Assembly (NCBI RefSeq): GCF_009014635.1
Contig: NZ_BKCF01000001.1
Span: 372,001-436,000 of the forward strand
Reading direction: 5' to 3'
Length of the DNA: 64,000 nucleotides
Origin: Patiriisocius marinistellae
GTDB taxonomy: Bacteria > Bacteroidota > Bacteroidia > Flavobacteriales > Flavobacteriaceae
A program made the position numbers and the translations under genes. Below the pieces are notes generated by a model. It did no database searches and was not told the DNA's origin. It worked only from the letters and a program-made list of their open reading frames with translations. This document shows positions 1-64,000 of the stretch, in pieces (position 1 is the stretch's first letter; each line of letters opens with the position of its first letter).

Positions 1-882
1 ATTGCGCAGCGAAGTTAATGCCTCAAGACGATTTTCATAACTTGCATACACCACTTGATGTAAACCATATTTATTTTCCCCTATTAGTTTAGCAGTAAAT
101 CCTTTTTCATGAAGTTGCGCAACCTTGGTAGTTGCGTTTTCTTCTACCCTAAAAGCACCAGCTACAATATGGTATTTTCCAGTTTGCTTAGGTACTGCAA
201 CCTCAACCGTAGGTAAAGGATTTGAAATTATAAATGTAGCTTCTTGAATTTGCTTTTGAACAAGTGTTTCTGCTTTTTGCTTTTGTACAAAGTTATGGTC
301 CTGGACACCGCTTTCATACAATTTCATACCGCCTAGACCTGCGACTGCAACAGCAATTAAACCTACAGCAGCATATTTAATATAAGGTGTGTTTCTTTTG
401 CGAGGGGTAAATAATAAAGGTGTTTCGGTAGTTTCAGCTGCTGAAATATTAGTTTCAATAACACGACTAACTTCTGATGAAATAAACGTAGTTAAACCAA
501 AAGAACCCGCATCAAAATTTTTGTTTCCCGAAGGGAAAAATTGAACTACTCGTTCTTTATTAAAAGAAAAGTCACCAATGTTATCTAGCGAAACAGTTTT
601 GCCTTCACTTAAATTTAAAGAAAGTTTTCCTGTAAAATTTCTAATTTTTTGAAGTGCAACCTCATAACTAATTCCCTGAGCACTTGCAACATAGTTTGCT
701 AAAAGACCATCATTAGTTTGTAACTGTCTGTTAAAAGAAATTGATTTTCCCGGAGGATAAAATGTATGTGTCTCAATATCAATTTGAGCAGACGCATAAT
801 GCGTTAAAAATGCCCCAAAACCTGGGATTATCACGCACTCGTAGCGGTATAGTAAATCTTGTATGTAAGTTGATAATTGCAC
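1..882 (-). CDS. SPOR-domain protein with N-terminal HU-like (CCDC81-type) domain, C-terminus cut by window edge
   Basis: The reading frame is open from a GTG at 882 to base 1, giving 294 codons with no stop, so the C-terminus lies outside the window. The N-terminus (LSTYIQDLLYRYECVIIPGFG) matches the CCDC81-like prokaryotic HU domain family, roughly residues 1-130. A single membrane segment follows (around YAAVGLIAVAVAGLGG). The visible end contains a SPOR-type fold (KYHIVAGAFRVEENA..., then LHQVVYASYENRLEAL), which in this family binds denuded peptidoglycan. I infer an inner-membrane protein with a cytoplasmic HU-like head and a periplasmic SPOR tail. GTG was chosen because family members begin at this point and no ATG lies in frame nearby. 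It is divergent from dprA. Confidence 0.85.
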   Translation of the reverse strand, partial: MQLSTYIQDLLYRYECVIIPGFGAFLTHYASAQIDIETHTFYPPGKSISFNRQLQTNDGLLANYVASAQGISYEVALQKIRNFTGKLSLNLSEGKTVSLDNIGDFSFNKERVVQFFPSGNKNFDAGSFGLTTFISSEVSRVIETNISAAETTETPLLFTPRKRNTPYIKYAAVGLIAVAVAGLGGMKLYESGVQDHNFVQKQKAETLVQKQIQEATFIISNPLPTVEVAVPKQTGKYHIVAGAFRVEENATTKVAQLHEKGFTAKLIGENKYGLHQVVYASYENRLEALTSLRN

Positions 883-887
883 TAAAG

Positions 888-895
888 CAAATATA
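888..895 (-). promoter_or_regulatory. Bacteroidota -7 element for the SPOR-domain gene
   Basis: TATATTTG on the minus strand fits TAnnTTTG and ends only 5 nt before the GTG start at 882, so the transcript may be leaderless. The motif is common by chance in AT-rich DNA, so the position is the main support. Confidence 0.5.
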
Positions 896-1005
896 CTTTT
901 TTTTGTTTTTTTATCGAATTCAAAGCACGCAACTTATTAACAACTCAAAAATACGTATCTTGAAAATCTCCCTAATTTATACTTTAAGTCTTCATTTTGA
1001 ATGGC

Positions 1006-1045
1006 TAATATTTCAGAAAAAATTATTTTAATTTCTGAAATATTA
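1006..1045. repeat. 14-bp perfect inverted repeat upstream of dprA
   Basis: Arms 1006-1019 (TAATATTTCAGAAA) and 1032-1045 (TTTCTGAAATATTA) are perfectly complementary, with a 12-nt A/T loop. The repeat lies in the 202-bp divergent region between the SPOR gene and dprA, 39 bp before the dprA start. It could be an operator or an RNA hairpin; there is no T-run typical of a terminator. Confidence 0.6.
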
Positions 1046-1084
1046 AGACTGGAATACTTTTTCAATAGCATAAACATTTAAAAT

Positions 1085-2191
1085 ATGCTTTCTAAAACCG
1101 AACTTTTATACACACTCGCATTACAACGCGTCCCAAATTTGGGTGACACTTCAGCAAAAAAACTATTACACAACATAGGCAGTGCCGAAGGAATTTTCAA
1201 AGAAAAAAAATCCAATTTGCTAAAAATTGATGGCATTGGTGAGTCTAAATTAAAGGACCTCGAAGAAAGTAGGTTATTAGACGAAGCCAAAAGTGAAATT
1301 CAATTTATAGAAGCAAATAATATTGAGTATAGTTATTTTAAAGATAAAGCATATCCTGAAAGATTAAAACATTGTCTTGATGGTCCTATATTATTTTTTC
1401 AAACTGGAAATTTAGATATTCAAAATAGAAAAATGCTTAGCATCGTAGGGACTCGTAAAGTAACAAGTTACGGGCAGGCTTTTTGTGAAAAATTAATTGA
1501 AGAGCTAGCAGCGATTAATCCTGTTATTGTTTCCGGGTTTGCATATGGTGTTGATATTACTGCACATAAAGCTGCTATGGATAATGGGCTGCAAACGATA
1601 GGATGTTTAGCTCATGGCTTAAACCAAATTTACCCTAAAGTTCATAAAAAGTATGTAGCTAAAGTAGAAGAAAACGGTGGATTTATTTCAGAATTTTGGA
1701 GCACAGATTCATTTGATCGAAATAATTTTTTAAAACGTAATCGTATTATAGCAGGTATGAGCGAAGCTACGATTGTCATTGAAAGTGCTGAAAAAGGAGG
1801 AAGCTTAGTCACAGCTGATATTGCAAATAGTTACAGCCGAGAAGTTTTTGCCGTTCCAGGTAGGGCTACAGATAATCAAAGTGTGGGTTGTAATAATCTT
1901 ATTAAAACAAACCAAGCGAGAGTAGTCACCTCTGCAGCAGATGTTATTTATATGCTAGGTTGGAAACTTGATGAAAATGCAAAAAAACCACTTCAAACAT
2001 CACTCTTCATTGAATTTACCGCAGAAGAAAAGCTCATTTATAATTTTCTAAAAGAAAAAGATAAAGAGCTTCTTGATATTATTGCAATTGAATGCCAATT
2101 GCCTACTTATAAAGTTGCAAACTTGCTTTTAGGAATGGAACTAAAAGGAGTTATTAGACCTTTACCAGGTAAATTGTTTCAATTAATTTAA
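1085..2191 (+). CDS. dprA: DNA-processing protein DprA
   Basis: 368 residues, normal for DprA/Smf. In natural transformation DprA binds incoming single-stranded DNA and loads RecA. The N-terminal 70 residues form a helix-hairpin-helix/SAM-like region (LLKIDGIGESKLKDL). The Rossmann-like core spans about 85-295, with VGTRK at 121-125, SGFAYGVD at 150-157, the FLKRNRIIAG block at 215-224 and ESAEKGGSL at 233-241. The last 60 residues look like the winged-helix domain. Its stop overlaps the convergent trpS stop (2188-2191). An inverted repeat lies upstream. Identification is firm; whether this organism is transformable is not shown by the sequence. Confidence 0.96.
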   Translation: MLSKTELLYTLALQRVPNLGDTSAKKLLHNIGSAEGIFKEKKSNLLKIDGIGESKLKDLEESRLLDEAKSEIQFIEANNIEYSYFKDKAYPERLKHCLDGPILFFQTGNLDIQNRKMLSIVGTRKVTSYGQAFCEKLIEELAAINPVIVSGFAYGVDITAHKAAMDNGLQTIGCLAHGLNQIYPKVHKKYVAKVEENGGFISEFWSTDSFDRNNFLKRNRIIAGMSEATIVIESAEKGGSLVTADIANSYSREVFAVPGRATDNQSVGCNNLIKTNQARVVTSAADVIYMLGWKLDENAKKPLQTSLFIEFTAEEKLIYNFLKEKDKELLDIIAIECQLPTYKVANLLLGMELKGVIRPLPGKLFQLI

Positions 2192-3156
2192 TACCCTAAT
2201 TTCAAACGTACGCGCTCTAAAACTCCATTTGCAACGACTTTAGCTTTTTCTGCACCTACTTGTAATGCTTTATCTATTTCGGGTAAATTGTTCATATAGT
2301 AATTGTAGCGTTCACGGGGTTTAGCAAATTTCTCAACAATTAATTCGTATAAAGCTTGTTTAGCATGGCCATAACCATAATTTCCGCCTTCGTAATTTGC
2401 TTTCATCTGCTCTATTTCAGTTTCCGAAGCCAATAAAGAATAAATTGCAAAACAGTTACAAGTATTCCAGTCTTTTGGTTCTTCGAGTGGTGTGCTATCT
2501 GTTTCAATTTTCATTACTTGCTTGCGCAATTTTTTGTCTTCCATAAAAATATTGATGGTATTCTCTCTTGACTTGCTCATTTTATGACCATCAAGTCCTG
2601 GAACAAGTTTAGTATCTGTTTGAACTTGAGCGTCTGGAATTACAAATGTTTCACCCATTTGTGCATGAAAACGAGATGCTACGTCGCGGGTCATTTCAAT
2701 ATGCTGCAATTGGTCTTTTCCTACGGGGATAATGTTTGCGTCATATATTAATATATCTGCAGCCATGAGCATAGGATATGTAAATAAACCTACGTTTACA
2801 TCTTCTAATCGGTCTGCTTTATCCTTAAAGGAATGAGCTAAAGTTAACCGTTGAAATGGGAAGAAGCAGCTTAAGTACCAAGATAATTCTGTCACCTGGG
2901 GTACGTCGCTTTGACGATAAAAAACTGTTTTTTCTACATCAAGACCAAATGCTAGCCATGTTGCGGCGGTACTATACGTATTACTCTTTAATATCTCGGC
3001 ATTTTTAATAAGTGTAAGTGTATGAAGGTTTGCAATAAAAAGAAAGCTATCATTTTTAGGGTTGTTTGCCATCTCTATCGCTGGCAATATAGCTCCTAAA
3101 ATATTTCCTAAATGTGGCGTTCCTGTGCTTTGTATTCCTGTAAGTATTCTTGACAT
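2188..3156 (-). CDS. trpS: tryptophanyl-tRNA synthetase
   Basis: Class I aminoacyl-tRNA synthetase of 322 residues that charges tRNA-Trp. The HIGH-type motif is TPHLGN at 13-18 and the KMSKS loop is HKMSKSREN at 191-199. The Trp-binding region MAADILIYDANIIPVGKDQ at 131-149 is intact. It reads toward dprA and the two stop codons overlap. It is divergent from plsC with a 104-bp gap that carries a -7 element for each gene. The copy of TTTCCGAAGC at 2421-2430 inside it is a near match to the dispersed word described in the findings. Confidence 0.97.
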   Translation of the reverse strand: MSRILTGIQSTGTPHLGNILGAILPAIEMANNPKNDSFLFIANLHTLTLIKNAEILKSNTYSTAATWLAFGLDVEKTVFYRQSDVPQVTELSWYLSCFFPFQRLTLAHSFKDKADRLEDVNVGLFTYPMLMAADILIYDANIIPVGKDQLQHIEMTRDVASRFHAQMGETFVIPDAQVQTDTKLVPGLDGHKMSKSRENTINIFMEDKKLRKQVMKIETDSTPLEEPKDWNTCNCFAIYSLLASETEIEQMKANYEGGNYGYGHAKQALYELIVEKFAKPRERYNYYMNNLPEIDKALQVGAEKAKVVANGVLERVRLKLGY

Positions 3157-3205
3157 GTTGAGGGCGTCTTAACGGATAACTTTTAAATTAAAATCAATCT
3201 TTTAG

Positions 3206-3213
3206 CAAAGTTA
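3206..3213 (-). promoter_or_regulatory. -7 element for trpS
   Basis: TAACTTTG on the minus strand fits TAnnTTTG and lies about 50 bp before the trpS start, which predicts a leader of roughly 40-45 nt. Confidence 0.45.
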
Positions 3214-3246
3214 CTTTTTTTAGGCTATTTACGTCAGGCAAATTGC

Positions 3247-3254
3247 TAATTTTG
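3247..3254 (+). promoter_or_regulatory. -7 element fused to the plsC start
   Basis: TAATTTTG ends 6 nt before the ATG at 3261. This argues for the 3261 start and against the in-frame TTG at 3243, which lies upstream of the motif. The mRNA may be leaderless. Confidence 0.5.
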
Positions 3255-3260
3255 GCGTTT

Positions 3261-4001
3261 ATGAGAATACTGCTGTATCCATTTTTTTTATTATACCGTA
3301 TTTGGTTTTATATCCTTATGGCATTACCTATTCTTGTTATGTTTCCTTTTTTGGTTATCTCTATTTTAAAGCAGGAATGGTACCCATATTTTTTTAAGAT
3401 GGCACGCATTTGGGCCACAGTAATTCTTTTTGGAATGGGATTCTTGCCTAAAATTAAACGTGACGTACACTATAAAAAAGGCCAATCATATATGTTTGTC
3501 TCAAATCATACTTCAATGACAGATATAATGATGATGCTCTACAGTACTAAAAACCCTTTTGTTTTTGTTGGGAAAAAAGAGTTAAGTAAGATTCCGCTAT
3601 TTGGTTTCTTTTACAAGCGCACCTGTATCTTGGTTGATCGCAAAAACCCAAGAAGTCGCAGAGATGTTTTTGAAAGTGCACAACGCAGATTAAATCAAGG
3701 TTTGAGTATTTGTATTTTTCCAGAAGGTGGTGTTCCAGATGACACGAGTATGATTCTTGATGAGTTTAAAGACGGTGCTTTTAGATTAGCCATTGAGCAC
3801 CAAATACCAATTGCACCAATGACATTTCATGATAATAAAGAACGGTTTTCTTATGAGTTTTTTAGTGGTTCGCCTGGTAAGATGCGTGTTAAAGCACACG
3901 CACTAATTCCTACTCAGGGACACAAATTAGAAGATAAAAGAGCAATAAAGAATCAAACCCGTCAAGTTATCTTAGAGGAGTTGAATGCTGCTAGTGTATA
4001 A
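3261..4001 (+). CDS. plsC: 1-acyl-sn-glycerol-3-phosphate acyltransferase (PlsC family)
   Basis: 246 residues from the ATG at 3261. Members acylate lysophosphatidate (or a related lyso-lipid) at the membrane to make phosphatidate. Two hydrophobic N-terminal segments (about 5-36 and 47-62) are followed by the acyltransferase signature NHTSMTD (H83-x4-D88) and the second block FPEGG at 153-157. A longer frame starting at a TTG (3243) exists but overlaps the putative promoter. It is divergent from trpS and is followed directly by a strong hairpin. The exact acceptor is not determined by sequence. Confidence 0.9.
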   Translation: MRILLYPFFLLYRIWFYILMALPILVMFPFLVISILKQEWYPYFFKMARIWATVILFGMGFLPKIKRDVHYKKGQSYMFVSNHTSMTDIMMMLYSTKNPFVFVGKKELSKIPLFGFFYKRTCILVDRKNPRSRRDVFESAQRRLNQGLSICIFPEGGVPDDTSMILDEFKDGAFRLAIEHQIPIAPMTFHDNKERFSYEFFSGSPGKMRVKAHALIPTQGHKLEDKRAIKNQTRQVILEELNAASV

Positions 4002-4002
4002 A

Positions 4003-4033
4003 AAAGCCATCTCATGGCGACGAGATGGCTTTT
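4003..4033. terminator. bidirectional intrinsic terminator between plsC and the barrel gene
   Basis: Arms AAAGCCATCTC (4003-4013) and GAGATGGCTTT (4023-4033, approximately) pair around an 8-9 nt loop. Poly-A precedes the hairpin on the plus strand and T residues follow it, so it can serve both convergent genes. Confidence 0.8.
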
Positions 4034-4083
4034 CAATCATTTTGTTTGGCTTCCCAAACACCAATTAAATATAACCTACTTAC

Positions 4084-5682
4084 TTAAAATTTAAAACTCA
4101 ATCCAGTATAAACACCAATATAATAAGGTTTAAAATTCACAGTGTTATCTGTGTATGGATTAAGTTGATACTTAAACATAGGTTCAACATTAAACTTAAA
4201 CTTACTTGACAATTTGTAATCAAACCCTAACCCAACATTTGTAGAGAAGCTTACATTAGATAAATTGTTGGCCTCGCCCAACGTTTCATTAAAATTTCCT
4301 GCGGTTACGCTTACTTCATTATTTCCTAAAAAAAGTGTACTCATACCACCTATAATATTAACACCCAGCTTTGTGTTAAAAAGTGCATATTTTAACTCTA
4401 GTGGCACTTCGTAATAAGATATATTTTGATTTAAGAAAACCTCACCGCTTGTTGATTTAGGACGTATTTCTCCAAAGGTGCCATCATTTGAAGCTTCAAA
4501 AGTTCCCGCATCTTGCGGGATTAATACACTTTGTGGGTTGTTATAATCAACACTCCTCAAGGCGGCCGAAATAGGACCATTGCCTAGCTCAATACCACTA
4601 GTACTATAGCTTAAATCAACATTACTAACTCCTGTACGAATACTCAACCTATTATTTACCGCATAACTAATACCCACACCATAACTAAAATTAACATCGC
4701 CGCTTTGTGAGTTATCTGCAAATGACGCATCTATTGAGGAACCTTCACTTAATGTATTATAATACACTGGAGCAAAATTAGGCGCTACTTCCCATCTGTT
4801 TTTTGGTGGGTCTTTTTTAACAATCGCATCTTCTACATTAACTTTCTTTTGCTCGTCAATAGCATCAAAAATTGATTTTTTAGTAGCTTCAACATTTTTT
4901 TCCTTTTCTTCTAATGGCATTTCTTGTGCAATAACTTCTTCGGAAATATTAATTTCATTTTCCTTAAGGAATGCAGGATTATCATTTTTTTTAGAGGTGT
5001 CTTTTTCAACCGAAGCATTCTTCATGGCAATCTTTTCATCAATTACAGTTGAATTTTGAATACCTTTTTTATTTATCAAATTATCGCCGTTTTGAATAGC
5101 AAAAGCCTCATCTTTTTTATTATTAATAGTACTTGATACGGCGTTTTCAATTAACTCTTCTTTTACGCCTTGATTTTTAAGTTGATTAGTTTGAGCAGCT
5201 ACACTTTTGTTTATTGAATTTATATTATTTTCAGAATTACTATTTGTTGTTGCTGTTTTTTGTGTCGCAGAATATGCATCATCACCAGAAATTTCAGAAG
5301 AAGGGCTTACTCTTTTTAAAGTTTTAAAATTAGTTTCTTCAACAACTTCTTCTTCTTTATGAATTTCTGTTATTTGTTTGTCAGTGTCTATTAGGGGAGA
5401 ATGATTATTGTCTTCTTTAAGTATTTTTGTCTCTTTTGAATCTTCATTAACAATAGAATTATTATTATTCGTGTTATCCCAAACTGAACTTCCAATAGTA
5501 AACATCAATGCTAAAATTGCAGCAAGACCACCCATTTTCCACCATAATGGAATCACCTTACGGTCTTTTTTCTTCTCCTGCAACTGTGCTTGGATATTCT
5601 CCCAAACATGCGGAGGAGGAGTCGCTTCAAATTGATTAAAGCGCTCTTTAAAAAGTGAGTCTATGTTTTTTTTATTTTCCAT
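4084..5682 (-). CDS. membrane-anchored protein with C-terminal outer-membrane beta-barrel domain, partner of an ECF sigma factor
   Basis: 532 residues in three parts. Residues 1-45 are a short cytoplasmic-looking head with the FEATPPPHVWENI pattern common beside ECF sigma genes in Flavobacteriia. One membrane segment follows at about 46-66 (GGLAAILALMFTIGSSVW). Residues 70-295 form a long Asn/Lys/Glu-rich linker, and about 296-532 is a beta-strand-rich porin-like domain (OMP_b-brl_2 type) ending in ...GLSFKF, with the terminal aromatic typical of outer-membrane barrels. It lies 43 bp downstream of the sigma factor in the same direction, so co-transcription is likely. A role as a trans-envelope anti-sigma factor is inference. 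Function is otherwise unknown. Confidence 0.75.
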   Translation of the reverse strand: MENKKNIDSLFKERFNQFEATPPPHVWENIQAQLQEKKKDRKVIPLWWKMGGLAAILALMFTIGSSVWDNTNNNNSIVNEDSKETKILKEDNNHSPLIDTDKQITEIHKEEEVVEETNFKTLKRVSPSSEISGDDAYSATQKTATTNSNSENNINSINKSVAAQTNQLKNQGVKEELIENAVSSTINNKKDEAFAIQNGDNLINKKGIQNSTVIDEKIAMKNASVEKDTSKKNDNPAFLKENEINISEEVIAQEMPLEEKEKNVEATKKSIFDAIDEQKKVNVEDAIVKKDPPKNRWEVAPNFAPVYYNTLSEGSSIDASFADNSQSGDVNFSYGVGISYAVNNRLSIRTGVSNVDLSYSTSGIELGNGPISAALRSVDYNNPQSVLIPQDAGTFEASNDGTFGEIRPKSTSGEVFLNQNISYYEVPLELKYALFNTKLGVNIIGGMSTLFLGNNEVSVTAGNFNETLGEANNLSNVSFSTNVGLGFDYKLSSKFKFNVEPMFKYQLNPYTDNTVNFKPYYIGVYTGLSFKF

Positions 5683-5725
5683 CTTTCTTACCTACCCTGG
5701 CAAGTATCTTAGGTGTTTTATATAA

Positions 5726-6259
5726 CTATAAATCAGTTTTTCTATAATCAATTACTTTTGTTTTTAAAATTCCTCTGGCTCTTGCTAGATTTGATTTAGA
5801 CGTTCCATCGCTAATTCCTAACAAATTTCCTATTTCTTTATGAGAATAACCATCCATGACATACATGGTAAATACCAATCTATATTGGTCTGGTAGTTCT
5901 TGAATTATTTTTAACAAAAAATCTAGCGGTAAGCCTTCGTCAATAATATCCTCATCTGCTGTATCCTCAATCTGCCCCTCATCTTTAATATCAAACACTT
6001 TTTGTTTTCGATATTTTTGTAAGACTGTGTTAACTGTAATTCGTTTAATCCAGCCCTCAAAAGATCCTTTACCTTTAAATTGACCAATTTTATCAAAAAT
6101 AGTCATAAAGGCATCTTGCAGATTATCTTCTGCTTCAGTACTATTAGGAGAATATCGTAGGCAAATGGGAAAAAGCGCATTACTATAACGTTTGTACAAT
6201 TCTCCTTGGGCCCTAATATCCTTCTTTTTGCAGCCTTGTATGAGTTCATCTAAAGTCAA
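5726..6259 (-). CDS. ECF-type RNA polymerase sigma factor
   Basis: 177 residues, normal for a group IV sigma-70. Region 2 is at about 15-85, with the RYSPNSTEAEDNLQDAF core and a WIKRITVNTVLQKYRK recognition helix. An acidic linker (about 90-110) follows. Region 4 is at about 115-170 (LPDQYRLVFTMYVMDGYSHKEIGNLLGISDGTSKSNLARA, given here in shortened form as its helix-turn-helix). The gene for a single-pass membrane protein with a C-terminal barrel follows within 43 bp. That is the usual position of an ECF sigma regulator. The target regulon is unknown. Confidence 0.93.
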   Translation of the reverse strand: MTLDELIQGCKKKDIRAQGELYKRYSNALFPICLRYSPNSTEAEDNLQDAFMTIFDKIGQFKGKGSFEGWIKRITVNTVLQKYRKQKVFDIKDEGQIEDTADEDIIDEGLPLDFLLKIIQELPDQYRLVFTMYVMDGYSHKEIGNLLGISDGTSKSNLARARGILKTKVIDYRKTDL

Positions 6260-6463
6260 ATGCAGTACCTAGGTTAGTTAGTTTAATAGTAACTCACATA
6301 AAAAAGTAAGTAACAACCGGAATAACTTTGGCTTCTACAATTAGTAGATACCTGATTGTTAAGAGGGTTGCGTATAATCACCAATTTTTATTTAATTGTT
6401 ACTTAAAGAATTAAAGTTAATATATAACTATTGATTTGTTGAGGAGAACTGAATGCGAATATA

Positions 6464-6489
6464 GGAAAGAATATGCTTTTATTCTTTCC
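6464..6489. terminator. 10-bp hairpin downstream of recA
   Basis: GGAAAGAATA (6464-6473) pairs with TATTCTTTCC (6480-6489) around a 6-nt loop. It lies after the main recA terminator and may be a second stop signal or an element of the sigma-gene leader. Confidence 0.45.
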
Positions 6490-6550
6490 TTCAATTTATG
6501 CCTTCAATAGATTTATAATTATCTCATAATAGTATAACAACTATTTGTAA

Positions 6551-6594
6551 AAACCCCCAAATTCCAAAAGTGAATTTTTGGAATTTGGGGGTTT
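6551..6594 (-). terminator. recA intrinsic terminator
   Basis: A 19-bp perfect stem (6551-6569 with 6576-6594, arms built on AAACCCCC and GGGGGTTT) with a 6-nt loop lies 43 bp after the recA stop. On the minus strand it is followed by a short T-run. Confidence 0.9.
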
Positions 6595-6637
6595 AGTTTA
6601 ATTAAATTCTTTCCTAAGAATATATAAAACAAGAGAT

Positions 6638-7654
6638 TTAAGCTTCTGTAAGCGCCTTAATACTATCTTTAATCTTTATTTCAAGTTCTTCCATTAGTTC
6701 TGGATTATCTAACAATAGAGCCTTAACTGCATCTCTACCTTGTCCTAGTTTTGTATCATCATAACTAAACCAAGAGCCAGCTTTTTTCACAATTTCAAAA
6801 TCAACCCCTAGATCAATAATCTCCCCAACTTTTGAAATTCCTTTACCGTACATAATATCAAATTCGGCTTTCTTGAATGGTGGGGCTACTTTATTTTTTA
6901 CAACCTTTACTCGTGTTTTGTTACCTAAAACCTCACTATTGCTATCCTTAATTTGAGTAGAACGACGAATGTCTAATCTTACTGAAGCATAAAACTTAAG
7001 AGCGTTACCACCAGTAGTAGTTTCAGGATTACCAAACATTACTCCAATCTTTTCACGCAATTGGTTAATAAATATAACAGTACAATTTGTTTTACTAATT
7101 GAACCAGTAAGTTTTCTAAGTGCTTGGGACATTAGCCGGGCATGTAATCCCATTTTACTATCCCCCATTTCTCCTTCGATTTCACTTTTTGGTGTCAATG
7201 CCGCAACAGAATCAATAACAATAATATCAATAGCACCAGAGCGTATTAAATTATCCGCAATCTCAAGTGCTTGTTCTCCATTGTCTGGTTGCGAAATTAT
7301 TAAGTTCTCAATATCAACTCCTAAACTTTCAGCGTAATAACGATCAAAAGCGTGCTCTGCATCAATAAATGCTGCTATACCTCCTTTTTTCTGAGCTTCA
7401 GCAATAGCATGAATGGTCAATGTAGTTTTTCCAGAAGACTCTGGTCCATAAATTTCAATAACTCTTCCTCGTGGATAGCCACCTACTCCTAAAGCAACAT
7501 CTAATCCTAGAGAACCTGTAGGGATTGTATCAACTTCAACTACAGTTTTATCACCCATTTTCATGACAGTTCCTTTTCCGTAAGTTTTGTCAAGTTTGTC
7601 AAGAGTTAATTTAAGTGCTTTTAATTTTGCTTCTTTTTCTTTATCGTCAGCCAT
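6638..7654 (-). CDS. recA: recombinase RecA
   Basis: 338 residues. RecA forms ATP-dependent filaments on single-stranded DNA and catalyses strand exchange and the SOS co-protease function. Walker A is GPESSGKTT at 70-78, Walker B is [12 protein letters not shown], and the loop L2 region with [22 protein letters not shown] is intact. The C-terminus is short and acidic. It is transcribed alone, with a 350-bp upstream gap and a strong terminator after it. Together with dprA it supplies part of the machinery used in transformation elsewhere, although both are also general recombination genes. Confidence 0.98.
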
Positions 7655-7911
7655 GAGAGATTTTTTTATTTGATGTTTAAGAATAAGTCAAAAACATACC
7701 TAATTTTTAATCTTGTGGAATTTTTCCATCAAAATAGGATGTAAATATAACGAATATTGGAATATTTCCAAAACTCTTTTGAGTTTCATTATTTTTTAAT
7801 AATCACAAAGTGAGAAAATAATAATTTCTTTAATATAGAAAACTATTTTATAGTGGTATTCTCGAAGAAAAATATTATTATTTATTCTAATTAATATTAT
7901 AAAATAAACGA

Positions 7912-7937
7912 AACCCTAAGTATTTACACTTAGGGTT
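7912..7937 (-). terminator. second hairpin after atpG
   Basis: AACCCTAAGT (7912-7921) pairs with ACTTAGGGTT (7928-7937) around a 6-nt loop. It sits immediately behind the stronger hairpin at 7942-7971. Confidence 0.6.
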
Positions 7938-7941
7938 AAAA

Positions 7942-7971
7942 AAAGCTGAACAATAGATTTTGTTCAGCTTT
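7942..7971 (-). terminator. ATP synthase operon terminator
   Basis: AAAGCTGAACAA (7942-7953) pairs with TTGTTCAGCTTT (7960-7971) around a 6-nt loop. On the minus strand the stem is followed by a run of seven T, 37 bp after the atpG stop. Confidence 0.88.
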
Positions 7972-8007
7972 AATAAATATGTAATTTTTAATATAAGACT
8001 ATTTATC

Positions 8008-8877
8008 TTATCCAGCTAATGCCTCTGCACCACCAACAATTTCTAAAATTTCATTAGTAATTGCAGCTTGACGTGCTTTGTTATATTTTAATTTAAGATC
8101 ATCACGTAGCTCTGTTGCGTTATCAGTTGCCTTGTGCATTGCTGTCATACGCGCTCCGTGTTCACTCGCTACACTGTCTCTAAGCGCTTTAAATAATTGC
8201 GTCTTTAAACTCTTAGGAATCAACCCCTCAACAATTTCTTCTTTTGAAGGCTCAAAAATATAATCAATATTTGATCCACTAGTTTCAACTTCTTCCTTTC
8301 TAGGTAGAATAGGTAAAAATTGTTCTGTTATTATCTCTTGGGTCGCTGCATTTTTAAAGTGATTATATACTATAACAATCTTATCATATGTACCAGCACT
8401 AAATAAATCCATTAACATTTGAGCAATAGCGGATGAAGCATCAAAACTTAGATCATCAAAAATAGCTACGTTATGTTCAATAACATTGCTTGTTTTTCTA
8501 ATTATATCATTCCCTTTTTTCCCAATAGTAAAAAAATCAACCTTCTTTCCAGCGTAGGTTTCATTAGCTAACTTATTAGATGCTTTAATTACATTTGAAT
8601 TAAAAGCACCTGCAAGCCCACGGTTTGAAGTAATTGATACCACTAACACTTTGTCTACCTCACGTTGTTCTGAGAAAGTGCTTCCACTATCATCATCTAA
8701 GGTTGCACTTAAGTTTTGTAGTAACTCGGTTAATTTTTCAGAATAAGGACGCATTGCTGTAATAGCATCTTGTGCCTTTTTCAACTTTGCAGCAGATACC
8801 ATTTTCATGGCACTCGTAATCTGCATTGTCGATCCAACGGATTGGATTCTGTTTCTAATTTCTTTTAAATTCGCCAT
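8008..8877 (-). CDS. atpG: F1 ATP synthase gamma subunit
   Basis: 289 residues. The gamma subunit is the central rotor stalk linking the c-ring to the alpha/beta hexamer. The N-terminal helix begins MANLKEIRNRIQSVGSTMQITSAMKMVSAAKL and the C-terminal helix carries the conserved block SEHGARMTAMHKATDNA near the end. The length is normal for the family. It is the last gene of the atpB-E-F-H-A-G order seen here. atpD and atpC (beta, epsilon) are absent, as is usual in Bacteroidota where they form a separate unit. Two hairpin terminators follow. Confidence 0.97.
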   Translation of the reverse strand: MANLKEIRNRIQSVGSTMQITSAMKMVSAAKLKKAQDAITAMRPYSEKLTELLQNLSATLDDDSGSTFSEQREVDKVLVVSITSNRGLAGAFNSNVIKASNKLANETYAGKKVDFFTIGKKGNDIIRKTSNVIEHNVAIFDDLSFDASSAIAQMLMDLFSAGTYDKIVIVYNHFKNAATQEIITEQFLPILPRKEEVETSGSNIDYIFEPSKEEIVEGLIPKSLKTQLFKALRDSVASEHGARMTAMHKATDNATELRDDLKLKYNKARQAAITNEILEIVGGAEALAG

Positions 8878-8958
8878 TCATTTTAATTAAAGAGTGATTT
8901 TAAATCACATCTGTTATAAAAGTCCTTCGATAATCTCAGGGTGACAATCAATAATAAT

Positions 8959-8988
8959 ATTCCCACAAATTTTTAAAATCGTGGGAAT
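8959..8988 (-). other. intercistronic hairpin between atpA and atpG
   Basis: ATTCCCAC (8959-8966) pairs with GTGGGAAT (8981-8988) around a 14-nt A/T-rich loop, in the 116-bp gap between atpA and atpG. It lacks a T-run, so it may be an RNA processing or stability element rather than a terminator. Confidence 0.45.
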
Positions 8989-8993
8989 TGTAA

Positions 8994-10574
8994 TTAAGCT
9001 TTGTATTTAGCAGATAAATCAGCAGCTACAGTAGTCAATGTATCGATTACCTCATCTGTCAATTTACCAGACTTTAATGTATCTAAAGTTGATCTATGCT
9101 TGGTATTCAAGAATTCTAAATAATCTCTTTCAAATTCTTTTACTTTTTCAATAGGTACGTTACGCAATAGGTTTTTAGAACCTGCATAAATAATAGCAAT
9201 TTGATCTTCTACTGTAAATGGTGTATTCTCACCTTGCTTTAAAATCTCTACGTTACGCTTACCTTTTTCAATAACATTTAATGTTGCAGCATCAAGATCA
9301 GAACCAAACTTTGCAAACGCTTCTAATTCACGAAAAGCTGCTTGATCCAGTTTTAATGTACCAGATACTTTTTTCATTGACTTAATCTGTGCGTTACCAC
9401 CTACACGAGATACCGAAATACCTACGTTAATCGCTGGACGTACACCAGAGTTGAACAAGTCACCATCAAGGAAAATTTGTCCATCTGTAATAGAAATTAC
9501 ATTTGTAGGAATATATGCAGATACATCACCCGCTTGAGTTTCAATTATAGGAAGAGCTGTTAATGAACCTCCACCTTTTACTATTCCTTTTAAAGATTCT
9601 GGAAGGTCGTTCATGTCTGCTGCAATCGCATCATCATTAATTACCTTAGCCGCACGCTCTAACAATCTTGAGTGTAAGAAAAATACATCTCCAGGGTATG
9701 CCTCACGTCCTGGTGGACGACGTAACAATAGTGATATCTCACGGTAAGCTACTGCTTGCTTTGATAAATCATCATAAATAATTAAAGCAGGACGACCTGT
9801 ATCTCTAAAGTACTCACCAATTGCTGCACCGGCAAAAGGAGCATAAACTTGCATTGATGCAGGGTCACTCGCGTTTGCTGCAACAATGGTTGTGTATGCT
9901 AATGCACCTGCTTCTTCAAGTACTTTAGCAATGTTTGCTACCGTTGACGCTTTTTGTCCAATGGCAACATATATACAATATACTGGTTCCCCAGCATCGT
10001 AAAATTCTTTTTGATTCAAAATGGTATCAATACAAACAGTTGACTTACCTGTTTGACGGTCACCAATAACAAGCTCACGCTGTCCTCTACCCACAGGAAT
10101 CATCGCATCAATAGACTTGATACCCGTTTGTAATGGTTCAGTTACCGGCTCTCTATAAATTACACCCGGTGCTTTACGCTCAAGTGGTAACTCATAAGTT
10201 TTACCTTCGATAGGACCTTTACCATCGATAGGCTCTCCAAGAGTGTTTACAACACGCCCAACAATACCTTCACCTACTTTAAGTGACGCAATACGTTGTG
10301 TACGTTTTACAGTTGCACCTTCGATAATTCCTTTTGAAGGACCTAACAATACAACCCCTACATTATCTTCCTCTAGGTTCAATACAATACCTTCCATACC
10401 GTACTCGAACGCTACCAATTCTCCGTATTGAGCGTTAGCAAGCCCGTAAACACGTGCAATACCATCACCTACAGTTAATACAGTTCCTACCTCATCAAGT
10501 GAAGCTGTTGCTTCAAAACCGGTAAGTTGTTGCTTTAAGATTGCTGAAACTTCAGCTGGTTTAACTTCTGCCAT
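8994..10574 (-). CDS. atpA: F1 ATP synthase alpha subunit
   Basis: 526 residues. The alpha subunit carries the non-catalytic nucleotide sites of the F1 head. The P-loop is GDRQTGKS at 171-178 and the alpha signature [14 protein letters not shown] is at 380-393, with the arginine that reaches into the catalytic site. It lies between atpH and atpG in one transcription direction. The flanking gaps (166 and 116 bp) are long for an operon and contain a hairpin and one copy of the dispersed ATTTCCGAAG word (10729-10738). Identification is certain. Confidence 0.98.
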
Positions 10575-10740
10575 TTTATGAATGTTTGTGGTTATGGTTT
10601 CCCAATAACCTTTCAGTTATAATTGTACTTATTCTTATTTAATGCCGAAATATTAAAACATCGACATTTATTTATTTTTAAAACCCACTATATTGCATAT
10701 TCAAAAAAATTAGGACAATGCCCAATTCATTTCCGAAGCA

Positions 10741-11280
10741 CTACAGAGACTTTGTAAATTCTCTCTTTAAATTTCCAAGTTGATTAGCGATACTTGCATT
10801 GTATTGCAAATCGCCAACACGAAGGATAAATCCTCCTATTATACTCTCATCTATAGTATTCTCGATAGTTACTTGATCACTACCAGTCATCTCTTTTACC
10901 TTAGCAAGAACTTTTGTCTCTAACTCAGGAGATAATGCCACTGCTGTAGTAACTTTTGCTACTTTAACACCTTGCGCTTCATTATAAAGGTTAATGTAAC
11001 TTGATGCTACATCCCCTAATAAATTAATACGCTTATTTGCAGTAAGAATTTGAATTAATCCTTTAGTAACGTCACTATTACTTTCAAAAATTTTTATCAA
11101 TGATTTTTCCTTGTCCTCTCCTTTTATAATAGGACTAGCTAATACATTGCGTAATTCTTTGCTTCCAGCAAGTGTGTCTTGAACAGATTTCATATCGCCA
11201 AATACAACGCTACCTATATTGGCTTCATTGGCTTGATCCAAAACTGCTTTTGCATATCGTATGGCTGCTCTGTTGCTCAT
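10741..11280 (-). CDS. atpH: F1Fo ATP synthase delta subunit (OSCP)
   Basis: 179 residues. Delta sits on top of F1 and binds the peripheral stalk formed by the b subunit. The N-terminal helical domain starts MSNRAAIRYAKAVLDQA, and the C-terminal domain has the family block IIGGFILRVGDLQYNASIANQLGNLK. It sits between atpF and atpA, which matches the standard order. The length is normal. A copy of the dispersed word ATTTCCGAAG lies two bases beyond its stop codon. Confidence 0.95.
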   Translation of the reverse strand: MSNRAAIRYAKAVLDQANEANIGSVVFGDMKSVQDTLAGSKELRNVLASPIIKGEDKEKSLIKIFESNSDVTKGLIQILTANKRINLLGDVASSYINLYNEAQGVKVAKVTTAVALSPELETKVLAKVKEMTGSDQVTIENTIDESIIGGFILRVGDLQYNASIANQLGNLKREFTKSL

Positions 11281-11317
11281 ATTAATTATCCGCTAACGGA
11301 TACTTGTTTAATTAAAC

Positions 11318-11818
11318 TTAGTTTAAAGTTGCGTCGTTCAACATTGTGTCAACTAAAGCTAATTGCTTTTCTTTATTTGACAACTCATTTTTCACAACTT
11401 TTTCTGCAATCTCTATTGAAAGGTTTGCAACTTGTGCTTTAATCTCAGCAACAGCAGCTTTCTTTTCTGCTTCAATAGTTGCCTGTGCGTTAGCTATTGT
11501 TTTATTTGCAGCTTCGGTTGCTTCTTCTTTAGCGTCAGCAATCATTTTTGCTTTGATTTCTCTAGCATCTTTCATCATGGCTTCGCGCTCAGCTCTTGCT
11601 TCTTGTAATAACTTTTGGTTATCAGCTTGCAAGTTTGCCATTTCTAACTTTGCCTTTTCTGCAGCATCAAGTGCTCCTTGAATTCCTTCTTCTCTATCAT
11701 TTAATGAATTAAGAATAGGTTTCCAAGCGAATTTTACCATAAGGAAAATTAACACTAAAAATAAAACTGTTTGCATTACAAACAATCCTGGAGAAAAGTC
11801 ATTTAATAAAGTTTCCAT
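11318..11818 (-). CDS. atpF: F0 ATP synthase b subunit
   Basis: 166 residues from the ATG at 11818. The b subunit is the peripheral stalk that holds the stator against rotation. One membrane segment lies at about 12-32 (LFVMQTVLFLVLIFLMVKF), followed by a long Ala/Glu/Lys-rich coiled-coil helix to the C-terminus. The frame stays open upstream to 11884, but the added residues are polar and unlike the family, so the downstream ATG is preferred. It is placed between atpE and atpH. Confidence 0.95.
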   Translation of the reverse strand: METLLNDFSPGLFVMQTVLFLVLIFLMVKFAWKPILNSLNDREEGIQGALDAAEKAKLEMANLQADNQKLLQEARAEREAMMKDAREIKAKMIADAKEEATEAANKTIANAQATIEAEKKAAVAEIKAQVANLSIEIAEKVVKNELSNKEKQLALVDTMLNDATLN

Positions 11819-11918
11819 ATCTATGTCCCTTTGAGGGTTATATATACTATTAAAATTGTTTAAAAACTCATCTCCTGCAACCAACCGTTACAGGAGTATG
11901 AGTTGGGTTTTGTGTGGA

Positions 11919-12128
11919 TTACTTTCCTAAGAAAAGTGCTCCAAATGCAAGACCTTCTAAAAGTGCCGCGATAATAATCATCGCAGTTTGAATCTTACCA
12001 GTTGCTTCAGGTTGACGAGCAATACCTTCCATGGCAGCTCCACCAATTTTACCTAAACCAATTCCAGCTCCGATTACGATTAAACCTGCACCTACTAAAT
12101 TTGGTACATAAGTCACCATTTCTTCCAT
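11919..12128 (-). CDS. atpE: F0 ATP synthase c subunit
   Basis: 69 residues forming a two-helix hairpin. The c-ring carries protons across the membrane. Helix 1 has the glycine-rich GAGLIVIGAGIGLGKIGG motif and helix 2 carries the ion-binding glutamate in AALLEGLAFGALF. The polar loop is ARQPEA. The residues around the carboxylate lack the Q...ES pattern of sodium-type rings, so a proton-type ring is likely (inference from motif only). Standard position between atpB and atpF. Confidence 0.97.
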   Translation of the reverse strand: MEEMVTYVPNLVGAGLIVIGAGIGLGKIGGAAMEGIARQPEATGKIQTAMIIIAALLEGLAFGALFLGK

Positions 12129-12169
12129 AATAAAAATGTATTAATATTAATTAAACAAAAAAATACTCA

Positions 12170-13354
12170 TTAAATAAAGTCTGCACGCACATCTTCTGCG
12201 TCAGGAACTTCGTGACCATGATCATCATGATCGTGATCGTGGTCATGCTCTGCAACAGACATACCAATAAATAGTGCAGAAAGCATTGTAAATATATATG
12301 CTTGAAGAAATGCTACTAGCACCTCAATCAAAGTAATAAACATTGATAAAACAAACGATAAAATTGTTGCTCCAGGAGCACCTAGCTCTGCTTTCATAAC
12401 AACCATAATACCTATTAAACTCATAACAACAATGTGTCCTGCACTAATGTTTGCAAAAAGACGCACTAATAATGAAAATGGCTTAATTATAAAAGTTCCA
12501 GCTAACTCAATAATTGCTAATACTGGACGAATTAAAACAGGAACTCCAGGCATCCATAAAATATGTTGCCAAAAATGTTTGTTACCACTTGCGACATAAA
12601 TAATCAAAGTAAAGATTGCCAAACAAGCTGTAATTGCTAATTGACCTGTAACGTTAAAACCAAATGGAGTAAGACCTAAAAGATTCAATATCCATATAAA
12701 GAAAAACACAGTTAATAAATATCCTGTAAACTTTCTGTATTTAGGCCCTATGTTTGGCTTTGCAATTTCATCACGCACATAAAGAACCAATGGCTCTAAA
12801 ACACGACCAAAACCTGTTGGAATCTGTTTTGTCTTATATTGCCTAGCAAGCCTTGAGAACCACAACAACATTAATAGACCGATCATCATAACTCCAAAAA
12901 CACTCTTCGTTATAGAAAAATCTAATAACTTTTTTGCATTTGTAGGGTGGTGCTCAGCATCAAAATTTACCCCAGAAGCTGTAGCGTCCAATTCATAAAT
13001 TTTGCTATGTAGCTTTGTCAATTTAACTCCATTTTTCTCAACAATTACCTTTCCTGCGTCATCATGATGAAACTCAGAAGACATAAATGTTGTTAATCCA
13101 TTACTTGTCCACACTATAACTGGTAATGGAAACCCCACATGCTTTCGCTCACCGTCACTTGTATATGAAAACAAATGAAAATCATGAGAGTCTTTTATGT
13201 GGTGTAAGATATACTCCGTCACTTCTTCTTGAGTATTTACCTCTCCGCCGTCTTGAGGATTCAAGTTCTCTTCTTTAACACCAGCAAAACTAATTGCCGA
13301 ATACAAAAAGAATAATACACTTAAAGTTTTAATAGAATATGCTGCTATCTTCAT
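12170..13354 (-). CDS. atpB: F0 ATP synthase a subunit with signal peptide and His-rich tail
   Basis: 394 residues from the ATG at 13354. Subunit a forms the proton half-channels against the c-ring. A signal-peptide-like start (MKIAAYSIKTLSVLFFLYSAISFAG) and a periplasmic region of about 130 residues precede the membrane domain, as in other Bacteroidota AtpB. The conserved arginine helix is LLVRLFANISAGHIVVMS. The C-terminus ends in a His/Asp-rich stretch (EHDHDHDHDDHGHE) that I do not regard as part of the core family. The frame is open to 13492, but the -7 element at 13395-13402 supports the 13354 start. Confidence 0.95.
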   Translation of the reverse strand: MKIAAYSIKTLSVLFFLYSAISFAGVKEENLNPQDGGEVNTQEEVTEYILHHIKDSHDFHLFSYTSDGERKHVGFPLPVIVWTSNGLTTFMSSEFHHDDAGKVIVEKNGVKLTKLHSKIYELDATASGVNFDAEHHPTNAKKLLDFSITKSVFGVMMIGLLMLLWFSRLARQYKTKQIPTGFGRVLEPLVLYVRDEIAKPNIGPKYRKFTGYLLTVFFFIWILNLLGLTPFGFNVTGQLAITACLAIFTLIIYVASGNKHFWQHILWMPGVPVLIRPVLAIIELAGTFIIKPFSLLVRLFANISAGHIVVMSLIGIMVVMKAELGAPGATILSFVLSMFITLIEVLVAFLQAYIFTMLSALFIGMSVAEHDHDHDHDDHGHEVPDAEDVRADFI

Positions 13355-13394
13355 TGCTTTTATTTCAAAAAATAATGCTTGCTTAAATTTGGCG

Positions 13395-13402
13395 CAAAAA
13401 TA
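13395..13402 (-). promoter_or_regulatory. -7 element for the ATP synthase operon
   Basis: TATTTTTG on the minus strand fits TAnnTTTG, about 40 bp before the atpB start. It lies downstream of the 13449-13841 gene and implies that the atp genes have their own promoter. Confidence 0.5.
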
Positions 13403-13448
13403 GGTACTTTCTAGATAATATGCAGACAATATTTTAGGTAAATATTTT

Positions 13449-13841
13449 TTATATATTTCTATTGATAATTTTAACAATAATTGAGACTTCAATAAGCAGA
13501 AAAATAAAAATAGGAATCAACATTGAAAGACTGTCAGCCTTTGATAATACTAGTGATGAGAAAAGTAACTCATTGAACACTACACAAAATACGGTAATTT
13601 TAAACACCATTGACCCCAAGTATAAAAATCCTAGTTGGTCATGCATTTTTGGGATTTTTAATGCGATTATTTCAAAAAGGACACATAAAAAAAGAGTAAA
13701 TAAAGCTTGAAAAAGATATATTCTTCTTATTTCGAATGGATGTTGGATCTCATTATATGAAATTAAAAAAGAATGTATTTCGTGGAAAAGGAAAAATGCA
13801 GTAACACATATTAAAGTATAGTAAAAAAATCTTTTGAGCAT
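13449..13841 (-). CDS. small four-helix membrane protein next to ATP synthase (AtpI-like position)
   Basis: 130 residues with about four hydrophobic helices (near 5-25, 43-62, 72-95 and 105-125). I do not recognise catalytic motifs. Similar short proteins (DUF6168 type, from memory) occupy this place in Flavobacteriaceae between the AtpZ-like gene and atpB. AtpI-type proteins in that position help c-ring assembly in other bacteria, and a similar role here is inference from context only. It starts 3 bp after the AtpZ-like gene stops, so translational coupling is likely. Confidence 0.7.
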   Translation of the reverse strand: MLKRFFYYTLICVTAFFLFHEIHSFLISYNEIQHPFEIRRIYLFQALFTLFLCVLFEIIALKIPKMHDQLGFLYLGSMVFKITVFCVVFNELLFSSLVLSKADSLSMLIPIFIFLLIEVSIIVKIINRNI

Positions 13842-13843
13842 AG

Positions 13844-14062
13844 TTACTTATTCATCTGATTGACACCTTTGATAATAAGGTACATAGAAATAAAAACTGC
13901 GATCATAGTTACTGTAGGCTCCCAGAAAGTAGTAGTGTATTGTCCATCTAACCAACCGCCTAAAAGATTACCAAGATAAATTGTTGCTCCCATTTGTAAA
14001 GCAATAGAAGAAAAACGCAACCATTTACTAGGCGATTCGTTCTTCTTTTTTGGATTTTCCAT
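13844..14062 (-). CDS. AtpZ/AtpI family protein
   Basis: 72 residues with two membrane helices (about 20-38 and 48-66). The glycine-rich first helix (ALQMGATIYLGNLLGGWLDGQ) resembles the AtpZ/AtpI (gene 1-like) family that sits upstream of atp operons and is linked to c-ring assembly or Mg transport. The N-terminus is Lys/Asn/Pro-rich. It overlaps the end of the bactofilin gene by 35 bp and is followed 3 bp later by the four-helix protein. Confidence 0.85.
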   Translation of the reverse strand: MENPKKKNESPSKWLRFSSIALQMGATIYLGNLLGGWLDGQYTTTFWEPTVTMIAVFISMYLIIKGVNQMNK

Positions 14063-14450
14063 CGTTATTTAAAGATTTAACACCATTGCCCATCTTGCAA
14101 GTTGCATTCATTTCGGCTCCAGGCTCCACAGCTAATTTTCCAACAATAACATCACCAATGATTTTTGCTGAAGAGCGTAATGTTAAAAGATTTGCGACTG
14201 TTAAAGTACCCTCAAACGTTCCTTCGATATCAGCTTGTTCACAATTCAACGTTCCAGTAATAACTCCTTTTTTTCCTAAGACAACTTTAGAAGGCGTATT
14301 TACATTACCCTTAATGATTCCATCAATTCTAAAAAAACCTGTTGACTCAATATCTCCTGTTATTGAAGTCCCTTCATTAATTCTATTTTGATTAGCTCCC
14401 GGTTCTGTGGAAACGTTACTAGGCTTTCTATTCTTTTTATCAGATAACAT
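14028..14450 (-). CDS. bactofilin (polymer-forming cytoskeletal protein)
   Basis: 140 residues. A short disordered N-terminus is followed by the bactofilin (DUF583) right-handed beta-helix, about 30-120, with repeating short strands such as GDIESTGFFRIDGIIKG, VVLGKKGVITGTL and DIEGTFEGTLTV. The C-terminus is Lys-rich. Bactofilins polymerise without nucleotide and organise envelope or cell-shape machinery. Its gene lies 28 bp after the PorW/SprE-like gene and overlaps the AtpZ gene, so the four genes probably form one transcript. Confidence 0.93.
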   Translation of the reverse strand: MLSDKKNRKPSNVSTEPGANQNRINEGTSITGDIESTGFFRIDGIIKGNVNTPSKVVLGKKGVITGTLNCEQADIEGTFEGTLTVANLLTLRSSAKIIGDVIVGKLAVEPGAEMNATCKMGNGVKSLNNDGKSKKEERIA

Positions 14451-14478
14451 ATTATAATATTTTGGGGAGACTCGTTAA

Positions 14479-17043
14479 TTATTCTACACTTGGATTTAAA
14501 TAATCATTGAGGTTTTTATGAATTTGAACAATTTTATAATTTTCGGAAGAAATACCAAAAGAGTTTCTTGTTATTCGATGTTCAGAAGCTTCTTTTACTG
14601 GATTTGCTAGTTTATCACCAAATCCTTCAGAGCCCAATTTAGAGTCTAATCCATGAACTACTACAAATTGTTTTCCAGGCGCATAGTAATCTATTGATGT
14701 GTATAGCTTATTGTCATATTTATAATATTTGATGGCATTGTCAAGCTTAGTTTTAAAAGCTGAAATATTTGAAGCTTCATTGGCATCAAATTGATACATT
14801 AACTTGAATTTTGTGCTTTCTTCAGAAGACACAAACGTAGTGCTTTCGATTTGAGGCAATGTTTTATTATAAATTACTTGTGCCTGCTTACCTTCTTCTG
14901 AATTAGGATACGTTAATGAAACAAAGTTTAAAGCTTTTTTATATGCATCAAAGCCATCTTGCCTACCTATTGCAGTTGCTTTTAATAATTCTAATTTTGG
15001 CACAATATCATCGCCATTATATAAAGTGATGTATTCTTCAGTTTTCCTAATTACGTCTGCATATTTACTTGCTTCAAATTCTTTATAAAGAGCGTTATAT
15101 TTAAATTCTGGACTAGATTCATCTGTTGCCAATTGCGTGTTAGGATTTCTTAAAATTTCCGCGTAGCGTGAATCAGCATGATTTGTTAAAATGTCATTCT
15201 TATATTTTGAGGTGTTTGACGCGTCTTCTAATTGCCCGTAGATTTTATACAGATTATATTTTGAAGGTAATATTAATCGCTCCTCAGGATTATAAGTGAG
15301 TAATTTTTCAAGTCTATTTGCGGCTAAGTCGTACTCTTTAAATTTCTCTTTATAAATCAGCCCTAATTGATAATAAGCAAAATCCCTGTCTTTAGTCAAG
15401 CTATCAAGCACTTTTTGTTCAGAGGGAATAGTTTCAATGTAAGATTGTGGATTGAATAACGCGGACTCTGAAACAGCAACCCCTGCGTCTTCTATTTCAT
15501 TATAATTAGCAATCCCTGAGTTTTGACTTGCACTTCTTCTCCAGTTATCTTCATTAACTCTTTCTCCCCAGTTTTTTTCAAATTCAAGTTTCCCAAAAGA
15601 AACTGTTGTGGGATTATAGAAATAAAAATTTCCTCCTCCTGCACTTGGCCCAGAAGTTTTGCCCCCCCCTTTAAAAAATTCGTTGTTAGCAATTCCTCCT
15701 TTTCTTGATTGTTTTGCTATAGCTATAGAATCTGCAATTGCTTTTGCTCTTAACCCATCAGTATATTCAGTAAAGTATGCAAGACGTTCACCTTCGCTCA
15801 TATTAGCTATTCTTAATATGCTATCGTTAAGTGTTGCGATATCTTCATATTTAATAACATCATCAAGGTTTTCTCTTTTCTTAGAGATACGACGCCATCT
15901 TCTTGAATTTACTTCAAGGTTTGTTAACGTGCTATCATAGTATGCCCCTGCGGTTTTATAAGCAGCTTCATCAAAATTCATTTCTGCTAGCGTTTGATAG
16001 TTAAAAGATTGTAACGTTAAATCATTATTAAATGCTTTAATTGACTTATTATAATATGCAACAGCAAGACTATCTTTCTTTTCATTACGGTGATAATCAC
16101 CTATCATATTGTAAACCTTATCTAAAAATGGACGGTTTTCTCTATCCTCTTCAAGGTCTGTAAGCAATTCTAAAAATTCCTCTTTGTTTCCTTTATTATA
16201 ATCAAAATTCTTTGCCTTTGCTATATAGGCGTTGATCATATAAATTCTTGCAGTCTTACGATTTAAATCAATCACTTCATCATAAGCCATATTGGCACTA
16301 TCTCGCATTTCAAGTCTATCGTATAATTGTCCTTTTATAAAATTAAAGCGTCCCTTAAGTTCATTGTCGTCTACCGTTTCTGAAGCTATTTTCATATAAG
16401 GCAAAGCCTCCGGAAGTGAATCTAAATTAATATAAGCTTGTGCAATTTGAGCATGTGCATCTGCCATTACAGCATCATCTTTTATCTCAGACTCCTCAAG
16501 CATTTTCTTGAGGTTTTCAATTGCATAATCCTCATTCTTTAATCTAATATTTGTCTTCGCTTTCCAAACCTTAGCATTATTAATATTATTGCTTGTTGCG
16601 TATTTGTCTAAAATAAAATTGAACGCGTCCAGTGCAGGAATAAATCGGTTATCATAATAACGAGCTTTTCCTAAAAGCATATATGCCTCATCAATTTGAG
16701 GATTATATTCTTGCCCATTGATAAACATAGAGTGTTTCTGTATTGCTTTTACAGCTTTCTCTTCAGCTTTGTTGAAATTAGGGTCCTTTCCATTTTTATC
16801 TAATTGAACCTCATCGATTACTTCAATGCGCTCAACGGTTAGTATTTCGTAGTAGTTATCTTGATACCCTAATGAGAGGCCTTCTTTTCCTGCATCAAAA
16901 GCATTATTTCCATTAAACAATGTATTATACTCTGTGGAAACAGCGTGGAGGTTGCGATTTAAAAAAGTGTTCTTCTTTCGGGAACAAGCTGTTACTGCTA
17001 GAATTGTAACAAGAATAAGTGTAGTATATTTAATGCGCTTCAA
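14479..17043 (-). CDS. porW: TPR lipoprotein of the type IX secretion/gliding machinery (PorW/SprE-like)
   Basis: 854 residues. The signal peptide ends in a lipobox with Cys20 (ILAVTACSRKK). The mature start (NTFLNRNLHAVSTEYNTLFNGNNAFDAG) is the pattern I associate with SprE of Flavobacterium and PorW of Porphyromonas. Helical TPR-like repeats cover most of 90-400 and 550-750. These proteins are needed for type IX secretion and, in gliders, surface motility. A run of eight G on the coding strand (complement of 15662-15669) lies in the Gly-rich insert near the middle. Its C-terminus runs into the bactofilin gene. Assignment is from memory of the family, not a search. Confidence 0.8.
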   Translation of the reverse strand: MKRIKYTTLILVTILAVTACSRKKNTFLNRNLHAVSTEYNTLFNGNNAFDAGKEGLSLGYQDNYYEILTVERIEVIDEVQLDKNGKDPNFNKAEEKAVKAIQKHSMFINGQEYNPQIDEAYMLLGKARYYDNRFIPALDAFNFILDKYATSNNINNAKVWKAKTNIRLKNEDYAIENLKKMLEESEIKDDAVMADAHAQIAQAYINLDSLPEALPYMKIASETVDDNELKGRFNFIKGQLYDRLEMRDSANMAYDEVIDLNRKTARIYMINAYIAKAKNFDYNKGNKEEFLELLTDLEEDRENRPFLDKVYNMIGDYHRNEKKDSLAVAYYNKSIKAFNNDLTLQSFNYQTLAEMNFDEAAYKTAGAYYDSTLTNLEVNSRRWRRISKKRENLDDVIKYEDIATLNDSILRIANMSEGERLAYFTEYTDGLRAKAIADSIAIAKQSRKGGIANNEFFKGGGKTSGPSAGGGNFYFYNPTTVSFGKLEFEKNWGERVNEDNWRRSASQNSGIANYNEIEDAGVAVSESALFNPQSYIETIPSEQKVLDSLTKDRDFAYYQLGLIYKEKFKEYDLAANRLEKLLTYNPEERLILPSKYNLYKIYGQLEDASNTSKYKNDILTNHADSRYAEILRNPNTQLATDESSPEFKYNALYKEFEASKYADVIRKTEEYITLYNGDDIVPKLELLKATAIGRQDGFDAYKKALNFVSLTYPNSEEGKQAQVIYNKTLPQIESTTFVSSEESTKFKLMYQFDANEASNISAFKTKLDNAIKYYKYDNKLYTSIDYYAPGKQFVVVHGLDSKLGSEGFGDKLANPVKEASEHRITRNSFGISSENYKIVQIHKNLNDYLNPSVE

Positions 17044-17199
17044 AATCTTTATAATTTGTATGTTATACTAACTAAAAAGTGGTTCTTTTAGTATGTAAAT
17101 CAACGATAAGGGCGTAAAAATACGTTTCTTTTTGTGATCTGTTTAAAATTTGCATTAAAAAATAGCCATTTGTGCCACGCTTTGAAACTTATTGTTGTT

Positions 17200-17207
17200 T
17201 ATTTTTG
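17200..17207 (+). promoter_or_regulatory. -7 element for the flavin/2Fe-2S reductase
   Basis: TATTTTTG fits TAnnTTTG and has a TTTG at 17181-17184 near the expected -33 position. It supports the ATG at 17227 rather than the in-frame upstream start. Confidence 0.55.
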
Positions 17208-17226
17208 CGTAAAAACATCATCTACT

Positions 17227-18276
17227 ATGAGCGACTTTCATACGCTAAAAGTTTCAAAAATTGATAAAAACACGCCTAACTCAGTCATTATTACATTTGC
17301 CGTCCCTGGTAATTTGATGCGTGATTTTGCGTTTAAGGCTGGTCAATATCTTACCATAAAACATACAATTGAAGGAAAAGAAGTTCGTCGTGCCTATTCT
17401 ATTTGCAGCGCACCACACGACAAGGTTTTACAAGTGGGAGTTAAAAAAGTAGATGGAGGCGCTTTTTCGGTTTACGCAAATGAGTCTCTTAAAGATGGTG
17501 ATACTTTAGAAGTAATGCCCCCACAGGGAAAATTTATCGTCAATCCTGAAAAGGACAATGCAAAAAACTATGCTGCTTTTGCTGCTGGTAGTGGTATTAC
17601 ACCTATTTTATCTATCATAGAAGCAGTAATGGAAGACGAGCCAGACAGTAAGTTTTTATTGGTCTACGGAAACCAAACTAGAGAGAACACTATGTTTTAT
17701 GATGCTATAATGAAGCTAAAACAAAAGAATCCACAGCGCTTTTTTCCAAATTTTATCTATAGCCGAAGTAGAGAAGATAATGCCCGTTTTGGCCGTATCG
17801 ATAGATCCATCGTTAACTATTATTTGAAAAACGAATTTGAATACACTGTATTTGATGCGTTTTATGTGTGTGGACCAGAACCAATGATTGATGAGGTTTC
17901 TTCAACTTTAAAAGAAAATGGGATCAATGAAAAAGCAATTCATTTTGAACTTTTTAAAACCTCAGAAGGAGGCTTACTTGTTGAAAGCCATGATGGCACA
18001 ACTAACATTTCAATAATTATCGATGATGAGACAACTACTTTTAATATGTCTCAAGAAAAATCTGTTTTAGATGCAGCCTTAGAAAAAAAACTTGATGCAC
18101 CATACTCATGTCAAGGCGGAATTTGTAGTACATGTATTGCAAGAATTGTAGAAGGCAAAGCCGAAATGAGAAAAAATCAAATACTCACAGACGGCGAAAT
18201 CGCCGAAGGACTTATCTTAACCTGCCAAGCACATCCCACAACAGCAACTTTAACTGTTGATTATGATGATGTATAA
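17227..18276 (+). CDS. FAD- and 2Fe-2S-containing NAD(P)H reductase (PaaE-like ferredoxin reductase)
   Basis: 349 residues from the ATG at 17227. The order is an FAD-binding FR domain (about 1-100, RRAYSICSAP), an NAD(P)-binding domain (about 105-235, FAAGSGITPILS and YVCGPEPMIDEV) and a C-terminal plant-type 2Fe-2S ferredoxin domain (about 262-349, SCQGGICSTCIAR and a later LTCQA cysteine). This is the layout of PaaE/Hcr-type electron-transfer proteins. No phenylacetate oxygenase genes are nearby, so the electron acceptor is unknown. The frame is open to 17134, but the -7 element favours the shorter form. It is divergent from the PorW/SprE gene. Confidence 0.9.
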   Translation: MSDFHTLKVSKIDKNTPNSVIITFAVPGNLMRDFAFKAGQYLTIKHTIEGKEVRRAYSICSAPHDKVLQVGVKKVDGGAFSVYANESLKDGDTLEVMPPQGKFIVNPEKDNAKNYAAFAAGSGITPILSIIEAVMEDEPDSKFLLVYGNQTRENTMFYDAIMKLKQKNPQRFFPNFIYSRSREDNARFGRIDRSIVNYYLKNEFEYTVFDAFYVCGPEPMIDEVSSTLKENGINEKAIHFELFKTSEGGLLVESHDGTTNISIIIDDETTTFNMSQEKSVLDAALEKKLDAPYSCQGGICSTCIARIVEGKAEMRKNQILTDGEIAEGLILTCQAHPTTATLTVDYDDV

Positions 18277-18613
18277 TTAAATAGAAAGAAATGCCATAAT
18301 TTATAATCATATTAAACCTCTCAGATTATAATACAGCAATTAACAACAAAATGTTAATATAGAGAGTCTTCGACAGATTCAGACTACATAAATATTAAAA
18401 ATATCTATGTCAAAAGTATTAGAATTAACAATAGGTATTTGCACACTAATTATCGGTTCGATCATACTCTATCGAGAAGTTTCGCAATGGAATACAATTG
18501 GCAAAAAAGATTAGTCCATTAAATCACAAAATTATAAAATAATCTTTGGGGCCATAGTTTTTGTTCTTATTGGTATTGTAAGTATTTATCGATACTTTAA
18601 TTAAAAAAATCTT
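18277..18613 (+). other. intergenic region holding a small ORF
   Basis: The 337-bp gap contains only the small membrane ORF described at 18407-18604. I saw no strong terminator or tRNA in it. Confidence 0.5.
18407..18604 (+). pseudogene. small two-helix membrane protein interrupted by an in-frame TAG
   Basis: From the ATG at 18407 a 35-residue peptide (MSKVLELTIGICTLIIGSII..., then YREVSQWNTIGKKD) ends at a TAG at 18512-18514. The same frame then continues without another stop to a TAA at 18602-18604. The second part is a hydrophobic helix (IIFGAIVFVLIGIVSIYRYF). Together the 66 codons form a normal-looking helix-loop-helix protein, like many small flavobacterial membrane proteins. The simplest reading is a nonsense mutation. 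Two separate short ORFs or readthrough are alternatives. No known function. Confidence 0.5.
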
Positions 18614-19648
18614 TTACAAAACCCCCAATACTTTTTCAACTACTGTAGTAACAGGAATTGTATTCATGGCTTTATCATAACCAGCCGGATATTTATTTCC
18701 GTAAATTGAGGTGGGAATTAATGGAAATTGATCTCTGTCTGCTATTAATTGGTTAGCATTAGGTTGATTAAAAGGAACAAACCCGGCATAAGGGTGTGTC
18801 ACTCCCCAAAGTGTAATTACAGGCAATCCATACATTGCTGCTAGGTGCCCATTACCACTATCCATTGCAAGCATTACATCTAGATTTGAAATAAGTTTTA
18901 ACTCATCTTCAAATGATAAAACTCCAGCTACGTTTATTACACTTTCAAATTCTTGTGCAATATCATCAAGTTGAGAAACCTCTTTTTTTCCACCGCCAAA
19001 TAGAAAAATTTTAAATCTATTTGTAGCATTCAAATCTTCAATTACCTCCTTCATTAATGACAAACGATACATTTTTCCGTCATGGGCTGCAAACGGAGCA
19101 ATACCAATTAACTTTTTGGGGTGGGCTCCTACTAGTTCTTGTAATAGAGGGGTTAATCTATGTCTCCCGGGAAATTTTTGTTTATTTAAGTCAATGGGAA
19201 AGCCTAATTTTTCAAAAACATCGGCATAACGTTGATGCGTTTTTTTTAGCGGTTTTATAAGTGCCCCATTTGCTTGAATGAGCTCTTTTTTTTGGGCTCT
19301 GCCTTTATCAATTGATGCAGTTTTATTTTGACGTAGCCAAAGTAAAAACCTTAATACTTTTGAGCGTAATACATTATGTGTATCTGCTACAGCATCTATG
19401 CCTAGTTTATTTGCTTCGGTTGAAAGTTTAAATAGCCCTACAATACCTTTATGTTTTCCGTAGACATCAGCATCGAGTGTTGACACGTTTAAAATTTCAG
19501 AAAAAAATGGTTTAAAAAAAGATTTAGTAAGGACTGTTATTTTTAAATCTGGATACGTTTGAGTAACAACCCGCAGCACTGGCACTAACATAGCAACGTC
19601 TCCCATTGCTGAGAGACGAATTGCTAAAATATGTTTGGGTTTTGACAT
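18614..19648 (-). CDS. glycosyltransferase family 9 (heptosyltransferase-like) protein
   Basis: 344 residues. The N-terminus (HILAIRLSAMGDVAMLVPVLR) and the C-terminal donor-site block (MLAMDSGNGHLAAMYGLPVITLWG) are those of ADP-heptose:LPS heptosyltransferases (GT9, GT-B fold). In Bacteroidota such enzymes build lipopolysaccharide core or similar glycans at the inner membrane. The sugar donor and acceptor cannot be named. The gene follows the DUF4254 gene by 68 bp in the same direction, a pairing that suggests a shared job in envelope glycan assembly. Confidence 0.88.
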   Translation of the reverse strand: MSKPKHILAIRLSAMGDVAMLVPVLRVVTQTYPDLKITVLTKSFFKPFFSEILNVSTLDADVYGKHKGIVGLFKLSTEANKLGIDAVADTHNVLRSKVLRFLLWLRQNKTASIDKGRAQKKELIQANGALIKPLKKTHQRYADVFEKLGFPIDLNKQKFPGRHRLTPLLQELVGAHPKKLIGIAPFAAHDGKMYRLSLMKEVIEDLNATNRFKIFLFGGGKKEVSQLDDIAQEFESVINVAGVLSFEDELKLISNLDVMLAMDSGNGHLAAMYGLPVITLWGVTHPYAGFVPFNQPNANQLIADRDQFPLIPTSIYGNKYPAGYDKAMNTIPVTTVVEKVLGVL

Positions 19649-19716
19649 CGAAAAATCCTAATATTTCAAATTGTTGCGCTTAAACGTTAAGGCTTTCAGC
19701 GTAATAAAAACTGAAA

Positions 19717-20328
19717 TTATTTTTCCCCTCTAAGTACAGGGTTTAACTCATCATCATTGTACATTTTCATCTGCTTATAAACTTTCATATACTTACTACC
19801 TTCTTCAATGTCATTTAATAATTGATCAATTGCCGTACTTAAGTCTACTCGTTGTTCTAATAAAATATCAAGCTTTTTCTTACAAGTTGTTCTGTGAGTT
19901 TCAGTAGCATTTGCACGAGTTGCCTCCTCGTTCATATGATATACTTTTAAAGCCAAAATTGACAAACGATCAACGCCCCAAGCTGGGCTTTCTGTGTTTA
20001 TTGTGGCGTTTTCGTCTACTGTTACATTCTTATATTTTTCTAAAAAATAGCTGTCAATATATTCCACCATATCTGTTCGATCCTGATTTGATGCGTCAAT
20101 TTGACGTTTTAAAGCAAGTGCTGCTATTGGGTCAATGTTAGGGTCTCTAATAATATCTTCATAATGCCACTGTACTGTATCTATCCAACATTTTCTATAT
20201 AATAAGTGTTCTAACAAATGGTCATCTTTATCATATTTGTTTTCAAAAGGCTGGTCAACAGTATTAATATGGTGATATTTTACAATAACTTCTAGAAATA
20301 TTTTATTGGCGAGTTCGCTAAATTTCAT
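19717..20328 (-). CDS. DUF4254 family protein
   Basis: 203 residues, predicted soluble and mostly helical. It has the features I associate with DUF4254: a start FSELANKIFLEVIVKYHH, the HLLYRKCWIDTVQWHYEDIIRDP block and an NQDRTDMVEYID motif. No catalytic residues are known to me. Its place directly upstream of a GT9 glycosyltransferase suggests a role in lipopolysaccharide or core glycan biosynthesis. A -7 element lies about 30 bp upstream. Confidence 0.85.
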   Translation of the reverse strand: MKFSELANKIFLEVIVKYHHINTVDQPFENKYDKDDHLLEHLLYRKCWIDTVQWHYEDIIRDPNIDPIAALALKRQIDASNQDRTDMVEYIDSYFLEKYKNVTVDENATINTESPAWGVDRLSILALKVYHMNEEATRANATETHRTTCKKKLDILLEQRVDLSTAIDQLLNDIEEGSKYMKVYKQMKMYNDDELNPVLRGEK

Positions 20329-20589
20329 AGTATATATTTAAGTGTTAAACAAGGTATTACAAAGGTATGATATTTTGTGAGATTTGAGTGTTTTATACAA
20401 TACAGCCTATTAATAGTTTAGCTTCATTATCTCTTCTTTTTTAAAAAAAAACTAGCGTTTTTACTAAAGATTTATAGGTTGATTTTCTAAGATTTCGTTA
20501 AAATAAAAAATTGCTTCTTATTTAAGTTTACAATTCTATCTCTCTTCGGAAATATATAAACCTGCTATATTTCGGCTCTGCCCAAAAAA
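20329..20589. other. intergenic region between DUF6427 and DUF4254 genes
   Basis: These 261 bp contain no gene I can support. They hold the -7 element at 20360-20367 and one copy of the dispersed word CTTCGGAAAT (20544-20553). Confidence 0.5.
20360..20367 (-). promoter_or_regulatory. -7 element for the DUF4254-GT9 pair
   Basis: TACCTTTG on the minus strand fits TAnnTTTG and lies about 32 bp before the DUF4254 start. Confidence 0.45.
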
Positions 20590-21528
20590 TTAATTTAGTA
20601 TAAAGCCAATAATTAATGCTAAGAAAAATAAAGCCCACAAAAGTATTTCATTAAAAATGTAGCGCTCTTTTACAGAGGCTGCCTCAATATAATTTGTAGT
20701 TAAAATTGAGACTGGGAAGAAGAGAAAAAGTAATTCTGCTCCATTTTTTTGCGGACTCAAGGCGACTACAAAAATAGTCACAACTCCTATAGCTAATATC
20801 ATAAAACCAGCGGGTTTCTCTTTTTTTGATAAAGATGTGATTTTAACTAAGCGACTACTTCCCATCCATAATAGCAAGCTAATTAACATAGTTATTGGGA
20901 TAAGAATGGGTATTTTATTATATCCTCTAAAGTCAAAGTTGCCCGTTTGGTTCCAATTAAAAATCCATGTAAATGAATCGTCTTTCAATAAATAAAAAAC
21001 AACAGCAAGTGTAAATACAGTAATAAAGGATAAAACCGGAATTAAGAGTAATTTAAATGAAATACTTAATAATCTAAAAATTGCAATAAATACTATTATA
21101 AAATAAAGAATTGCCCAAAAATAAAAGAGGGATGCAAGTGTTATATACATTCCTGCATCAAAAAGTTTTTTTTCAATATTCCTTCCTGTTCGTAGACTCA
21201 AAATTCTCCGAGTTGATAGTAATAAAAAAATTGCCGAAATAATAATATTAGTCTCACCAAAAACACTTGGGGTCATTAATAGAAAGATAGTATAAATAAA
21301 AATTGCATAAGTATTATTTTCTGTAACATCATTTTTTCGAATAATGAAATCAACTAGCAATAGCATAAACATCAAGAGCGATAATATTAAAACACTACTG
21401 CCTAAATTTATGAAACTAAATGTCCAAGATTGACTATTAAAAAGGAATAATAAATAACCTACACTTATAGAAATGCACAACAACACATAATTTATAGGGC
21501 TAGATTTACCAAAAAAGCTTGCGAGCAT
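20590..21528 (-). CDS. DUF6427 family multi-pass membrane protein
   Basis: 312 residues with about eight or nine hydrophobic segments and no signal peptide. It begins MLASFFGKSSPINYVLL, the start I recall for DUF6427 proteins of Flavobacteriaceae. It has no recognisable catalytic motif. It is divergent from the small 86-residue membrane protein, with 40 bp between the starts. Function unknown. Confidence 0.75.
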   Translation of the reverse strand: MLASFFGKSSPINYVLLCISISVGYLLFLFNSQSWTFSFINLGSSVLILSLLMFMLLLVDFIIRKNDVTENNTYAIFIYTIFLLMTPSVFGETNIIISAIFLLLSTRRILSLRTGRNIEKKLFDAGMYITLASLFYFWAILYFIIVFIAIFRLLSISFKLLLIPVLSFITVFTLAVVFYLLKDDSFTWIFNWNQTGNFDFRGYNKIPILIPITMLISLLLWMGSSRLVKITSLSKKEKPAGFMILAIGVVTIFVVALSPQKNGAELLFLFFPVSILTTNYIEAASVKERYIFNEILLWALFFLALIIGFILN

Positions 21529-21541
21529 AGGGACTTATTTA

Positions 21542-21549
21542 TACTTTTG
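21542..21549 (+). promoter_or_regulatory. -7 element for the 86-residue membrane protein
   Basis: TACTTTTG fits TAnnTTTG and lies 20 bp before the ATG at 21569. Confidence 0.5.
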
Positions 21550-21568
21550 CATTTCAAAATATAAAGAT

Positions 21569-21829
21569 ATGGCTTTAAGAGATGTTTTTTACGGTATTAA
21601 AGAGTTTTCAGAAGATGTTTTATTTGCACCTTTTGATGCATTACGTGCGCTGGAATTAGAAAGCTGGTCTGCTGCAAATATTATATCTTGGTTATTTATT
21701 TTGGTTGGTTTTGTAGCATTTATTTACTGGATGCTAGAACTAAAAAAATATAATGACAATAATGAAGAGGATCGCACCTCAACATCTCACTCTTTCTTGG
21801 GTGGAGATACATACCAATACAAAGACTAG
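21569..21829 (+). CDS. small single-pass membrane protein (DUF6341-like)
   Basis: 86 residues. An amphipathic N-terminal part (RDVFYGIKEFSEDVLFAPFDALRALE) is followed by one membrane helix (about 36-55, NIISWLFILVGFVAFIYWML) and a polar tail. It matches my memory of DUF6341, a small Flavobacteriaceae family that neighbours DUF6427. The conserved pairing suggests a joint but unknown role. A strong terminator follows. Confidence 0.75.
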   Translation: MALRDVFYGIKEFSEDVLFAPFDALRALELESWSAANIISWLFILVGFVAFIYWMLELKKYNDNNEEDRTSTSHSFLGGDTYQYKD

Positions 21830-21844
21830 ATTTTATAAAAAAGT

Positions 21845-21890
21845 AAAGGGTTAAAGCTTAATCGTAATCACGATTAAGCTTTAACCCTTT
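21845..21890. terminator. strong bidirectional terminator
   Basis: A 20-bp perfect stem (21845-21864 with 21871-21890, built on AAAGGGTTAAAGC) with a 6-nt loop is followed by a T-run on the plus strand and T-rich DNA on the minus strand. It separates convergent genes. Confidence 0.92.
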
Positions 21891-21985
21891 TTTTTGTGGG
21901 ATGAATTTTATTTAAAGAGCTAAATATCAGTTTTGACTTTAACCTATAAATACGCCTTAAAAAAATTATAAACTAAACAATATAT

Positions 21986-23254
21986 TTACAAATCAAAACC
22001 AATATCTTTCCTGAAAAACATCCCATCAAAAGATATTTTTTCAATCTCTGTATATGATTTTTGAATTGCTTTTTTATAATCTAAATCTAGCGATGTAACT
22101 GCGATAACACGACCTCCATTAGTCACTAATCTTTCTTCATTCTGTGCGGTTCCAGCATGAAAAACGATGGAATCCTGCACATTTTCAGTGCCTTTAATTT
22201 CTTTTCCTTTTTCATATGCCTCTGGATATCCTCCCGAAACCAGCATCACCGTAGCCGCCGCTTTTTCTTCAAGTTCTATGGGCATAATATCTAGATTTTG
22301 CTCATAGGTCGCTTCGAGCAAATCAACTAGATCTGTCTTTATTCGTGGTAAAACCACCTCGGTCTCTGGATCGCCCATACGCACATTATATTCAATAACA
22401 TACGGCTCATCTCCCACCTTTATTAATCCAATAAACACAAAACCTTTATAATCAATCTCCTCTTCCTTTAAACCCTTTACCGTGGGTTTTACAATACGCT
22501 CTTCTATTTTCTGCATCAACACCTCGTCTGCAAAGGGCACTGGAGATATAGCTCCCATTCCGCCAGTATTCAAGCCCTTATCGCCCTCTCCTATTCGCTT
22601 GTAATCTTTTGCTGTAGGCAAAACCTTATAGTTTTTACCATCTGTCAATACAAATACGCTTAACTCAATCCCGTCTAAAAACTCTTCGATTACCACAGTA
22701 TTACTTGCATCGCCAAATTTACCACCAAGCATTTCGGCAAGTGCACTTTTTGCTTCTTCAATATCTTGTATAATCAATACCCCTTTTCCGGCTGCAAGCC
22801 CGTCTGCTTTTAATACATAAGGTGCTTTCAATGTTTCTAAAAACTGTTTTCCCGCATCTAATGTTTCTGAAGTAAAACTCGCATACGCCGCAGTAGGAAT
22901 ATTGTGTTGTAACATAAACTCCTTTGCACGTTCTTTACTTCCTTCTAACAAAGCACCTCTTTTTGAAGGACCAATAATTTTTATCTTCTTCAAACTTGGT
23001 GTCTCCTTAAAATAATTGGCAATCCCCATTACCAATGGATCTTCGGGCCCAACCACAACCATGTCTATTTTATTTTCTAAAACACATTTTTCAATCGCTT
23101 GAAAATCTGTCACACTTAAATCAATATTTGTTGCAATTGCAGCTGTTCCTGCATTTCCAGGTGCTACAAATAAATTTTTACACCGTTCACTTTTTGCTAA
23201 TTGATACGCAAATGCATGTTCACGACCGCCTGACCCAAGTACTAAAATGTTCAT
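21986..23254 (-). CDS. purD: phosphoribosylamine--glycine ligase
   Basis: 422 residues. PurD joins glycine to phosphoribosylamine with ATP, the second step of purine synthesis. The N-terminus MNILVLGSGGREHAFAYQLAKS is diagnostic. The ATP-grasp domain spans about 105-320, including YVLKADGLAAGKGV and the metal-binding EYNVRMGDPETE. Length is normal. It is divergent from the PaaK-like gene. A -7 element lies about 25 bp upstream. Confidence 0.97.
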   Translation of the reverse strand: MNILVLGSGGREHAFAYQLAKSERCKNLFVAPGNAGTAAIATNIDLSVTDFQAIEKCVLENKIDMVVVGPEDPLVMGIANYFKETPSLKKIKIIGPSKRGALLEGSKERAKEFMLQHNIPTAAYASFTSETLDAGKQFLETLKAPYVLKADGLAAGKGVLIIQDIEEAKSALAEMLGGKFGDASNTVVIEEFLDGIELSVFVLTDGKNYKVLPTAKDYKRIGEGDKGLNTGGMGAISPVPFADEVLMQKIEERIVKPTVKGLKEEEIDYKGFVFIGLIKVGDEPYVIEYNVRMGDPETEVVLPRIKTDLVDLLEATYEQNLDIMPIELEEKAAATVMLVSGGYPEAYEKGKEIKGTENVQDSIVFHAGTAQNEERLVTNGGRVIAVTSLDLDYKKAIQKSYTEIEKISFDGMFFRKDIGFDL

Positions 23255-23276
23255 ATTTTTCTGGTTTTAAAGGCTA

Positions 23277-23284
23277 CAAAAGTA
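23277..23284 (-). promoter_or_regulatory. -7 element for purD
   Basis: TACTTTTG on the minus strand fits TAnnTTTG, about 23 bp before the purD ATG, which predicts a short leader. Confidence 0.5.
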
Positions 23285-23345
23285 ACATGAATTTACCAAA
23301 ATAGTACCCCAGCGTTTTGTATATTTCAGCTTTAAATTTTGACGT

Positions 23346-24659
23346 TTGAATTTATTTGAAACCACACTGCGATTTAATGGTTTTCCTATCAAGGAAGCAA
23401 AAGCGCGCTTACTTGAAATTCAAGCAATACCAGAAGCTGATTATGAAGCCTATGTGCATACGTTGCGAAAAGAAATAGTTAACTATCATTTAAGAGAAAA
23501 CAGCTACTACAGTAATTTTGTAGGTGCTTCGGAAATGAATAACTGGGAAGCAATACCCGTGTTGAAAAAAAGGGACTTACAACGCCCGCTACAAGAGCGA
23601 TTATCCCACGGTTTTCATTCAAAAAATTGTTACATCAATAAAACTTCTGGTTCTAGTGGACATCCTTTTATTTTTGCTAAAGACAAGTTTTGCCATGCCA
23701 TGACTTGGGCCGAAATTTTAGATAGGTTTGGTTGGTATTCTATTGATTTTAACCGTTCTCTACAAGCACGCTTTTATGGAATTCCATTAGATACATTTGG
23801 ATATCAAAAAGAGCGAATAAAAGATAGGTTAAGCAATAGATATAGATTTCCCATTTTTGATCTTTCTGATAAAAAAATGGAGGGGTTTTTAGAAAATTTC
23901 CGAAGAAAAAAGTTTGATTACATCAATGGATATACAAGCTCCATCGTACTTTTTGCAAAATTTATTCAACAAAAAAATATACTATTAACAGATGTTTGTC
24001 CATCGCTCAAACAATGCATCGTTACTAGCGAAATGCTTTTTGAAAGTGATAAAAAATTGATGGAAAAAGTTTTTGGTGTACCCGTGATTAACGAATACGG
24101 AGCGAGTGAATTAGACCTCATCGCATTCACTAACACACAAAATGAATTTATAGTTAATAGTGAAACTCTTTTTGTTGAAATACTAGATGAAAATAATAAG
24201 CCTTTACCTAAAGGGGAGCTTGGGCGTATTGTAATTACATCATTATACAACAAAGCGCATCCACTTATTAGGTATGATATAGGCGACACTGGCAGATTGA
24301 CAAAAGATAGTACGTTGAAAAAACCCATCCTTGCTCAATTAATAGGCAGAACAAATGATGTCGCAATCCTTAAAAACGGAAAAAAAGTACCAGGATTGAC
24401 ATTTTACTATGTTACAAAAAGCGTTATTGAAGACGACGGAAATGTAAAAGAATTTGTAATTGAACAACACACATTAAACCACTTTAAAATCATTTATACC
24501 GCAAAAAACCCCCTATTAAAAACTGAAGAAGAGAGTGTTAAAAAAGCACTGTTCAAATATTTAGAAAATGATCTAGTTTTAAGCTTTGAACGTGTAACTG
24601 TTTTAAATAGAAACAATAGAGGAAAACTGAAACAGTTTGTGTGTTTAGTGGACAAATAG
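23346..24659 (+). CDS. adenylate-forming enzyme of the phenylacetate--CoA ligase (PaaK/CapK) family
   Basis: 437 residues. The AMP-binding P-loop is KTSGSSGHP and further motifs are NEYGASELDLIAF and the KxxGRTND hinge (ERxxxR/GR region, LIGRTNDVAILKNGKKV). These enzymes activate a carboxylate as an acyl-adenylate, then often as a thioester. The substrate is unknown. CapK-type members occur in polysaccharide loci, and the surface-polysaccharide genes begin only 126 bp away on the other strand. The start is probably TTG at 23346; no ATG lies nearby in frame. Two copies of the dispersed word lie inside (23527 and 23896), in different frames. Confidence 0.87.
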   Translation: MNLFETTLRFNGFPIKEAKARLLEIQAIPEADYEAYVHTLRKEIVNYHLRENSYYSNFVGASEMNNWEAIPVLKKRDLQRPLQERLSHGFHSKNCYINKTSGSSGHPFIFAKDKFCHAMTWAEILDRFGWYSIDFNRSLQARFYGIPLDTFGYQKERIKDRLSNRYRFPIFDLSDKKMEGFLENFRRKKFDYINGYTSSIVLFAKFIQQKNILLTDVCPSLKQCIVTSEMLFESDKKLMEKVFGVPVINEYGASELDLIAFTNTQNEFIVNSETLFVEILDENNKPLPKGELGRIVITSLYNKAHPLIRYDIGDTGRLTKDSTLKKPILAQLIGRTNDVAILKNGKKVPGLTFYYVTKSVIEDDGNVKEFVIEQHTLNHFKIIYTAKNPLLKTEEESVKKALFKYLENDLVLSFERVTVLNRNNRGKLKQFVCLVDK

Positions 24660-24784
24660 CTATAATGTTTAAAAACAGCCTTTTACACTCACTTCGATAG
24701 GCGTATTGTAATAAAGTTTTATCAAATTATTTAGTTGGTCAGCTGAGCTTTTCAAAAAGTAATTTAACCGCAAAGGTTTTACAA

Positions 24785-25594
24785 TTAATACTGTTCAATG
24801 TGTTTAGGTCGATTTACAAAATACTCCCAGAAAAACCGGAGTAAATACAATGAAGACTTGATTGTTGAGTACCCTAAGTATTCTCTGTAAAATGCGTAGT
24901 TATATTTTACAAGGTTCAATTTATCTCTACTCATATTGCCGTTATGGACTCTATAATATGCTAAGTCTTGTTGAATCCCTAAGGCAGGTTTAGCACTTCT
25001 TTTAATCGCTTCGAGCCATACCGCCCAGTCTTGACGTTTTCTTATTGTAGGTGCTTCTATTTTACCTAAAACGGCACAATTGTACATGCCAGTTAAATTT
25101 CCGAGGTAATTATTATTATGTTGCTTTTTATAAGTTAATTGATTAATGGCTTTAATGCGTTTTCCTATTTCATACCCGTTTTCATCTATGTGAACATAAC
25201 TCGTAAAACTTACATTACAGTTATTTTTAGACATGAAATATAACTGAATTTCTAACTTTTGCGAATGCCACAAATCATCTGCATCTAAAAATGCAATATA
25301 TGTTCCTTGTGCTAGCGAGGTTCCCTTATTGCGAGCTTGGGCCGCCCCTTTGTTTATTTTCTCCTCAGTGAGTTTGATGCGAGCATCATTTTTTGCTAAT
25401 GTTTTTACAATAGTAACTGATGCATCTGTAGAGTTATCATCAACAATTAAAAGTTCCCAATTTGAATATGTTTGAGATTGAATTGAAGCTATTGTTTGAG
25501 CAATAAATGGAGCAGCATTATACAGCGGTGTTATAATGGATATAAGCGGTTGTGCTATAGTATTAGTATGCTTTTTCTTCTCCTTTGATAGCAT
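24785..25594 (-). CDS. family 2 glycosyltransferase
   Basis: 269 residues from the ATG at 25594. It has the GT-A fold start ISIITPLYNAAPFIAQTIASIQ and the metal-binding DDNSTD and FLDADDLW motifs. It transfers a sugar from a nucleotide-sugar donor to a lipid-linked acceptor on the cytoplasmic side. The frame is open to a TTG at 25615, but the ATG is preferred. It overlaps the end of the upstream phosphoglycosyl transferase gene by 32 bp. It is the distal gene of the polysaccharide locus. Confidence 0.9.
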   Translation of the reverse strand: MLSKEKKKHTNTIAQPLISIITPLYNAAPFIAQTIASIQSQTYSNWELLIVDDNSTDASVTIVKTLAKNDARIKLTEEKINKGAAQARNKGTSLAQGTYIAFLDADDLWHSQKLEIQLYFMSKNNCNVSFTSYVHIDENGYEIGKRIKAINQLTYKKQHNNNYLGNLTGMYNCAVLGKIEAPTIRKRQDWAVWLEAIKRSAKPALGIQQDLAYYRVHNGNMSRDKLNLVKYNYAFYREYLGYSTIKSSLYLLRFFWEYFVNRPKHIEQY

Positions 25595-26918
25595 TATATA
25601 CGGTTTGGAAAACAACTTTAAGATCCATAATAAGCGACCAGTTTTCTAAATAATAAATATCATATTTAACTCTATTTATAATGTCCTTATCAGTCTCTAC
25701 TTCGCCTCTATAGCCACTTACTTGTGCTAATCCAGTAATTCCAGGTTTGATAAAGTGACGTACCATAAACTTGTCAATTCGCTCTGCGTACATATGTGTG
25801 TGGCTAACCATATGTGGTCTAGGTCCTACGACGCTCATATCTCCTTTTAGTACATTGATAAATTGTGGTAATTCATCCATACTTGTTTTTCTTATAATTT
25901 TACCCACTTTTGTAATACGAGTATCTCCTTTTGTAGCTTGATGTAAATGAGCTGTAGGGCTAGGTCGCATGGATCTAAATTTGTAGCAATAGAATTCTTT
26001 ATAATCGAGACCATTCCTTTTTTGTTTAAAAAACACAGGACCTTTAGATTCCAGTTTTATGAGTATTCCTAAAATAGGTGTTAACCAAGATAAGATTCCC
26101 ACAATAACGGTAAGAGACATAATTATATCAAAGGCTCGTTTGATAAACTTATTGAAAGGTTCATCCATGGGTATTTTACGTAGAGAAAGCACTGGTAAAT
26201 AGCCATAATAACTAAAGTCTAGTCTTTTGCCATAAATCTCTTTATTGTCTGGTAAAAACTTTAAAATCTTTAAATTATTATCAGAATACTCAATTAGCTT
26301 CGCCATTTTTTCTTCGCTCAAATCACCAACTGAAGCATATATTTCATCAATTTCATTTTTATCAATAAATGAAAAAATTGTATCTAAAGATGTTTTTTCT
26401 TGGCCTTTTAAGATAAACGATTTCATGAGATGATACCCATATTCTGAGTTATCGTTAAAAAAATGCTCTAGCTCTTTTGTCTTTTCATTTAAGCCTACAA
26501 TAATTACATTTCTTTTATTTCCCCCGAGTAAACCACGGTATTGTTTTAATAAATAGTAAATAGCAATTTTTATTCCCGAGATAATCCCCATTACGGTAAA
26601 AACATACTTTACAATGGCACCTGGATTTTGTTTTAATGTATAATAATACCCGTAAAAAGCAAACACAATGAGCAAAAACATCATTGTTTGTTTCATAACT
26701 AATGAGAGTATTTTAATTGCTTTTGTATATCTATAAATCTCATAGAAATTAATAATCGATGAGGAAATTATCCACGAAATGGTTACAAAAATGGTATAAT
26801 TAAAAAACTCTGTTCCCCCACCTAAAAATAAATAAGCGAAAGTATTAATTACCACTAAATCGATTGCGTAAGAGATAGGTCTTAAAAACCCTGAGTATCT
26901 ACCCTTTTTAAAGATCAT
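25563..26918 (-). CDS. polyprenyl-phosphate phosphoglycosyl transferase (WcaJ/WbaP-like)
   Basis: 451 residues. The N-terminal part has four membrane helices (about 12-110), followed by a Rossmann-like region (NVIIVGLNEKTKELEHF, about 135-250). The C-terminal bacterial sugar transferase domain starts at the KRAFDIIMS helix and contains KQKRNGLDYKEFYCYKFRSM and DELPQFINVLKGDMSVVGPRPH. This type transfers sugar-1-phosphate to undecaprenyl phosphate, starting repeat-unit synthesis. It lies 1 bp after the UXS-like gene and overlaps the GT2 gene. Confidence 0.93.
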   Translation of the reverse strand: MIFKKGRYSGFLRPISYAIDLVVINTFAYLFLGGGTEFFNYTIFVTISWIISSSIINFYEIYRYTKAIKILSLVMKQTMMFLLIVFAFYGYYYTLKQNPGAIVKYVFTVMGIISGIKIAIYYLLKQYRGLLGGNKRNVIIVGLNEKTKELEHFFNDNSEYGYHLMKSFILKGQEKTSLDTIFSFIDKNEIDEIYASVGDLSEEKMAKLIEYSDNNLKILKFLPDNKEIYGKRLDFSYYGYLPVLSLRKIPMDEPFNKFIKRAFDIIMSLTVIVGILSWLTPILGILIKLESKGPVFFKQKRNGLDYKEFYCYKFRSMRPSPTAHLHQATKGDTRITKVGKIIRKTSMDELPQFINVLKGDMSVVGPRPHMVSHTHMYAERIDKFMVRHFIKPGITGLAQVSGYRGEVETDKDIINRVKYDIYYLENWSLIMDLKVVFQTVYNAIKGEEKAY

Positions 26919-26919
26919 G

Positions 26920-27906
26920 TTATGCTCTTATGTGCTTTGAAAAATCCTTGTGTTCACTTTTGTGTAGCTCTTCTTTTGAAAGACTTTTAAAATAATCATA
27001 CGTAACTTTCATTCCGTCTGCACGTGATACTTTAGGTTCCCATCCTAAAATTTTACGAGCTAATGATATATCTGGTTCTCGCTGAAGTGGGTCGTCCTTT
27101 GGTAATTCTTTATAGATAATTTTTTGTTCAGTTCCTGTAAGTTTGATAATTTCCTTTGCAAAATCAAGTATTGTAATTTCTTCTGGATTCCCTATATTTA
27201 CTGGCTTTGTATAATCACTCATCAATAATCTATACAGTCCCTCCACTTGATCTTGAACATAACAAAAAGATCGTGTTTGTAAACCGTCACCAAAAACAGT
27301 TAAATCTTCTCCTCGCAAGGCTTGCCCAATAAACGCTGGAATTACACGACCATCATTAAGTCGCATTCTTGGTCCATATGTATTAAATATACGAGCAATG
27401 CGCGTGTCTAATCCATGAAATCTATGGTATGCCATAGTAATGGATTCTTGAAAACGTTTTGCTTCATCATAAACGCCACGAGGTCCAATGGTATTTACGT
27501 TTCCGTAGTAAGTTTCTTTTTGTGGGTGTACTTGTGGATCACCATATACCTCAGAGGTTGATGCAATCATAAAGCGAGCATCTTTTTCTTTTGCTAGGCC
27601 TAACAAATTATGTGTCCCAAGTGACCCTACTTTTAACGTTTGAATAGGGATTTTGAGATAGTCAATAGGACTTGCAGGAGAAGCAAAATGTAAAATATAA
27701 TCTACCTTACCAGCAACGTGTACAAACTTTGTAACATCATGATGGTAAAAGTCAAATTGCTCTAGTTTAAACAAATGTTCAAGGTTACGCTTATCTCCAG
27801 TAATAAGGTTATCCATCCCTATTACTTTAAAACCCTCAGCAATAAATTTATCACATAAATGTGATCCTAAAAACCCTGCAGCACCTGTTATTAAAACTGT
27901 TTTCAT
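26920..27906 (-). CDS. UDP-glucuronic acid decarboxylase-like NAD-dependent epimerase
   Basis: 328 residues, extended SDR family. The nucleotide-binding motif is [11 protein letters not shown] and the catalytic tyrosine-lysine pair is in YDEAKR. The segments [32 protein letters not shown] and the [14 protein letters not shown] region are typical of UDP-xylose synthases, which convert UDP-glucuronate to UDP-xylose. The upstream neighbour makes UDP-glucuronate, and the two genes share one base (stop-start overlap), which supports this assignment. Confidence 0.9.
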
Positions 27907-29219
27907 TATGCTTTTATTTCTGTTCTACCTATAGATACATAGTTGAATCCTGCTTCCTGCATATCATTTGTATCATAAAGGTTTCTACCATCAAAGATGA
28001 CAGGTTGTTGCAATAGTTGCTTTACTTTAACAAGATTAGGTGTTCTAAAAATACTCCATTCTGTACAAATGAGTAACGCATCTGCACCATCTAGCGCTTC
28101 ATACATTCCTGATGCATAATCAAGTGTATTACCAAATCTTTTTTGAATATTAGGCATTGCCTCTGGATCAAAAACTTGTAATGAAGCTCCGCGTTCCAAC
28201 AATCCTTTCATTAAATACAATGAAGGTGCTTCTCTAATATCATCGGTCTCTGGCTTAAATGCTAATCCCCAAATTGCTATTTTCTTACCTTTTAAATCTC
28301 CTTTAAAATGCGCGTCAATTTTGGGTAATAAAATTATTTTCTGCCCTTCGTTTACTCTGATTACTGAATCTAGAATTTTGAATTCATAATTTGAGTCGCG
28401 TCCTGCTTTTTGTAGTGCCTTTACGTCTTTTGGGAAACAAGATCCACCATAACCAATGCCAGGAAATAAAAAACGTTTTCCTATACGGCTATCAGTCCCC
28501 ATACCAACTCTCACTTTATCAACATCAGCTCCTACTGCTTCACAATAGTTTGCTATTTCGTTCATAAAAGTAATTTTTGTTGCAAGAAATGAGTTTGAAG
28601 CATATTTAGTAAGTTCGGCACTTTTTTCATCCATAATAATAATTGGATTGCCTGAACGTACAAAGGGCTTATATAATTTTTGCATAAGGGCTGTAGCTTT
28701 TTCACTACTTGAACCAACAACAATACGTTCTGGTTTTAAAAAATCATCTACGGCAAAACCTTCTCTCAAAAATTCTGGGTTTGAAACCACATCAAAATCA
28801 CAACTTGCATTTTTTGCAATGGTGGCGCGTACTTTTTCAGCAGTACCAACGGGTACTGTGCTTTTGTCAACAATTACTTTATAGCTTTTTATTTTTTTTC
28901 CTATCTCTTCACTTACACCCAGTACATACCTTAAATCTGCGCTTCCATCTTCGTCTTCTGGAGTAGGTAATGCTAAAAAAATAATTTCGCCATGGTCTAA
29001 ACCTTCATCGAGCGATGTAGTAAATGTAAGTCTCCCTGCTTTAATATTTCTATCAAAAATAACATCTAGATGTGGTTCATAAATGGGAACAATACCAGAC
29101 TGCATTTGCTTCACTTTCTCTGCATCAATGTCTACACAAATTACTTCATTTCCTGTTTCGGCCAGACAGGTACCAGTTACTAGTCCTACATATCCTGTTC
29201 CTACAACTGTTATCTTCAT
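27906..29219 (-). CDS. ugd: UDP-glucose 6-dehydrogenase
   Basis: 437 residues. It oxidises UDP-glucose to UDP-glucuronate using two NAD+. The N-terminal motif [15 protein letters not shown] is followed by the catalytic cysteine segment [16 protein letters not shown]. The C-terminal nucleotide-binding domain has [22 protein letters not shown]. It directly precedes the UXS-like gene with overlapping stop and start. An inverted pair of the dispersed 10-base word lies 94 bp upstream of the start. Confidence 0.95.
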
Positions 29220-29312
29220 ATCTTTAATTCCGTTTAACGTACGGGGTTTATTTTATGATTACTCTTCTTAATTAAGTGAACACATCATCGCTATTAGATT
29301 GATTTTGTTCTT

Positions 29313-29346
29313 CTTCGGAAATTTTAATGGTTTGAAATTTCCGAAG
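29313..29346. repeat. inverted pair of the dispersed word forming a 12-bp hairpin
   Basis: CTTCGGAAATTT (29313-29324) and AAATTTCCGAAG (29335-29346) are perfect inverse complements around a 10-nt spacer. The pair lies between the stop of the 29373-30590 gene and ugd. There is no clear T-run, so its use as a terminator is possible but not certain. Confidence 0.75.
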
Positions 29347-29372
29347 CAAAAATACACTTTGCAATGGCTTTA

Positions 29373-30590
29373 TTAGTTCTTTAGCGTATTGTTTTGAGGG
29401 TTATTGTTTGAAACAAGTAAAATTATAAGCATCAACCCAAAATAGTACGCTCCCATCTGGCGGTGAAATATATTTTCTACTAAGCAATAAATCACTAAAG
29501 TTACAATAATTGCTGTGGGGAAAAATTGCTTTTTATTTGTTGCAAATGTTACAATAAGGAAACCTACAAATAATAATAAACCTATTAATCCTGTACTGCT
29601 ATATATGTCTAAAAACTGATTGTGAGAATTGTATCGTTCATTTACAAATGTGGCTCTCTCTGTATCATTTTTAATATTTGTACCGTAACAATTTATTAGA
29701 TCATCCTTAGTTTTCTTAAAACCTACACCCGCTAAGTTAATACCTTGATTTTCAATATTTTTAATCGCACAATCCCAAGCAACTATTCTTGTACGCCATG
29801 TATTTGAAGTGTTGAAAAAAGTATTTACTTCTGTCTTAAAGCCCTTGCTAGTATTGGATTTAAGTTGGTTTTTTATAAAAAACACTGCACAAAAAATAAT
29901 TGCTATTGCTGTAATGGCCATTATAGCTCGTAAAACTTTTTTCTTGCTATATAGTTGTGCTACTATGAAAATTACTAAACACACAATTGCGGCAATTTTT
30001 GATACAATTAGCGCTATAAATAATACATTTATAACAATGTTAGCAAAATAATATTTGTTGTGATCGTGATACTCCCGGCGCATTGCATAGTATGAAAAAA
30101 CGATACTTAACACACTAATAAGTCCTAGGTAAAGTCTATCAATAAGAAGGGCCTCAATAACCATCTGGGTATCTCCAAACTCAAAACTAGCGTTTGTATT
30201 TGCAGCGTAAAAAATACTCACCACGGAGAAAATTACGGCTGCAAGTGCTGAGAACATGATTGCTTTTTGAACTTTACGGTCATGATATACTGGCAGATAT
30301 AGAACTAATAGTCCTGCTGCGATACCTATTTTTTTTATAATTTTAAAATCGGTTTCTATCCTTCCCGTAACTAAAGCTGCTAACACTATGTACCCAAAGA
30401 AAACTATGAATAACATGGTGGGTAATTTTCTCAATTTACCTATGTGCTCTTTTTTTATCACAAAGGGAAATGTGACAATTAAAATTATAATTAAAATATT
30501 AGGTAAAGCACGTATATAATCATCAAATGGAATGATGAAAAACAGCAGCATAAATGCGAATGGATATATGGAAGAAAGAAGTATTCTCAT
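29373..30590 (-). CDS. O-antigen polymerase/ligase-like membrane protein (first of three)
   Basis: 405 residues with about 10-11 membrane segments. A large polar loop (about 255-320) precedes the motif NSHNQFLDIYSSTGLIGLLLFVGF, the pattern of the Wzy_C/O-antigen ligase family. Such proteins polymerise repeat units or transfer finished glycan in the periplasm. It lies between the WecG-like transferase and ugd. Which of the three proteins of this type in the locus is the polymerase and which a ligase is not visible from sequence. Confidence 0.85.
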   Translation of the reverse strand: MRILLSSIYPFAFMLLFFIIPFDDYIRALPNILIIILIVTFPFVIKKEHIGKLRKLPTMLFIVFFGYIVLAALVTGRIETDFKIIKKIGIAAGLLVLYLPVYHDRKVQKAIMFSALAAVIFSVVSIFYAANTNASFEFGDTQMVIEALLIDRLYLGLISVLSIVFSYYAMRREYHDHNKYYFANIVINVLFIALIVSKIAAIVCLVIFIVAQLYSKKKVLRAIMAITAIAIIFCAVFFIKNQLKSNTSKGFKTEVNTFFNTSNTWRTRIVAWDCAIKNIENQGINLAGVGFKKTKDDLINCYGTNIKNDTERATFVNERYNSHNQFLDIYSSTGLIGLLLFVGFLIVTFATNKKQFFPTAIIVTLVIYCLVENIFHRQMGAYYFGLMLIILLVSNNNPQNNTLKN

Positions 30591-30669
30591 TAATGCTTTG
30601 TTATTATTCTCACCTCAATTATAGATAATTGTTGCTGCTGTGAAGGTAAAAAACAATATGGTGAAATCC

Positions 30670-31440
30670 TTAGGCTCCTTTCAATTTTTCCTTTAACACA
30701 AGATATATAAACTTACTATTCCCTACGAGGTAGCGTTTCCACATACGCTTAGGCTCTTGCGCAAAGCGGTAGAACCATTCTAATCCAGCATTTTGCATCC
30801 ATAGAGGTGCTCTTTTAGTAACGCCTGCAACTACATCAAAACTGCCGCCTACACCCATTACAAAGTTAATCTCTTTTAAAATTTCTCTATGGTTGTATAG
30901 AAAGTTTTCCTTTATTGGGGAGGTAATTGCAACGAAAAGCATTTGCGCCCCACTTGCAGCAATTTGTCTTGCTATCTCTGGCTCTTGTTCTCTAGTAAAA
31001 TAACCGTTACGATAACCTGCAATGAGGTCTCTGTTGTATTTTTTTGCATATATTTTTGCAACATTACCAACTACTTCTTCTTTTGCACCTAGCAAAAAGA
31101 TTTTATAGTTTTTTTTATATGCTAAAGTAACAAGATTATGCATTAAATCTATTCCGGCAACTCTTTCTTCAAGTGGTTTGCCAAGAAATTTACTTGCCCA
31201 AACTACTGCTTGCCCATCAGCATTGATAATATCACTACTGTTTACACTTTCCCTAAGTTGGGGGTCTTTTTGCATGGCTACCATTTTACCTGCATTTACA
31301 ACTACATGATGGAGTTGTTTATTTTGCACTATAGCATTATCAACTCTCTCAATGGTTTGTTTCATTGTGAGATTGTGGATGGTGGTATTTAATATTTTAA
31401 TAGTTGACAAATTAAAACTTATCATTTTTTTTGTAGACAT
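30670..31440 (-). CDS. WecG/TagA/CpsF family glycosyltransferase
   Basis: 256 residues (GT26). Key segments are VVVNAGKMVAM, INADGQAVVWASKFLG with the conserved aspartate, ERVAGIDLM, IFLLGAKEEVV and GVGGSFDVVAGVTKRAP. WecG-type enzymes add ManNAcA, and TagA-type enzymes add ManNAc, to a lipid-linked sugar. WecB and WecC homologs for UDP-ManNAcA are in the same locus, so transfer of ManNAcA is a plausible inference. Transcribed in line with the locus. Confidence 0.9.
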   Translation of the reverse strand: MSTKKMISFNLSTIKILNTTIHNLTMKQTIERVDNAIVQNKQLHHVVVNAGKMVAMQKDPQLRESVNSSDIINADGQAVVWASKFLGKPLEERVAGIDLMHNLVTLAYKKNYKIFLLGAKEEVVGNVAKIYAKKYNRDLIAGYRNGYFTREQEPEIARQIAASGAQMLFVAITSPIKENFLYNHREILKEINFVMGVGGSFDVVAGVTKRAPLWMQNAGLEWFYRFAQEPKRMWKRYLVGNSKFIYLVLKEKLKGA

Positions 31441-31453
31441 ATTTTTAATTAAA

Positions 31454-32302
31454 CTATTTCATTCTTATTGATTTGTATTTAAAATCATCAAAGTAAATGG
31501 ATCTATTATGTTTTTCTGTACCAGACCTGTAAAGACCCATTTTAAAGTAGTTTGGTAACGAATTGTACATATTTCTTCTCATTATTCTTTCTCTTTTAAC
31601 CATTGTATCACCTTTTAAATCAAACGGATAGTTACCATTTAATTTTGGTATTGAATATCCTTCATTGTTATAAAGACTCCACAATACTTCGCAAGAAAAT
31701 TCATACCATTGATTAGGTTTTAAATTTTCCTTCCAAATTGTTGTGTAAATTTCGTCCATTCCTCCTGTTTTTAAACCTGTTTTAAAATATAAATAATAAA
31801 TTCCGTCTGGATTATGTTCAATTAGTAAATGGAGGGGGGGTTGTGTCTTTTCTTTGTAGGTTGACCAACCAAATCCTGGTGGTGGTGAATCATGCCATTG
31901 ATGAATAATAATCCAACCTTTGTCTTCATTTTCTTTAAAAAAATCATTCGGTAATAAGAACTTAAATGAATAATTGGTTTTATAACCAAAAGAATCTTTT
32001 GGTTCAATTAAAATTTCAGACCTTAACCCTCCACTAACATAATCTCCAAGATTTAAGTCAACTTTAAGCACTTTGTTTTCTTGTTCTAATGGGTCATTTA
32101 CAATCTTAATTCGAGCAGAGTCTTGATTTTCTCTTTTCCAAAAACTGTTTAATTTGACATCAAAATTATCTTCAAATTTTTTTAATATGTTTTTATTAGA
32201 AGAAGTTTCTTCTTTATTTTTTATAATGGTCTTTTGAAAAATTTCTTTATCATTCTTACAGCTAAAAAAAATAAGAACAATTAAAAGGCTACACAATCTC
32301 AT
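31454..32302 (-). CDS. lipoprotein with polysaccharide-lyase-like (heparin lyase I-type) fold
   Basis: 282 residues. A lipoprotein signal (LLIVLIFFSCKND, Cys16 approximately) is followed by a beta-sandwich-rich domain. Features include GLRSEILIEPKDSFGYKTNYSFKFLLP, HQWHDSPPPGF and the FKMGLYRSG...RSIYFDDFKY end, which I recall from the Polysacc_lyase (PF14099) family. It could trim the exported glycan or release it, but this is inference. It contains a run of seven C on the coding strand (complement of 31834-31840). It overlaps the upstream polymerase-like gene by 14 bp, so it belongs to the locus. Confidence 0.75.
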   Translation of the reverse strand: MRLCSLLIVLIFFSCKNDKEIFQKTIIKNKEETSSNKNILKKFEDNFDVKLNSFWKRENQDSARIKIVNDPLEQENKVLKVDLNLGDYVSGGLRSEILIEPKDSFGYKTNYSFKFLLPNDFFKENEDKGWIIIHQWHDSPPPGFGWSTYKEKTQPPLHLLIEHNPDGIYYLYFKTGLKTGGMDEIYTTIWKENLKPNQWYEFSCEVLWSLYNNEGYSIPKLNGNYPFDLKGDTMVKRERIMRRNMYNSLPNYFKMGLYRSGTEKHNRSIYFDDFKYKSIRMK

Positions 32303-33500
32303 CTTCTTTTTTTAAAATTAATAACGAGGTTAACAAAGAAAATAATATTATCCCACTATGTCTTACAAAAATAGATTCTGTAATTGAATATAAAGCAAAG
32401 ATAATAATGATTAGAAGCAATAATTTATTATTATGAGTTATTGCATTTTTAATTAAAAACCACACATACAGTAAGAAAATCACCATTCCCAAAATTCCAA
32501 AATCAAGACCTATTTCGAGTAATTGATTGTGCGCATTGTAATTTTCTTCGTAGGCAGCAGTCAGTTTTTTATCGTTGTAAATAGAATGTAAATCATCTCT
32601 GTCTCCCTCTGTTCCTCTACCTAAAAGTAGCTTATGCTTGATTGACATAAAAACAGCCTCCCAATGTAATTTTCTATAATCTACATCTTCCAGAACTGCA
32701 TTTTCTGTGTGGCTAGGTTCAAATCTTTTTTTAAAATGAGGAGTGTTATATGCCAAGGTTATTGAAATGGGAATAAGCGCAATTGCTATGAGTAGTATCC
32801 ATCCCTTTAAATGATTAAAGATAAAAAAAAGAAAAGCTGCCCCCATAGCAATAACGCTAATTCTAACACTTAAAAAATAGAGCATTATAATAAAAAAAAT
32901 AAGTAATAAAAAACTTAGAGTCTTTTTATAGTTAATAGCGATATTCTTTAATAAAATAATACAGCTAATCACTACAAAGAGGGAAAAATAAGTTGTGTGC
33001 TTATTTAAAAAAACAGCTAATTGATCATAATAAAAGTAATTACCTAAATTATTGAAATAAAAAAAGGAAGCTTTTATTAACGTAATTATAGATGCAACAA
33101 AAACACTAATAGGTAAGTATTGTAATATCTTTTCTTTTGAAATAAAAACTGTGTCAATGGTGTAAAATATGAGTGGGAAAATTAAAAAAGGGAGCATTTT
33201 TATAATTTCACTAAAGCCTCTTTCGAGATTATTGGTATAAATTAATCCTACCAAGTGTAAAAAAAAAGGAATACTTAGTAAAAGCACATTTCTATAGTTG
33301 TGCTTCAACAGCTTCCATTTTTCTTTCATATTATTGAGAAGTAACCATCCCACCACAAGCAAAATTATTGCTTGTGAATTTAAACTGTATTTGGGCAATG
33401 GTATAGTTACCACTACTAGCGCTAGGGCGAAAAGAAAGTGGAATTCACTATTTTCCTTTACGCTAAAATAATTTTGAAATTGTTGCAGCCAACTTTTCAT
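32289..33500 (-). CDS. O-antigen polymerase/ligase-like membrane protein (second of three)
   Basis: 403 residues with about 10 membrane segments and the Wzy_C-type motif YNAHNQLLEIGLDFGILGMVIFLL near the end of a polar loop that starts with KHKLLLGRGTEGDRDDL. It overlaps the degenerate SGNH gene upstream by 38 bp and the lyase-like lipoprotein downstream by 14 bp. It is related to, but clearly different in sequence from, the proteins at 29373-30590 and 35394-36566. Whether it acts as polymerase or ligase is unknown. Confidence 0.85.
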   Translation of the reverse strand: MKSWLQQFQNYFSVKENSEFHFLFALALVVVTIPLPKYSLNSQAIILLVVGWLLLNNMKEKWKLLKHNYRNVLLLSIPFFLHLVGLIYTNNLERGFSEIIKMLPFLIFPLIFYTIDTVFISKEKILQYLPISVFVASIITLIKASFFYFNNLGNYFYYDQLAVFLNKHTTYFSLFVVISCIILLKNIAINYKKTLSFLLLIFFIIMLYFLSVRISVIAMGAAFLFFIFNHLKGWILLIAIALIPISITLAYNTPHFKKRFEPSHTENAVLEDVDYRKLHWEAVFMSIKHKLLLGRGTEGDRDDLHSIYNDKKLTAAYEENYNAHNQLLEIGLDFGILGMVIFLLYVWFLIKNAITHNNKLLLLIIIIFALYSITESIFVRHSGIILFSLLTSLLILKKEDEIV

Positions 33501-34377
33501 ATCCTTCTTTACTAATTTCGTTTACCTCTCCTCGATAAAAAAGCGTCGATTTTCCAAACAACGCTTCTATATCAATACATTTAATTTTTTTATTTTTTTC
33601 TGAAATTTCACAAAGCGCTTTATTAAATCTTTTATAATCTATATAGTTATTATTGTAAATAGGTTGCGTGATAATAAATGCTTGATCAAAATTTTTATCT
33701 GAACTTATTTTTTTGCTAAAATTTTTAAATGCCAAAAGCTCTTTTTTTAAATTCTGTGAAGGTTTTAATAAGAGAATTAAAATTTGTGCTTTGGGAATTT
33801 GAGCATATAATGTATCTAATTCTTGGTATGAAATTGTACTATTTGAGTAATAATTGAAACCATAAATATCTTTATTTGTACCAATAAAGTTGATTTCTTT
33901 CCTGCGTTTAATTTCTTTTCTGAAGTATTTCGCTTCGTTTTCAAATATTTGTTCATCACCCAAAGTGATTATAGTAGCTTGGCTTCTACTAATAATTGGC
34001 AGGTCAATTTCTTTAAATACGTAAATTTCCTTATTGTTTTCTGGCTGGACATTCAACCAAATAAGTCCTTTAAAAATGACTGCATTTTTTTCAACAAGTC
34101 TGTAAGTGTACCTAAAATAAAAACTTCCGTTATTGTTTGAAATATTAAATGTATTTGTTGGTCCTAAATGTTGTTTTTCTGAAACAACTAGCCTCAAATA
34201 ATCGTCTGAAATTGAATCAACGGTCACCTTTCCGAAATTTTGAACTTCCTTTGCGTTTGACCAATCATAGTTAAGACTCGAAAAGTTGCGAGACTCTTTA
34301 ACGATGAACGAAATGGATAGATATCCCATGAGCAAAACAAGGGTAAGGGTTATCCATATTGTCAATTTTCTATACAT
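33463..34377 (-). CDS. membrane-anchored SGNH-like protein lacking catalytic residues
   Basis: 304 residues with one N-terminal membrane helix (about 7-26) and an otherwise extracytoplasmic body. From about 130 it follows an SGNH/GDSL layout: a strand ending TLGDEQ (139-143) where the nucleophile serine of GDS would be, a middle block (QAFIITQPIYNNNY) and an end EISKEGYEKLAAT where the family normally has an Asp-x-x-His. Both Ser and His are therefore missing. I infer a non-catalytic binding or scaffold role in glycan assembly. It overlaps both neighbours. Confidence 0.6.
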   Translation of the reverse strand: MYRKLTIWITLTLVLLMGYLSISFIVKESRNFSSLNYDWSNAKEVQNFGKVTVDSISDDYLRLVVSEKQHLGPTNTFNISNNNGSFYFRYTYRLVEKNAVIFKGLIWLNVQPENNKEIYVFKEIDLPIISRSQATIITLGDEQIFENEAKYFRKEIKRRKEINFIGTNKDIYGFNYYSNSTISYQELDTLYAQIPKAQILILLLKPSQNLKKELLAFKNFSKKISSDKNFDQAFIITQPIYNNNYIDYKRFNKALCEISEKNKKIKCIDIEALFGKSTLFYRGEVNEISKEGYEKLAATISKLF

Positions 34378-35410
34378 TTAAGTAGCAGTTTGTAAATTTA
34401 GAAAAGACTAAATTACTGTTAAAATTATCGAAGCTTTTTAGTGCATTTATTGCAAATTGTTTATAATTATATTCAGTAAACTCTAAAATTGCTTTTTCAA
34501 GTGCAGTACTATCTTGAATGGGTACTAGTATACCATTACTCTTATGAGTTATAATCTCGCTAATAGAGTTAAAGTGTGTTGATATTGTTGGTACTCCAAG
34601 CGAAAGCGCTTCAATAATTGCTCCAGGATACCCTTCGCCATAGCAATAAGTGGGCAAGAGCATAACGTTGTATTTGTTTATTGTTGAAAGCACTTTATTT
34701 GGCTTTAAAATTCCACAATAGTTTATTGGAAGTGAGTCAAAATAATTATTGGGATAGAAATCGTTATTAATAGGACCATAAAGGTCAATAATATAATCTT
34801 TTGGCAAGTTTTTACTTGCCTCAACAATCTCTTCGACTCCTTTACAAGGTAGGATGCGTGAAATGAAAACAAACCTTTTTTCAAACCTTCTAATTGTTGC
34901 GTTTTGAGGTTTTCTAGCATTGGGGAGCCAAATACAGATGGCTTTAGTTCGTTTTTCAAAATAAGAAACCATTTCCTTTGTTTCAAAAAACAGTGCATTA
35001 GCTTTTAATATAGTTGCATCTATAATTTTTTTGTGAAGAAAGGTTTTTTGTTCATATTGCTTATGAAAGTTACCTGCAAAGCAATGGTAAGCATATTTCT
35101 TTTTGAATAATCTAAGCCATATAATTAATAAAGGGCAAAAATAAAAATGCATGTCTTTTGTTGCGTGTAAGCTTACAATGTCGTACTTCTTTATTATAAA
35201 GGGGAATTTAATAAGCCAAAAGATAAAGTCGAATAACTGAAGTTTTGGCTTCCACAATTTTCGTATTTGAACGTGTTTTACATTAATACTCTTTTCATTT
35301 TTTAAATATTCTAAAATTTCTTTTGTGAGTATAGTGGCTCCACCTAGTGATCGTTTGTCACTTTCTATGGGGATATTTGCAAAAAGCAAAATGTTAATCT
35401 TTTTTTTCAT
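34370..35410 (-). CDS. family 4 glycosyltransferase
   Basis: 346 residues from the ATG at 35410 (an upstream in-frame start at 35434 overlaps more of the neighbour). GT-B fold: the donor-binding part has FVFISRILPCKGVEEIVEAS and the E-x7-E block GEGYPGAIIEALSLGVPTIST. It transfers a sugar from a nucleotide donor to a lipid-linked acceptor in the cytoplasm. It overlaps the degenerate SGNH gene by 8 bp and the third polymerase-like gene by 17 bp. Confidence 0.9.
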   Translation of the reverse strand: MKKKINILLFANIPIESDKRSLGGATILTKEILEYLKNEKSINVKHVQIRKLWKPKLQLFDFIFWLIKFPFIIKKYDIVSLHATKDMHFYFCPLLIIWLRLFKKKYAYHCFAGNFHKQYEQKTFLHKKIIDATILKANALFFETKEMVSYFEKRTKAICIWLPNARKPQNATIRRFEKRFVFISRILPCKGVEEIVEASKNLPKDYIIDLYGPINNDFYPNNYFDSLPINYCGILKPNKVLSTINKYNVMLLPTYCYGEGYPGAIIEALSLGVPTISTHFNSISEIITHKSNGILVPIQDSTALEKAILEFTEYNYKQFAINALKSFDNFNSNLVFSKFTNCYLNV

Positions 35411-36566
35411 AATAATGAAGTATAGGGTATGCAAAGACGATAGAATACATCAAAAACTCAGGGTTATTTAGTGAGAATGAAAATAAGGAATCAAAAAATA
35501 TAGCAAAATAAATAAGTGCTAAAATTGCTAGACGGCTAGATATTTTTTTTTGCAATAATGGAATACATAGCGAAGTAAGATAAACAAGACCTCCTATAAT
35601 ACCTAATTCAACAATAGGATGTGGGTAGTACGTATCTGTAGTTATGAGGTTGAGCCACTCCGCATCATACCATTTGTAACTTTTCTCAAAATAATAGGGA
35701 GAATTGTATTTAATAGAACCCGGACCTCCAAAAGTACCTACTCCCTCCCCAAAAAAATTAAATGACTTAATTTCTTCAAGCATGACTCGATACGATTCGC
35801 TTCTTGCCGTTCTTGAACCAGTAATATATAATTTTATACGTAACATAAAATTTTCAAGAAAAAAAAGACCTTCTTCTGCAAAGGATATAAATATTATAAG
35901 TGCCAATATTAGAAGACCACTTAACAATTTTACAAAATGTTTATAATGATAAATAAAGAGAATGATTAAAAATGTTCCAACTGTCTTATAAGAGATACTT
36001 GCAAGAATTCCAAAAACAGCAAAACTTAAAATTAGCATCTTATACTTTCCTTTATAATATTTTGAAATTATGATGTATGATATTAAATTAAGAAAACCAT
36101 AAAACCCAAAAAAAACAACAACCCCAGTTCCTCTTAAAATGCCTGCTACTTGACTAAATGAAGTATAGCCATCTCGCTTGTAATAAAACCATTGTTCTAC
36201 ACCCCTTATCCAATTTGCATAATTAACAAGTTGGACAACAAAATTAAGAATCACAAAAAAAACAACAAACTTGAGTAGTATAGGGAATTGTTTTTTTATC
36301 GAATAACTATAGAAAAGAATAATTAATGGAAATAAATAACGTAATCCATCGCTTATACCTGCTTTAATATTGAATGAGATAATTATTCCATAGAGCAAAA
36401 ATGGAATAAAAATGGATGTGGCAGTTATTAGGTTTTTGTTAAATTTTAAATGGATTATAGCGTAGAAAATCATATACCCAAACCCAGAAAATTTAATAAT
36501 TGTACCAATATCCTTATTGGTATTCATAAATGCACCGCCTGCAAAAATGAGTAAAAAAGGCACCAA
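35394..36566 (-). CDS. O-antigen polymerase/ligase-like membrane protein (third of three)
   Basis: 390 residues with about 10 membrane segments. A central loop after ITGSRTARSESYRVMLEEIKSFNFFGEGVGTFGG and the HPIVELGIIGGLVYL segment resemble O-antigen polymerases. The start is unclear: the first codon is TTG at 36566 followed by GTG at 36563, and no ATG occurs in frame back to the preceding stop. The 5' end may therefore be misread or use a rare start. It sits between the GT4 gene and the asparagine-synthase-like gene. Confidence 0.78.
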   Translation of the reverse strand: MVPFLLIFAGGAFMNTNKDIGTIIKFSGFGYMIFYAIIHLKFNKNLITATSIFIPFLLYGIIISFNIKAGISDGLRYLFPLIILFYSYSIKKQFPILLKFVVFFVILNFVVQLVNYANWIRGVEQWFYYKRDGYTSFSQVAGILRGTGVVVFFGFYGFLNLISYIIISKYYKGKYKMLILSFAVFGILASISYKTVGTFLIILFIYHYKHFVKLLSGLLILALIIFISFAEEGLFFLENFMLRIKLYITGSRTARSESYRVMLEEIKSFNFFGEGVGTFGGPGSIKYNSPYYFEKSYKWYDAEWLNLITTDTYYPHPIVELGIIGGLVYLTSLCIPLLQKKISSRLAILALIYFAIFFDSLFSFSLNNPEFLMYSIVFAYPILHYYEKKD

Positions 36567-36688
36567 ACAAAGTATCGAGGTTAAATTTATATGTTTTAGA
36601 TGAGTTTTGATAAAGGTTTTTTAAGATATATATTGTTAAAAAAATGTTTTAAAATAAATTTTTGATTTTGTCTTTTTATTAAAAGAAA

Positions 36689-38440
36689 TTACGAATCAAA
36701 ATGTAATTTAATCGCTAGTAAAGATGTAACTACAGCAAATTTATTGCGATATTCAAATATGTTATTTCTATAAATATTTAATAAATCTTGCTTTACATCA
36801 TTATCTAAAATGTTTTTAGACAATTCCTCCTCTACAATAAAATTAAAAGTTTCTATCACTACAGGAAAATCCTTTAACCATATTTGATAAGGATTCATAC
36901 TCTCGTAATTAAGATTAAAATATTTTTTGCCTCCATTATAATATTTTTTCAAAATTTTACCGTACTTAATTTTAAGATCATTTGACGGCTTCATATTAAT
37001 TTTATCCCACTTGTACTTCAAAGTGTTCTTATGATATTTTGATAGCCATGAAAAATAAATTTTTTGAAACTGTTTATAAGCATTTGGGATACTCAAACAG
37101 TAATTTATTAATTCTAAATCATAAAAAGGGGAAGAGTTATCAATAACATCACTTAAACTCCTATCTCCGTAAATTGTTGCATTAATAATACGTTGTTCAT
37201 ATGTAAACAACTCTAATCCAAGATCTTGATATTTTTTTAAAACTTCGGGCAAACACTCGATTTTATCTAGTAATTTATTATCACTAACAAATCCAGTGTA
37301 GCCAATACTTCCTCTATTTTTTATAAAATTATAATTTTGTGTTGAAAAGGATCCAAACAATGCATCTCCTATTTGACCTGTATGCAAGTTAGAATAGTTG
37401 CTTACATTAGTGTTCCTAATTGTAGAATTAGTGTTCCTAATTGTAGAAGATGTATGTGCCGAAGAATGAAACATAATCATCCCATCATTAGGTTTCACAT
37501 AATTTTCAATAATATTATCTAATAAATACATTGGAGTTTCTAAAAAACGCTCTTTATGTAAAAACCCCTCGCCTTTTGCAATTTCCCTAGCATATTTGAT
37601 ATCTTTAGAGTCTTTTTGTCCAAATGTGATTGATGAAATGTTATTAAACCCAATTTCTTTGGCCACAATGGCATTGGTTCTGGCATCCATACCTCCACTC
37701 AATAATGTTATGTGCTTATTATCATTATCTTTGCTCCAAGAATCTTTTACTGCCTTTACAAATAACGTGTCTATTCGTTTTTCTGCATCATTTATTGTTA
37801 CTGGTACTGTTTTATTAGTAAATGAATGCCATGTCTTATTAGAAATTGTATTTTCATCTATGGAATAAGTCAAAATAGAGGCATATGGTAATTTTTTAAC
37901 TTCATTTATATATGTGTTGTCTTCTAACAAAAAACCATAAAGGGCCATCATATAAATAGCGTCATTATTAACACTATAACTAATCTTTTGTTTCTTTAAA
38001 AACGCCGAAATTTTGTGCAATTTATTTGCAAACACAAAGCCTATATTTTTATCAAAAAAATAATAAATGTTCTTGGTAGAAAGTGGATCGTTAAACAAGT
38101 GTAAGCTACCGTTATTTTCATCTAATATAAAACCAGAATAAGTGCCTTTTAAATCTTTTAAAAAAGAACTATTTTCTTCATTATACTTTTTAAAAAAATC
38201 TTCTTCATTAATAGTAGAATATTGAACACCATCAAAACAAATTGTAATTCCATTTTTAGTTTTAAAAAACCTATCTTTTATATTTTTATCTAATAAATTC
38301 GCACTTACCCAGCCTTTTTTTATTGATTGAAAAAAACCATTTTCATCGATACCATTGTTGTATAATTCTTTTTTAGAATATTTGTTACTTACAAATGCAC
38401 CAAAAACTCCATATGTGTTTTTATGATCCATATAACTCAT
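36689..38440 (-). CDS. asparagine-synthase-like protein without the glutaminase nucleophile
   Basis: 583 residues. The N-terminal part (about 8-190) resembles the class II glutamine amidotransferase fold of AsnB but has no Cys at position 2. The C-terminal synthetase domain has the PP-loop LLSGGMDARTN (248-252 region SGGMD, with Ala for the usual Ser) and LHTGQIGDALFGSF. It could form an amide on a sugar acid or peptide using ATP and ammonia, as suggested for homologs in polysaccharide loci. A perfect 21-bp tandem duplication gives STIRNTN twice (332-345). It overlaps the Wzx gene. Confidence 0.82.
   Translation of the reverse strand: MSYMDHKNTYGVFGAFVSNKYSKKELYNNGIDENGFFQSIKKGWVSANLLDKNIKDRFFKTKNGITICFDGVQYSTINEEDFFKKYNEENSSFLKDLKGTYSGFILDENNGSLHLFNDPLSTKNIYYFFDKNIGFVFANKLHKISAFLKKQKISYSVNNDAIYMMALYGFLLEDNTYINEVKKLPYASILTYSIDENTISNKTWHSFTNKTVPVTINDAEKRIDTLFVKAVKDSWSKDNDNKHITLLSGGMDARTNAIVAKEIGFNNISSITFGQKDSKDIKYAREIAKGEGFLHKERFLETPMYLLDNIIENYVKPNDGMIMFHSSAHTSSTIRNTNSTIRNTNVSNYSNLHTGQIGDALFGSFSTQNYNFIKNRGSIGYTGFVSDNKLLDKIECLPEVLKKYQDLGLELFTYEQRIINATIYGDRSLSDVIDNSSPFYDLELINYCLSIPNAYKQFQKIYFSWLSKYHKNTLKYKWDKINMKPSNDLKIKYGKILKKYYNGGKKYFNLNYESMNPYQIWLKDFPVVIETFNFIVEEELSKNILDNDVKQDLLNIYRNNIFEYRNKFAVVTSLLAIKLHFDS
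37406..37447. repeat. 21-bp perfect tandem duplication inside the asparagine-synthase-like gene
   Basis: Two identical units (37406-37426 and 37427-37447, each beginning ATTAGTGTTCCTAA on the plus strand) lie head to tail and add exactly seven codons. Confidence 0.9.
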
Positions 38441-39620
38441 TTGCTTTATAATCCTTTACTAAATTAATTAACCATACATATCTAAAAATCAATGTTAACA
38501 TACTTGAAATTGCTAAGCCTATTAATCCTAGCTTAAAATATAGCAAATAACTAATTATAATGTTAAGAACAAGGGCTACAACATTTACGATTAAATTCTG
38601 TTTAAATTTTTTCTGAACTACTGTAAGGAAACCAAACAATGGAGATAATGCTTGAAAAATATTTGCAAAAAGTAGAACTCCCATTAACACATGAAAATCT
38701 CCGTATTCAGGATAAAAAACACCTATTATAAAATAATATACTAAATAGATAGATACAGACGCAATAAAAACAAGGATGCCAATCTTCTTATTTAGAATCT
38801 TTACATACCCCTTTTGATGTTTAATTTTATCAATATCTACTTGTATAAGAGTTAATGGAATAAAGAGTAATAAATATGCAATATTTAAAAGAAAACTATA
38901 CTCAGCTATTTCTATTTTAGGATCTTCTGAAATAAGCTTAATAATAAAAATATCAGTATATAAAAACATTAAGTTAGCAAAATTACTGATAACAAGAGTA
39001 AAAGAACTTATTAAAAGCCTCTTAAAAACTCTCCAATATTGTTTTAGCTTTTTAAATTCAATATTTTTTTTAAATAGGAAATAACCAATATAAAAAATTA
39101 AAAAAGAAAATACTATAGTTCCTCCATAGGGGTATAGCATACCTCTAACCTCAAAATAATATAATAATAAAAAAAGTATTATATAAAAAAAAGTGGAAAT
39201 CCCAATTTTATAATAAGCAGCATATGTACTGCCTGCATTTACTAAAATATAAGCTGGGGTTATACCTCCATTGAAAAATAGTGCATAAAAAATCATCCCG
39301 AGTATAATATATTCATACCCAAAAAATGTTGCTGTAACGAAAGTAATTATTCCTATAACAAGTGTACAAGTACAAGCTAATACGTAAAAGTATTTTTTAC
39401 TATCTCTACTTTTAGTGTAACTCAAAATAAGAGCTGGAAATCCAAAAGAAAAAACGATTGAAAATACTTCAATGAGTTTTTTGTAAAATTCTAAATCACC
39501 ATAACTATCTTTTGCTAGATATCCTGCGGCAAATAAAAGTATAAAATATTCAAGCCCCCGGGCAACAATAATTGAGCTTCCATAAATTATGTATTTTTTA
39601 TGTATTAGATTATTCAACAT
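38421..39620 (-). CDS. wzx: Wzx-type polysaccharide flippase
   Basis: 399 residues with about 12 membrane segments. The N-terminus (YIIYGSSIIVARGLEYFILLFAAGYLA) and repeated helix pairs fit the MATE/MOP exporter superfamily, polysaccharide-specific transport group. It would move lipid-linked repeat units from the cytoplasmic to the periplasmic face for polymerisation by a Wzy protein. It overlaps the asparagine-synthase-like gene by 20 bp. It is the only flippase gene in this locus. Confidence 0.88.
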   Translation of the reverse strand: MLNNLIHKKYIIYGSSIIVARGLEYFILLFAAGYLAKDSYGDLEFYKKLIEVFSIVFSFGFPALILSYTKSRDSKKYFYVLACTCTLVIGIITFVTATFFGYEYIILGMIFYALFFNGGITPAYILVNAGSTYAAYYKIGISTFFYIILFLLLYYFEVRGMLYPYGGTIVFSFLIFYIGYFLFKKNIEFKKLKQYWRVFKRLLISSFTLVISNFANLMFLYTDIFIIKLISEDPKIEIAEYSFLLNIAYLLLFIPLTLIQVDIDKIKHQKGYVKILNKKIGILVFIASVSIYLVYYFIIGVFYPEYGDFHVLMGVLLFANIFQALSPLFGFLTVVQKKFKQNLIVNVVALVLNIIISYLLYFKLGLIGLAISSMLTLIFRYVWLINLVKDYKANELYGS

Positions 39621-39671
39621 AAACCATGGGTAACCAAAATAGCTTTATATGCTTTATTAAACTGCCAAAAT

Positions 39672-40655
39672 TTATTTATCTGAATGAGCCGCAAGTACTT
39701 TAACCCTTCCGTATAATTTAATAAGCCAAGAAAGAAATAAAAATAGGAACAGAAAAAGGATAGGGTAAATCACATATTTTTTAAATAAAAATGGTGGTTT
39801 TTTTTCAATAATATTATTTTCACCTATTTGTATGATGGCTTTGTCAGCATATATTAGATCTTCTATCAACTTATCATTAATTTTCTGCAACTCTAGTTTT
39901 GAATTTACAACATTATGATAATTAAAATTTTTGTCTACAACAGCTAAAAAATTTGTAGACATCGGCAACAATACCTTCTCGTTATAATCTGAAATTGCCG
40001 AATCAATTTGAGAAATTGAAAAATTATTCCTTTCAATATTTCTTTCGAGCATTTCTTTACCTGTAACACCCATTTTTTGAATGTATTCATTATTATTTAG
40101 GTATATAATAATATTTTTAATTGTTGCCTCGCTCGTGTAAGATCCTAAGCTTAATTCCACTTCATGATATGTGTAATCACTAAAAAAAGATTCAGAGACA
40201 TCTTCCTCTTCCTTAAACTCAACATTTCGTAAAACAGACTCTAAGGTTCTGTCGTTAACATCATATTTTTCAGAAATTTCTTCAAAATTTATTATTGGAG
40301 TTATTTCAATATCAGCAATGTCTGTAACTTCATAATTAAATCCGTTTTTTTGCAAAAAAATAGTATCTCTAGCTTTAGATTTTTCCAATAGAGTATTAAT
40401 GGCATTATAAGTATATTCTGCAGTATTAAAATTTGTTCTAATTATAATTTTAGCTCTTTTTGAAGGTAACGAATCTTTCTCTTTAAAAAGGCCAAGCAAT
40501 ACGCCAGCAATGATAATTCCTAAAACGATATACCAATTCCTAATTATAAATTGAATCCCATTATAAATACCAATTGCTATATTTTTAAAAGTATTATTAA
40601 TTTTTTCAAATAAATACCCTAAATCAATTTCGTCGTTTGTTGTATTTGTTGCCAT
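39672..40655 (-). CDS. Wzz-like chain-length determinant protein
   Basis: 327 residues from the ATG at 40655. Two membrane helices, at about 48-66 (IVLGIIIAGVLLGLF) and near the C-terminus (YPILFLFLFLFLSWLI), enclose a periplasmic region of about 210 mostly charged residues. This is the Wzz/PCP topology that sets polymer length. It lacks a fused or adjacent tyrosine autokinase domain, so it is PCP-1-like. It begins 5 bp after rfbD stops. Confidence 0.8.
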   Translation of the reverse strand: MATNTTNDEIDLGYLFEKINNTFKNIAIGIYNGIQFIIRNWYIVLGIIIAGVLLGLFKEKDSLPSKRAKIIIRTNFNTAEYTYNAINTLLEKSKARDTIFLQKNGFNYEVTDIADIEITPIINFEEISEKYDVNDRTLESVLRNVEFKEEEDVSESFFSDYTYHEVELSLGSYTSEATIKNIIIYLNNNEYIQKMGVTGKEMLERNIERNNFSISQIDSAISDYNEKVLLPMSTNFLAVVDKNFNYHNVVNSKLELQKINDKLIEDLIYADKAIIQIGENNIIEKKPPFLFKKYVIYPILFLFLFLFLSWLIKLYGRVKVLAAHSDK

Positions 40656-40660
40656 TGTTT

Positions 40661-41512
40661 TTAAATTAATTCTATTAATTTTTCTAAACTTTCTTTCCAT
40701 TTAATGCTTTCAACCCCTAAAACTTTTTCAATCTTACTACAATCCAGCACGCTTCGTTTTGGACGTTGCGCAAATGTAGGATAATGATCTGTACTCGCAA
40801 GGTTTGCCTTTGTCAATTGTGGCTGCAGCTCTATTATTTTTTTTGCAAAATCATACCACGTTGCATTTCCTTCATTGCTGTAATGATATACTCCGTATGC
40901 TTCATTCTTTATTTTAACAATTTTAAGCAATGTTTCTGCCAAGTCATTAGCGTTTGTAGGCGTTCCCGTTTGCTCTGTTGTAATTTTCAATTCGGTTCCT
41001 AACGCACCATGCTTTAAAATGGTTTTTAAAAAATTATTTCCATATTGTGAATACAACCACGATGTACGTATAATAAAATATTGTTTGCATATGGACTGTA
41101 CATAATGCTCCCCACTTAATTTTGATGTGCCATAAACATTAATGGGGTTTGTAAAATCTGTTTCTGTATAATCTTTTGTATTCTGTCCGTCAAACACATA
41201 ATCTGTAGAAACATGCAATAACGTGATGTTTTTTTTATTACATATTTCGGCTAAAAGTTTAACAGCATCAGCGTTTATTTTAAATGCTAAAGACTCTTCC
41301 TTTTGGGCTTGGTCTACATTTGTATATGCGGCACAGTTAATACAGTAATCATAATCATTACTTCGGAAATGTGACACAATTGAAGCCTCATCTGTAAAAT
41401 CAATATCTTCTCTTGTCGCAAAGGTAAAATGGTAATCTTGATATATTTCCGAAGCATCTCTCAAACACCTCCCTAATTGTCCATTTGCGCCTGTGATTAA
41501 TATCCTAGTCAT
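40661..41512 (-). CDS. rfbD: dTDP-4-dehydrorhamnose reductase
   Basis: 283 residues. It reduces dTDP-4-keto-L-rhamnose to dTDP-L-rhamnose with NAD(P)H, the last step of the pathway. Motifs are ITGANGQLGR, the HVSTDYVFDG block and the catalytic YGTSKLSGE. It is separated from rfbC, A and B by the wecB-wecC pair. Two copies of the dispersed word lie within it, on opposite strands and in different frames (41361 and 41445). Confidence 0.95.
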   Translation of the reverse strand: MTRILITGANGQLGRCLRDASEIYQDYHFTFATREDIDFTDEASIVSHFRSNDYDYCINCAAYTNVDQAQKEESLAFKINADAVKLLAEICNKKNITLLHVSTDYVFDGQNTKDYTETDFTNPINVYGTSKLSGEHYVQSICKQYFIIRTSWLYSQYGNNFLKTILKHGALGTELKITTEQTGTPTNANDLAETLLKIVKIKNEAYGVYHYSNEGNATWYDFAKKIIELQPQLTKANLASTDHYPTFAQRPKRSVLDCSKIEKVLGVESIKWKESLEKLIELI

Positions 41513-41524
41513 CTTTAAAAAGAT

Positions 41525-42739
41525 TTACTTTTTATTACGAACACCACAAAAATCCATCACTGCAATTCCTTGAGGCACTGAAACGCTCTTAAACTCTGTA
41601 TGTGCAACTAAGAATACAATTAAATCTGCTTGATGCAATGCCTTTTCTGTAACGATTAATTTGTGCGTATTATCAGTATCTAAATTAGGCTCCACTTTTA
41701 AAACATCAAAACCTTCTTTTTCAAGCTGTTCTGTCACATACAAAGCTGGAGACTCTCTCAAATCATCAATATCTGGCTTAAAAGCAAGACCCATACATGC
41801 AATCTTTGCATCTCTTTTATGCTCTAATTTAAATGCAAGTGCTTTATTTTTAACTTTCTCTAAAACCCATTCTGTTTTGTAATTATTGGTTTCTCTAGAC
41901 TTACGTATTAACCCGCTTTCTTCTGGAAACTCAGCTACGATAAACCAAGGGTCAACAGCAATACAATGACCTCCTACACCAGTTCCTGGATTTAAAATAT
42001 TTACTCGCGGATGCTTATTTGCAAGCGCAATCATATCCCATACATTAATGTTTGCTTTATCGCAAATAATAGAAAGCTCATTTGCAAATGCTATTTGATT
42101 ATCTCTGCTTGCATTTTCTACAAGTTTAACCATTTCGGCAGTTTTTGCATTTGTGGGGTGTAATGTTCCATCTACAAAATAAGTATAAAAATCAATTGCT
42201 TTAGCCGTTGAGGCTTCGTTGATACCACCTATAGCGCGGTCGTTACTTTTTAATTCGTGAATAATGTTTCCAGGTAAAACGCGCTCAGGACAGTATGCTA
42301 AATAAATATCACCCTCTAGCTCTGGACGGTGGCTATATATTAGCTGTTCCATTTTTCGAGTAGTTCCCACAGGGCTCGTAGATTCAATTATAATCAACGC
42401 ACCTTTCTCTAATGTTGGTACGATTTTCTCAACTGCAGAAGCTACATAAGAAATATCTGGAACATTATTTTCCTTAAAAGGCGTAGGAACTGCAATAAGA
42501 TACACATCTGCCACAACTGGTGACAACGTAGCTTCCAGTAACTCTTTTTTTACCACGTGATGTACAAGACCATCAAGATCTGGTTCTACAATATGGATTT
42601 TCCCTTGATTAATGGTATCGACAACATTTTGATGTATATCAACTCCTGTTACTTTTAATCCTTTACTGGCAATTAGTGCAGCCGTAGGAAGACCAATATA
42701 GCCTAATCCCATCATGACAACGCTAGGTTTTTGCGACAT
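41525..42739 (-). CDS. wecC: UDP-N-acetyl-D-mannosamine dehydrogenase
   Basis: 404 residues. It oxidises UDP-ManNAc to UDP-ManNAcA. The nucleotide-binding motif is GLGYIGLPTAALIASKG and the catalytic cysteine is in GTGVGGHCIAVDPWF. The C-terminal block CMGLAFKPDIDDLRESPALY completes the family signature. It lies 1 bp after wecB in the same direction, forming a two-step ManNAcA module inserted into the rhamnose genes. Confidence 0.94.
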   Translation of the reverse strand: MSQKPSVVMMGLGYIGLPTAALIASKGLKVTGVDIHQNVVDTINQGKIHIVEPDLDGLVHHVVKKELLEATLSPVVADVYLIAVPTPFKENNVPDISYVASAVEKIVPTLEKGALIIIESTSPVGTTRKMEQLIYSHRPELEGDIYLAYCPERVLPGNIIHELKSNDRAIGGINEASTAKAIDFYTYFVDGTLHPTNAKTAEMVKLVENASRDNQIAFANELSIICDKANINVWDMIALANKHPRVNILNPGTGVGGHCIAVDPWFIVAEFPEESGLIRKSRETNNYKTEWVLEKVKNKALAFKLEHKRDAKIACMGLAFKPDIDDLRESPALYVTEQLEKEGFDVLKVEPNLDTDNTHKLIVTEKALHQADLIVFLVAHTEFKSVSVPQGIAVMDFCGVRNKK

Positions 42740-42740
42740 G

Positions 42741-43865
42741 TTATAATGCTTTTATATAATCAACAATCTTCTGCGCTGCTTTTCCATCTCCATAGGGATT
42801 ATGAAGTTTACTCATCGCATTGTATTGCTGCTCGTTTGATAATAATTGATTTGTATATTCTACGATTTTGTCTTTGTTAGTTCCTACAAGTATTACAGTG
42901 CCTTCTGCTACCGCTTCTGGGCGCTCTGTAGTTGTTCTTGTTACTAATACTGGCTTCCCTAAACTAGGAGCTTCTTCTTGAATTCCTCCACTATCTGTAA
43001 TAATACTATGGCTTTTTTCCATCAACCATATAAATGCTGGATATGCTAACGGAGCGATAAGAATTATATTTTTTTCATCTCCTAAAAGGTCATGTACAGG
43101 GCCTTTTACATTTGGATTTAAATGCACGGGATATACGATTTGAATATCTGGATTTTTTGCTGAAATTTCTTTCAATGCAGTACAGATATTCAGTAATCCT
43201 TCGCCATGATTTTCACGTCTATGGCCTGTAACTAATACTATTTTTTTGCTAAAATCTAATGTTTCATTAAGCATTTTGATTTCTGAATCTTCAAAAGTAG
43301 TTGTGTTTACTTTTTCAATTCCAAAGAGTAGTGCATCAATAACAGTATTACCCGTAACAAGAATGTTTTTTTCTGAAACGTTTTCCCTCAATAAGTTATC
43401 TTTTGATAAAGTAGTGGGAGCAAAATGATAGTCTGCAATTTTACCTGTTAGCTGTCTATTAAATTCCTCTGGAAATGGATATTGTCTATTATGAGTACGA
43501 AGGCCTGCTTCTACGTGGCACACTTTTGCACCACTATAAAACGCAGCTATTCCTGAAGCTGTAGATGTTGTTGTGTCGCCATGTACATACACGTAGTCTG
43601 GCTTTACCTCTTCTAGAACGGGCTTTAAGTGAGTAATAATATCTGCTGTTAAACTATAAAGATTTTGATTAGGTTTCATCAAATCTAAATCAAAATCTGG
43701 AGTAATCTCATAGAATTCTAACACTTGGTCTAACATTTCTCTATGTTGTGCTGTTACACATACATAAGTTTCAAAAGTTGTGTCCTCTTTAAATGCTTTC
43801 ACCAATGGCGCCATTTTAATGGCTTCTGGACGTGTACCAAAAATGATTAAGTTTTTCTTCTTCAT
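42741..43865 (-). CDS. wecB: UDP-N-acetylglucosamine 2-epimerase (non-hydrolysing)
   Basis: 374 residues from the ATG at 43865 (the open frame to 43952 adds a Lys-rich extension unlike the family). It converts UDP-GlcNAc to UDP-ManNAc. Motifs include IIFGTRPEAIKMAPLV, HGDTTT, HVEAGLRTHNRQYPFPEE and ITDSGGIQEEAPSLGKPVL. It lies between rfbC and wecC. Confidence 0.95.
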   Translation of the reverse strand: MKKKNLIIFGTRPEAIKMAPLVKAFKEDTTFETYVCVTAQHREMLDQVLEFYEITPDFDLDLMKPNQNLYSLTADIITHLKPVLEEVKPDYVYVHGDTTTSTASGIAAFYSGAKVCHVEAGLRTHNRQYPFPEEFNRQLTGKIADYHFAPTTLSKDNLLRENVSEKNILVTGNTVIDALLFGIEKVNTTTFEDSEIKMLNETLDFSKKIVLVTGHRRENHGEGLLNICTALKEISAKNPDIQIVYPVHLNPNVKGPVHDLLGDEKNIILIAPLAYPAFIWLMEKSHSIITDSGGIQEEAPSLGKPVLVTRTTTERPEAVAEGTVILVGTNKDKIVEYTNQLLSNEQQYNAMSKLHNPYGDGKAAQKIVDYIKAL

Positions 43866-43896
43866 AAACAAGTAACTTGTTTTCTTTAGTAATAAT

Positions 43897-44445
43897 TTAT
43901 TTTTTATACATTTCTTTAAAAGAAGGAAGTACTGCGTCTTTTTCTGAAACAATCATTACATCATCTTCAAGATGCCAATCAATACCTAAGGTTGCGTCAT
44001 TATATACAATTCCAGCTTCAGATTCTTTATCGTAAAAGTTATCGCACTTATAAGCAAATATGGAATCATCTTCAAGTACAGAGAAACCATGTAAAAAACC
44101 ACGAGGCACAAATAGCTGCTTCCTGTTTTCTGCACTTAAAATAATAGAAAAATGTTGACCAAAAGTCTCAGATTCTCTACGCATATCTACAGCTACATCA
44201 AGCACTTTTCCTTTGATTACACGCACTAATTTTGCTTGCGCCATTTCTCCCAATTGCCCATGCAAACCACGAACTACACCATATTTTGATATAGATTGAT
44301 TGTCTTGAACAAAAACTGGGTTTATTCCAGTAATTTCTGCAAAAGCCTTGGTGTTAAAAGATTCGGTGAATGTGCCGCGCTCATCTTCAAATACTCGAGG
44401 AGTTATTATGAAAGAGCCTTTGAGGTTTGTTTTTTCAATTTCCAC
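43897..44445 (-). CDS. rfbC: dTDP-4-dehydrorhamnose 3,5-epimerase
   Basis: 182 residues, cupin fold. It epimerises dTDP-4-keto-6-deoxyglucose at C3 and C5. The signature HGQLGEMAQAKLVRVIKGKVLDVAVDMR and the FVPRGFLHGFSVLEDDSIFAYKC block are intact. It is 3 bp downstream of rfbA. The third rhamnose gene of the order rfbB-A-C here. Confidence 0.95.
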   Translation of the reverse strand: MEIEKTNLKGSFIITPRVFEDERGTFTESFNTKAFAEITGINPVFVQDNQSISKYGVVRGLHGQLGEMAQAKLVRVIKGKVLDVAVDMRRESETFGQHFSIILSAENRKQLFVPRGFLHGFSVLEDDSIFAYKCDNFYDKESEAGIVYNDATLGIDWHLEDDVMIVSEKDAVLPSFKEMYKK

Positions 44446-44448
44446 AGC

Positions 44449-45306
44449 TTAGTCTAATTGCATTAAATGCTTTCCATAACCACTCTTTAATAACGGTTTA
44501 GCAAGAGCATGTAATTGTTCTTTATTAATATAGCCCATTTCGTAAGCTGCTTCTTCAATAGCACCTATTTTTAAACCTTGCCGCTCCTCAATTACCTCAA
44601 CAAATTGAGACGCTTGCATTAAACTTGCAAATGTTCCTGTATCTAACCAAGCAGTTCCTTTATCTAAAATACTCACACTGAGTTTACCTTGTTTTAAATA
44701 AACATTGTTTACGTCTGTTATTTCAAGTTCACCTCTATGACTAGGCTTTATATTAGCTGCTATGTCAACAATACTGTTATCATAAAAATAAATGCCTGGA
44801 ACAGCGTAATTAGATTTTGGTGACGTGGGCTTTTCTTCAATAGAAAGTGCTTTTCCTTCTTTGTCAAATTCAACAACACCATAACGTTCTGGATCATGGA
44901 CATGATATGCATAAATAACACCGCCTTCTGGGTTGTTATTAGATTGCAATAACTCTTTTAATCCTGAACCATAAAAAATATTATCTCCAAGAATTAAAGC
45001 TACTTTATCGTTCCCTATAAAATCTTTACCTATAATAAATGCTTCTGCAAGTCCATTAGGGTCTTGTTGTACAGCGTATTGAAAGTCACACCCAAATTTT
45101 TTCCCATCTCCCAATAACTTTTCGAATAACGGCAAATCTTGTGGCGTAGAAATAATCAATATTTCTTTTATACCAGCAAGCATAAGTGTTGATAATGGGT
45201 AATATATCATTGGTTTATCATACACGGGCATTAGCTGTTTGCTAACTGCAAGTGTAAGTGGATGAAGTCGTGTGCCGCTTCCTCCGGCAAGTATGATTCC
45301 TTTCAA
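44449..45306 (-). CDS. rfbA: glucose-1-phosphate thymidylyltransferase
   Basis: 285 residues. It makes dTDP-glucose from dTTP and glucose-1-phosphate. The nucleotidyltransferase motif [11 protein letters not shown] starts at residue 8 and the catalytic region has LGDNIFYG and the DTGTFASLM block. It lies 91 bp after rfbB in the same direction. Length is normal for RmlA. Confidence 0.97.
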
Positions 45307-45397
45307 AATGGTTAGGATTTATGGGTTGTGTTTTATCATTTTAATCTGTGCCTCATTTCCGAAGTAAAACTAATTTTTTTAATAAATTACTCCGTAA

Positions 45398-46417
45398 TTA
45401 CAATAGTCTGTCCGTATTATCTAAATACCAAGCTATCGTTTTCTTAATTCCGGTTTCAAAATTCTCATCTGCCTTCCACCCCAATTCGTTTTCAATTTTT
45501 GAAGCATCAATAGCATATCTAAAATCGTGTCCTGGCCTATCTGTCACAAAGGTAATCTGTTCTTTGTATTTAAAACCTTTGGGTTGTAGTTCATCAAGTA
45601 TTTCACAAATTGTATGAGCTATATATAAGTTTTCGCGCTCATTGCGTCCTCCTATATTATATGTTTCGCCTAGCCTTCCTGTGTCAATAGCTTGTTTTAT
45701 TCCTACGCAATGGTCTTTTACGTATAACCAGTCTCTTACATTTTTACCATCTCCATAAATAGGAATTGCTTTGCCTGATATTGCTTTTCTAATAATTGTA
45801 GGAATCAACTTTTCTTTATGTTGATTAGGGCCATAATTATTTGAACAGTTTGTTGTTACAACTGGCATTCCGTAAGTGTGGAAATAACTGCGTACAATAA
45901 AATCACTACTTGCTTTTGATGCGCTGTAAGGGCTATTTGGAGCATAAGGAGTTTCTTCTGTAAATAAACCTGTTGGGCCTAATGTTCCATAAACTTCATC
46001 TGTTGACACGTGCAAAAATCGTGGGGCAACAATATCTTCCTTAAAATTATTTGGGCCATGCATCCATGTTTTATAAGCAGCTTGCAATAAATTGAATGTT
46101 CCCGTAATATTTGTAGCTATAAAAGCACCCGGACCAGTAATCGAATTATCTACATGCGACTCTGCTGCAAAATGCACCACTTTATTAAAATTGTACTTTT
46201 TGAAAAGGTCATTTACAAATGCTTCATCACAAATATCTCCTTCAATAAAATGATAGTTAGAAAGCTTCGAAACTCCTTCTAAGTTTTTCAAATCACCCGC
46301 ATATGTGAGCTTATCTAGAACAAAAACCTCATCGGTTGTATCTTCTAGTATATAGGCAACATAATTTGAACCTATGAAGCCTGCGCCGCCTGTTACTAAT
46401 ACTTTGTTGTTTTCCAA
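45398..46417 (-). CDS. rfbB: dTDP-glucose 4,6-dehydratase
   Basis: 339 residues, extended SDR family. It converts dTDP-glucose to dTDP-4-keto-6-deoxyglucose. Motifs are VTGGAGFIGSNYV, HFAAESHVDNSITGP, STDEVYGTLG and the catalytic YSASKASSDF. It is the most upstream sugar-nucleotide gene of the locus and lies 14 bp after the DUF6909-like gene, so both may share a transcript. Confidence 0.97.
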   Translation of the reverse strand: MENNKVLVTGGAGFIGSNYVAYILEDTTDEVFVLDKLTYAGDLKNLEGVSKLSNYHFIEGDICDEAFVNDLFKKYNFNKVVHFAAESHVDNSITGPGAFIATNITGTFNLLQAAYKTWMHGPNNFKEDIVAPRFLHVSTDEVYGTLGPTGLFTEETPYAPNSPYSASKASSDFIVRSYFHTYGMPVVTTNCSNNYGPNQHKEKLIPTIIRKAISGKAIPIYGDGKNVRDWLYVKDHCVGIKQAIDTGRLGETYNIGGRNERENLYIAHTICEILDELQPKGFKYKEQITFVTDRPGHDFRYAIDASKIENELGWKADENFETGIKKTIAWYLDNTDRLL

Positions 46418-46431
46418 AATAAATTTTTAGT

Positions 46432-48117
46432 TTAGTCTAAAATCAATTTTAACATCTTTTCGGTGATTAAATACGTGGGTTTCACCCCAGTTGTACCCAA
46501 TCCTCCAGAAGCCAATGTGCTTCCTGTTTCTAATGGATTATCACTCGCGTAATATGCGTACATAACCTTTACTTTTTTTCCAATACTGCCTCTTATTTTC
46601 GAAGCTGCTTGGATTGCTTTTTGGTAATGCGCTCCTTCCATTTCTAACCCAATTACATTCCATGTACTTTTAAAAAAGAATCGTAATACATCTCTATTTT
46701 GTAGTGATGTACCCAAAACACTTATCATAGAACCAGTACATACTTTTACATCATCTTCAGCAAAATGGCTTTTCTTTAATTTATTTTTAAAGGGGTAATT
46801 ATCTGCAGTACCTTCAAAAACGTGTGCACTCGGGATCATAATATCACCTTTGCCACCATCGAGAATACCCGCTTTTCCCATAATACCAATAGAAACAACA
46901 TTTAAGAAACTTGTTTTACCTTCTTTAACATAAGGTTTTAAAAGCTCGTCCATAGTTTCATAGGCTTGTTCCCCAAAGGCATAATCCATTACTATAATTA
47001 CTGGCTTCTCTTCTTCGGGAAGTGTTTTTGCTTCAATACCAAATGGTAACTTCTTTAACTTAGCAGTATCAAATACTTGCACATTAATATTTGTACCACT
47101 TGTATCCTCAATATAAGTCATCCCTTCGGCAAGAGCAACTTTCATTGTTTTCTCCCGCTGCTTTGTACTACCGTGGCTGCTCAATAACTCATATAAGTTA
47201 ATTAAGCTTCCTTTTTTTGCTTCAGTAGGTAATGCTTTTTCTGCATATAATGAATTCATTACACTATGCATATTTGCACTTATAATATGGATTGGGCGTT
47301 CAATAAGACCTTTATTATCTAGTGTTTCCTTTATGTTGAGAGCCCATTGTTCTCCATGAATATGGTGACCTAATCGCTCTCTAAGAACAGGACTAAATGT
47401 AATTATGCGCTTATTATCATTTACAACCTCATCAATCGCTCGTTTACCTAAATGATAAATAATATTCAAAAACCTATCAGCATTTGTACTTGTGGCAAAA
47501 GCATCATATACACTATTTACCTCCTCAAACGTACGCCCTAAAAAGTTAGCTGTATGAGTCAACGCAATTTCTTTCTCCTCTTGCGTCAAGTTTTCTTCTT
47601 TAGCAACCGCTACTTCTAATTTTTTCCAGTCTCGTATAACCCCCCCACTCTCATCAATGAGTACCTGTTTCATAATTTTATGAGACTCAATATAAAGAAA
47701 TGTTAAGTGCGTAAGAATATCATAAATTTCAGATCTTCCTCTAGTTACCTCAATATTCATTTGCTCATCATCGATGCGATAGCAATTACGGCGGCGTTTA
47801 GGCGGGATTATAGGCTTAAAGTGAGAGTTTTTATACCCTTCGTCACTAGTTAAGTTTATAAAGCTACATTCCTCTATTCCATCAGGAAGTCTATCTATAA
47901 CATATAATAAACCTTGTAGTTCAATTTTCTCTTCTGAAATAGAACCATAAATTTCAGGTCGTAACGTTAATAAAGAATCTCGTAAAGACTCTCCAGAAAT
48001 GCCCATAGGCTTATAAAAACCACGATTGAATAAGTGTCTCATCGTGATATATAATCGTTCAATTGCGCCAGTACTTTCCTGTGCGCGAGATCTTGTGTGT
48101 GCTTTTAGTTTTGTCAT
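46432..48117 (-). CDS. DUF6909-like protein with nucleoside-phosphorylase-like C-terminal domain
   Basis: 561 residues from the ATG at 48117. The N-terminal 300 residues are helical and rich in conserved polar residues (HLFNRGFYKPMGISGESLRDSLL). The C-terminal part looks like the PNP/MTAN superfamily, with SIGIMGKAGILDGGKGDIMIPSAHVF, the VIGLEMEGAHYQKAI segment (MEGA being the substrate-binding signature) and YYASDNP. A nucleoside or nucleotide-sugar substrate is an inference. A -7 element ends 6 nt upstream of the start. The longer frame (to 48144) crosses this element. A run of seven G on the coding strand (complement of 47640-47646) is present. Confidence 0.7.
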   Translation of the reverse strand: MTKLKAHTRSRAQESTGAIERLYITMRHLFNRGFYKPMGISGESLRDSLLTLRPEIYGSISEEKIELQGLLYVIDRLPDGIEECSFINLTSDEGYKNSHFKPIIPPKRRRNCYRIDDEQMNIEVTRGRSEIYDILTHLTFLYIESHKIMKQVLIDESGGVIRDWKKLEVAVAKEENLTQEEKEIALTHTANFLGRTFEEVNSVYDAFATSTNADRFLNIIYHLGKRAIDEVVNDNKRIITFSPVLRERLGHHIHGEQWALNIKETLDNKGLIERPIHIISANMHSVMNSLYAEKALPTEAKKGSLINLYELLSSHGSTKQREKTMKVALAEGMTYIEDTSGTNINVQVFDTAKLKKLPFGIEAKTLPEEEKPVIIVMDYAFGEQAYETMDELLKPYVKEGKTSFLNVVSIGIMGKAGILDGGKGDIMIPSAHVFEGTADNYPFKNKLKKSHFAEDDVKVCTGSMISVLGTSLQNRDVLRFFFKSTWNVIGLEMEGAHYQKAIQAASKIRGSIGKKVKVMYAYYASDNPLETGSTLASGGLGTTGVKPTYLITEKMLKLILD

Positions 48118-48123
48118 TAAGTA

Positions 48124-48131
48124 CAAAGATA
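48124..48131 (-). promoter_or_regulatory. -7 element fused to the DUF6909-like start
   Basis: TATCTTTG on the minus strand fits TAnnTTTG and ends 6 nt before the ATG at 48117, which suggests a leaderless or nearly leaderless mRNA. Confidence 0.5.
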
Positions 48132-48173
48132 CATTTTTCCCCACACCTCATTAACGGGAGAACTTTATTCAAA

Positions 48174-49664
48174 TTAAGCTTGCGTTAATAAATTTGCAAT
48201 TTTACGGTCGTTAGACAATCTAGGCACCTTATTTTGACCCCCTAATTTTCCTTGCGATTTCATGTATTTTTGAAAACTGTCTTTAGGCAAAGCCGAAATT
48301 TTAAGCGGTTGCAACATAGTGCCGTCAATTAAATCTTTGTAATAGCTATTTTGTTGCTGAAGTGATGCCTCTAGTGTTTTCACAACCAAATGCATGTCCT
48401 CCGGAAGTGTCTCAAATTCTATTAACCATTCATGATAAGCCAGGATTCCTTCAGGCACATCTGTCATGGGTGCTACTGTAAATTCAGTAATACTAAAATT
48501 ATGATTTGTTATGGCTTCATTCATTGCTTGCTCCACTTCTTTACCAATAACATGCTCACCAAATGCCGAAATAAAATGCTTTATCCTTCCAGATACTATA
48601 ACTCTATAAGGTTCCAACGATGTAAACATCACGGTGTCACCTAAATTATAACCCCACAACCCTGCATTTGATGAAATAATCATTACATAATTTGTATCAA
48701 GCTTTACCTGCCCAATGGTTAAACGAGTTGGGTTGGACTCAAAAAAAGTATCGGCCTCTATAAATTCATAAAAAATTCCGCTATCGAGAAGCAATAACAT
48801 TCCCTTTTCTGTTTGCGAATCTTGAAAAGCAAAAAACCCTTCACTCGCAGGAAACAGTTCTATACTTGGTACTTTTCGGCCTATTAGCTTTTCAAATTTT
48901 GCACGGTACGGTTCAAAGTTAACTCCACCATATATAAACAGGTTAAAATTTTTAAAAAGGTCACCTACTTTCTTACCTGTCTCTTCCTGTAAACGTTCAA
49001 AATACATTTGTACCCACGGTGGAATCCCGCTAATGACAGTCATGTTCTCATCTTTCGTTTCTTTAACAATAGCATCTACTTTTTCTTCCCAATCATCAAT
49101 ACAATTAGTTTTTAGAGAAGGTAATCTATTTTTTTGAAGATAACTTGGCACATAATGCGCCACAATACCAGAGAGTCTTCCTAACCCTATTCCGTTTTTT
49201 TGAGTCATTTCTGGGCTGCCTTGCAAAAAAATCATCTTTCCATCAACAAAAGATGCGTCCCCAGTTTCATGAATATAATTAAGTATTGCATTTCTAGCTG
49301 CCTTAATGTGAGAAGGCATTGAATCCTTTGTTAAAGGAATGTATTTTGCTCCAGATGTTGTTCCAGATGTTTTTGCAAAATAAAGCGGTTTTCCTGGCCA
49401 CAAAATATCTGCTTCTCCCGCGACCATTGGATCAACATAGTTTCGGAGATCTTCATAATCTCTTATTGGCACTTGTTTTGCAAAATCTTGGGTTGTCTCA
49501 ATTTGGTTAAAATTATGGTCATTTCCGAAGCGCGTATTACGACCTTTTTTTATAAGCTCTTGAAATACTTTTTCTTGGGTTGCAATAGGGTTTGAAGACC
49601 AAGAATGCATCTTAGCAACAACAATTTTTGCAAATATTTTAGCTCCTATAGATTTTAGTGACAC
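48174..49664 (-). CDS. GH3 auxin-responsive promoter family protein
   Basis: 496 residues, full length for bacterial GH3. GH3 proteins are adenylate-forming enzymes of the ANL superfamily that conjugate carboxylates to amino acids in plants. The P-loop region is FAKTSGTTSGAKYIPLT, followed by SGIPPWVQMYFERL and the FPASEGFFAFQDSQ block. The bacterial substrate is unknown. It lies 57 bp upstream of the DUF6909-like gene in the same direction. Confidence 0.9.
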   Translation of the reverse strand: MSLKSIGAKIFAKIVVAKMHSWSSNPIATQEKVFQELIKKGRNTRFGNDHNFNQIETTQDFAKQVPIRDYEDLRNYVDPMVAGEADILWPGKPLYFAKTSGTTSGAKYIPLTKDSMPSHIKAARNAILNYIHETGDASFVDGKMIFLQGSPEMTQKNGIGLGRLSGIVAHYVPSYLQKNRLPSLKTNCIDDWEEKVDAIVKETKDENMTVISGIPPWVQMYFERLQEETGKKVGDLFKNFNLFIYGGVNFEPYRAKFEKLIGRKVPSIELFPASEGFFAFQDSQTEKGMLLLLDSGIFYEFIEADTFFESNPTRLTIGQVKLDTNYVMIISSNAGLWGYNLGDTVMFTSLEPYRVIVSGRIKHFISAFGEHVIGKEVEQAMNEAITNHNFSITEFTVAPMTDVPEGILAYHEWLIEFETLPEDMHLVVKTLEASLQQQNSYYKDLIDGTMLQPLKISALPKDSFQKYMKSQGKLGGQNKVPRLSNDRKIANLLTQA

Positions 49665-49734
49665 GGGGTAATTGATTTGTTAAATAAATAAACGAGTTAC
49701 TTTAATTTTTATTAATTTAAAGATTCTATTTTCA

Positions 49735-50601
49735 TTAATCAAAATCAATAAAATCTTGTGGATTTACAGGGTAACCCTCTCTCCAAATTTCGAAATGTAA
49801 ATGTGGGCCTGTAGTTAACTCTCCTGTGTTTCCTACTGTCGCAATTACTTCACCGCCTTTTACTAACTCACCTTGACTTTTATTTAATGATGCGTTATGT
49901 TTATAAACAGTTAATGTATTGTTGGGGTGTTCAAGAATAATCACATTTCCAGTATCTGCGGTCCATCCTGCAAAAATAACGGTACCATCTGCTGCTGCTT
50001 TTACTGGTTCGTCTTTGACCGTGACAACATCAACCGCAAGGTGTTTTGTTTTAGTATTATAAGGCTCAGATATAGTTCCTTTTACTGGAGCGAAAAAAAC
50101 GAGTCCTATTTCAGAAGCGCTCAACAATGGGTTGTATTTATCTTCTTGAGACACTTTTTCTCTTAAAATAGAATCTTCTTTTGAGGCTGAGAAGCTAATT
50201 TGAGAAATGTCAAGTTTTGCAGCTTCAATAACAGAATCCTTATTAAAATCAACTGTTTTAATATCGCCACTTAAAACTTTTCTAATTGATGATAAGTATT
50301 GCTCATTAATGTCTATAACCTGTTTGAGTGAGTCTGTTTTATAGGTGAGCTCTGTTGCTTTTTTCTTTAACTTAGTAGAAGAATACCCAGGAATATACTC
50401 TCTTAATGGTGTAAATGCAATAATAATTGTAGTGATGGCAATTAGTAAAACTGCCGAAATTATACTAAAAACAAATACATTAAGCCTATTGAGTTTAAAC
50501 GAAAAACGCTCCTCAAAGGTTTCTTCGTTAAGAACAACTAAGCGATACTTATGCAGTAGCTTTTTCTTTATTTTCTTTGTTCTTTTTTCTTTAGGCTCCA
50601 T
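49735..50601 (-). CDS. M23 family metallopeptidase (LytM-type)
   Basis: 288 residues. A short Lys-rich cytoplasmic start is followed by one membrane helix (about 42-62, FVFSIISAVLLIAITTIIIAF), a coiled-coil region and the LytM domain (about 175-288). The zinc-ligand motifs are KHLAVDV (H-x3-D) and GPHLHFEIW. It cuts cell-wall peptide crosslinks or, if regulatory, activates amidases. It is divergent from tatA, with a -7 element for each gene in the gap. Confidence 0.92.
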   Translation of the reverse strand: MEPKEKRTKKIKKKLLHKYRLVVLNEETFEERFSFKLNRLNVFVFSIISAVLLIAITTIIIAFTPLREYIPGYSSTKLKKKATELTYKTDSLKQVIDINEQYLSSIRKVLSGDIKTVDFNKDSVIEAAKLDISQISFSASKEDSILREKVSQEDKYNPLLSASEIGLVFFAPVKGTISEPYNTKTKHLAVDVVTVKDEPVKAAADGTVIFAGWTADTGNVIILEHPNNTLTVYKHNASLNKSQGELVKGGEVIATVGNTGELTTGPHLHFEIWREGYPVNPQDFIDFD

Positions 50602-50622
50602 TACTTTCTTTAATTCACATCA

Positions 50623-50630
50623 CAAATATA
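50623..50630 (-). promoter_or_regulatory. -7 element for the M23 peptidase gene
   Basis: TATATTTG on the minus strand fits TAnnTTTG, 21 bp before the ATG at 50601. Confidence 0.45.
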
Positions 50631-50693
50631 AAACAAACTGCAATGCATAGTTGCAATTGACAATTGAAAACGTAATATGTAAGGATTTCTTAT

Positions 50694-50701
50694 TACCTTT
50701 G
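50694..50701 (+). promoter_or_regulatory. -7 element for tatA
   Basis: TACCTTTG fits TAnnTTTG, 19 bp before the ATG at 50721. Confidence 0.5.
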
Positions 50702-50720
50702 CCCAACAAATTTATCAAAC

Positions 50721-50903
50721 ATGGAAGCATTAGTTATATTTTCAGTAATAGGTTGGCCACAGATTGTATTAATCGCTGTGGTAATTTTATTGATTTTTGG
50801 AGGTAAAAAGATACCAGAATTAATGAGGGGTCTTGGAAGTGGAATTAAAGAGTTTAAAGACGCTTCAAAAGAGGAGGAAGATGAACACAAATTAGGAAAA
50901 TAA
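50721..50903 (+). CDS. tatA: twin-arginine translocase TatA/TatE family subunit
   Basis: 60 residues. One membrane helix (about 10-26, [18 protein letters not shown]) is followed by the hinge [13 protein letters not shown] and an amphipathic, charged tail. This is the TatA pattern: oligomers form the transport channel for folded proteins. No tatC is in the window. It is monocistronic, with a -7 element and a strong terminator. A copy of CTTCGGAAAT starts 8 bp after its stop codon. Confidence 0.95.
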
Positions 50904-50922
50904 ATTTTTTCTTCGGAAATAT

Positions 50923-50957
50923 AAAAGCCCTGAAACATTATATGTTTCAGGGCTTTT
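50923..50957. terminator. bidirectional terminator after tatA
   Basis: A 16-bp stem, 50923-50938 with 50942-50957 (AAAAGCCCTGAAACAT and complement), with a 3-nt loop. T-runs lie on both sides. It separates the convergent tatA and alpha/beta hydrolase genes. Confidence 0.9.
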
Positions 50958-50978
50958 TGTATGATTACGTTTTAAAAT

Positions 50979-51815
50979 TTATGCTTTTAAGAAATCTAAA
51001 AGTGTTTTATTAACCTCTTCTTTATGTGTAAATACACAACCATGAGGTGCTCCTTTAATAATATGTAATTTACTATTGTTTACAATTTTGTGTCCCTGTT
51101 CTGATGTTGGTTTCACAGGCACCACCTCATCCGCATCTCCGTGAATAAAAAGGGTGGGGACATCTATTTTCTTAAGATCGTTTCTTAAATCTGTTTTTCC
51201 AAAAGCATTAACACAATCTATTGTACCCTTAGGAGAAGCGTTTGCTGCTATATTCCAAGTGTAATGCAATAAAGATTCGCTTATCTTGTCTTTATTATCC
51301 TCATAATTGACAAAGTTTTTTCCAAATCCTTTTAAAAAGTCAACCCTATCTGTCTCTAATGAATCTTTAAAGCCTTCAAAAACACTTTCTGGCACACCGT
51401 CTGGATTATCATCGGTTTTCATCATAAATGGAGCAATAGAGCTTAAAAAGACAAGTTTAGATAATTTATCTGTCCCAAATTTACCAACATAGCGCCCTAA
51501 TTCACCACCTCCCATGGAAAATCCAACTAGAGTAACATCTTTTAATTTAAGCGATTGAATTAAATCATTTAAATCCTGTGATAATGTATCATAATCATAA
51601 CCCTGCCATGGAAAATCACTTTTTCCAAAACCTCTTCGGTCATACGAAATGCATCTATAACCAGCTTCAACGATTGCCCATTTTTGCTGTTCCCACATTG
51701 CACTACTTAAAGGCCAGCCATGTATTAAAATTACTGGTTTCCCCTCACCATAATCTTCATAGTATAATTTGATATTTCTCTCCTTTTCTTTTGAACTTGT
51801 CTCTATATAAGGCAT
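50979..51815 (-). CDS. alpha/beta hydrolase (haloperoxidase-like)
   Basis: 278 residues. The nucleophile elbow is GFSMGG (Ser about 98), the acid is in FIHGDADEVVPV and the His is in GAPHGCVF. The oxyanion region HGWPLSSAMWEQQ and the SYDRRGFGKSD strand match non-heme haloperoxidase/esterase relatives. Substrate unknown. It is single, and no operon partner is evident. Confidence 0.9.
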   Translation of the reverse strand: MPYIETSSKEKERNIKLYYEDYGEGKPVILIHGWPLSSAMWEQQKWAIVEAGYRCISYDRRGFGKSDFPWQGYDYDTLSQDLNDLIQSLKLKDVTLVGFSMGGGELGRYVGKFGTDKLSKLVFLSSIAPFMMKTDDNPDGVPESVFEGFKDSLETDRVDFLKGFGKNFVNYEDNKDKISESLLHYTWNIAANASPKGTIDCVNAFGKTDLRNDLKKIDVPTLFIHGDADEVVPVKPTSEQGHKIVNNSKLHIIKGAPHGCVFTHKEEVNKTLLDFLKA

Positions 51816-51960
51816 AATTTATTTTTTAGTGAAATTTAAAGTTATAATTCAAATACTCATTTACCAAAATTGAGGTGAGGTTTAAAAGATGTTTAACGCT
51901 AATACAGCTTGTATGTTAAGGATTTTTTGATTTTTGGTATTAGAATATTCTTCACAAACA

Positions 51961-51995
51961 AAAAAAACCCTAAAACTTGAATGTTTTAGGACTTT
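51961..51995 (-). terminator. terminator after the clan CD protease-like gene
   Basis: CCTAAAAC (51968-51975) pairs with GTTTTAGG (51982-51989). On the minus strand the hairpin is followed by GGG and a run of T, about 30 bp after the stop at 52021. Confidence 0.75.
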
Positions 51996-52020
51996 TTAAA
52001 TTTTAAGAAAACGGACGACG

Positions 52021-53226
52021 TTACCAAGAAAGTCTATCTGCTTTGCGTAAACCAGGATCTCCCATAATAATCATCTTTGAAGAAAAGTTCATATTCTCTT
52101 TTCCACTCATACTTGATCTGTATTCATTTCTACTAGCGCTCAACCATACTTTATTAAAATAAGCTTCAGAGCAATCTCCACTGCCTAGTACAGTTGTAAA
52201 GAGCTTACATTTTGGGCTAAAAGATGTTGTCTTTGAATCTAAGACAATTAATGATTGCATGACTGTTCTTGCAGAAGCAGTGTCTGAGTTGTTTAAAGAT
52301 GTATCAAAACGTTCTCCACTATTCCATTCCCTCAAAAACTTATTGCATTGATTAGGGTAGAAATTAATAAAGCGAGCACCACAAACTGCTTTTGCACCAG
52401 CTGCAATAAAGTTATTGTTTAAAGTTGAGCCATTACAGTTGATTTGGTATACCATACGTAATGGAAAGCGTCCTCCGGCATATCTTCCCGTATCAAGCCC
52501 ATTAATATCACTATTTGTGATCGTTACGTTATCTTTCATTGGGATTCTTTCATAGGTTCCATGACTATGGATAATCAAGTCTATGTAATATCCATCGTCA
52601 GCAAGATCGCGTAGCGTTTTAAAAATAGTCTCTTTGCTTGTATCTTTTATGTGCACTGTAGGCTTTTTAGCCTCGGCAAAAGTTTTTTTAATTAATACGC
52701 TTTTATTGTACCCTTCAAATCCATGACTGTATTTATTATGGGCGTTCTGGATTAGGTTATAAAATTTTGAATCCTCAAAAGAAACAATGGTTACTGAAGC
52801 AGATTTTTTAGGTGTTATTAAATCTTCTACATCTCCAGCAGCATCTGTGAGCGTTACCTCATAATTAAGTGTTGTATTTAAACGCCCATCAATTAAATGA
52901 ACTGAATGAGCTCCTTGTTTCCAGTTATTGCTAGATCGTATTGACAAAGAAAAATCATCATATTCGTCTTTTCCATTAAAGCCTTTGTCTGCATCTCCTA
53001 CATAACCGCTTAAACTCACTCTACTTTTTCCTGTAATTTCTACTACTTTAGTATCATTTAATCTAATTGTGGCTCCATCTCGAACACTCTTAGGGTTCGA
53101 TCTTGAACGGGTACATAAAGATTTTCCGTTTACTTTAAAACTGTAGTAAAGTTCACCGTTTGTTTCGTGCGAAGGGTCTCCATTATCGGTTACTTTTAAA
53201 GAGACTAGTTTGATTGTTAATTTCAT
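52021..53226 (-). CDS. clan CD cysteine-protease-like protein (CHAT/gingipain-like) with N-terminal beta-sandwich
   Basis: 401 residues without signal peptide or membrane helix. Residues about 1-130 are strand-rich and look like a C2-like beta sandwich. The rest follows the caspase-haemoglobinase fold: strand and His motif LIIHSHG (218-223), then VYQINCNGS with Cys264 as candidate nucleophile. The helix NFIAAGAKAVCGARF resembles the CHAT/C25 AGAxAVxG block, and MIIMGDPGLRK resembles the GDPxL end of gingipain-type domains. I infer an active cytosolic protease of unknown target. It is flanked by its own promoter and terminator and is not in an operon. Confidence 0.6.
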   Translation of the reverse strand: MKLTIKLVSLKVTDNGDPSHETNGELYYSFKVNGKSLCTRSRSNPKSVRDGATIRLNDTKVVEITGKSRVSLSGYVGDADKGFNGKDEYDDFSLSIRSSNNWKQGAHSVHLIDGRLNTTLNYEVTLTDAAGDVEDLITPKKSASVTIVSFEDSKFYNLIQNAHNKYSHGFEGYNKSVLIKKTFAEAKKPTVHIKDTSKETIFKTLRDLADDGYYIDLIIHSHGTYERIPMKDNVTITNSDINGLDTGRYAGGRFPLRMVYQINCNGSTLNNNFIAAGAKAVCGARFINFYPNQCNKFLREWNSGERFDTSLNNSDTASARTVMQSLIVLDSKTTSFSPKCKLFTTVLGSGDCSEAYFNKVWLSASRNEYRSSMSGKENMNFSSKMIIMGDPGLRKADRLSW

Positions 53227-53519
53227 GATTTAAGTTTTTTTAATTAAACATTAGTTTAAAAACTTAATACCATCAATAAGGGAGGTTATTCTCCAAAAGT
53301 ATATGCCTAATATAAACCCATCAAAAAAAATTAGTAAACGAATGATTTTTTTAGCAAACACATTGATTTTGTGTAAAATACAATAAAGTCAGCTAATGTT
53401 TAAATCAAAAAACCACTCCAAAACATTCTTCTTTTTAAAGTAGTTTTTAATTTATTTTCTACTAATACTCTTTGATAAGAAATTATAAATCAATTAATAT
53501 TTCAGAAGAAATTATTTGA
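53227..53519. other. intergenic region upstream of the protease-like gene
   Basis: These 293 bp carry no supported gene. They hold a -7 element at 53294-53301. A near match to the dispersed word (ATTTCAGAAG) lies near 53503. Confidence 0.5.
53294..53301 (-). promoter_or_regulatory. -7 element for the protease-like gene
   Basis: TACTTTTG on the minus strand fits TAnnTTTG and predicts a leader of about 60 nt for the gene starting at 53226. Confidence 0.45.
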
Positions 53520-54488
53520 TTAATCAATCTTCGCAGACCTTAAAATTGATTCTAATTCAAATTGCAAATCACGCTTTGCAACTGATGGTGCGTGCGTAAA
53601 ACCTTCAATGACTATATAACGATTATTTTTCTCATCACGAATAGCAAAATTTACAAATGGACCTGCCATATAACGTCCTTTGACTTCCCAAGTACCCTTA
53701 GTTTCCCATGCAAATTTTCCATCGATTTTGCTCTCAAAAAGATAGGGGGCATAGGCCTCTTCGGTTATAAATTGACCATCATCCTCCACTGGCATTTTAT
53801 TAATCCCTATAGAATCTCTCATTTTGATAATGGCGCCTATGGTTGTACTGTCGCTTGGAATTTGATTTAAAGGAACTTCATAAACAATAACATTTGTTGT
53901 TCCATGTTTTAATTTTTTCTGCATCCAATAAAAATCTTTCTCAGATTTTGAAATTTTATATGCCGAAGGTATTTCTAGCTTAATACCAAGGTCTTCTTTT
54001 AATGAATCTGTATTCCTTAAAGAAATGCGTGTGCGTCGCTGACGTTCCTTAATTTCGGCTGACTGATATGCTTTTATAATGCTTTCGTAATTTGTATTAA
54101 TGAGTTTAATAAGGCCTTCTTGTGATGTTGAAGTAATAAACGCGCCCACTTGTGGTTTTGCATATGGGTTTTTCCTAATAGCAACTGTATCTTTATCTGC
54201 AATTGTAGCATGTAAAAAAAGACGATATTTTCTAGCAAAACCACTGTATGTTTCTGGCGGCATTTGGTTCATAGAAAAAATAGGTTCATCCTGTGGAAGT
54301 CCGTAAGCTGGTGACGCAAACCTTTTGCGAACAACTTCTCCTACGCTATCTTGCCACAAAACATTAGTCATAATGACTTGAAGTGTATTTATGTTTCCTA
54401 AAGACTCTTGCTTGTATTTTTTACCGTTTCCGTTATCACAGGATACAAACAAAACTAGCGCCACAATGGCAAAATAAATCGTCTTCAT
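53520..54488 (-). CDS. DUF4837 family lipoprotein
   Basis: 322 residues. A lipoprotein signal peptide ends at Cys17 (ALVLFVSCDNG). The rest is a soluble extracytoplasmic domain with the conserved blocks LPQDEPIFSMNQMPP and APYLFESKIDGKFAWETKGTWEVKG that I associate with DUF4837. No catalytic motif is known. It begins 2 bp after the end of the GH23-LysM transglycosylase gene, so an envelope-related role is likely. Confidence 0.85.
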   Translation of the reverse strand: MKTIYFAIVALVLFVSCDNGNGKKYKQESLGNINTLQVIMTNVLWQDSVGEVVRKRFASPAYGLPQDEPIFSMNQMPPETYSGFARKYRLFLHATIADKDTVAIRKNPYAKPQVGAFITSTSQEGLIKLINTNYESIIKAYQSAEIKERQRRTRISLRNTDSLKEDLGIKLEIPSAYKISKSEKDFYWMQKKLKHGTTNVIVYEVPLNQIPSDSTTIGAIIKMRDSIGINKMPVEDDGQFITEEAYAPYLFESKIDGKFAWETKGTWEVKGRYMAGPFVNFAIRDEKNNRYIVIEGFTHAPSVAKRDLQFELESILRSAKID

Positions 54489-54490
54489 AA

Positions 54491-56140
54491 TTATAAAATT
54501 TTAAGAGCCATCCCGACCTTTAGTTTACTGCTACTAATATCGTTCCACTTTTTAATATTATCTACAGTAACCCCTGGAAATTTTTGTGAAATACTCCATA
54601 AAGAATCTCCGTTTTTAACAATATATGTCTTTGCATTTGGATCTTTCGTAACGTTACGCACCCTTTTTTCTGTCTTAGCTGAGGCTACTTGTTTACGTGG
54701 ATGAATTGTCAACCTCTGCCCTATTCTTAAATTATTATTTCGTAAACCATTCCATCGTTTAATATCACTCACTTTAACTCCGTACCTATTTGCTATTTTA
54801 CCAAGAAAATCACCACTCTTTACACGATAGCGAATTTTACTTCCTACATTTACAACCTCATCAAAAGGTTTTTCTCTTTTATCAAATTCGGCTTGTGCAT
54901 AGGCATAAATCGCATCTTCATTTTCAACAAATTTCCCAATCACATCTACTGGCAATCTTAGTGTATAAACTTCATCTTTAACAATAGGGATGATACCTAG
55001 CTTGTATGAAGGGTTTAAAAATTCTAGCTCCGCTAAATCCATTGAGGCCACCGTCGCTATTTGTTCTAACGAAATTTGTTTTTTTACATGAATTGTGTCT
55101 GTCGCTATATATGGAATTTGAGGTCCCTCACTTTTAAAACCGTGTTCATCAGCATATTCAAAAATGTACATTGTTGCTAAAAAAGCCGGTAAATAACCTG
55201 CCGTCTCACGTGGAAGATGGGGTCTAATATTCCAGTAGTTTGTGTGCCCTCCAGATCTTCTTATTGCTTTTGAAACATTTCCGGGACCAGAGTTGTATGC
55301 AGCTAATGCTAAATCCCAATCCCCTAATCTAGCATACAAAGCTTCAAGATATTTACAAGCAGCTTCAGTTGCTTTTAAAGGATCGCTGCGCTCATCAACA
55401 TAACTATTTACATCAAGACCAAACATTTTTCCCGTGCTAAACATAAATTGCCAAAGCCCTGTTGCCCCTACTCTTGACTCTGCAGTAGGTCTTAATGCAC
55501 TTTCTACAATAGCAAGATATTTGATTTCTAATGGTAAATTATATTTGTCAAGAGCCTCTTCAAACATAGGAAAATAATAATCTGCCATCCCCATCAACTT
55601 ACCCATGGTACGGCGACGGTTTTTAAGATAGTTTTTTATAACACTTTCTAAGGAGGCATTATATTCTACATTAAATGGTGTCCTAGCATTGAGCTCAGCA
55701 AGCCGCTGTTTAAGAACTTCTGTAGGTAACTCTTCATACGCAATAGGCTCATAAGTCATATTTGTTATACTTCCATAAATATCCTCAAAGTGATTTGATG
55801 TATATAGTTCTTTAAGCCAAGCACTATCTAGTCTACGTGCTTTTGACATATCTTCTAATAAAAAAAGCATCGTGTCTTTTACCTGAGTGGCTACTGCAGT
55901 TGAGGGCAAATCACCACTCATTCCTTGTACTTTAATTGTGTCTACAATTTGAATTTTTACAGGACGTATTGAGTCTATTTTTGGCTTTAATTGCGTTTTG
56001 TTTTCTTCGGAAATATTAGATGCGTTGGAGTTTACTTGTTGGATTACAACATTTGGATTTTCTGATACCGGAATAGAATCATTCTGCCCAATAGCTGAAA
56101 AGGAAAGCATAAATCCTAATATGTAAAGTGTTTTATTCAT
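54491..56140 (-). CDS. lytic transglycosylase with LysM repeats (MltD-like)
   Basis: 549 residues with an N-terminal signal peptide (LYILGFMLSFSAIGQ). A GH23 SLT domain (about 180-330) has the catalytic glutamate in YLAIVESALRP and the GATGLWQFM block. Two C-terminal LysM domains follow: one starts IRYRVKSGDFLGKIANRYGV, the other YIVKNGDSLWSISQKFPGV. It cleaves peptidoglycan glycan strands to anhydromuropeptides in the periplasm. It is transcribed with the DUF4837 gene. A copy of the dispersed word lies at 56005-56014. Confidence 0.93.
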   Translation of the reverse strand: MNKTLYILGFMLSFSAIGQNDSIPVSENPNVVIQQVNSNASNISEENKTQLKPKIDSIRPVKIQIVDTIKVQGMSGDLPSTAVATQVKDTMLFLLEDMSKARRLDSAWLKELYTSNHFEDIYGSITNMTYEPIAYEELPTEVLKQRLAELNARTPFNVEYNASLESVIKNYLKNRRRTMGKLMGMADYYFPMFEEALDKYNLPLEIKYLAIVESALRPTAESRVGATGLWQFMFSTGKMFGLDVNSYVDERSDPLKATEAACKYLEALYARLGDWDLALAAYNSGPGNVSKAIRRSGGHTNYWNIRPHLPRETAGYLPAFLATMYIFEYADEHGFKSEGPQIPYIATDTIHVKKQISLEQIATVASMDLAELEFLNPSYKLGIIPIVKDEVYTLRLPVDVIGKFVENEDAIYAYAQAEFDKREKPFDEVVNVGSKIRYRVKSGDFLGKIANRYGVKVSDIKRWNGLRNNNLRIGQRLTIHPRKQVASAKTEKRVRNVTKDPNAKTYIVKNGDSLWSISQKFPGVTVDNIKKWNDISSSKLKVGMALKIL

Positions 56141-56201
56141 AGATATTTCAACGAAATTTCAACAATGAAAGTGTTTAAAGATAAATAATTAAGTAGACGC
56201 T

Positions 56202-57389
56202 TTAATCTACAATGGCAGCAATACCTGGTAATGTTTTTCCCTCAAGCATCTCTAACATTGCACCTCCTCCAGTTGAAACATAACTTACCTTATTTCCAAG
56301 GTTAAATTGTTTTACTGCAGCCACAGAATCTCCTCCTCCTACAAGTGAAAACGCTCCATTTTTAGTGGCTTCTGCTATTGCATTTCCTAACGAAATTGTT
56401 CCTTTTGCAAAAGGCTCCATTTCAAAAACTCCCACGGGACCATTCCATAAAATAGTTTTAGAGTTTTTGATAACCGACGCAAAATTCTCATTTGATTTTG
56501 AACCAGAATCTAGACCCATCCAACCTTCAGCAATTTTATTAATAGGACTCTCTTGTGTGCTAGCAAACTCAGAAAAGCTATCTGCAACAACAGCGTCTAC
56601 TGGCAAATGTACCTCTACTCCTTTTTGTTTTGCAAGTTCTAAAATTTCTAAAGCTAATTCTTGCTTATCCTCTTCTACTAACGAATTTCCAATTGCTCCG
56701 CCTTGTGCTTTTATAAATGTAAAAGCCATTCCTCCACCTATAATTAAATGGTCAACCTTGTCAAGAATGTTTTCAATTACAGTGATTTTTGAAGAAACTT
56801 TTGCCCCTCCAATTATGGCTGTCAATGGTTTTTGTGGTTCTTCTAAAACTTTTTTTAAGTTTAAAATTTCCGAAGCCAATAAAAGTCCGAAACATTTATT
56901 TTTTGGGAAAAACTCTGCAATTATTGCGGTCGAAGCATGTGCTCGATGTGCTGTACCAAAAGCGTCATTAACATAAATATCTCCTAGTTTTGAGAGTTTT
57001 TCTGCAAATGCTCTGTTCCCCTTTGCTTCTTCCTCATGATAACGTAAATTTTCTAACAATAAAATTTCGCCAGGTTGTAAAGTAGCAACTGCGTTTTCAG
57101 CAACTTCACCAATGCAATTAGCTACAAATTTTATATTTATTCCTAAAATTGATGATGCGGTTTTTACAATATGCTGTAACGAAAATTCTGCTTCTTTGTT
57201 TTTGGGACGTCCTAAATGTGACATTAAAACACAGCTTCCTCCATCTTCAAGAATTTTAATAATTGTCGGCTTTGCTGCCTCTATCCTAGTAGCATCAGTT
57301 ACTTGAAAGTCATCATCTAAAGGGACATTGAAATCTACACGAATTAGTGCTTTTTTATCTGAAAAATTGAAGTCGTTTACTGTTTTCAT
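56202..57389 (-). CDS. pgk: phosphoglycerate kinase
   Basis: 395 residues. It transfers phosphate from 1,3-bisphosphoglycerate to ADP in glycolysis. Motifs are [10 protein letters not shown], the HLGRPKN loop, [12 protein letters not shown] and the C-terminal [12 protein letters not shown] plus [12 protein letters not shown]. Length is normal. It is divergent from holB, and the 95-bp gap carries a -7 element for each gene. A copy of the dispersed word (56866-56875) lies inside. Confidence 0.98.
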
Positions 57390-57406
57390 AACAAGAATTT
57401 TATAGA

Positions 57407-57414
57407 CAAATATA
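57407..57414 (-). promoter_or_regulatory. -7 element for pgk
   Basis: TATATTTG on the minus strand fits TAnnTTTG, 17 bp before the pgk ATG. Confidence 0.5.
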
Positions 57415-57473
57415 CAGTTTTTAGTGGCTTTTAAGAGGTAATTATATGGAGTTGTGCTTTGGACAGATTTAAG

Positions 57474-57481
57474 TAAATTTG
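57474..57481 (+). promoter_or_regulatory. -7 element fused to the holB start
   Basis: TAAATTTG ends 3 nt before the ATG at 57485, so the message is probably leaderless. It excludes the in-frame TTG at 57479, which overlaps the motif. Confidence 0.55.
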
Positions 57482-57484
57482 CGC

Positions 57485-58633
57485 ATGGAATTTACTCAGG
57501 TTGTAGGACAGAATCACTTGCAAAGTCATCTTAAAAAAAGTGTTGAGAATGGACGAATTCCGCACGCTCAATTATTTGTTGGAAAAACAGGGAGTGGTAT
57601 TTTACCTATGGCAATTGCTTATTCTCAAGCTATTTTATGTAGTAATCATGAGATAGATTCTACTGCATATAATGCGTGTAAACAAAAAATTCAACAACTT
57701 GCTCATCCAGATTTACATTTTGTATATCCTGTAAGTACTAACGATACCATTAAAAAGCATGCTGTATCTAGCAGTTTTTTAGCAGAGTGGCGTGATTTTG
57801 TTGCTGAAAACCCTTATAATTCTTTATATCAATGGCATGAGGCAATAGGTATTGAAAAAAAGCAGGGTAATATAAAGGTAGATGAGGCAAAAGAAATGCT
57901 AAAAATTTTGTCATTAAAATCTTACGAAGGAGGTTATAAGATTGTCATTGTATGGATGGCAGACCGCATGAATACAGAATGCTCTAACAAAATTTTAAAA
58001 TTAGTTGAGGAGCCACCGGAGAAGACCGTATTGTTGTTACTTACAGAGCAAGAAGAAAAGATTATTGGAACAATTCGTTCAAGATGTCAAAAACTACAAT
58101 TTCCTCTATTATCTGAAGAGCAAATTGCGACAGAACTAATTAATAACAAGCAAGTTGAAACAAAAAAAGCACTAAAAATAAGCCAATTATCTAACGGCGA
58201 TTATAAAAATGCATTACATATTTTAGCGGAAGACGGTAATGATGTGGTGTTTGAAAAATGGTTTGTTTCGTGGGTTAGAACCGCTTTTAAAGCTAAAGGA
58301 AATAAAAAAGCCATTAGAGGTTTGATTTTATGGAGCGATGATTTAGCCAAAGAAGGAAGGGAAACTCAAAAAAAACTTCTATCCTATTGTAGTGAAACTT
58401 TTAGACAAGCGTTATTAAAAAATTACAAAGCAGATAGCTTACTTTTCTTTGAAGCTGAAGATACAGGATTTTCAATTGATAAATTTGCACCATTTATACA
58501 CCAGAATAATATATTTGAAATTCAAAGTGCACTTGAAGATGCTTCTTATCATATTGAACGAAATGGGAATGCAAAAATAATTTTTACAGATTTATCTATA
58601 AAATTGACAAGGCTTATTCATGCAAAACAATAG
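57485..58633 (+). CDS. holB: DNA polymerase III delta prime subunit
   Basis: 382 residues from the ATG at 57485. Delta prime is part of the clamp loader that places the sliding clamp on DNA. The AAA+ part has [24 protein letters not shown] (degenerate Walker A, normal for delta prime) and the sensor region [36 protein letters not shown] in outline. [13 protein letters not shown] follows. It lies opposite pgk, next to a gap, and is likely monocistronic. Confidence 0.93.
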
Positions 58634-58773
58634 CATAGACAATACTTATTTAGACAACAAAAGCTATTAGTATTTTCTATTAAACAAGGCTTAAAATAAG
58701 GCGTTTTAAAGCTGCTTTAAACCCATCCGCTTTGTTTGGGATTTAGTAGTGACATATCGCCGAATAAAGGCTT

Positions 58774-59622
58774 TTATTTTGGTTTTTGGAAGCAATAAAT
58801 TAGTGATGAATATTCTTTTGATGAAATTGCCTTAATATTTGATAATAAACCAACGAATAGTGCTTTCAATGAAAAAGAAGATCCTGATTTATATTTTTCA
58901 GAAAGTAAACTCACGTAAAACGAATCAAAAATCATTGGTTTGATTTTTAACAACTTTAAAGAATTTCCAAAAAGAACTTTCATACTTTCTCGTGAAAAAT
59001 GCCAAAGGTGTCTTGGAACATCATACGCAGCCCAATACTCCTTATAATACATAGCATCGTAAGAATTATAATTTGGGACTGCAATAATTAAAATACCATT
59101 AGGTTTCAATAATATTTTTATGTTTTGAATTTGCTCATCAAGATTTGGTAAATGTTCTAATACATGCCATAAAGTAATTACATCAAAAAGCTGTCCTTTA
59201 TAATCTGCTAATGATTTTGAAAGAGGTACTCCTTTTTCCAAAGCAATTTCTCTTGCTTTTTTACTTGGTTCCACTCCACTTACATCCCAAGATTTATTTA
59301 ATGCGGCTTTGCAGAAATCCCCTGTGCCCGCTCCAATGTCTAAGAGTTTTCCTTTTAAAGGGACCATAGAGTTTATAAGGGCAATTTTTTTATTTAAAGA
59401 GTAAAACTTAACTTTTTGATATAGAAAAGGCATAATTCCTTTTTTAGTATCTGTATGCGAAATGTAGTCATCACTCTCATAATAAAATTCCAAATTTTCA
59501 TTTACAGGCTGCGGAAATGTGACTAGCATTTGATAATGTTCATCAAATAATAACTCAAAAGACTCACCAGATTTAAAATAATCTTGTGTCTTAATGTATA
59601 TGTTTTGGCTTTTTTTAATCAC
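58774..59622 (-). CDS. class I SAM-dependent methyltransferase
   Basis: 282 residues starting at GTG (59622). The SAM-binding motif I is LLDIGAGTGDFCKAA, and motif post-I and the IV-like block FDVITLWHVLEHLPNL are present. The NGILIIAVPNYNSYDAMYYKEYWAAYDVPRHLWHF region resembles O-methyltransferases of the ubiquinone/glycan type. Substrate unknown. It is downstream of mnmG, with a parS-like site in the gap. Confidence 0.85.
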   Translation of the reverse strand: MIKKSQNIYIKTQDYFKSGESFELLFDEHYQMLVTFPQPVNENLEFYYESDDYISHTDTKKGIMPFLYQKVKFYSLNKKIALINSMVPLKGKLLDIGAGTGDFCKAALNKSWDVSGVEPSKKAREIALEKGVPLSKSLADYKGQLFDVITLWHVLEHLPNLDEQIQNIKILLKPNGILIIAVPNYNSYDAMYYKEYWAAYDVPRHLWHFSRESMKVLFGNSLKLLKIKPMIFDSFYVSLLSEKYKSGSSFSLKALFVGLLSNIKAISSKEYSSLIYCFQKPK

Positions 59623-59731
59623 AACTTTAATATAATTGTAGGATTGATTTTAAATTTTAAACTACTCTAAGTTTGAAAAATTTCGGAAATATAAATTGAT
59701 TATAGTTTTAAAAAAACATCTTTTAAAACAA

Positions 59732-59747
59732 TGTTCCACGTGAAACA
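59732..59747. other. parS: parS-like ParB-binding site downstream of mnmG
   Basis: TGTTCCACGTGAAACA matches the widely conserved parS consensus TGTTNCACGTGAAACA exactly. It lies 6 bp beyond the mnmG stop codon. parS sites cluster near the chromosome origin and are bound by ParB. Confidence 0.8.
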
Positions 59748-59752
59748 ACTCT

Positions 59753-61624
59753 TTAACGCCCCATAAATACAAGCATTACTGAAATATCGTTTGGTGAAAC
59801 ACCACTTATACGAGAAGCTTGAGATAATGATACTGGTCGTATACTACTAAGTTTCTCTCTGGCTTCAAATGACAATGATTTAAGTTTTGTATAATCAAAA
59901 TTATCTGGAATCCTAATACCCTCTAACCTATTGAGCTTATCAGCATTGTTTTTCTCCTTAGCTATATACCCTGCATATTTTACCTGTACTTCCGTTTGTT
60001 GTAATACTTCGTGATCAAGATTGTTACTTTTGACAAAAAGACTTACATCTTCAACATCAAGCATATCATCCATAGAAATATTTGGTCTTGAAAATGATTT
60101 AAAAAGTTTGTCACTTTGTTTAACAGGAGTAGAATTATTACGTTCTAAAATAGGGTTTATCACTTCTGGAATTACACTTGTGTCTTTAAAAAATTGAACA
60201 AAAGCATCGCTTTTTTCTTTTTTATCTTCCATCAATCTAAGACGTTCATCAGATGCTAAACCTATTTTATGTGCCATAGGCGTAAGCCTAAAGTCTGCGT
60301 TATCTTGTCTTAATAATGTTCTGTACTCAGCTCTTGAGGTAAACATTCTGTAAGGCTCTTCTGTTCCCTTTGTAATTAAATCATCAATTAAAACACCTAT
60401 GTAAGCTTCGTTACGTTTAAGAATAAAAGCTTCTTTTTCTCTTACTTTTAAATGTGCATTTATTCCTGCCATTAATCCTTGGGAAGCTGCTTCTTCATAT
60501 CCAGTTGTTCCATTAATTTGACCAGCAAAAAATAATCCTGAAATTATTTTAGTCTCTAAGGTATGCTTTAATTGTGTAGGTGGGAAGTAATCATATTCTA
60601 TAGCATAGCCAGGTCTAAAAAATTTTACATTTTCGAAACCTTTTACTTTTCTCAATGCTTTAAATTGAACATCCTCAGGTAGAGACGTTGAAAACCCATT
60701 AATATAATATTCGACTGTATTCCATCCTTCTGGTTCAACAAATAATTGATGACTACTTTTATCTGCAAAACGATTTATTTTATCTTCAATTGACGGACAG
60801 TAACGAGGCCCAATACTCTTAATAGATCCATTGAACATAGGTGACCTATCAAAACCTTCCTTAAGCATATCGTGAACTTCCTGGCTTGTGTGGCTCATGT
60901 GACAATCGCGTTGTTCTTTTAAAGGCTGTGTTGACTTTAAATAAGAAAACTTTTCAGGGTTTTGATCACCTGGTTGTACAATCATTTTAGAGAAATCTAG
61001 AGACCTTCCGTCCACTCTTGGAGGTGTTCCTGTTTTCATTCTTCCTGATTCAAAACCTAAATCTACTAACTCTTTAGTAATGCCATGCGCTGCTCTTTCA
61101 CCGGCCCTTCCACCACCAAATTGTTTTTCGCCAATATGAATTAACCCATTTAAAAAAGTTCCATTTGTAAGAACAACTGTTTTACCTCTAACTTCCAAAC
61201 CCAACGATGTCCTAACTCCGACAATGCGATCTCCTTCAATTAAAATCCCAGAAACCATCTCTTGGTAAAAGTCTAGGTTTTTAGTTTGCTCTAACATCAT
61301 TCTCCATTCTTCAGCAAAACGCATACGGTCACTTTGAACTCTTGGGCTCCACATTGCAGGTCCTTTTGATTTGTTTAGCATCTTAAACTGTATAGCACTT
61401 TTATCACTTATAATTCCGCTATAACCACCAAGTGCATCAATTTCACGTACAATTTGACCTTTTGCAATACCACCCATTGCTGGATTACAAGACATTTGTG
61501 CAATGTTTTGTAAATTCATAGTAATTAACAGGGTTTTAGAACCCATATTAGCAGCAGAAGCAGCAGCTTCAGAACCAGCATGGCCACCTCCCACAACTAT
61601 TACATCATATTCTTTTTCAAACAT
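59753..61624 (-). CDS. mnmG: tRNA uridine-5-carboxymethylaminomethyl(34) synthesis enzyme MnmG
   Basis: 623 residues. With MnmE it modifies U34 of several tRNAs using FAD and methylene-THF. The FAD motif is VVGGGHAGSEAAASAANMG, and the family motif FGGGRAGERAAHG and the Cys-containing TCNPAMGGIAKG-like block (MSCNPAMGGIAKGQ) are intact. Length is normal. parS-like sites lie on both sides (59732 and 61642), a placement seen around gidA/mnmG near origins in many bacteria. Confidence 0.97.
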   Translation of the reverse strand: MFEKEYDVIVVGGGHAGSEAAASAANMGSKTLLITMNLQNIAQMSCNPAMGGIAKGQIVREIDALGGYSGIISDKSAIQFKMLNKSKGPAMWSPRVQSDRMRFAEEWRMMLEQTKNLDFYQEMVSGILIEGDRIVGVRTSLGLEVRGKTVVLTNGTFLNGLIHIGEKQFGGGRAGERAAHGITKELVDLGFESGRMKTGTPPRVDGRSLDFSKMIVQPGDQNPEKFSYLKSTQPLKEQRDCHMSHTSQEVHDMLKEGFDRSPMFNGSIKSIGPRYCPSIEDKINRFADKSSHQLFVEPEGWNTVEYYINGFSTSLPEDVQFKALRKVKGFENVKFFRPGYAIEYDYFPPTQLKHTLETKIISGLFFAGQINGTTGYEEAASQGLMAGINAHLKVREKEAFILKRNEAYIGVLIDDLITKGTEEPYRMFTSRAEYRTLLRQDNADFRLTPMAHKIGLASDERLRLMEDKKEKSDAFVQFFKDTSVIPEVINPILERNNSTPVKQSDKLFKSFSRPNISMDDMLDVEDVSLFVKSNNLDHEVLQQTEVQVKYAGYIAKEKNNADKLNRLEGIRIPDNFDYTKLKSLSFEAREKLSSIRPVSLSQASRISGVSPNDISVMLVFMGR

Positions 61625-61641
61625 ATTCTCTAGGTATACAT

Positions 61642-61657
61642 TGTTCCACGTGGAACA
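61642..61657. other. parS: parS-like ParB-binding site upstream of mnmG
   Basis: TGTTCCACGTGGAACA is a perfect 16-bp palindrome, extending to 18 bp (61641-61658) with the flanking T and A, and is one base from the parS consensus. It lies in the mnmG leader between the -7 element at 61737 and the start codon. Confidence 0.8.
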
Positions 61658-61736
61658 ATCTGTGAAATACTATTTTATTATAGCATATATCGGCTTAAAA
61701 CATAAACGATTAACCAATGATTTAATTATGCGGGCG

Positions 61737-61744
61737 CAAAGATA
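61737..61744 (-). promoter_or_regulatory. -7 element for mnmG
   Basis: TATCTTTG on the minus strand fits TAnnTTTG and predicts a leader of about 100 nt that includes the parS-like palindrome. Confidence 0.4.
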
Positions 61745-61799
61745 GTTAAATTACTTATAATCAATAAGTTAAATATATAGTTATTTGATTTTCAAGAAA

Positions 61800-62216
61800 C
61801 TAGACAAAGTTTCTCTTTGAAAGGGCTTCGTTTTCTTTAGATCTCATTAATACAGCATCACTTGAGGTTTTATCTTTGTAGCCACAATAATGTAAAATAC
61901 CGTGAATAATTACACGGTGTAATTCATCAACAAACATTGCATTAAATTCCTCTGCATTTTCCTTAACACGGTCAATACTAATATAAATTTCGCCATGAAT
62001 TTGTTTACCCATTGAATAATCAAAGCTAATAATATCTGTTAATGTATCATGATCTAAAAACTCGACATTCATTTTATGCAAATAGTTATCATCACAAAAA
62101 ATATATCCAATGTCACCTTCATCAAACCCTTCAGACTCAATAATATCAATAATCCAATTTTTAACATTAGATTCATTTCCAATTATAAAATCTGTTTCGC
62201 TATAAAAACTAATCAT
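61800..62216 (-). CDS. ybeY: rRNA maturation RNase YbeY
   Basis: 138 residues. YbeY is a zinc-dependent endoribonuclease involved in 16S rRNA 3' end processing. The zinc-binding motif is HRVIIHGILHYCGYKD, with the metal-binding His residues. The fold start (LDHDTLTDIISFDYSMGKQIHGEIYIS) matches the family. It overlaps the end of the DUF4175-like gene by 8 bp and is followed by mnmG, the usual flavobacterial order. Confidence 0.95.
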   Translation of the reverse strand: MISFYSETDFIIGNESNVKNWIIDIIESEGFDEGDIGYIFCDDNYLHKMNVEFLDHDTLTDIISFDYSMGKQIHGEIYISIDRVKENAEEFNAMFVDELHRVIIHGILHYCGYKDKTSSDAVLMRSKENEALSKRNFV

Positions 62217-64000
62217 TGTCTTTCTTAAAATAGGTTTGTACTTTTTGCTTATATTCTTGTCGAAGCGGTAGCGCTTCCCTGTTTAAAATTTCAGTAGTAT
62301 TAAAATACTTTTTTATGTCCTCAGGAGACATTCTAATTGTGTTATTAAAATTCAAATTATTTGTTTGAGATTCACGCTTCGTGTCTTGACCTTGTTCAAA
62401 GTCTGCTTCTTCTAATTTCAACAATTCATATTGTAAATTTAGCATCTTTTCAAGTGTGCGTTGATTAAAACCTTTATCCAATAATTGTTCTTCAATACCT
62501 TCCATTTTTTTTATTAAATCGCCTCCTTTGCCATCAAATCCTTCTTTACTAAGTTTATCTTCTAACTGTTGTCGTAGTTGTTGTTGTTGCTTATAAATCT
62601 CAAATAGTTCTCCATCGTTATTTTCACTTTCCCCTTTTCCCTCACCTTCTTTGCCTTGACCATCATTATTTCCATTTCCATTATTTCCATTCTCTCCACC
62701 ATTACCATTCCCTTCACCTTCACCTTCACCTTCGCCTTCTCCTTGACCTTCACCTTCACCCTCTCCTTCTTTACCTTCTTTTTCACCTTTCCCCACTCCC
62801 TCTTTCATTTTTTCACCTAAGCTTTTTTGTTTTTCAATAATATCTGGAAGTTGGAATCCCTGACCACCTCCTCCTTCACCAGGACTAGGCTTTCCTTTTC
62901 CTCCACTACCACTGCCACTAGCATTCATTTGATTTTGCATACTTGTAAGCATATTAGCTAACATATTTGCAAGTTCGTTAGTTCCTGTAACAGTATATTG
63001 CTGGTTGCTTATACCTTGTCTTAACTGGTTTTCTGCAAGGCGTTCCATTGACTTGTCAATATTATATTGAACCTCAGTAAGTGATTCATTAATTTCTTCA
63101 CTTATCATAGGTTGTCTTAATGATAATGAGAACAAACTGTCATCTATGTGTTGAAAATTTTGCTTTAAATCATTTTGAAAATTTAACCGTTTTCCAAACA
63201 CTGGATTTCCGTAATCTGTAATTTTAAAATCTTCCATTAAGTCTTCTTGACGAAAAGAAAATACTACAAGATTATCAAGGATTTGTCGTAACATTTCAAC
63301 ATCTTCTTCCATTTGTTCTTGTTGTCCACCAGACATAGAAGATTGCATTTGCTGTCCCATTTGCTTCATTTTCTTGCCAGCATTTTTTTGACTTTTTTGA
63401 GCTCCTTCTTTATCTCCTTTTTCTAATTTATCTGATGCATTATCCTGCTCTTTGTCAATAATTTCTTCCCCAACTTTATCTTCTGGGATTTCCATGGGTG
63501 CTTTTAAATCATCATTTTCTTTCTTTAGCTTTTCAAGTTCTTCTTTATACTTTTCAAACTTTTCATTAAGTTTTTCTTGTTTTTCTTTTGTGTTTTTTTC
63601 TTTTGGTTCATCAGCTAATTTTTCTTGCTCTTCTCCCAATTTGAATAATTCTTCAGCTAGTTTTTCGGTTTTCTTTTCTACATAATAACGCTTTGTCAGC
63701 TCAAGTAACTGCTCAAGGTTTTTCTCTTGATTTTTATTTTGTTTAGAAACCTTCTCAATTTTTTCGGTAAGTTCTTCTTTAGATAGTTTTTCTTGAAGCT
63801 TTTCTAATTCTTCCAGTAGTTTTTCATTTTCTTCAAGCTTTTTTTGATTCTTTTCTAAGCGTTCTTCTAGTTGTTCTTTAAAAGGGTCTTTCTCTTCATT
63901 TTCTGGTTGAAAATTTTCAAGATTCTCTTTTAATTCTTTTGAGAATTTTTGCATCATTTGCTCTTGTTGCTTTTGACGCTTAATTACATCTTCTAATTTT
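62209..64000 (-). CDS. DUF4175-like protein, C-terminal part (N-terminus beyond the window)
   Basis: The frame is open from the stop at 62209 to the end of the window, beyond the ATG at 63957, since upstream codons (...RQKQQEQMMQ) continue in frame. About 597 codons are visible. They are strongly helical and charged (Glu/Lys coiled coil, about 63400-63950). A Gly/Ser/Gln-rich region and a Glu-Gly repeat (62711-62770) follow, then a conserved C-terminal helical segment. This matches my memory of the large DUF4175 proteins upstream of ybeY-mnmG in Flavobacteriia. Function unknown. Confidence 0.8.
   Translation of the reverse strand, partial: KLEDVIKRQKQQEQMMQKFSKELKENLENFQPENEEKDPFKEQLEERLEKNQKKLEENEKLLEELEKLQEKLSKEELTEKIEKVSKQNKNQEKNLEQLLELTKRYYVEKKTEKLAEELFKLGEEQEKLADEPKEKNTKEKQEKLNEKFEKYKEELEKLKKENDDLKAPMEIPEDKVGEEIIDKEQDNASDKLEKGDKEGAQKSQKNAGKKMKQMGQQMQSSMSGGQQEQMEEDVEMLRQILDNLVVFSFRQEDLMEDFKITDYGNPVFGKRLNFQNDLKQNFQHIDDSLFSLSLRQPMISEEINESLTEVQYNIDKSMERLAENQLRQGISNQQYTVTGTNELANMLANMLTSMQNQMNASGSGSGGKGKPSPGEGGGGQGFQLPDIIEKQKSLGEKMKEGVGKGEKEGKEGEGEGEGQGEGEGEGEGEGNGNGGENGNNGNGNNDGQGKEGEGKGESENNDGELFEIYKQQQQLRQQLEDKLSKEGFDGKGGDLIKKMEGIEEQLLDKGFNQRTLEKMLNLQYELLKLEEADFEQGQDTKRESQTNNLNFNNTIRMSPEDIKKYFNTTEILNREALPLRQEYKQKVQTYFKKDND
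62711..62770 (-). repeat. Glu-Gly coding hexamer repeat
   Basis: Imperfect tandem 6-bp units (CCTTCA/CCTTCG on the plus strand) encode a run of Glu-Gly pairs in the DUF4175-like protein. Confidence 0.85.

Follow-up and report, generated by a model that had tools for sequence, protein, structure and literature searches.

What does a solitary reading frame of 401 codons in Patiriisocius marinistellae encode, and is its product a caspase-like protease? The frame lies on the reverse strand of the 64-kb stretch of DNA analyzed here (the window), begins with ATG and is real; its features are collected in Table 1. From its sequence it had been proposed to have the caspase/CHAT/gingipain layout of clan CD, joined to a C2-like N-terminal domain, and the four motifs behind that proposal are all present: HSHG (residues 220 through 223), QINCNGS (holding C264), AGAKAVCG (276 through 283), and GDPGLRK (389 through 395). 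The protein starts MKLTIKL, and a TAA stop lies in frame two codons before the ATG, so that a hidden N-terminal signal peptide is impossible; the C terminus reads LSW, and no sorting-domain match was found in Pfam or NCBIfam. A promoter-like motif upstream and a terminator-like hairpin downstream make the gene look like a single-gene transcript; counting both strands, the window contains just three motifs of this TTTG/TACTTTTG type with spacers of 17 to 21. The original prediction that the gene lacks a signal peptide, a type IX sorting domain and an operon partner thus holds on all three points, the last by these sequence signs and by the want of any conserved neighbor (see below).

Table 1. 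Features of the locus (window coordinates)
Feature	Position	Strand	Basis
C2-like + CHAT-like domain protein, 401 aa	52021..53226	-	Listed ORF, no known family
N-terminal C2-like β-sandwich (predicted), residues 1-126	52848..53226	-	AlphaFold2, Foldseek and alignment
CHAT-like (clan CD) cysteine protease-like domain, residues 136-401	52024..52821	-	14-member alignment A8 and CHAT profile links
Codon of H222, putative catalytic His (SHG motif)	52561..52563	-	Invariant in 14; hhalign onto CHAT His
Codon of C264, putative catalytic Cys (NCNGS motif)	52435..52437	-	Invariant in 14; hhalign onto CHAT Cys
Bacteroidota-type promoter-like motif, TTTG-N20-TACTTTTG	53294..53325	-	Pattern scan; about 68 bases upstream of ATG
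Intrinsic-terminator-like hairpin	51962..51997	-	Promoter/terminator scan; just 3' of stop

The 401-residue protein has no Pfam match at E ≤ 10 (CHAT, C14, C25, and C2 included); PADLOC gave no match either, and neither NCBIfam nor a direct search against PDB sequences returned anything meaningful. The genome collection contains two full-length relatives, from Algoriphagus antarcticus (61% identical) and a Saprospiraceae metagenome-assembled genome (54% identical), together with eleven more divergent ones that share residues 136 through 401; all belong to Bacteroidota in the GTDB sense. These 13 relatives show that residues 136 through 401 form one family, which is rare and in no protein catalogue (Pfam, NCBIfam, PADLOC); no Pfam family covers the domain in any member scanned. 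Among 98 related genomes the window's own is the single carrier of the gene, and matches were found in 5 of 395 genomes of the phylum and 3 of 395 of the class, the members so added having the C-terminal domain only. Phages and viral contigs held no relatives of the protein, nor did plasmids apart from one match on an Agrobacterium plasmid, which we set aside as chance since it sits inside an annotated ABC-transporter ATP-binding protein. In a tree of the 14 domains the C2-bearing group is not firmly resolved.

Family architectures vary: the domain is linked to the C2-like module, stands alone, is secreted, or lies inside proteins of ∼810 residues. With signal peptides assessed by eye, the members from three genomes of one genus (L004 through L006) have a signal-peptide-like stretch at the start, two others (L007 and L044) are standalone domains without one, and L017 is a short, divergent form. 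The contrast drawn earlier between a cytosolic protein and secreted proteases therefore stands for the 401-residue protein but does not extend to the family, which is not uniformly cytosolic because L004 through L006 and L016 start with such stretches. In L016 (L016:433-2268, a 635-residue open frame) this start is followed by a long repeat region, by eye a possible β-propeller, and by the His/Cys domain at the end of the protein, whose C terminus ends GDRNLRKNSKPSW. Proteins of about 810 residues from four genomes of the family to which the Algoriphagus genome belongs (L045 through L048) carry the His/Cys domain in the middle, followed by a long uncharacterized C-terminal part with a FGDHFLTDAFAAGHL motif; a conserved gene of 214 to 247 residues or more lies upstream, and the members of this set that were scanned gave no Pfam or NCBIfam match.

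Family members are 16 to 64% identical to the query, so that residue conservation is informative. In all 14 sequences of alignment A8, D216, H222, C264, G277, A278, and W301 are invariant, and G223 is nearly so. H220 is not conserved across the 14, where other residues stand in its place; of the two histidines originally proposed, H222 and H220, only the former can therefore be catalytic, while the expected conservation of C264 is borne out. The GDPGLRK end is partly kept (GDPGLRK, GNANIRK, GDSNMKK, and GDRNLRK among relatives).

Homology of this domain to CHAT is well supported at the level of sequence profiles. A profile of nine family members (A4), run against a Saprospiraceae-like family of genomes, recovered four more proteins (L019 through L022; E = 5e-8 to 6e-5), all of which score as CHAT above the Pfam cut-off and some of which carry TIR. 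Alignment of the family to the CHAT alignment with hhalign gave E = 6.9e-9 when the bridging sequence L017 was included and 1.3e-5 when it was left out, and the iterated link is likewise strongest when L017 is included. The real score was 42.9, whereas the highest among 100 column-shuffled controls was 20.5; reversed-alignment controls also fail. Restricted to the three closest members, the comparison with CHAT scores 25.4, above every shuffle (maximum 20.4), at an hhalign probability of just 5.8%. The alignment places SHG on GHA, NCNGS on the CHAT Cys block and, after these, GAKAV on GAKAV. H222 and C264 are 42 residues apart, the same spacing as that between H585 and C627 of the Craspase TPR-CHAT protease (PMC9729208). 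The conserved H222 and C264, together with profile links to authentic CHAT domains that withstood these controls, support assignment to clan CD (caspase/CHAT) from sequence. Direct profile searches for CHAT, C25, and C14 had been suggested as a check: all three stay below Pfam detection, but iterated profiles reach proteins that Pfam does call CHAT. PF12770 matched three other proteins in the same genome and not the 401-residue one, which falls outside the CHAT Pfam family as currently defined.

With CHAT (PF12770; Craspase TPR-CHAT, the separase-like branch of the clan), the window protein shares an HG/Cys pair at matching positions, the GAKAV strand after the Cys and the aromatic/Trp-bearing helix that follows; it differs in lying below Pfam detection, in lacking a TPR, NACHT, or TIR partner domain, and in having both a C2-like N terminus and an extended C-terminal region ending G-x-x-x-x-R/K-K...SW. 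The gingipains (C25; PF01364) are alike in clan-level layout, and we take the GDPxxR-like end of the window protein to recall them, but it has no C25 match, signal peptide or type IX sorting domain and has a C2-like domain instead. Metacaspases and orthocaspases (C14; PF00656) share the His/Cys dyad and a mixture of domain partners, yet the C14 profile does not match; no C2 domain is mentioned in the text of a survey that reports 112 architectures for prokaryotic metacaspases (PMC3501461). One further candidate, the DUF4347 protein in PDB 9qpe_G, was matched weakly by profile along the strand that runs up to HG; we made no use of this similarity, as the E values (0.24 and 1.6) are not significant and the match covers half the domain only.

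Structure prediction was informative mainly for the N-terminal part. AlphaFold2 run on the protease domain alone (three sequences) gave a mean pLDDT of 32, too low to confirm a caspase-hemoglobinase core. In the full-length model, of low confidence in this region, strands 213 through 222 and 256 through 264 end at H222 and C264, and the strand order fits the clan CD pattern. Residues 1 through 127 are modeled as a β-sandwich (three sequences), with pLDDT mostly 70 to 87 up to residue 80 and 54 to 71 over residues 81 through 130. Almost all of the PDB matches listed by Foldseek for this domain are C2 domains (best E = 4e-5); the single-domain C2 matches superpose with rmsd values of 5 to 8 Å, so large that the likeness is one of topology. 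The C2-like domain of the original prediction is thus backed by modeling, and a C2 β-sandwich topology is predicted for residues 1 through 127.

C2 modules are calcium- and membrane-binding domains best known from eukaryotes, although many of them do not bind calcium. In the window protein, D14, N15, D17, and E21 in one loop and D78, D80, N84, E88, and D90 in another are invariant among the three full-length relatives, and the motifs that contain them (DNGDPSHE at 14 through 21 and VGDADKGFNGKDEYDDF around 76 through 92) are ones we take to resemble C2 calcium loops 1 and 3. The eukaryotic C2 domains of perforin, intersectin, dysferlin, and cPLA2, which provide the best Foldseek matches, are similar in the predicted sandwich and acidic loops; the window protein has no detectable sequence similarity to them. 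The N-terminal domain gave no sequence-level match to Pfam C2 or to any PDB chain, and used alone it found no further carrier in 296 genomes of the phylum.

Upstream of the gene lie a DUF4837 gene, an MltD-like transglycosylase, and phosphoglycerate kinase; downstream are an α/β hydrolase, an oppositely oriented TatA-like gene, and an M23 peptidase. The kinase, TatA, and M23 names were read from sequence. A survey of homologs, suggested at the outset, found no conserved neighbor; the two full-length relatives belong to different families and have unrelated neighbors. In G007, the nearest sister species compared, the DUF4837 and M23 genes are present with only the TatA-like gene between them; both flanks align to the window and a block of ∼2.6 kb, comprising the gene and the α/β hydrolase, is missing. 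The same two genes lie close together without the block in G005, and the gene is absent from all 10 genomes of the genus, some of them incomplete. This absence, the missing block, and the scattered full-length relatives suggest horizontal movement, and the gene is probably an accessory, horizontally moved, single-gene unit. A foreign origin is not indicated by composition, as the gene agrees with its neighbors in both GC and GC3. The interval between the DUF4837 and M23/TatA genes (window positions 50880 through 53520) is a variable site in the genus; in G006 it is occupied by about 4 kb that includes a DnaJ-type gene among others.

Taken with the domain assignments, these data lead us to a reading that we consider fairly likely: a cytosolic CHAT-like cysteine protease whose C2-like module recruits it to membrane, perhaps by calcium. 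C264, activated by H222, would attack a peptide bond, and the C2-like module at the N terminus would bring the enzyme to membranes; Ca2+ binding in the acidic loops 1 and 3 would probably mediate docking, which could let the protease reach, or be activated on, a membrane-associated substrate. Proteolytic activity, Ca2+ dependence, membrane recruitment, and substrate are all features that we infer. A bolder version, in which one gene supplies a calcium-gated, membrane-docking C2 module and a CHAT-like protease as a calcium-triggered proteolytic switch, in an undescribed clan CD family of Bacteroidota, is in our judgment rather doubtful; its switch logic would parallel that of calpain, with the caspase/separase fold as its base. 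Calpain is another C2-bearing cysteine protease, and its protease has the papain fold and not that of clan CD. Were the C2-like part to bind calcium and membrane, a bacterial calcium-regulated caspase-like protease would be contained in one 401-residue protein, and a single protein of this size is easy to express and test. The family defined here, CHAT-like and absent from Pfam, NCBIfam, and PADLOC, takes cytosolic, secreted, and multidomain forms.

The clan CD fold could also be combined with a C2-like domain that binds neither calcium nor membrane and is a structural or protein-recognition sandwich, selecting the substrate or holding the protease inactive. Relatives replace the N-terminal domain by nothing, by a secretion signal, by the repeats of L016 or by the helical-looking stretch of L045 through L048, which is how interchangeable modules for targeting or recognition would behave, and it also fits that sequence searches matched the domain to no C2 family and no PDB chain. 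The invariant acidic residues in two loops like those with which C2 domains bind calcium, and the predominance of C2 domains among the listed Foldseek matches, nevertheless argue against a non-binding sandwich, which we regard as unlikely. A change in the chemistry is less probable still: that the H222/C264 pocket serves some other thiol or acyl-transfer reaction is very improbable, given that all 14 members, divergent as they are, keep both the His and the Cys and that the pair falls on the protease dyad of CHAT. In favor of such a reaction, no member has known proteolytic activity, G266, just past the Cys, varies (Ala in L001), and the residues around it drift widely in the 14-member alignment.

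Craspase and gasdermin systems make use of CHAT proteases (PMC9729208), and the gene is sporadic, found in none of the 10 same-genus genomes and carried in a block that the sister species lacks; both facts would suit a single-gene anti-phage or cell-suicide effector protease on a mobile accessory block. Against this stand the missing PADLOC match, the absence of defense genes beside the gene or its relatives and of a sensor domain, and the several relatives that look secreted, which is ill-suited to an intracellular suicide effector. An immunity role for the 401-residue protein is thus possible but unsupported, and we judge it improbable. Compared with such an effector, the membrane-recruited, CHAT-like protease remains our preferred reading. 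Canonical CHAT domains also occur in this genome: the three matches (G000:C1:787265-788038, G000:C2:402389-403180, and G000:C1:915522-916430) lie in open frames of 897 to 1083 residues, far from the window.
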